DNA of 33,600 nucleotides from Aquabacterium sp. Its GTDB lineage: Bacteria; Pseudomonadota; Gammaproteobacteria; Burkholderiales; Burkholderiaceae_C. Below are positions 1 to 33,600 of this stretch, piece by piece. Under the pieces are notes generated by a model that was not told the DNA's origin, searched no databases, and saw only the letters and a program-made list of their open reading frames with translations. Numbering within the stretch: the first letter of the stretch is position 1; every line of letters starts with the position of its first letter. A program made the position numbers and the translations under genes. The stretch is taken from the NCBI RefSeq assembly GCF_004297345.1, contig NZ_SCTN01000362.1, positions 1 through 33,600 of the forward strand. Direction: 5' to 3'.

Positions 1-81
1 GAAAGAAAACTTGCTGCACGCCATGATCACAGGGCGTAAAAGATTCTGAAACGCAAGGCCCTGTCTCTCGTCAGGTGAGGC

Positions 82-780
82 TCAAAAAGGCACCGGGCAA
101 CGCAATGCCAGGTCAACCCCCGTTACCGGATGGGGCAAGGTGATCTCGCTGGCATGCAGCATCAACCGGGGCCAGGCGGACTGCAGCGCCTCGTCGCCAT
201 ACAAGGGATCACCCACGATGGGATGCCCGCTGGCCAGCATGTGCACCCGCAACTGGTGGGAACGCCCGGTCACGGGCTCCAGCGACACACGCGTCTGCCA
301 GAGTTGCGCATCACGGGAATCGACACTGAAGCGCGTCAGAGAAGGTTTGCCTCGCTCGTGGCAGACCATCTGTTTGGGCCGGTGAGGCCAGTCGGTGATC
401 AAAGGCAAGTTCACCTCGCCCGCATCCTGGCTCATCAAACCATGCACCAGCGCCACATAGCGCTTGCTCACCCGTCGGTCCTGAAACAGCATGCTCAAGC
501 GCCGCTGCATGTCCTCGCCGCGCGCCAGCACCAGCAGGCCTGAAGTGGCCATGTCCAGACGGTGCACGATCAGGGCATCACTGAAGTCCAGCATCACCCG
601 GCTGACCATGCAGTCCTCGCGCCCATCCCCTCTGCCCGGCACAGACAGCAAGCCGGACGGCTTGTTGACCACGACCATGGCCTCATCGTGATAAATCACG
701 TCCAGGCCCTCGTCAGGCGGTGGGCTGTAAATCACATCAGGCGTGGCAGACGGGAGGCCTGATCCGGACAAGGGACGCAT
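82..780 (-). CDS. RluA-family RNA pseudouridine synthase
   Basis: 232-aa ORF with 'VNKPSGLLSVPG', 'IVHRLDMATSGLLVLAR' (HRLD catalytic motif) and 'TGRSHQLRVHM', typical of RluA family. Confidence 0.93.
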   Translation of the reverse strand: MRPLSGSGLPSATPDVIYSPPPDEGLDVIYHDEAMVVVNKPSGLLSVPGRGDGREDCMVSRVMLDFSDALIVHRLDMATSGLLVLARGEDMQRRLSMLFQDRRVSKRYVALVHGLMSQDAGEVNLPLITDWPHRPKQMVCHERGKPSLTRFSVDSRDAQLWQTRVSLEPVTGRSHQLRVHMLASGHPIVGDPLYGDEALQSAWPRLMLHASEITLPHPVTGVDLALRCPVPF

Positions 781-903
781 AAATCACTCAACAGTCAAGA
801 AATGCGGCCGAAAAGACGAACTGATTCCGCCCTGCGCAATGGGAGAATCCGGCCAGAATCGGCCAAGTCTAATCGCCTTGTTGCGCGTCCCGGAGTTCGT
901 CAC

Positions 904-2463
904 ATGCGTCTCAACCTGCCCGTCACGGGGCAAGAGTATGACTACCCTGAGCAGGAGATGCTGGTGTCCATGACGGACCGCCAGGGGGTCATTACGCACT
1001 GCAACGCCGCCTTCATACGCGTCAGCGGCTACACGCAAGACGAGCTGATCGGCCAGCCGCACAACCTGATCCGCCACCCGGACATGCCTCATGAGGCCTT
1101 CAAGGACATGTGGCACACGATTGGCTTTGGTCGTTCCTGGACGGCCATCGTCAAGAACCGCCGCAAGAACGGCGATCACTATTGGGTACAGGCCCATGTG
1201 ACGCCCTTGATGAGCCGTGGCAAGCCCATTGGCTACCTGTCGGTGCGGACCAAGCCAACGCGCGAACAGATCACGGGTGCGGCCGCGCTGTATCAAAAGC
1301 TGATTGAAGAGCGCAAGCTGGCCCAGCCCACCTTCAAGTTGCACGCTGGGCGGGTGCGCTATTTCGGCTTGCGTGACGTATTCGGCAAATTTGGCCGGGT
1401 GCACCTGACGGGGCGCGTGGCCGTGGCCATGGCGGTGATCCTGCCCTTGATGCTGCTGCCATCCTGGTTGGGTCTGCCTCCACGCCTCTTGCCCTGGGTT
1501 CAACTTGGTCTGGGCGCCCTGTTGTCTGCGGCCATGGTCAAGCTGCTGGATGTGACGGTCACGCAACCGCTCAACGAAGCCATCCGCTTCATCAACAACA
1601 TGTCGGCAGGCGACCTGACCCAGGACATCTGGTCAGACAGAACCGATCAGGTGGGCATGCTGATGCGCGGATTGCGCCAGGCCAACCTGAACACCCGCGC
1701 CTTCGTCAACGATGTGCGCTGCGAAACAGATGGCATCCAGCAAGCGATTGCCAACATCGCGGCGGGCAACAACAACCTCTCCACCCGCACAGACACGCAG
1801 GCAGGCAGCCTGGAGCGCACAACTGCGGCCATGTCCATGCTGACCAGTAACGTGAAGCAGACAGCCGATACCGCGCGCGAAGTGGCCCAGGTCAGTGAAG
1901 AGACCACCGCCGTCGCCGAACAAGGCGGCGAAGCGGTCGGCCAGGTGATCGAAGCCATGCAAGGCATTCAAGGCTCATCGCAACGAATGACCGAGATCAC
2001 GCAGTTGATCGAAAGCATCGCGTTCCAGACCAACATCCTGGCGCTCAATGCCGCGGTGGAAGCCGCCCGCGCTGGTGAGCAAGGCCGAGGCTTTGCGGTC
2101 GTGGCCTCAGAAGTGCGTTCGCTGGCACGCCGCAGCTCGCAAGCCGCCAAAGAAATCCGTGATCTGATCAGCAACTCGGTTGAGCAGGTAGGCGATGGCA
2201 CACGCCAGGTGGAAGCAGCCGGCGAGACCATCAACCGGGTGGTTCATGCCGTGGCACAGGTCACGCAACTGATCCATGGGATCACGGTGGCCACGGCCGA
2301 GCAATCGGACGACATCGCCAGCGTGAACCAGTCCATCGGGCAGATCGACAGCGCCACGCAGCAAAACGCCAGCCTGGTGGAAGAAGCTGCCGCAGCAGCC
2401 GAATCCTTGCAGCGTCAGGCTCAGACGCTGGTGCGTGCCTCGCAGGTGTTCCGCGTCAACTGA
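904..2463 (+). CDS. PAS-domain methyl-accepting chemotaxis protein (Aer-like)
   Basis: N-terminal PAS ('ITHCNAAFIRVSGYTQDELIGQPHNLIRHPDMP'), short TM hairpin, HAMP-like region, and MCP hairpin tip 'NILALNAAVEAARAGEQGRGFAVVASEVRSLARRS'. ORF opens at 802; ATG at 904 (MRLNLPVTGQEYDYP) is the likelier start. Confidence 0.93.
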   Translation: MRLNLPVTGQEYDYPEQEMLVSMTDRQGVITHCNAAFIRVSGYTQDELIGQPHNLIRHPDMPHEAFKDMWHTIGFGRSWTAIVKNRRKNGDHYWVQAHVTPLMSRGKPIGYLSVRTKPTREQITGAAALYQKLIEERKLAQPTFKLHAGRVRYFGLRDVFGKFGRVHLTGRVAVAMAVILPLMLLPSWLGLPPRLLPWVQLGLGALLSAAMVKLLDVTVTQPLNEAIRFINNMSAGDLTQDIWSDRTDQVGMLMRGLRQANLNTRAFVNDVRCETDGIQQAIANIAAGNNNLSTRTDTQAGSLERTTAAMSMLTSNVKQTADTAREVAQVSEETTAVAEQGGEAVGQVIEAMQGIQGSSQRMTEITQLIESIAFQTNILALNAAVEAARAGEQGRGFAVVASEVRSLARRSSQAAKEIRDLISNSVEQVGDGTRQVEAAGETINRVVHAVAQVTQLIHGITVATAEQSDDIASVNQSIGQIDSATQQNASLVEEAAAAAESLQRQAQTLVRASQVFRVN

Positions 2464-2489
2464 GCCCCAACAGGGCCAGGGCCCGCGCG

Positions 2490-3623
2490 TCAAGCGCTGA
2501 CGATGGACTTCGCTGCCCGCGCAGCGTAACGCCGGGCCATCACCGCACAGACAAACAACTGCAGCTGGTGATACAGCATGATGGGCAGGATCAGCACGCC
2601 CATCGCCGCACTGCCGCCGAACAGCAGTTTGGCCATGGGCATGCCCGAGGCCAGCGTCTTCTTGGAGCCGCAGAACACGGCCACGATTTCATCTTCCACC
2701 TCGAAGCCCATGGCCCGGGCCATGCGCCGCGTGACCCATAGCATGGGCGCCAGGAAGAGCGCCGCTCCCAGAATGGCCTGCGCCAGCAGCAAAGGGCCAT
2801 GGCGCGTCCACAGGCCATCGGCCACGGAATCACTGAAGGCCGACCACACCAGCAACACGATCACCGCACGGTCAAAGATATTCGTGATCGGCTTGATGCG
2901 CGCAAACCAGCTCAACAACAGCGGGCGCAGCAGATGCCCGGCCACAAAAGGCAGCAAGAGCATCTGCGCGACCTTGGCCATCGTATGCCCCACATCCAGA
3001 TCATGCCCCTGCCCTTGCATGACCACGCTGACCAGCAGCGGCGTGAGGAACACGCCCAGCAAGGTCGATAGGGTGGCATTGAGCACAGCCGCTGCCACAT
3101 GCCCGCGAGCCAAGGCCGTCATGGCCACGGACGATGACACGGTGGATGGCAACACGGCCAGATAGAAAAAGCCCATCAGCAGATCGTGCGGCACCCAACG
3201 CCCGAGCAACATGGACAAAGCCCCCCACCACAGGGGAAACAGCACATAGGTGCTGGCCTGCACCAGCACGTGCAGCTTCCAGCGTGTCGCACCCGTCTTG
3301 AGGCTGTCCGTTGAGAGGCCCATGCCATGCAGGAAGAACAACAGGAAGACACCCACATCGGTGACCCGCCCCAAGTGCAAGACCCCTTCGCTACGACCCC
3401 ATTGCGGGGCGACAGAGGCCAGCAAGACGGCCCCGACCATGGCGATCAGAAACCAGTCGGCCGCGCCAGACTGTCGACGTAGCCCTCGAGGGGACGACTG
3501 TGGATTGAACTGCTTGCTGAACACGGGAGCTGATCCTGCTTGGGTAACGTGGCCACTTGAGCGGCATATTGTCGCCTCAGCGCGCCAACTGCCAAAATGA
3601 GCTTTCCTCAGAAACAAGCCCAT
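2490..3623 (-). CDS. Bile acid:sodium symporter (SBF-like) family membrane protein
   Basis: Multi-TM ORF with '[16 protein letters not shown]', '[18 protein letters not shown]' and '[19 protein letters not shown]', typical of the YfeH/SBF-like family. The start may be further in, for example the GTG near 3524. Confidence 0.85.
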
Positions 3624-3642
3624 TTCAGACGGAGCAATCTAC

Positions 3643-6399
<2,757 letters not shown>

Positions 6400-6406
6400 C
6401 GCGTCG

Positions 6407-7837
6407 TCAACTGCCTCGCTGCAAGCGGCGTAAAGCCGCTGGCACGAAGTAATCGCGTCGCATCTGCCCCGGGTGGGCAATGAACAGCGGCCCCCACGAT
6501 GGGTTGGCGTCGTGCAGCCCATTGAGCGCCTTGATCAGGTTGGCCTGCAAGGTGCCCAGGTTCTGCCCGGAGGCCAGGGCTTCCATGACGGCCGCCGACA
6601 CCAGATGCGCCGCGTACAGCTTCTTGCCACCGGGCGTGGGCGGCAGCGGCGTGCCGTCGCGCAAGGGCGCACGCATGGCCTGCACGATGGCCTCATCCGA
6701 ATCGGCCCAGCCCTGGATGTCGCCCAGCGCATGGTTCTCCAGCGCCTTGGCCTTGCCCTTGACCAAAGTCTTGGCGACGATGCGGGCTGACTTGCGCGCC
6801 ACGGCAGCCGTGATGGTCTTGCCAGCCAGCACGACGGTGCCGCAGTCCTTGTCAGTCTCGGCAGCGATCAACTTGGCCCACGCCGTGTGATCGGCAAAGC
6901 TCAGCAGGGCCACGACCTCGGCGGCCAGATAGCCGCGCACGATATCGGCTGGATGCGGATCATCGTCGTAGCCTGTGCTGCCTAGTTTCGCGGGCTGCCC
7001 GTAGGCCTTGCCCAGTCCTCGGAAATAGGCGATCAAACCAATGCCTGCAGCCGGCCCCAGGTTGAGGATACCCATCACGTCCGATGAGGTTTCATCGATG
7101 CGATCGGCCCAATAGTCGGACAGGCCTTGCCCCAGTGGAGCCAGGTTGGTGCGCAGCATCTCGGCCAGCTCGGCCTGCAAACCGTCATCCGCATGCAGGA
7201 TGTCATGGCCCGCGGTTTCATGGCCCAACGCGGCCCAGGCGACCAGACCATGCTCGGCATTCGCCGGTGGCATGTTGACCACCGCCGCCTCCACGCCGAA
7301 TGACGATGCGGCATCCACCGGCCAGGTATAGGGGCCGGCATCCGGGTTGCCCCACTTGGCCAGAGGCGGGATCACACCCAGGTCGGGCTGCTTGACACCA
7401 CGCCGATCTTCGGCACTGAGGAAGCCATCGTACAAGTCTGAGATGAACTCCTGAAAGGCCCGTGTCGAGGCCTTGGCGAAGCCCTCGCCATGTTGCAAGA
7501 TGGCCTGCCCCAGGTCCAGCATCAAGCCCGCATCGCTTTCGCGTTTGGGATCACGCTTGAGCACCTGATTGAACTTGGTCTGCCCCAGGTTCGTGATCGT
7601 CTTGATGTAGGGCTCCACGTAGTACTGCTCGTAGACCGGAGGGAACTTGCTCTGCACCGCCTTGAGCCTCTTCAAAAAAGCCGCGTGGTTGAGAGGATCG
7701 ACAGGCCCAGTGCTGTTGGACACCGCAGCCAGGCAGGCGTCATCAATCACGGCCTTCATACCCGCGAGCTTGAGCGGATCGGCGGCTTTGTCTGCCTTCA
7801 CGGTCTTCTTCGAGACGGTCTTCGGTGTGCTTGCCAT
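6407..7837 (-). CDS. Uncharacterised protein with HEXXGH metallopeptidase-like motif
   Basis: 476-aa ORF, convergent with acnA; internal 'ALGHETAGHDILH' (codons at 7205..7222) and 'DRIDETSSDVMG' (7079..7096). No family recognised with confidence. Confidence 0.8.
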   Translation of the reverse strand: MASTPKTVSKKTVKADKAADPLKLAGMKAVIDDACLAAVSNSTGPVDPLNHAAFLKRLKAVQSKFPPVYEQYYVEPYIKTITNLGQTKFNQVLKRDPKRESDAGLMLDLGQAILQHGEGFAKASTRAFQEFISDLYDGFLSAEDRRGVKQPDLGVIPPLAKWGNPDAGPYTWPVDAASSFGVEAAVVNMPPANAEHGLVAWAALGHETAGHDILHADDGLQAELAEMLRTNLAPLGQGLSDYWADRIDETSSDVMGILNLGPAAGIGLIAYFRGLGKAYGQPAKLGSTGYDDDPHPADIVRGYLAAEVVALLSFADHTAWAKLIAAETDKDCGTVVLAGKTITAAVARKSARIVAKTLVKGKAKALENHALGDIQGWADSDEAIVQAMRAPLRDGTPLPPTPGGKKLYAAHLVSAAVMEALASGQNLGTLQANLIKALNGLHDANPSWGPLFIAHPGQMRRDYFVPAALRRLQRGS

Positions 7838-7928
7838 GATGTGTTTCGGATTGACCTGCTGTTGTGGATACGGTCCAGTCTAGGCAGCGCACATGGCAGC
7901 ATCTATCCCTAGATCAATACTTCGCATC

Positions 7929-9089
7929 ATGGAACCCTTCAAGAACCTGCTCAACGCCGATGTCGTGAGCCAAACGGCCCATCACCTGCAGCGGGTGTCA
8001 CCTCGCTTTGATCTGGCCACTTTCAAGAAGCAGGCCCATCAGGGGCTGAATGAGCTGGAGTTCAAAGACCGCGCCGTGCACATCTACAAGGCCTTGCATG
8101 CCAGCCTGCCCGATGACTTCGATGAGGCCACGGGCATCCTGCAAGCCAGCCTCAAACCCGTGGCTGCGCCGCTCGCCCATCATGATCCGGACAAGGAGTT
8201 GGGTGCGCTGAAGACCGACGACAGCGGTGTGGCCGGCTGGGTGCTGTGGTCTTATGGCGAGTACGTGGCCAGACATGGCCAGCAGCACCCGCATCGTGCG
8301 CTGGCTGCGCTGCATGCCTTCACCCAACGCTTCACGGCCGAGTTCGCCATTCGCCCTTTCATCGTGGCGCACCCTGAGCTGGTGTTTGCCACCCTGCATG
8401 AATGGGCGCGGGATCCAAGCGCCCACGTGCGCCGCCTGACCAGTGAAGGCAGCCGCCCTCGCCTGCCTTGGGGCTTGCGTCTGCAGGATCTGGTGCGCGA
8501 TCCCTCCCCGTGTCTGCCGCTCTTGCTGCATTTGCAGGATGACCCCAGCGAGTACGTGCGCCGCAGCGTGGCCAATCACCTCAATGACATCGCCAAGGAC
8601 CACCCGGACATCCTCGTGAAATGGCTGGCACAACATCTGCCGGATGCGCCACCAGCCCGCGTCAAGCTGCTCCGGCATGCATGCCGCTCACTGATCAAGA
8701 GCGGGCACCATGGGGTGATGTCGGCATGGGGTCTGGGTGAGGCGTTCCAGGGTGAGGTCATCTTGTCGCTCAAACCAAAGCGTGTGCATGCAGACGTGAG
8801 CGTGGGCAACAGCCTGACGCTGGAAGTGCACCTGAAGGCCACAGGACGGCAAGCCCAGACGCTGGAGCTGGACTACCGCATTCACCACCTCAAGGCCAAC
8901 GGCGAGACTTCGCCCAAGACTTTCAAAGGCAAGCGCCTGACACTTCAACCGGGCGAAGAACTGGTCTGGCGCAAGGTCCACAGCTTCAAGCCAGTCAGCA
9001 CGCGGCGCTACTACCCCGGCCCGCATGCGGTGGACATCCAGATCAACGGCCAGGTTCAGGCTCACGCCGCCTTCACCCTGTTGGCGTGA
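7929..9089 (+). CDS. DNA alkylation repair protein, AlkC/AlkD-like HEAT-repeat glycosylase family, with C-terminal beta-rich (Ig-like) extension
   Basis: 'HVRRLTSEGSRPRLPWGLRLQDLVRDPSPCLPLLLHLQDDPSEYVRRSVANHLNDIAKDHPD' is characteristic of the family; the last ~110 aa have a beta-rich pattern. ORF opens at 7893; ATG at 7929 (MEPFKNLLNADVV) preferred. Confidence 0.85.
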   Translation: MEPFKNLLNADVVSQTAHHLQRVSPRFDLATFKKQAHQGLNELEFKDRAVHIYKALHASLPDDFDEATGILQASLKPVAAPLAHHDPDKELGALKTDDSGVAGWVLWSYGEYVARHGQQHPHRALAALHAFTQRFTAEFAIRPFIVAHPELVFATLHEWARDPSAHVRRLTSEGSRPRLPWGLRLQDLVRDPSPCLPLLLHLQDDPSEYVRRSVANHLNDIAKDHPDILVKWLAQHLPDAPPARVKLLRHACRSLIKSGHHGVMSAWGLGEAFQGEVILSLKPKRVHADVSVGNSLTLEVHLKATGRQAQTLELDYRIHHLKANGETSPKTFKGKRLTLQPGEELVWRKVHSFKPVSTRRYYPGPHAVDIQINGQVQAHAAFTLLA

Positions 9090-9135
9090 ATTCGCACCAT
9101 GGTATCCACCATTGGATGGCGTCCGTTTTGCTTGC

Positions 9136-9171
9136 AATATTGTTACCCTGACTAACAATATTACGGGTAAC
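9136..9171. promoter_or_regulatory. Two overlapping inverted repeats just upstream of the lipase start
   Basis: AATATTGTTA (9136-9145)/TAACAATATT (9153-9162), perfect 10 bp with a 7-bp spacer; and GTTACCC (9142-9148)/GGGTAAC (9165-9171), perfect 7 bp. Lipase ATG is at 9175. Confidence 0.6.
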
Positions 9172-9174
9172 CAC

Positions 9175-10080
9175 ATGCGCTTCCTTCGCTCCATCCTGAT
9201 TGCCGCCGTGGGGGCCATCAGCGCCCTCTCCAGCCTGAGTTCACAAGCCGCAACCAGCAGTACCACTGCCGCGACCAAGTACCCCATCGTGCTGGTGCAC
9301 GGTTTCATGGGCTTCAAGGACATCCTGGGTGTGGACTACTTCTACCAGGTGCCGGACAAGCTGCGCCAGAACGGCGCCAAGGTCTATGTCGCCGCGCTGT
9401 CAGAAGTGAACTCCAGTTCCGTGCGTGGCGAGCAGTTGCTGCAGCAGATGAAGCAATGGGCTGCGGCAGATGGCGTCAAGAAATTCAACCTGATCGGCCA
9501 CAGCCAGGGTGGCCCGACCAGCCGGTATGTGGCTGGCGTCGCGCCTGAACTGGTCGCCAGCGTGACCACCATGGCCGGCCCTACCGTGATGACTGACGCG
9601 CAAGCCGCCGAGAGCAACATCACCGCCTTCGTGGCCAACTATGCGTCGATGGTGCAGTTCGCCGGCTCCTTTGTGGCCTGGATCTCCGGCCATCAGAACC
9701 TGCCGCAAGACGCCAGCGCCTTGAACCTCAAAGCGGAACTGGATGACTTTGCCAAACGCTTCCCCGCAGGCCTGCCCGCCAGCTATTGCGGCCAAGGCGC
9801 CAACCTCGTCAACGGCATTTACTACTTCTCGGCCACGGGGCAAGGCGTCAAGACCAATGCCTGGGACATCTCGGATGCGGCCATGCAGCAGACCTCAGAG
9901 CCCAGTGATGGCGCCGTGATCGCCTGTGCGGCCCACCTGGGCAAGGTTATCCGCGATGACTACCCCTGGAACCACATCGACGAGATGAACCATGTCTTCG
10001 GCCTCATCGGCAAAGGCGCGCCGGATCCTGTTCAGTTCTACCTGAGCCAGGCCAACCGACTCAAGCTGCTGGGCCGTTGA
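9175..10080 (+). CDS. Secreted triacylglycerol lipase / alpha-beta hydrolase (family I.1-like)
   Basis: Signal peptide 'MRFLRSILIAAVGAISALSSLSSQAA', 'YPIVLVHGFMGF', nucleophile elbow 'GHSQGG', 'SDGAVIACAAHLGKVIRDDYPWNHIDEMNHVFGL' supplying likely Asp and His, and two candidate disulfide Cys. Confidence 0.9.
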   Translation: MRFLRSILIAAVGAISALSSLSSQAATSSTTAATKYPIVLVHGFMGFKDILGVDYFYQVPDKLRQNGAKVYVAALSEVNSSSVRGEQLLQQMKQWAAADGVKKFNLIGHSQGGPTSRYVAGVAPELVASVTTMAGPTVMTDAQAAESNITAFVANYASMVQFAGSFVAWISGHQNLPQDASALNLKAELDDFAKRFPAGLPASYCGQGANLVNGIYYFSATGQGVKTNAWDISDAAMQQTSEPSDGAVIACAAHLGKVIRDDYPWNHIDEMNHVFGLIGKGAPDPVQFYLSQANRLKLLGR

Positions 10081-10110
10081 ACAGCGCCGGCTAACCAGGC
10101 GTCGGCAAGC

Positions 10111-10464
10111 TCAGGCCAGCGAAGCCAGCTTGGCTTCATCAAAGCCCACGCAGATCACCTTGCCGGCCTGCTCTACCACCGGGCGCTTGATGACACTGGC
10201 ATTGGCCAGCATCAGCGCCTTGGCGCTGGCGGCATCCACCACACCAGCCTTGGTCGCGTCATCGAACTTGCGCCAGGTCGTGCCCTGGCGGTTGACCAGC
10301 ACTTCCCAGCCCACGGCCTTGATCCACGCATCCAGGCGATCAGCTGGCACGCCCTGCTTCTTGTAATCGTGGAAGGTATAGGCCACGCCGTGCTCGTCCA
10401 GCCAGGTGCGGGCCTTCTTGACGGTGTTGCAGTTGGGGATGCCGTAGGCGACGACGGTGCTCAT
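10111..10464 (-). CDS. ArsC/Spx (YffB-like) family protein
   Basis: 117 aa; 'YGIPNCNTVKKARTWLDEHGVAYTFHDYKKQGV' and 'VNRQGTTWRKFDD', 'NASVIKRPVVE'. Confidence 0.92.
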   Translation of the reverse strand: MSTVVAYGIPNCNTVKKARTWLDEHGVAYTFHDYKKQGVPADRLDAWIKAVGWEVLVNRQGTTWRKFDDATKAGVVDAASAKALMLANASVIKRPVVEQAGKVICVGFDEAKLASLA

Positions 10465-10520
10465 GTCTTGGTGACTCCAGATTCAACTCAGGCCGAACTG
10501 TGTCACAAGTCGGGTACCCA

Positions 10521-10548
10521 ATAAAAAAGGAGGGCTCAAGGGCCCTCC
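10521..10548 (-). terminator. Rho-independent terminator (minus strand), probably ending the ALDH transcript
   Basis: On the minus strand GGAGGGC-ccttga-GCCCTCC followed by TTTTTTAT. Plus-strand arms 10529-10535 and 10542-10548. Confidence 0.75.
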
Positions 10549-10740
10549 AATCAGTCGAGGAGACTGAAGTCGCGGATAACCAGGAAAACCTGAAAAAAGA
10601 TGCAGCGGGGATCAGCCCGCCACCATCGCCGATTCAAGCCCGTGTGTCACAGGCCTGCACGGGAAGCCCCGACGCCCCTTGTGGAGGCGGCAGAACATCC
10701 CGGCCCGGCACAACAAATCGTTGTAGCTTGAGCGTCGGCT

Positions 10741-12261
10741 TCAGAAGAAGCCCAGCTTGTTGGGGTCGTAGCTGACCAGCAGGTTCTTGGTCTGCTGATA
10801 GTGGTCCAACATCATCTTGTGCGTTTCACGCCCGATGCCCGATTCCTTGTAGCCGCCAAACGTGGCGTGAGCCGGGTAAGCGTGGTAGCAATTGGTCCAT
10901 ACACGGCCAGCCTGAATACCCCGGCCAAATCGGTAAGCGCGGCTGCCATCGCGTGTCCAAACACCAGCACCGAGCCCATAAGGCGTGTCATTGGCAATCT
11001 CCAGCGCTTCCTGCTCGGTCTTGAATGTGGTGACGGCCAGCACAGGGCCAAATATCTCTTCCTGGAAGATGCGCATCTTGTTGTGGCCCTTGAACAGCGT
11101 GGGCTGGATGTAATAGCCGCCACTCAACTCACCACCCAGCTCGGCCTTGTCGCCGCCGATGAGCACTTGTGCCCCTTCGGATTTGCCCACCTGCAGGTAG
11201 GACATGATCTTCTCCATCTGCATGGACGAAGCTTGCGCACCCATCATGGTGTCGGTGTCCAGCGGGCTGCCTTGCTTGATCGCGGCCACACGCTTGATCG
11301 CACGTTCGATGAAGCGGTCGTAGATCGATTCCTGAATCAGGGCGCGTGAGGGGCAGGTGCAGACCTCGCCCTGGTTGAAGGCGAACAGCACCATGCCTTC
11401 GATGGCCTTGTCCAGGAAGGCATCGTCTTCGGCCATCACGTCATCAAAGAAGATGTTGGGGCTCTTGCCACCCAGCTCCAGCGTGGCGGGGATCAGGTTG
11501 TTGGCTGCGGCCTGGGCAATGACTCGGCCGGTTGCGGTCGAACCGGTGAACGCAATCTTGGCGATGCGCTTGCTGTTGGCCAGCGGCATGCCGGCTTCAC
11601 GGCCATAGCCATTGATGATGTTGAGCACGCCAGGTGGCAGCAGATCGGCGATCAGCTCGGCCAGCACCATGATGCTCACAGGCGTCGACTCAGCCGGCTT
11701 GAGCACCACGCAGTTGCCGGCGCCCAGTGCTGGGGCCAGCTTCCAGGCCGCCATCAGGATGGGGAAGTTCCAGGGGATGATCTGGCCGACCACGCCCAGC
11801 GGCTCATGGAAGTGATAAGCGATGGTGTTGCCATCGATCTCGCTGAGCGAGCCTTCCTGAGCGCGCACACAGCCCGCGAAGTAGCGGAAGTGGTCAACAG
11901 CCAGCGGGATGTCGGCGTTCAGCGTTTCGCGGATGGGCTTGCCGTTGTCGATGGTTTCGGCGTAGGCCAGCTTCTCCAGGTTCTGCTCCAGGCGATCGGC
12001 AATCTTCAGCAGGATGTTGGCCCGCTCGGTTGGCGAGGTGGCGCCCCATTTTGCTGATGCGGCATGGGCGGCGTTCAGCGCCAGTTCCACATCGGCTTCC
12101 TGAGAACGTGCGGCCTGCGTGTAGACCAGGCCATTGATGGGCGTGATCACGTCGAAATACTGGCCGCTGACCGGCGGCACGAACTTGCCATTGATGAAGT
12201 TGTCGTAGCACTTCTTGAAAGCCACGGGGGCGCCGGCTGCTCCGGGGAGGGCGTAGATCAT
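10741..12261 (-). CDS. NAD-dependent aldehyde dehydrogenase (AcoD/ExaC-like)
   Basis: '[34 protein letters not shown]', '[15 protein letters not shown]', '[18 protein letters not shown]'. ORF opens at 12285; ATG at 12261 ([17 protein letters not shown]) preferred. Confidence 0.95.
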
Positions 12262-12327
12262 GTCAGTCTCCTGGTTCACACACACAGATCCCCGGTTGTT
12301 GTGCGACCGGGCTCATGCCCTCTACAG

Positions 12328-12343
12328 CGCACGGCGTGTGCCA
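12328..12343 (-). promoter_or_regulatory. Candidate sigma-54 (-24/-12) promoter for the aldehyde dehydrogenase
   Basis: Minus-strand TGGCACACGCCGTGCG against consensus TGGCAC-N5-TTGCW; GG and GC elements at correct spacing, about 65 bp upstream of the ALDH ATG. Confidence 0.65.
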
Positions 12344-12460
12344 TCTGGGGTTCGTCCGGATAAGGCACGGTCTTTGCGCCCGGTGAAAAACGCCCGCCAG
12401 ACCCGGCCAGCATTGGTTTTGCCCGGCCTGGATGCCTGGTTTTCATGCGGCGTCCGAAAC

Positions 12461-12544
12461 TGTCACCCCTGTGTCATCGCACTTGCGCCACTTGCTCACA
12501 CTGTCCCGAAATGACACAGGGTGACTACGGGTGTGTCACCCCTG
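12461..12544. promoter_or_regulatory. Candidate enhancer (UAS) cluster for the sigma-54 activator
   Basis: Exact 11-bp direct repeat TGTCACCCCTG at 12461-12471 and 12534-12544; perfect inverted repeat CCTGTGTCAT (12468-12477)/ATGACACAGG (12511-12520); TGTC-N7-GACA at 12502-12516. Confidence 0.5.
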
Positions 12545-14668
12545 ATGCGGGGCGATACTGCGCGGGTTGCGTCCAACCAGCACCATCGCTTCATGCCCCA
12601 ACGCCTTGAACATCGCCCCTCCGCGACCGAGCTTCAACAAGCTCGCCGCTGGATGCTGGAACATGGCGAAGTCCCTCAAGGCATGGTGAGCGAATCCCTG
12701 AGCCGCTCCTGGCAGCGCAGCCACCATGCGGGCCTCAGCCCGGTGGACATGCTGCCCGATCAACCCTTGTGCAGTGCACCAGACCTCAAACAAGCCCTGG
12801 AGCGCCAACGCGAGTTTCTGGCCCACGCTCGCCCGGTCATGGAGTTCGTGTTCGACCAGATGCAAGGCAGTGGCAACCTGGTGGTCCTGTCTGATGCCGG
12901 GGGCCTGCTTTTGCACAGTCTGGGCGACACCGATTTTGTAGACCGCGCCGACCGCGTGGCCCTGCGCCCTGGCGCCCTGTGGCACGAAGCCGACCGCGGT
13001 ACCAATGCCATCGGCACCGCGCTGGCTGACCAACGCCCGGTGGTGATCCATGGCGCCGAACACTATCTGGAGCGCAACAGCTTTTTGACATGTGCCGCAG
13101 CCCCGGTGCGTACCTCCGCAGGCCGGCTGCAAGGTGTGCTCGACATCTCGGGCGATCAACGCGCGCACCACCCCCACACCTTCGCCCTGGTGCGCTCGGC
13201 TGCCCGCATGATCGAAGACCGGCTCTTTCACGCGCGCCATAGCCGCGATCAGATCCTGCGCCTGCATCACCTGCCAGAAGGCCTGGGCGCCGTCGGCGAA
13301 GGCCTGGTGGCCTTGTCGGACGACGGCTGGGTGGTAGGCGCCAACGCCCTGGCACAACAATGGCTGGGCCTGGATGAAACACGCATCGGCACAGGCACGC
13401 TGGATCAGCTCACCGGGATCCAGAGCCGGCTGATGCCGCCGGGCCGCATCATGCGTCTGCACACACCGGGCGATCGCGCCCTGTTCGGCCGCATGGACCC
13501 AAGGCAACGCCCCGTGCTGAACATGGCCGCCTCGTCCGGCATGCCATCGGCAGACGTGTCACCCCTGTCCAGCAATGCGCGCCAGAACACGCCTCGCGAG
13601 ACCACGCCTCGCCAGAATGCACCGACCTCCCCCCCCGATACCCCGGCGCCAGCAGACCCCCGCCTTCAGGACGCTCTGCATCGCGCTCGACGCGTTCAAG
13701 CCCAGGGCATTGCCGTGCTGGTGCAAGGTGAATCAGGCAGCGGCAAGGAGGTGTTCGCCCGTGCCTTGCATGCCGAGGGCGACCGCGCCCACAAGCCCTT
13801 CGTGGCCGTCAATTGCGCTGCGCTGCCCGAAACCCTGATCGAAGCCGAACTCTTCGGTTATGTGGGCGGCGCGTTCACGGGTGCACGCCGCGAAGGCTCG
13901 CCAGGCCGCATCCGCGAAGCCGATGGCGGCACCCTCTTCCTCGATGAGATCGGCGACATGCCCTTGTCACTGCAAGCCCGCCTGCTGCGTGTGCTGCAAG
14001 ACAAGGTGGTGATGCCATTGGGCGGCAGCAAGCCACAGCCTGTTGACTTCGTGCTGGTGTGCGCCACACACCGCAAGCTGCGTGATGCCATTGCCGTCGG
14101 CACCTTCCGCGAAGACCTGTACTACCGGCTCAACGGGCTCACGGTCTCGCTGCCAGCCTTGCGCGAGCGGCAGGACTTCGACACCCTTGTGCGCCAGATG
14201 CTCGATCAGCTCTGTGCGGACATGCGGCGAGCCCCCGTGGACAGCGTCCACCCGGGCCTCATGCAGGCCATGAGCCATTACCCCTGGCCGGGCAATCTGC
14301 GCCAGTTGCACGGCTTGCTGCGCACGGTTTGCGCCCTGCTGGATCCCGATGAGCGCACCCTGGACTGGCATCACCTGCCGGAAGACATGGTGGCCGACTT
14401 GCGGGCAGCACCTTTGCATCAGCAAGAGCCTCGGCATGGGGCCCGCCACGACGCCAGCCAGACGGATACATCGGCCGCGCCAGGCCATGAGCCGCCACCT
14501 GCCACCGTGTCCATGACCCCCGGCCCCGACGCCAATCTGCGCCGCCTGTCGGATCTGGCCATCCAGCAGGTCGTGGAATCCACGCAGGGCAATATGTCCG
14601 AAGCCGCACGCCGCTTGGGTATCAGCCGCAACACGCTCTATCGCCGCATCAAGCAGATCAAGGCTTGA
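12521..14668 (+). CDS. Sigma-54-dependent transcriptional activator, AcoR-like (GAF - AAA+ - Fis HTH)
   Basis: Walker A 'GESGSGKE', sigma-54 contact 'GAFTGA', 'FLDEIGDMP', C-terminal HTH 'NMSEAARRLGISRNTLYRRIKQIKA', N-terminal GAF-like region. GTG start at 12521 is doubtful; ATG at 12545 or 12594 are alternatives. Confidence 0.93.
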   Translation: MTTGVSPLMRGDTARVASNQHHRFMPQRLEHRPSATELQQARRWMLEHGEVPQGMVSESLSRSWQRSHHAGLSPVDMLPDQPLCSAPDLKQALERQREFLAHARPVMEFVFDQMQGSGNLVVLSDAGGLLLHSLGDTDFVDRADRVALRPGALWHEADRGTNAIGTALADQRPVVIHGAEHYLERNSFLTCAAAPVRTSAGRLQGVLDISGDQRAHHPHTFALVRSAARMIEDRLFHARHSRDQILRLHHLPEGLGAVGEGLVALSDDGWVVGANALAQQWLGLDETRIGTGTLDQLTGIQSRLMPPGRIMRLHTPGDRALFGRMDPRQRPVLNMAASSGMPSADVSPLSSNARQNTPRETTPRQNAPTSPPDTPAPADPRLQDALHRARRVQAQGIAVLVQGESGSGKEVFARALHAEGDRAHKPFVAVNCAALPETLIEAELFGYVGGAFTGARREGSPGRIREADGGTLFLDEIGDMPLSLQARLLRVLQDKVVMPLGGSKPQPVDFVLVCATHRKLRDAIAVGTFREDLYYRLNGLTVSLPALRERQDFDTLVRQMLDQLCADMRRAPVDSVHPGLMQAMSHYPWPGNLRQLHGLLRTVCALLDPDERTLDWHHLPEDMVADLRAAPLHQQEPRHGARHDASQTDTSAAPGHEPPPATVSMTPGPDANLRRLSDLAIQQVVESTQGNMSEAARRLGISRNTLYRRIKQIKA

Positions 14669-14752
14669 TCAAAGGCTGGTCAGCATCAAAAAACCTCGAA
14701 GAATCAGCGCTGAATCGCAGAACCGGCCCGGCATTTGGGTAGCATCACGCCC

Positions 14753-15463
14753 ATGATGACGAACGCCGACCCCCAAGAACTCGCCAAATTCAGCGACCTG
14801 GCCCACAAGTGGTGGGATCCTGAGAGCGAATTCCGCCCCCTGCACGAGATCAACCCCCTGCGCCTGGACTGGATCGACCAGTTCGCCGCCATCAAGGGCA
14901 AGAACGTGGTGGACGTGGGTTGCGGCGGCGGCATCCTGGCCGAATCCATGGCCCGCAAGGGCGCCAATGTTCTGGGCGTGGACCTGGCAGACAAGCCCCT
15001 GAAAGTGGCCCAGTTGCACGCCATGGAAGCGGGCATCGCCAACATCGACTACCGCAGCATCGCCGCCGAAGCACTGGCCGCCGAGCAGCCAGGCCAGTTC
15101 GACGTGGTCACCTGCATGGAAATGCTCGAGCACGTGCCCGATCCTTCGTCGATCGTGCGCGCCTGCATGGAGATGGCCCGCCCTGGTGGCTGGGTCTTCT
15201 TCTCGACCATCAACCGCAACCCCAAGGCCTACCTGTTTGCGATCCTGGGCGCCGAGTACCTGCTCAAGCTGCTGCCCAAAGGCACGCACGAGTTTGCGCG
15301 CTTCATCCGTCCCGCAGAACTGGCACGCTGGATCCGCGAGGCCCATCTCGATCTGGTGCAGTTCAAGGGCATGGAATACAACCCCATCACCCGCCGCTAC
15401 TGGCTGTCGGGCGACACCAGCGTGAACTACATGGTGGCCTGCCGCAAGCCTTTGGCCTCGTGA
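14753..15463 (+). CDS. ubiG: Ubiquinone biosynthesis O-methyltransferase UbiG
   Basis: '[29 protein letters not shown]', '[20 protein letters not shown]', '[16 protein letters not shown]', '[23 protein letters not shown]'. ATG at 14753. Confidence 0.97.
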
Positions 15464-16164
15464 TGCGCATCGACGCCACCTTCAAGCCGGGCAGCATCCA
15501 ATGGGCATGCCCACCTACTGCTGTGCTGTTCGATCTGGACGGCACACTGGCCGATACAGCGGGAGACCTGGGCGGCGCGCTCAACCACTTGCGCATCCAG
15601 CGTGGGCTGGCTCCGATGCCACTGGATGTGCTTCGTCCTTACGCTTCTGCCGGGGCACGCGGCCTGATTGGTGTCGGCCTGGACATCCATCCCGGTGACG
15701 CCGAATTCGACACACTCCGGCAAGCCTTCCTGGACGCGTACACGGCCTGCCTGGCCGACACCACGGCCCTGTTCAATGGCATGTCAGATCTGCTGTACGA
15801 GCTGAGCACACGCGGACTGAAATGGGGCGTCGTCACCAACAAACCGCACCGCTTCACCCTGCCCGTCATGGATGGCCTGGGCTTGCGAGAAGACGCCGCC
15901 GTCATCATCAGCGGCGACTCCACCGCCCACGCCAAGCCCCACCCCTTGCCCTTGCTCACGGCCTGCGAGCAGATGGGCGTGTCGCCCGCCTCTGTGCTGT
16001 ATGTGGGCGATGATCTGCGCGACATCCAGGCAGCCAAGGCGGCCGGCATGCCCAGTGCCGCCGCTGCTTGGGGCTACATCGGCCACAACGGTGAGATCGA
16101 ATCCTGGGATGCCGATGTGATCGTGGCGCATCCCATGGATTTGCTGATGCACTTGCGTACCTGA
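15463..16164 (+). CDS. gph: Phosphoglycolate phosphatase (HAD superfamily)
   Basis: 'AVLFDLDGTLADTAGDL', 'GVVTNKPHRFT', 'YVGDDLRDIQAAKAAGM'; ATG overlaps the ubiG stop codon by one base. Confidence 0.93.
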   Translation: MRIDATFKPGSIQWACPPTAVLFDLDGTLADTAGDLGGALNHLRIQRGLAPMPLDVLRPYASAGARGLIGVGLDIHPGDAEFDTLRQAFLDAYTACLADTTALFNGMSDLLYELSTRGLKWGVVTNKPHRFTLPVMDGLGLREDAAVIISGDSTAHAKPHPLPLLTACEQMGVSPASVLYVGDDLRDIQAAKAAGMPSAAAAWGYIGHNGEIESWDADVIVAHPMDLLMHLRT

Positions 16165-16200
16165 CGCGCACCAGACCAGCGACACAGCACGCGCACAAAC

Positions 16201-16233
16201 AAAAAGCCACCGATCAACGGTGGCTTTTTTCTT
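16201..16233. terminator. Bidirectional Rho-independent terminator between convergent gph and manC
   Basis: aaaaa-GCCACCG-atcaa-CGGTGGC-ttttttctt, with A-run and T-run on opposite sides. Confidence 0.92.
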
Positions 16234-16251
16234 AAGCAGTCGGATGCAATC

Positions 16252-17706
16252 TCACGCAGAACGACCGTAGTTATCCTGGAAGCGAACGATGTCATCCTCA
16301 CCCAGGTAGCTGCCCGATTGCACTTCGATGATCTCCAGCGGGATCGTGCCCGGGTTGACCAGACGGTGCACCGTGCCCAGCGGGATGTAGGTCGACTGGT
16401 TCTCTGACAGCATCAGCACCTTGTCGCCATTGGTGACCTCAGCCGTGCCGCTCACCACAATCCAGTGCTCTGCGCGGTGATGGTGCATCTGCAGGCTCAG
16501 TGAAGCCTTGGGCTTGACCATGATGCGCTTGACCTGAAAGCGCGGGCCAGAATCGATCGAGTCATACCAGCCCCAGGGGCGATGCACCCGGCGATGCAGC
16601 GTGCCCTCTGTGCGCTTGGCACTGTCCAGCGTCGCCACGACCTTCTTCACGTCCTGGCTGCAGTTGCGATCGGCCACCAGCACGGCATCCGGCGTCTCGA
16701 CCACCACGACATTGTCCAGGCCCACAGCAGCCACCAAACGGCTGGTGGCGTGCACCAAGGTATTGCTGCTGTTCTGGAACAAGGCATCACCTTGGGAGGC
16801 ATTGCCCTTGTCGTCGTGTTCGCTGACTTGCCAGACGGCATCCCAGGCCCCCAGATCGGACCAGCCTGCGTCCAGCGGCACCATGCGCACCACAAAGCCG
16901 CTCTCGGGCTTGGCGGGGCACTGCTCCATCACCGCATAGTCAACCGACTCAGATGGCACCGAGGCAAACTCGGCCTTGCCAGGGCGCACAAAAGTGGCAT
17001 CGGTCGTGCGCACGGCAAAGGATTCAAGCGTGGCCTTGGCGATATCAGGGCGGAAGTGTTCCAGCGCGGCCAGCCAGCGCGAAGCCTTCATCACGAACAT
17101 GCCGCTGTTCCAGAAATAGCCGCCATCAGCCACATAGGACTTGGCGGTTTCCAGGTTCGGCTTCTCGACGAAGGCGGCCACAGCACGCACACCGTTCGCA
17201 TCGGCTTGTGCCGTGCGGATATAACCAAAACCAGTCTCTGGGCGATCAGGCGTGATGCCCAGGATCACGATGTCACCATTGGCAGCTGCTCGCACGGCCT
17301 TTTGCAGCGCTTCGGTGTACGCCGCTTCATTGGTGACTGTCTGGTCAGCCGGCGTGACCACCAGGATCGGATCAGCGCCGTCCGCAGTAGCCTGCAAGGC
17401 AGCCAGGGTCACGGCTGGTGCCGTGTTGCGACCAACAGGCTCCAGCAACAACGAGGAAGGCTCACCCTTCAACTCGCGCAACTGATCGAGCACCAGAAAG
17501 CGATGCTCCTCGTTGCCCACAACACAAGGCTTGCCGACCTCAATGTCGTCGGAACCCAGCGCCTGCAAACGCAGATGCGCCTGCTGGAACAAGCTCTGGT
17601 TGCCTTGCAGCACCAGGAACTGCTTGGGGTACAGCGCACGAGACAGTGGCCACAGGCGGGTGCCGGAACCACCAGCCATGATCACAGGAAGCAAAGCGTA
17701 TTTCAT
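16252..17706 (-). CDS. manC: Mannose-1-phosphate guanylyltransferase / mannose-6-phosphate isomerase
   Basis: 'PVIMAGGSGTRLWPLSRALYPKQFL', 'FVEKPNLETA', C-terminal cupin 'HRPWGWYDSIDSGPRFQVKRIMVKPKASLSLQMHHHRAEHWIVVSGTAEVT'. Confidence 0.96.
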   Translation of the reverse strand: MKYALLPVIMAGGSGTRLWPLSRALYPKQFLVLQGNQSLFQQAHLRLQALGSDDIEVGKPCVVGNEEHRFLVLDQLRELKGEPSSLLLEPVGRNTAPAVTLAALQATADGADPILVVTPADQTVTNEAAYTEALQKAVRAAANGDIVILGITPDRPETGFGYIRTAQADANGVRAVAAFVEKPNLETAKSYVADGGYFWNSGMFVMKASRWLAALEHFRPDIAKATLESFAVRTTDATFVRPGKAEFASVPSESVDYAVMEQCPAKPESGFVVRMVPLDAGWSDLGAWDAVWQVSEHDDKGNASQGDALFQNSSNTLVHATSRLVAAVGLDNVVVVETPDAVLVADRNCSQDVKKVVATLDSAKRTEGTLHRRVHRPWGWYDSIDSGPRFQVKRIMVKPKASLSLQMHHHRAEHWIVVSGTAEVTNGDKVLMLSENQSTYIPLGTVHRLVNPGTIPLEIIEVQSGSYLGEDDIVRFQDNYGRSA

Positions 17707-17755
17707 ACTTGAACCATAACAAATCGGTGCGCGATTTGAATCACATCACCGGAGG

Positions 17756-18787
17756 TTAACCCTCAAAACCATTCGGATTGGTGGATTGCCAGCGCCAGGA
17801 ATCAATGCACATCTGATCAAGGCCTCTGACGGCTTTCCAACCCATCGTCTCAAACGCATGTTGTGGATCGGCATAACAGGCATCCACATCACCGGGGCGG
17901 CGCGGCGCAAAAACCAGCGGGATCTCACGATCAGCAGCCTTGCCGTACTCACGAGCCAGATCCAGGACGCTGTAGCCTTGGCCGGTACCCAGATTGACGG
18001 TCAGGGACTGTTGCTTGTCAAACAGATACCGCAGTGCCGCCACATGGCCTTCTGCCAGATCACAGACATGGATGTAATCACGCACACCCGTGCCATCTGG
18101 CGTGTTGTAGTCATTGCCGAAGACATTGAGATGCTGGCGCTTGCCCACGGCAACCTGCGCCACATAAGGCATGAGGTTGTTGGGCACGCCACGCGGATCT
18201 TCGCCAATCAGGCCGCTATGGTGGGCACCGACCGGGTTGAAGTACCGCAGGTAAGCCACGCGCCAGGACGGATCGCAGCGCTCCAGTTCGCGCAGCATCT
18301 CTTCGCCCAGCAGCTTGGTCTGACCATAGGGATTGGTGACGCGCAAAGGCGAGTCTTCGGTGATGGGCAACTTCTCAGGCTTGCCGTATACCGTAGCGGA
18401 AGAACTGAACACGATATGGGGCACGCCGTGGCGCTGCATCGCCTGGCACACGGCAAGCATGCCGCCGATGTTGTTCTCGAAATAATCCAGCGGGCGTTCG
18501 ATGGATTCACCAACCGCCTTGAGGGCGGCAAAGTGCACCACGGCCTTGATGCCCCCGAACTGCGCCTGGCCCACGTCGAAGCAACGGTTCAGAACAGCCT
18601 GATCACGCACATCGCCTTCAACGAAAACCGGCTTGCGCCCGCCGATCTTCTCCAGTCTGTCCAGCACAAGAGGCGAGCTGTTGACAAAGCTGTCAACGCC
18701 CACCACGTCAAATCCAGCCTCTTGCAAGGCCAGCCAGGTGTGCGAACCGATGTAGCCAGTGCCGCCGGTCAACAGGATACAAGCCAC
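17756..18787 (-). CDS. galE: UDP-glucose 4-epimerase
   Basis: 'ILLTGGTGYIGSHTWLALQEAGFDVVGVDSFVNSS', 'SSSATVYGKPEKLPITEDSPL', 'NPYGQTKLLGEEML', 'YNTPDGTGVRDYIHVCDLAEGH'. Confidence 0.97.
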   Translation of the reverse strand: MACILLTGGTGYIGSHTWLALQEAGFDVVGVDSFVNSSPLVLDRLEKIGGRKPVFVEGDVRDQAVLNRCFDVGQAQFGGIKAVVHFAALKAVGESIERPLDYFENNIGGMLAVCQAMQRHGVPHIVFSSSATVYGKPEKLPITEDSPLRVTNPYGQTKLLGEEMLRELERCDPSWRVAYLRYFNPVGAHHSGLIGEDPRGVPNNLMPYVAQVAVGKRQHLNVFGNDYNTPDGTGVRDYIHVCDLAEGHVAALRYLFDKQQSLTVNLGTGQGYSVLDLAREYGKAADREIPLVFAPRRPGDVDACYADPQHAFETMGWKAVRGLDQMCIDSWRWQSTNPNGFEG

Positions 18788-18802
18788 GCTGTGGTTACTC
18801 CA

Positions 18803-20092
18803 TCAATCAATGGTCAGGCTGGCCGAGCAGTCAACCGAGTGGCCGTCGTAAGCCACGCGACCTGCACCAACCGTCTGGCTGTACTTCTGATAGGAACATC
18901 CCAGATTGACACTGCGCGTGGCCGCATAGTTCAGCCCCAGCGTCGTCACGTGCGCAATACTGCTGGATTGATCAGCCGGCACACCAGTATCCGAACAAGA
19001 TGGCAGATTCCCCTGGCTGTTGCACTGCATGTTGACGTTCTTGTTATCGACAGCAAAGCGCGTCAAGCCATAGTTGGTTGTCAGGGAAGTTTTGCCAGTC
19101 AACTGCGCTTTAGCCATCAAAGACAAGATCGTGTTCACGCTGTTGTTGTTGACGCTGTAGTCTTTTAAAGTCAGACCATCAGCATTGATCGTTGCCGACG
19201 ACGATTTCGCACGGTCAGCACCTGTGGCTCGCTGCAGGCCTACACCATAAGTCACGATGCCAGCCGGTGTATATCGCCAGTTCAAACCGCCAGTCCAACC
19301 GTGCACAGGCTGGTCATGCGTGCTGCTGAACACGGAGGTTCGCCGAGTCAGCGTAGCATTCAAGTTGCTCAAACCCGTGACCTGCCAGTTTGCACCCACA
19401 TCAGTATTGGCGTCATCAATCTGTTTGTTATACAGATTGTTAGGATAGTTCGTTCGAACCAGCCGTTGCCCGATGAAGTAATTGAACAGATCGGTGCTGT
19501 AATAGGTCAGACGCAACCCATTACTGTGCTGAGTCGATTCATTGTTCTTGTAACGATCAGCGGAGTAGCCAGTCTTGTTCGTGTCGTAGTTTGCCATCAC
19601 GGCAAGCAGCCCACCTACGCCATACTGCAGGGCAATATTTCCATCCCGATAGGTTCGGATATTGCGCGACACACGATCGGTGACGTCCTGATTATTTTGG
19701 ATCTCATTCAGATTCTGATTGAACGCGCCGCCAACCGCCACGCGCCAATCGCGGAGAAACTCTGACGCTACTTCGCCATTGATGTCTTTGCCATCGTTAT
19801 TCAACAGATCGCCATAGTGCGCATATTTCAGCTTGGACAATTTGGCAGATCCGGTATAGGTCTGGCGGCCATAAGCCTTATCGATGCCGACCTGAAGCGC
19901 CGTGCTGTTGATGGTCTCGGCCTGGCGATTGCTGTCCCTCGAGAAATTACTGTCGCGGGTAATATCGTGAGCCAAGCTGAGATAAAGCGGCGTATCGTCC
20001 TCGCCCGCTTGTGCTGGCGCCATGGCCCCCAGAGACAGGCCGGCGGCAACGGCCAGCGCAACAGGACGCAAGGACGGACGCAAGAACATCAT
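18803..20092 (-). CDS. Outer-membrane beta-barrel-like protein, EpsL-like exopolysaccharide family
   Basis: Signal peptide 'MMFLRPSLRPVALAVAAGLSLGAMAPAQA', then alternating amphipathic beta-strand pattern through the C-terminus; lies between wcaJ-like and galE. ORF opens with a TTG codon at 20128; ATG at 20092 preferred. Confidence 0.65.
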   Translation of the reverse strand: MMFLRPSLRPVALAVAAGLSLGAMAPAQAGEDDTPLYLSLAHDITRDSNFSRDSNRQAETINSTALQVGIDKAYGRQTYTGSAKLSKLKYAHYGDLLNNDGKDINGEVASEFLRDWRVAVGGAFNQNLNEIQNNQDVTDRVSRNIRTYRDGNIALQYGVGGLLAVMANYDTNKTGYSADRYKNNESTQHSNGLRLTYYSTDLFNYFIGQRLVRTNYPNNLYNKQIDDANTDVGANWQVTGLSNLNATLTRRTSVFSSTHDQPVHGWTGGLNWRYTPAGIVTYGVGLQRATGADRAKSSSATINADGLTLKDYSVNNNSVNTILSLMAKAQLTGKTSLTTNYGLTRFAVDNKNVNMQCNSQGNLPSCSDTGVPADQSSSIAHVTTLGLNYAATRSVNLGCSYQKYSQTVGAGRVAYDGHSVDCSASLTID

Positions 20093-20124
20093 CTTGTTTG
20101 ATTTCACGTGCACCTCAGCTGTGA

Positions 20125-21519
20125 TCAATATGCGTTACGGTCAAAAATCATCAGGCGGATCGTGCGGATGATGATCTGCAGATCCAATCCCAAGGACCAG
20201 TTGCGCAGGTATTCCAGGTCGTATTCGACCCGAGCCTGCATCTTCTCGATGGTTTCTGTTTCGCCGCGCAAGCCGTTGACCTGGGCCCAGCCTGTGATGC
20301 CGGGGCGCACCTTGTGGCGCACCATGTAGGCCTTGATCAGGCGGCGGTATTCCTCGTTGTGCGCCACAGCGTGCGGGCGAGGCCCCACGATGCTCATGCG
20401 GCCCTGCAGCACGTTGATGAACTGCGGCAACTCATCCAGAGATGTCTTGCGGATGAACGCACCAAATGGCGTGATGCGCGAATCGCCCTTGGTGGCCTGC
20501 TTGACCACAGCGCCGTTATCTTGCGTGCGCATGGAGCGGAACTTGTAGACGATGATCTCTTCGCCGTCCAGGCCATTGCGGCGCTGCTTGAAGACCACAG
20601 GGCCCGGGGAGCTGAGCTTCACCCCGATGGACAAGGCAATCAGGATGGGCGAGATCAGCACCAGGATGATGCTGGCCAGCACGATGTCGGACACGCGTTT
20701 GACCAGGTCATTGGTCCCCGTGAAAGGTGTTTCGCAGATGCCGACAACCGGCACGCCATTCATATCCTGCAGGCGTCCCTGGATGATGCTGATGCCGAAC
20801 ACATCAGGCGCGAAGTAAAGGGAAGCGGTCGTGCCCTGCACGGCTTCCAGCAACTCGACGATACGCGGCTGGGAACCCAGTGGCAGCGTGATGTAGACCT
20901 CGTGCACGCCATGCGCATACACGTAGTTGGCCACGTCACGCAGGCCGCCAAGGCGCATGCTTACGGCCTCGGGCAGCACGCGGCTGTCAGTGCGGTCATC
21001 GAAGTAGCCGATGAACTCGGTACTTTGATCCGGGTTGCTTTGCAGCGCACGCGCCACCTTGCCACCCAGCGGGCCCGCACCCACCACGATCGCCTTGCGC
21101 CGCGCATTGGGCAGGGAGGAGCGATGCTTGATGATCGCCTTGCCAATCAGAACGGCAATCCATTGATACAAGGGTGTGAGCACAGCCCAGGCCAGCATCA
21201 CATCGAAATCGAAGAACTGCAGGCTGTTGGTGGCGTAACCGCACAACCACAGGATGGCCAGCATGGACACCCAGGAGCTGACGATGTCTACCCCAGCTTC
21301 CAGGCGGGAATCCGTGAAACGGTTTCGCCCCGGAAAGGTGAGCGCAAACACCAACAGGCACAAGGCCATGGACGCGCGCATCACGGGCTCGTTGAAATAG
21401 GCCAACGCCCCCAGAAGGGAGGCAACGGTGATGGACGGCTCCAGAAAAGCCGCCACGAAAGATGTCACCGATTGCGGAGCGCTGAAAAACGTGCGGTTGT
21501 AATTTCGATTGTTGAACAT
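20125..21519 (-). CDS. Undecaprenyl-phosphate glucose phosphotransferase (WcaJ/polyprenyl glycosylphosphotransferase)
   Basis: N-terminal TM segments, CoA-binding-like 'AIVVGAGPLGGKVARAL', C-terminal 'FKQRRNGLDGEEIIVYKFRSMR', 'KTSLDELPQFINVLQGRMSIVGPRPHAVAHNEEY', 'KVRPGITGWAQVNGLRGET'. ATG at 21519 preferred over 21600. Confidence 0.93.
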   Translation of the reverse strand: MFNNRNYNRTFFSAPQSVTSFVAAFLEPSITVASLLGALAYFNEPVMRASMALCLLVFALTFPGRNRFTDSRLEAGVDIVSSWVSMLAILWLCGYATNSLQFFDFDVMLAWAVLTPLYQWIAVLIGKAIIKHRSSLPNARRKAIVVGAGPLGGKVARALQSNPDQSTEFIGYFDDRTDSRVLPEAVSMRLGGLRDVANYVYAHGVHEVYITLPLGSQPRIVELLEAVQGTTASLYFAPDVFGISIIQGRLQDMNGVPVVGICETPFTGTNDLVKRVSDIVLASIILVLISPILIALSIGVKLSSPGPVVFKQRRNGLDGEEIIVYKFRSMRTQDNGAVVKQATKGDSRITPFGAFIRKTSLDELPQFINVLQGRMSIVGPRPHAVAHNEEYRRLIKAYMVRHKVRPGITGWAQVNGLRGETETIEKMQARVEYDLEYLRNWSLGLDLQIIIRTIRLMIFDRNAY

Positions 21520-21735
21520 GAATACCAGGGGCTCGCCCCAAGCCCCGGAAAGCGCCACGACGATTGCACTTTTGGCGCAATCGTCATGATCGGAGAACAC
21601 GTGACGAATGAAGGACCCTCAAGCAAAAGGCCAGCGAGACATTGTGGACCAAAAAGTATGACACCTTGCCCCGGATTCCCCCCCTGTTCCCCACGAGTTT
21701 CCGGGGGGTGTCGGGGCGCACCTACAATTGGCACC

Positions 21736-22317
21736 ATGGCACCTCACCCTCTCTCCTGGATCGGTCAACTCGCGCTGCCGAGACTGACGCTGCTGCTCAA
21801 CCACATCGTGTCGAGCGAACCCGTGGCCACGGCCAAACTGCAGGCCCACACTGGGCGAACCATCGATATTCGCTGGGACTCGTCGTTCAAACCGCCTCTG
21901 CCGGCCTTCTTGAGCGGCGGCCAAAGCGGGGCTTGGCAACCAGCGCCCTGGCGATTCGTGATCACGCCAGCCGGCCTGTTTGAAGCGGTTGAGAGCACGT
22001 CAAGCGCCGTGCAAGCCGATACAAATGTCACACCTTCTGGCGGACTGATCATCACCGTCCGCCTGGCCGATCCGCTCACGATGGCTCGTCAGGCTCTGCG
22101 CGGCGAACGCCCCGAAGTCAACATCGAGGGTGACGCGGCCTTGGCGGAGGTCGCTTCCTGGATGATGAAAAACCTGCGCTGGGACGTGCAGGACGACATC
22201 GCGCGCTGGCTGGGCAACACCCCTGCTGAACTGCTGCGCGCCGTCGGGGAAAGCATCAAGCAGAACCTGCAGCGCTGGCGCCCGCAGGCCGGTGGCCGCC
22301 CCGGCGCTTCCCGCTAA
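21736..22317 (+). CDS. ubiJ: Ubiquinone biosynthesis accessory factor UbiJ-like (SCP2-like)
   Basis: 193 aa from ATG 21736; 'LTMARQALRGERPEVNIEGDAALAEVASWMMKNLRWDVQDDIARWLG' is a UbiJ/SCP2-like pattern; immediately upstream of ubiB. Confidence 0.8.
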   Translation: MAPHPLSWIGQLALPRLTLLLNHIVSSEPVATAKLQAHTGRTIDIRWDSSFKPPLPAFLSGGQSGAWQPAPWRFVITPAGLFEAVESTSSAVQADTNVTPSGGLIITVRLADPLTMARQALRGERPEVNIEGDAALAEVASWMMKNLRWDVQDDIARWLGNTPAELLRAVGESIKQNLQRWRPQAGGRPGASR

Positions 22318-22334
22318 AGAACGGCTGATTGCCG

Positions 22335-23897
22335 ATGCGCGCGTTGTTTCGCCCCGCCTACATCGGCCTGATCGCACTGCGATACGGGCTGGATGGCCTT
22401 TTCCTGGACAGCCTTCGGCGTCCGGGCCTGAGCGCGCTGGCCCGCGTGCTGTCCTTCGGCCGACGGCTGAATGCCCCCCGCGGTCAGCGCCTGCGCGAAG
22501 CCCTGGAGCACCTGGGGCCCATCTTCGTCAAGTTCGGGCAGATGCTGTCTACCCGGCGAGACCTGCTCCCACCCGACATCGCCGATGAGTTGGCGCGCCT
22601 GCAAGACCGCGTCCCTCCTTTCCCCAGCGACGAATCCGTCCGCCTGGTGGAAAAGGCGCTCGGACGCCCCATCGCAGCCGTGTTCAAACAGTTTGATGCG
22701 GACCCGGTGGCCTCGGCATCTGTCGCGCAAGTGCACTTTGCCGTGCTGCACGATGGGCGTGAAGTAGCAGTCAAGGTGCTGCGCCCCGGCATGCTCAACG
22801 TCATTGACGACGACCTGGCCCTGATGCGCACACTGGCTAGCTGGGTCGAGCGGATCTGGGCCGACGGCCGACGCCTCAAGCCACGCGAGGTGGTCGCCGA
22901 GTTCGACAAATACCTGCACGACGAGCTTGATCTGGTGCGCGAGGCCGCCAATGCCGCGCAATTGCGCCGCAACATGAACGGCCTCGACCTGGTGCTCGTG
23001 CCCGAAATGATCTGGGACTACTGCACGCCCACCGTGATGGTGATGGAGCGCATGAAGGGCGTGCCCATCAGCCAGATGCAGCGGCTGCGCGAAGCTGGCG
23101 TCGACATCAAGAAACTGGCGCGTGACGGCGTCACCATCTTCTTCACCCAGGTCTTCCGCGACGGGTTCTTCCATGCCGACATGCACCCGGGCAACATCCA
23201 GGTCAGCCTGGATCCAATCAGCTTCGGGCGTTACATCGCGCTGGACTTTGGCATCATCGGCACACTCACCGAAGTCGATAAAGACTATCTCGCGCAGAAC
23301 TTCGTGGCCTTCTTCCACCGCGACTACAAACGCGTGGCGGAACTGCACATCGAGAGTGGCTGGGTGCCCCCCAACACCCGCGTCGATGAGCTTGAAGGCG
23401 CCGTGCGTACCGTGTGCGAGCCCTATTTTGATCGCCCGATCAAGGAAATCTCGCTCGGCCAGGTGCTGATGCGCCTGTTCCAGATCTCGCGGCGCTTCAA
23501 TGTCGAGATCCAGCCCCAGTTGGTACTGTTGCAAAAGACACTGCTGAATGTGGAGGGCCTGGGGCGCGAGCTGGATCCGGATCTGGATCTGTGGAGCACA
23601 GCCAAACCATTCCTGGAGCGCTGGATGCACGAGCAGGTTGGCGTGCGCGGCTTGTTCGAGCGCCTCAAGCGCGAGGCCCCGCGCTACGCCAAATTGCTGC
23701 CGGAATTGCCACGCCTGATCCACAAGAACCTGGAACAGGGCGACTCAGCCTTGCGCCGCGATCTTCACGCCATGCTGCAGGAGCAGCGCCGCACCAACCG
23801 GACCTTGTCGGCCATGCTGTGGATAGGCTTGGGCTTTATCTTGGGGTTGGGCGCGGCGCAACTGATGGCGCATCTATACGCCATGGGACTGATCTGA
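22335..23897 (+). CDS. ubiB: Ubiquinone biosynthesis regulatory protein kinase UbiB
   Basis: '[38 protein letters not shown]', '[30 protein letters not shown]', '[15 protein letters not shown]', '[10 protein letters not shown]'. Confidence 0.97.
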
Positions 23898-24050
23898 CGC
23901 CACGAGGCCCCCTGCCTGAGGGGGGCGTCGCGCCGTTACACGGCCTTGCACAAAGGCCCGCCTGACTCGCACTAAACTGCGCCCCGCGCGTTTCGCGCAT
24001 GGCCCTTGCTTTAGCTCATTCGTGACCTCCTCGCGCGGAAGACCGCTGAC

Positions 24051-25535
24051 ATGAACATCACATTGCTCGCGTTTGTGTTCCTCTATCTCCTCGGCACCAT
24101 GGGGATCGGTATTTACGCGGGCACCCGCATCAAGGACACGGCCGACTTTGCCGTGGCGGGTCGCAGCCTGCCGCTGGCCATGGTGATCACCACCACGTTT
24201 GCCACCTGGTTCGGCGCCGAGACCGTCATGGGCATCCCAGCCAAATTCGTGCAAGGCGGCCTCAACGCTGTCGTGGAAGACCCGTTCGGCGCATCCATGT
24301 GTCTGGTGCTGGTCGGGGCCTTCTTTGCCACGCGCCTGTACAAGATGGAGCTGCTGACCATCGGTGACTTCTACCGCAGCCGCTTCGGCAAGGGCGTCGA
24401 GATCTTTTGCTCGCTGGTCATCATCCTGAGCTACCTGGGTTGGGTGGCCGCACAGATCACCGCCTTGGGCCTGGTGTTCTCGGTGTTGTCTGGTGATCAG
24501 ATTTCGCCCGAATGGGGCATGGCCATCGGCACCACGCTGGTGTTGATCTATGTGCTGATCGGCGGCATGCTGGCGGTGGCCTGGACCGACTTCATCCAGA
24601 TGATCGTGCTGATCGTCGGGCTGTCGCTGATCGCGATCATGGCGGGCCATCAGGCGGGCGGCGCAGGCAAAGTGCTGGAACTGGCCCAGACCAACGACTG
24701 GTTCAAGATCCTGCCGGCCGAGCACACCACGCACACCTGGATTGCCTTTGTGGGCACCGCCATCACGATGATGCTGGGTTCGATCCCGCAACAGGACGTG
24801 TTCCAGCGCGTGATGTCCGCCAAGGATGCCCAGACGGCCCAACGCGGCGCCATGATCGGCGGCTTCAGCTACCTGGCTTTTGCCTTCGTGCCCATGTTCA
24901 TCGTGGCGTCTTCGCTGCTCATCATGCCGGAGCAGGCCAAGGCCTTGCTGGCCGGTGATTCGCAAAAGGTGCTGCCCACGTTGATCCTGACCCACATGCC
25001 GCTGATCGCGCAGGTGTTCTTCTTTGGCGCGCTGGTCTCGGCCATCAAATCGACGTCGTCGGCCACGCTGCTGGCGCCCTCCGTCAGTTTTGTGGAAAAC
25101 ATCCTGCGTAACATCCGCCCCGGCATGAGCGACCGCAAGGTGCTGCTGTCCCTGCGCATCACGATCCTGATCTTCACGGCGCTGGTGCTGACCTATGCCA
25201 TCAAGATGAAGGGCACGCCGATCTATGACATGGTGTCTGCGGCCTATCAGGTGACCCTGGTTGGCGCCTTCGTGCCGCTGACCTTCGGGCTGTACTGGCG
25301 CCGCGCCACCACACAGGGCGCGATCCTGTCCATCGTGGCGGGCATTGGCACCTGGGCACCGTTTGTGGCCAATGGCGTGTTTGGCGATGCCAGCTGGAAC
25401 GAGATATTCCCCGGACAACTGGCTGGCTTGCTGGCAGCCTTGGCGGGCATGGTGCTCGGCTCGCTGCTGCCGCAAGTTCTGCCTGACGCCCATGGCCGCA
25501 AGCACCACCTGGACAAGCCAACTTTGCAAGCGTGA
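24051..25535 (+). CDS. Sodium:solute symporter (SSS) family protein
   Basis: 494 aa, many TM segments; 'DFAVAGRSLPLAMVITTTFATWFGAETVMGIPAKF', 'TIGDFYRSRFGKGVE', 'SAIKSTSSATLLAPSVSF'. Confidence 0.93.
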   Translation: MNITLLAFVFLYLLGTMGIGIYAGTRIKDTADFAVAGRSLPLAMVITTTFATWFGAETVMGIPAKFVQGGLNAVVEDPFGASMCLVLVGAFFATRLYKMELLTIGDFYRSRFGKGVEIFCSLVIILSYLGWVAAQITALGLVFSVLSGDQISPEWGMAIGTTLVLIYVLIGGMLAVAWTDFIQMIVLIVGLSLIAIMAGHQAGGAGKVLELAQTNDWFKILPAEHTTHTWIAFVGTAITMMLGSIPQQDVFQRVMSAKDAQTAQRGAMIGGFSYLAFAFVPMFIVASSLLIMPEQAKALLAGDSQKVLPTLILTHMPLIAQVFFFGALVSAIKSTSSATLLAPSVSFVENILRNIRPGMSDRKVLLSLRITILIFTALVLTYAIKMKGTPIYDMVSAAYQVTLVGAFVPLTFGLYWRRATTQGAILSIVAGIGTWAPFVANGVFGDASWNEIFPGQLAGLLAALAGMVLGSLLPQVLPDAHGRKHHLDKPTLQA

Positions 25536-25554
25536 TGCCCCACGCTTGCGGGGC
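25526..25554. repeat. Overlapping inverted repeats at the symporter stop codon
   Basis: GCAAGCGT (25526-25533)/ACGCTTGC (25542-25549), perfect 8 bp, and GCCCC (25537-25541)/GGGGC (25550-25554). Confidence 0.5.
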
Positions 25555-25634
25555 GTCTGACATCGACAACTTGAAACGTTCTGGCGGCGCCCCATCTAGA
25601 ATGGCGTCTTTACGGGATTGCCCGAGGTTTTCAC

Positions 25635-25973
25635 ATGCCGATTTACGCCTACCGCTGCGAGTCCTGCGGCCACGCCAAGGATGTCTTGCAAAAAATGTCC
25701 GACCCGGTTCTGACCACCTGCCCTGCTTGTGGCGCCGAGTCTTTCCAGAAACAGATCACGGCCGCCGGCTTCCAGCTCAAGGGCTCGGGCTGGTACGTGA
25801 CCGACTTCCGAGGTGGTTCGGGCGGCGGCACCAGCGCCCCGGCGACTGGCGCGGCAACGGCTGCTGCGGCAACTGAATCCAGCGCAGCCCCAGCCGCATC
25901 GTCAGACAGCGGCTCAAGCTCAGGTGGCGACACGGCTGCCGGCGGTTGCGGCTCGTCCTGCGCCTGCCACTGA
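25635..25973 (+). CDS. FmdB-family zinc-ribbon protein
   Basis: 'MPIYAYRCESCGHAKDVLQKMSDPVLTTCPACGAESFQKQITAAGFQLKGSGWYVTDF', then Ala/Ser/Gly-rich tail ending 'CGSSCACH'. Confidence 0.95.
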   Translation: MPIYAYRCESCGHAKDVLQKMSDPVLTTCPACGAESFQKQITAAGFQLKGSGWYVTDFRGGSGGGTSAPATGAATAAAATESSAAPAASSDSGSSSGGDTAAGGCGSSCACH

Positions 25974-26009
25974 CATCTCGCCCAAACAGCCCCCCACACA
26001 AGGCACCAC

Positions 26010-26672
26010 GTGAAGAAATACATCCTGACCGGCCTGTTGGTCTGGTTGCCCCTGGCCATCACGATCTGGGTGCTGATGCACGTGGCAGGGACGCTGGACG
26101 GCGTGTTTGGCACACTGGTCGTGGCCGCGCAGACCGTGCTGCCAGAAAGCGCACGCCCGCTGTTGCAGCAATTGCGAGAGGTACCCGGCCTGAGCGTGAT
26201 CATCGTGGTCACCGCCCTGTGGCTGACCGGTGTGGCCGTGACCAATATGGCGGGCCAGTGGCTGCTCAACCAGTCGAACCGGATGTTCTCCAACATCCCC
26301 ATCGTCAAGAGCATCTACACCTCGGTCAAGCAGGTGTCAGACACCCTGTTTTCCAGCAGCGGCCAGGCCTTCCGTCAGGCGGTGCTGGTGCAGTACCCGC
26401 GTGCCGGCTCGTACACGATTGCCTTTGTCACAGGCAAACCCAACGGTGAGGTGGCGGACAACCTGCCCGCCGACATGCTGACCCTGTATGTGCCCACCAC
26501 GCCCAACCCGACCTCCGGCTTCATGCTGATGATGCCGCGTGCCGATGTGGTGGAGTTGCAGATGTCGGTGGACGAGGCGCTGAAATACATCATTTCCATG
26601 GGCGTCGTAGCGCCGCCAGCGGCTGCCGCGACCGGTACTTTGCCTCCGGTCACGCCAACGACCCAATCCTGA
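26010..26672 (+). CDS. DUF502 family membrane protein
   Basis: '[22 protein letters not shown]', '[36 protein letters not shown]', '[18 protein letters not shown]'-type motif; GTG start; just upstream of aspS. Confidence 0.92.
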
Positions 26673-26745
26673 ACGACAATGGAGGGTTTCGGGCCTGCGC
26701 AAAATGCGTGGGCCGCGTAGATCCTCATCTCGGAGAAAACCAACA

Positions 26746-28545
26746 ATGCGCACCACTTACTGTGGTCTGGTCAGCGAAGCGCTGATGGGCCAGACCGTGA
26801 CGCTGATGGGCTGGGCCCACCGTCGCCGCGACCACGGCGGCGTGATCTTCATCGACATGCGCGACCGTGAAGGTCTGGTGCAGGTGGTGTTCGACCCCGA
26901 CCGTGCCGATTCATTCAAGATCGCCGAAGACGTGCGTGGTGAGTTCTGCCTGAAGGTGACCGGCGTCGTGCGCGCCCGCCCTGCCGGCACGGAAAACGCC
27001 GGCCTGACCAGCGGTAAGATCGAAGTGCTGGGCCACACCTTGGAAGTGCTGAACGCTTCCGTGACGCCTCCGTTCCAGATCGACGACGAGAACCTGTCGG
27101 AGACGACCCGCCTCACGCACCGCGTGCTGGACCTGCGTCGCCCCTACATGCAAAAGAACCTGATGCTGCGCTACCGCGTGGCGATGGAAGCGCGCAAGTT
27201 CCTGGACGAGCACGGCTTTGTCGACATCGAAACCCCGATGCTGACCAAGTCCACGCCCGAAGGCGCCCGCGACTACCTCGTGCCCTCGCGCGTGCACGAC
27301 GGCCAGTTCTTCGCCCTGCCTCAGTCGCCCCAGCTGTTCAAGCAGCTGCTGATGGTGGCCGGCTTCGACCGCTACTACCAGATCACCAAGTGCTTCCGCG
27401 ACGAAGACCTGCGTGCTGATCGCCAGCCCGAATTCACCCAGATCGATATTGAAACGAGCTTCCTGACCGAGCAGGAAATCCGTGACATGTTCGAAGGCAT
27501 GATCCGCCACGTCTTCATGAAGGCGTTGAATGTGGACCTGGGCGTGTACCCCGTCATGAAGTACGCCGATGCCATGCACCGCTTCGGTTCGGACAAGCCT
27601 GACCTGCGCGTCAAGCTGGAGTTCACCGAGTTGACCGACGTGATGGCCGATGTGGACTTCAAGGTCTTCTCGACGCCTGCCACGACCAAGGGCGGCCGTG
27701 TGGTGGCCCTGTGCGTGCCCGGTGGCGGCACGATGTCGCGCGGCGAGATCGACGCCTACACCGAGTTCGTCAAGATCTACGGCGCCAAGGGCCTGGCCTG
27801 GATCAAGGTCAACGAAGTGGCCAAGGGCCGTGACGGCCTGCAGTCGCCCATCGTCAAGAACCTGCACGATGCGGCCATTGCCAAGATCCTGGAGCGCACG
27901 GGCGCCAAGGACGGCGACCTGATCTTCTTCGGCGCCGACAAGGAAAAGGTGGTCAACGACGCCATCGGTGCCCTGCGCCTGAAGGTGGGCCACTCCGAAT
28001 TCGGCAAGAAGGCCGGCCTGTTCGAAGACCGCTGGGCCCCGCTGTGGGTGGTGGACTTCCCGATGTTCGAGTACGACGACGAAGGCGAACGCTGGAACGC
28101 CGTGCACCACCCCTTCACCGCCCCGAAGGATGGTCACGAAGACTACATGGACACCGATCCAGGCAAGTGCATCGCCAAGGCGTATGACATGGTCCTGAAC
28201 GGTTGGGAACTGGGTGGCGGCTCGATCCGTATCCACCGCGCCGAAGTGCAATCCAAGGTGTTCAGCGCCCTGAAGATCACGGAAGAAGACGCCAAGGTCA
28301 AGTTCGGCTTCCTGCTGGACGCGCTGCAGTACGGTGCGCCTCCTCACGGCGGCCTGGCCTTCGGTCTGGACCGCCTGGTCACCCTGATGACCAAGGCCGA
28401 GTCCATCCGTGACGTGATCGCCTTCCCCAAGACGCAACGCGCCCAGTGCCTGCTGACCGGCGCGCCGTCGCTGGTCGACGAGAAGCAACTGCGCGAACTG
28501 CACATCCGCCTGCGCAATGCAGCGGCTGCCACGCCTGCTGCTTAA
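26746..28545 (+). CDS. aspS: Aspartyl-tRNA synthetase
   Basis: '[30 protein letters not shown]', '[24 protein letters not shown]', '[21 protein letters not shown]', '[13 protein letters not shown]'. ATG at 26746. Confidence 0.98.
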
Positions 28546-28607
28546 TTTGCTTACAAGCTCACCCAAGAGGGGCGGTTGAACGACAGCACCTCTTGCGTAA
28601 ACTTCGA

Positions 28608-28634
28608 CGGGTCACCCATGCGGTGGCCCGTTTT
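28608..28634 (+). terminator. Rho-independent terminator downstream of aspS
   Basis: CGGGTCACC-catgc-GGTGGCCCG-TTTTCATTT; 9-bp stem with one G-U pair. Confidence 0.7.
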
Positions 28635-28665
28635 CATTTCCAGCATCAAATTCAGGATTGTTCCC

Positions 28666-29478
28666 ATGCGTGCCGTCTCTTGCGCCTTGCTCGTTTCATC
28701 TCTGCTCGTGGCCATGAGCCTGACGGGCTGCAAAGACAAGACGCCGCAGTCGTCCACCGAACTGGGCAAAGGTGGCTCGATGGTCAGCGGCTCGGCAGGT
28801 CCCAAGGGCGCGCAGGGCGCCGACAGCTCGCTGGTGAAATGCGATGCCCCCGTGGCCACGCTGGCACTGGCCGAGAACCCCGATGGCTACACCATGCGCA
28901 GCGACTACCAACTGCCCTCCACGCCCGTGCCGCTGATCAAGCTGCTGGCCCAGCAAAGCGGCTGCTTCCGTGTGGTGGACCGTGCAGCCGGCCTGCGCAG
29001 CACCATGCAGGAAAGCCAGTTGAAGGAAGCCGGCATCGTGCGCGCCGACAGCACGGTACACAAAGGCCGAGGCTATGAAGCGCAATACACCGTCATCCCC
29101 AGCCTGACCTTCAGCGAGCAGGATGCCGGGCGCGGCATTGCGGGCATCCTGTCGAGCATTCCCGTGCTGCGTGACATCGCCGGGCTGGCCGGCCTGCTGG
29201 AGCAGGTCAAGTTGAAAGAAGCCCAGGTAGCCCTGCTGCTGACAGACAACGAAACCACCGAGCAACTCGCAGCAGCCACCGGCTCGGCCCGCACGACGGA
29301 TCTGGGCCTGGGTGGCCTGATCGCCAGCAAGCTGGGTGGCGCAGCAGGTCTGGGCTGGAGCAACACCAACGAAGGCAAGGTGATTGCAGCCGCCTTCCTG
29401 GATGCGCACAACAAGCTGGTGGTGCAGGTGCGTGAGTTGCAAGCCAAGGCTTTGCCGCCAGCCGTCCCCACGAAATAA
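28666..29478 (+). CDS. CsgG-like lipoprotein
   Basis: Lipobox 'LLVAMSLTGC', then 'LIKLLAQQSGCFRVVDRAAGLRSTMQESQLKEAGIV', resembling the CsgG/HfaB pattern '(S/N)GRFxVVER..L..lL.EQ.L...G'. ATG at 28666 preferred over 28576. Confidence 0.75.
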   Translation: MRAVSCALLVSSLLVAMSLTGCKDKTPQSSTELGKGGSMVSGSAGPKGAQGADSSLVKCDAPVATLALAENPDGYTMRSDYQLPSTPVPLIKLLAQQSGCFRVVDRAAGLRSTMQESQLKEAGIVRADSTVHKGRGYEAQYTVIPSLTFSEQDAGRGIAGILSSIPVLRDIAGLAGLLEQVKLKEAQVALLLTDNETTEQLAAATGSARTTDLGLGGLIASKLGGAAGLGWSNTNEGKVIAAAFLDAHNKLVVQVRELQAKALPPAVPTK

Positions 29479-29529
29479 GTGTGCGCCCACCAGGAGCGTG
29501 TCGTGCCCTCGTCATGACACACTTGGCGC

Positions 29530-30054
29530 ATGCTTGAGACACCCCACAAGATTCCGCAATCCGTTCTGGTCGTCATCTACACGCCGGAGCTGGACGTGCT
29601 GTTGATCGAGCGCGCCAAGCAACCCGGCTTCTGGCAAAGCGTGACCGGCTCCAAAGACACGCTGGACGAGGCCTGGGCAGAAACGGCTGTCCGTGAAGTT
29701 CAGGAAGAGACCGGCATTGTCATTGGTTCACCTGCTGTGCCAGAAGATGCCTTGTGCGACTGGTCCGTCGAGAACATTTACGAGATCTACCCGGTCTGGC
29801 GCGCACGCTATGCGCCGGGTGTGACCCACAACACCGAGCGGGTTTTCGGGCTGTGTGTGCCCCAAGGCACCCCTGTGACACTGGCGCCTCGCGAACATAC
29901 CCAATACGCCTGGCTGCCCTGGCGCGAGGCCGCCGACCGTTGTTTTTCGCCGTCGAACGCAGAGGCCATCCTGCAGCTGGCGCAGCGTATCGCCCCTGCG
30001 GATGCCTCTGTGCCAGGTCAAACCGCCGAGCAGAAGGGGAAAGCCCCCGCTTGA
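29530..30054 (+). CDS. nudB: NUDIX hydrolase, dihydroneopterin triphosphate diphosphatase-like
   Basis: 'IPQSVLVVIYTPELDVLLIERAKQPGFWQSVTGSKD', Nudix box 'AWAETAVREVQEETGI', 'HTQYAWLPWREAADRCFSPSNAEAI'. Confidence 0.93.
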   Translation: MLETPHKIPQSVLVVIYTPELDVLLIERAKQPGFWQSVTGSKDTLDEAWAETAVREVQEETGIVIGSPAVPEDALCDWSVENIYEIYPVWRARYAPGVTHNTERVFGLCVPQGTPVTLAPREHTQYAWLPWREAADRCFSPSNAEAILQLAQRIAPADASVPGQTAEQKGKAPA

Positions 30055-30131
30055 AAGCGCGCTCAAGCACCCGCAGTTGGGTTTATCTTTGACACCATAG
30101 GGTTGCCCTCGCATCGCCGCCAGATATCGCC

Positions 30132-30944
30132 GTGCTGAATCCTCTCCAGTCATCGCTGCTGCCGCCATCCACGCTGTCGTCGAAGTCTCTTCGTGTGGCC
30201 ACGTACAACATCCACAAGGGTGTGCGAGGCATGGGCCCGACCAAGCGCCTGGAGATTCACAACCTTGGGCTCGCTGTCGAGGCGATGGACGCCGACATCG
30301 TCTGCCTGCAAGAGGTACGGCGCTTTCATCACACCGACGCGCAGCACTTCTCCAAGACCGATTTCGGCCCCCTGTGCTGGCCCAACCTGCCTCAGGCGGA
30401 ATACCTGGCGCCAGAGGGTTATGAGGTCGCCTACCGAACCAATGCCGTCACCAAACATGGCGAGCACGGCAACGCCTTGCTGGCGCGCTGGCCGCTGGGG
30501 CACATCGGGCATCACGATGTGTCGGACCACCGTTTCGAGCAGCGCGGCTTCCTGCATGTGTCGGTGCACTGGCGCGGTGTCGAGATCCACGTGGTGGTGG
30601 TGCACCTGGGGCTGATCCACGCCAGCCGTGTGCGGCAGGCCGAGCGCCTGGCACAACTGGTGCGCGAGCACATTCCTTCGAACGCCCCTGTGGTGATCGC
30701 CGGCGACTTCAACGACTGGAACGAGAAGCTCGATCACATCATCGAAGACGAAGGGCTGAAACGCGCATCGTGTGGCAACGAGGCGCGTACGCCCACCTTC
30801 CCCTCCATCGTGCCGGTGCTGGCACTGGATCGGGTCTACACACGCGGCATGCAGTGCCAGTCGATCATGGTGCCGCGCGGTGGCGCCTGGGCCCGGCTGT
30901 CCGACCATTTGCCGCTGGTGGTGGAGCTGGATCTGGCGTCCTGA
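30132..30944 (+). CDS. Endonuclease/exonuclease/phosphatase family protein
   Basis: 'VATYNIHKGVRG', 'DADIVCLQEVR', 'VVVVHLGLIHASRVRQ', 'VVIAGDFNDW', 'LSDHLPLVVEL'; GTG start. Confidence 0.93.
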   Translation: MLNPLQSSLLPPSTLSSKSLRVATYNIHKGVRGMGPTKRLEIHNLGLAVEAMDADIVCLQEVRRFHHTDAQHFSKTDFGPLCWPNLPQAEYLAPEGYEVAYRTNAVTKHGEHGNALLARWPLGHIGHHDVSDHRFEQRGFLHVSVHWRGVEIHVVVVHLGLIHASRVRQAERLAQLVREHIPSNAPVVIAGDFNDWNEKLDHIIEDEGLKRASCGNEARTPTFPSIVPVLALDRVYTRGMQCQSIMVPRGGAWARLSDHLPLVVELDLAS

Positions 30945-30950
30945 TTGGCC

Positions 30951-32270
30951 ATGCTGAACACGCCATCCCCGGAAGTTGACGCGGATGAGTCGCTGAAACG
31001 GCTGGCCTGGTATGCCCAGCGCAAGCCGGTCTTTACCGGGGGCAATCAGGTCAAGCTACTGCGGGGTGGCAAGGAACTGTTCCCGGCCCTGAGTGACAGC
31101 ATCGACCACGCCAAACGCAGTGTCTGGCTGGCGCTGTACATGGTGTCGCCCCTGGGGCAAAGCGGTAGCGTGCTGCAAGCGCTCAAACGCGCTGCGCGCC
31201 GGGGCGTGCATGTGCACATGGTGGTGGATGGTTTTGGTTCACGCGAGGCGCCAGCAGAGCTGTGGCAGGAGCTGGAGAAAGCCGGCGTGAAGCTGGCCAT
31301 CTACCGGCCCATGCACCGCATATGGGGCTTACTGGACACCAGCCAGTGGCGCCGCATGCACATGAAGCTGTGCGTGATCGATGAGGCCCAAGCCTTTGTG
31401 GGCGGCATCAATCTGATCGACGATCACTTTGACCTGACCCATGGCTGGTCGCAGCAACCTCGTCTGGATTACGCGGTGCAGGTGCACGGTCCAGTGATCA
31501 CACCGGTGCTGCACACGATCAAGGCGGTGTGGACGCGCGCCCAGTTCGGCCGCGACTGGCGCGATGACCTCAGCCACCTCATGCAGGACACACACAGACT
31601 CAAGCGCGTCAAGCACTGGGTGCAACAAGCCCGCATGCGCCTGAACCCGCGTGAGCAAGGCAAGCTGGCGCACGGGGCCTCACTGCATGCCCCCATGCGC
31701 AGCGCCTTCGTGCTGCGAGACAACCTGCGTCAACGGCGCACCATCGAGCAATCGGCGTTGCAGGCCATTCATCAGGCGCGCCAACGCATCGACATTGTCA
31801 CGCCCTACTTCTATCCGCGCAGAGCCATCAGGCTGGCTTTGCGTACGGCAGCGGCACGCGGCGTCTCGGTACGCCTGCTGCTGCAAGGCAAGCTGGATTT
31901 CAAGATTGCCGGACTGGCAGCGCGCGTGCTGTATGGCGAGTTGCAGCAACACGGTGTGCGCATCTTCGAATACCAGCCGGCCTTTTTGCATGCCAAGGTG
32001 CTGCGTGTGGACGATGAATGGGCCACGGTGGGATCATCCAACCTGGATCCGCTGTCCATGGTGTTGAACCTGGAGGCCAACCTGATCATCAAGGACAGAG
32101 GCTTTGTGCGCAGCCTGTCTCAAGCCTTGAACGAAGACTTTGCGCAAAGCCGGGAGGTGCTCCCCACGGATGACAGTTCATCTCGCTGGATCACGCGCCT
32201 GCGCCGCAACTTCATCCGCCAACTGGCCAAGGGGTATCTCAGGCTGGCAGGCGCTACCGGGCGCTATTAA
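30951..32270 (+). CDS. clsB: Cardiolipin synthase ClsB-like (phospholipase D superfamily)
   Basis: Two HKD motifs: 'RMHMKLCVIDEAQAFVGGINLIDDHFD' and 'FLHAKVLRVDDEWATVGSSNLDPLS'. Confidence 0.92.
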   Translation: MLNTPSPEVDADESLKRLAWYAQRKPVFTGGNQVKLLRGGKELFPALSDSIDHAKRSVWLALYMVSPLGQSGSVLQALKRAARRGVHVHMVVDGFGSREAPAELWQELEKAGVKLAIYRPMHRIWGLLDTSQWRRMHMKLCVIDEAQAFVGGINLIDDHFDLTHGWSQQPRLDYAVQVHGPVITPVLHTIKAVWTRAQFGRDWRDDLSHLMQDTHRLKRVKHWVQQARMRLNPREQGKLAHGASLHAPMRSAFVLRDNLRQRRTIEQSALQAIHQARQRIDIVTPYFYPRRAIRLALRTAAARGVSVRLLLQGKLDFKIAGLAARVLYGELQQHGVRIFEYQPAFLHAKVLRVDDEWATVGSSNLDPLSMVLNLEANLIIKDRGFVRSLSQALNEDFAQSREVLPTDDSSSRWITRLRRNFIRQLAKGYLRLAGATGRY

Positions 32271-32869
32271 GTTGGGCTTTGCGTTCGCAGCGTGATTTGC
32301 AGGCACTGCCCATAGGCAGGTGGTGCTGGCCATTGGACAGCCTGCGCCGGGTGATCATCGCGCGTCATGCGCCATTGCAGCGCGAGCATCCAGCCGGCAT
32401 GCCCGACGAGCAGGCATGTTCCGTTTGAGGCCACTGTTGCCATCAAACTGTTCTTTACCCAGGCATCCACGCGCCTGAACACATCGGCCAAGGATTCTCC
32501 ATCGCCCGGTCGATGCCGCAGAAAGTCAGCGCACCAGGCATCCACCTGGGCCTGGTCAATGTCGCGCCAGACTTGCCCATCCCAGCGGCCAAAGCCCATT
32601 TCAAGCAAGGCCTCATCCACATGGTGACGCCAGCCCCAGGATCGCAAGATGCGGCCGACTGCGGCACAACGCTGCAAGGGCGATGTGATCACAACACGCG
32701 GCAAGCCCATGAGCCCGGCTTGTCGGCGCACCTGCTGGCGGATGCGGTGCGCCAGCCGCTTGGCCTTGCGCCGATCAACAGGCACATCCGTTTGCCCGAT
32801 GCAACGCCCTGCCACGCCCTGCGGACGGGGATGGCGCCAGACCAGGCACTCAGCCAATGCCGCGTTCAT
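32267..32869 (-). CDS. cobC: Histidine phosphatase family protein, CobC-like (alpha-ribazole phosphatase)
   Basis: 'LVWRHPRPQGVAGRCIGQTDVPVDRRKAKRLAHRI', 'VVITSPLQRCAAVGRIL', 'EMGFGRWDGQVWRDI', 'VGHAGWM'; 4-bp overlap with cobS. First motif reads WRHP rather than LRHG/RHG. Confidence 0.87.
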   Translation of the reverse strand: MNAALAECLVWRHPRPQGVAGRCIGQTDVPVDRRKAKRLAHRIRQQVRRQAGLMGLPRVVITSPLQRCAAVGRILRSWGWRHHVDEALLEMGFGRWDGQVWRDIDQAQVDAWCADFLRHRPGDGESLADVFRRVDAWVKNSLMATVASNGTCLLVGHAGWMLALQWRMTRDDHPAQAVQWPAPPAYGQCLQITLRTQSPT

Positions 32870-33600
32870 GCCACAGGATGGACCACGGCCAGCCAGGCCA
32901 GCAAGCCCATCACTTCAGTGATCTGCTGGCTGGCACCCAGCGTGTCACCGGTGAAGCCGCCCAGGCGCTTGTGAAACCACCGCGCGCAAGCGGCTGCGCC
33001 CAGCAACATGGCCAGGCTCGACTGGCCCAAGGCCGACAACAAGGTGCCCACAGGCCAGGCGGTGAAGCCCCACCAGAACACCATGGCGAAGGCCAGCAGC
33101 GCAGTGATCAACACCGCGGCCAACACGTTGGACCATGGCACCTGCATGGCCAGGGGCTTGGCCTTGGCGTGATCAAGATCACCCGCATAGGGCAGGACGC
33201 GCGTCAGGCAGACCGGCACCAGGCGCGACGCTGCATGGCACCAGATCAAGGCCATCATTGTCCAGGCCAGCAGCACCTGGCGCACATGGCTGGACTCGGC
33301 ACTGTCGAGTTCGTTGAACAAGGGCGTGGCCAGTGAGGTCAACACGGCGGCCTTGAGCAGGAGCATCAGCATCAAGCCCAGCGAGCCGTATGAGCCGATG
33401 CGCGAGTCCTTCATGATCATGAGCGCACGTTCACGGCTGACCGCACCGCCCAGGCCATCGCAGGTATCAGCCAGGCCGTCTTCATGGAAGCCGCCCGTGA
33501 GCCACACGGTAAAGGCCATGCTCAGCACGACCGCGACCGCAGGTGGCCACCAGAAGGCCGCAGCAGCCAGCACCAAGGCGCCCGCCATGCCCACCAGGGC
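32866..33600 (-). CDS. cobS: Adenosylcobinamide-GDP ribazoletransferase, 5' end beyond the window
   Basis: 'WLTGGFHEDGLADTCDGLGGAVSRERALMIMKDSRIGSYGSLGLMLMLLLKAAVL' is diagnostic; ORF still open at the window's right edge. Confidence 0.95.
   Translation of the reverse strand, partial: ALVGMAGALVLAAAAFWWPPAVAVVLSMAFTVWLTGGFHEDGLADTCDGLGGAVSRERALMIMKDSRIGSYGSLGLMLMLLLKAAVLTSLATPLFNELDSAESSHVRQVLLAWTMMALIWCHAASRLVPVCLTRVLPYAGDLDHAKAKPLAMQVPWSNVLAAVLITALLAFAMVFWWGFTAWPVGTLLSALGQSSLAMLLGAAACARWFHKRLGGFTGDTLGASQQITEVMGLLAWLAVVHPVA

Follow-up and report, generated by a model that had tools for sequence, protein, structure and literature searches.

The window analyzed here is a 33,600-nucleotide stretch of Aquabacterium sp. 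DNA (contig NZ_SCTN01000362.1), and the gene of interest occupies positions 6407..7837 of its minus strand. This open reading frame lies end to end with the gene at 3643..6399 (+), which we take, from its own sequence and without a search, to be aconitase-like, and it is divergent from a gene at 7893..9089 (+) that codes for a HEAT-repeat protein of 398 aa, whose weak match to DNA_alkylation (AlkD-like) falls slightly below the Pfam cutoff. Positions 6400 to 10740, from the aconitase-like gene to a small gene at 10111..10464 (-), form a variable stretch. Its HEAT/AlkD-like gene is present in loci L001 and L002 and absent from L003; its alpha/beta-hydrolase gene is present in L001 and absent from L002.

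The features of the gene, with residue numbers of the encoded protein and counts among 50 aligned family members, are as follows.

6407..7837, minus strand: predicted zinc metallopeptidase of the gluzincin type, HEXXGH clade; 476 aa, ATG start
7265..7282, minus strand: VVNMPP, residues 186 to 191, hydrophobic, with the near-invariant P190
7205..7222, minus strand: HETAGH, residues 206 to 211, with the predicted zinc ligands H206 and H211, the predicted general base E207, and G210, the extra residue relative to HEXXH
7079..7096, minus strand: DETSSD, residues 248 to 253, with the predicted third zinc ligand E249 and the predicted second-shell D253 (both 50/50)
7055..7057, minus strand: G261, invariant Gly in the GPAA stretch after the second motif (50/50)
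6935..6961, minus strand: DPHPADIVR, residues 293 to 301, containing the HPX4R motif (H295, P296, and R301), 83 residues after HETAGH
6878..6880, minus strand: W320, invariant Trp (50/50)

The dN/dS ratio is approximately 0.15 to 0.18 against close relatives from the genus and 0.25 to 0.34 against more distant ones; by this measure of its sequence, the ORF is a real gene on which purifying selection acts. Searches of Pfam, NCBIfam, PHROGs, PADLOC, and PDB with the single sequence or with alignments gave no credible match to the window protein, in agreement with the original prediction that it belongs to no nameable family.

Conserved motifs and structure models

In gluzincins, two histidines and a glutamate bind zinc, the glutamate of the HEXXH motif activates water, and an aspartate located four residues past the third ligand hydrogen-bonds a ligand histidine. 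The original prediction had proposed a new or divergent, M49-like zinc-peptidase family from HETAGH and DETSSD, spaced so that the Glu lies 43 residues beyond the first His. Both motifs were re-located at those positions and at that distance; the third conserved motif, DPHPADIVR, had been overlooked. In residue shuffles of the window protein, HE..GH arises in 0.095% of cases and HE..GH followed by [DE]E..[AS][DE] in 0.01%.

The conservation alignment comprises 36 members with HEXXGH and 14 with HEXXH. Its only fully invariant positions in the two clades are H206, E207, H211, E249, D253, G261, R301, and W320, which include all four residues (H, E, H, and the downstream E) whose conservation had been singled out as a check. 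P190, H295, and P296 are conserved in 49 of the 50 members; D248 is not invariant, being replaced by Gly in L133 and L137. This conservation strongly supports reading the window protein as a putative zinc peptidase of the gluzincin type. The part of the original prediction that concerned a gluzincin-like site in an unnamed family has thus held up, with the predicted ligands and catalytic Glu invariant, while the kinship with M49 found no support.

Two AlphaFold models, derived from 8 and 9 sequences, have pLDDT values of 69 and 72, and the stretch before the zinc helix is unresolved in both (pLDDT of <50). VVNMPP probably represents an edge strand preceding the active-site helix, at a place where these models are unreliable. 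Foldseek searches with both models, which are of poor quality, retrieved no metallopeptidase, M49 included.

Phyletic distribution and the HEXXH sister clade

Relatives with 43 to 79% identity are found on eight genome contigs from Aquabacterium, other Burkholderiales, Anaeromyxobacter, a Gemmataceae MAG, and a Verrucomicrobia MAG. With a copy on Paenibacillus plasmids (about 50% identity), the family spans Burkholderiales, Myxococcota, Planctomycetota, Verrucomicrobiota, and Paenibacillus plasmids, in addition to a homologous sister clade. Its distribution is patchy. The gene is present in 8 of 42 genomes of the window's own genus, the only full-length match in a class-level sample of 274 genomes is the window's own, and 50 of 195 genomes of Myxococcota, the phylum of L006 (Anaeromyxobacter), encode a member of either clade. 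In L004, the last 415 residues are intact and include HEDAGH, DETSSD, and DPHP. The copy in a Paenibacillus polymyxa plasmid (L025, 7944-9356) is interrupted by an in-frame stop; that of P. amylolyticus (L024) is intact. The split copy is preceded, at a distance of 29 bases, by the end of a histidine phosphatase gene, and a shorter one occupies the same place in L024. Second, diverged HEXXGH paralogues are found in L019 (1402-2892) and L110, in genomes that also have the main copy.

The N terminus of the window protein, inspected by eye, is Lys-rich and lacks a signal peptide, as had been noted before. A verrucomicrobial member (L008) begins, again by eye, with an apparently typical signal peptide, so cellular location may vary inside the family. 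No conserved neighbours were found across genera, and assignment of a function from gene neighbours was dropped for that reason. Phage origin was rejected, as phages, viral contigs, and PHROGs contained no matches.

Weaker matches (L020 to L023, L046, and L047; rhizobial and Paraburkholderia plasmids, myxobacteria) contain HEXXH, [S/K]ExxxD, and HP....R. Profiles of the HEXXGH and HEXXH clades align with an hhalign E value of 3.5e-16 (score, 127.5; 272 columns), against scores of ≤20 for 25 column-shuffled profiles, and by this comparison of sequence profiles the two clades are homologous. When the motif columns are left out, the resulting tree places a single change between the two forms, on a branch with an SH-aLRT of 100, and, having several long branches and no outgroup, leaves this change unpolarized.

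Some members of the HEXXH clade are found in rhizobial plasmid islands (L049, 3417-13139, and L050, 2025-11852) that also carry CHAT, S8/S53, C25, patatin, phospholipase D, and large ATP-binding genes and look like peptidase-rich conflict islands. The distant member in L050 is matched over its HEXXH region by the PADLOC profile peptidase_U41 (PDLC03011; E value, 4e-11), which matches neither the window protein nor any other tested member. Since L050 was the sole match, identification of the family with peptidase_U41 was dropped; a search of 143 genomes with this profile gave no match, with the controls giving none either. The occurrence of some members amid CHAT, S8, C25, patatin, and phospholipase D genes, together with the one PADLOC match, hints at a conflict role for the HEXXH clade only. 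In the myxobacterial loci L154 (6529-9705) and L157 (5253-8211), the HEXXH-clade gene adjoins a gene for a protein of 480 to 600 aa without a Pfam match, which is also found in L155 (4431-6245). A 224-aa Glu-rich and Gly-rich protein, also without a Pfam match, is encoded immediately upstream of the HEXXH-clade gene in L046 (532-1203).

Comparison with known metallopeptidase families

The M48 peptidases BepA, HtpX, and LoiP (Pfam ID PF01435) share with this family, in the same order, HEXXH, the third-ligand Glu in ExxxD, and HPX4R. In BepA, zinc is bound by the two His residues of HEXXH, by E201, and by H246 of HPX4R, which constitutes the active-site plug; this motif is reported throughout PF01435, and HEXXH-x(30,140)-HP-x(4)-R has been used as a selector for M48 (PMC7950410). 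The published pattern fits 48 of the 50 family members once one extra G is allowed. The complete arrangement, HEXX(G)H..ExxxD..HPx4R, is likewise present in 48/50 members and in 28/28 M48 proteins, as opposed to 0/19 in M49, 0/16 in M3, and 0/8 in M13 (real sequences fetched with a consensus as bait), and it is missing from 216 neighbouring ORFs and 50000 shuffles.

There are several differences from M48. The clade of the window protein has HEXXGH, with HEXXH found in the sister clade; the spacer between HETAGH and HPX4R measures 83 residues in the window protein and 73 to 90 in the family, compared with 95 to 129 in the M48 sequences used here; and approximately 200 residues of unrelated N-terminal sequence precede the motifs, with no membrane or TPR part recognized. 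Pfam M48 does not match the window protein even at an E value of 5. In hhalign comparisons with M48, the HEXXH-clade core gives an E value of 9e-5 and the whole family 8e-4; an earlier value of 2.5e-4, from an alignment in which all three motifs were in register, was obtained with one wrong ORF still in the M48 set. The HEXXGH clade alone remains at background (E value, 0.12), and known families score alike on the same scale (5.5e-5 for M48 with M13 and 1e-5 for M49 with M3), so the profile likeness does not prove descent from M48. At the level of sequence profiles the link is one of clan, which is why we do not place the family within M48.

The three motifs might instead have been reached in parallel by a gluzincin of non-M48 descent, nearer to M13 (neprilysin/PepO; Pfam ID PF01431), which has DxHxPxxxR. 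The family resembles M13 in the ExxxD second motif and in DPH.....R, found in 36 of 50 family members and 6 of the 8 M13 proteins fetched, with the Arg six residues after the His in both. The position of the proline differs, and HPx4R proper is present in none of the 8 M13 sequences, compared with all 28 of M48. The motif spacings are 60 to 63 and 51 to 63 residues in M13 versus 43 and 46 here, and profile comparisons stay at background (E values of 0.013 to 0.4 for full-length profiles and 0.005 to 0.2 for cores). Membership in M13 was accordingly rejected as a likeness of motifs with a displaced proline, and the broader proposal of non-M48 descent appears unlikely.

It is quite unlikely that the conserved His, Glu, and Asp residues bind a metal for some other reaction, as in an all-helical HD-like protein or a diiron-type hydrolase or oxygenase, or that the protein is catalytically dead. 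The models are nearly all helical, and their weak Foldseek matches include PDE3A and heme-oxygenase-like diiron enzymes, all with a probability of <0.1. An HD-domain or diiron assignment is rejected because E207, adjacent to H206, is invariant (50/50) and D212, the would-be HD aspartate, is not conserved in the HEXXH clade; of the sequence sets compared, moreover, M48 alone shares the three-motif pattern. In homologues that are catalytically dead the catalytic Glu has usually disappeared; here it is kept.

The remote relationship to M49 (dipeptidyl peptidase III; Pfam ID PF03571) suggested by the original prediction, with dipeptides being removed from peptide N termini, is very improbable. The likeness consists of HEXXGH followed, in identical order, by an EExxAD-like second motif with Glu two places into [DE]ExxSD, and one comparison aligned both motifs in register. 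M49 has five conserved regions (PMC5667867). The R3-type zinc motif, HEXX(G)H, is present in all 50 family members, and an R4-like motif is found in 14 of them in the strict form [DE]E..A[DE] and in 34 as [DE]E..[AS][DE], ExxxD itself being common to gluzincins. The other regions are missing: R1 (E[TS]Y.D) is found in 0/50 members versus 13/19 M49 proteins, R2 (NLPN) in 0/50 versus 19/19, and R5 (AH[GM]) in 1/50 versus 18/19. HPX4R, the third motif typical of M48, is found in none of the 19 M49 proteins, which at 538 to 706 aa are also longer than the window protein. Pfam M49 gave no match to it even at an E value of 5, and hhalign E values between the family and M49 (0.005 to 0.1) are no better than those with M3, M48, or M13. 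M49, like the family studied here, includes HEXXH as well as HEXXGH members (PMC5805324), the HEXXH form being present in 17 of the 19 M49 proteins fetched (from L026 to L045), which makes HEXXGH an unsafe marker of M49.

Predicted mechanism and implications

We favor, with a probability of roughly 70%, the reading in which the window gene encodes a zinc-dependent peptidase from a family not previously described, with an M48-like active-site arrangement and an HEXXGH hexapeptide. Zinc would be bound by H206 and H211 of HETAGH and by E249 of DETSSD, with E207 activating the water and D253 steadying a ligand His. H295 and R301 of HPX4R may be located on a loop equivalent to the active-site plug of M48 and BepA. 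By this analogy, H295 might serve as a fourth zinc ligand, capping the site in the manner of a latch until displaced by the substrate, and R301 might line the pocket. G210 would reflect a change of one residue, either from HEXXH to HEXXGH in the clade ancestor or the reverse. More tentatively, and with the odds slightly against it, the family may represent a plug-controlled site of the M48 type that switched once between HEXXH and HEXXGH, independently of M49.

If this is correct, a motif supposed to be the hallmark of M49 would be a repeatable one-residue change among gluzincins, and enzymes combining HEXXGH with an HPX4R plug would represent a previously undescribed form. Annotation pipelines call such proteins hypothetical despite a readable active site. 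The presence of HEXXH and HEXXGH inside one family would provide a natural pair for studying the effect of a one-residue insertion outside M49. The comparison also suggests that the HPX4R plug extends past Pfam M48, to proteins some of whose relatives are found in CHAT/S8/patatin islands on rhizobial plasmids.
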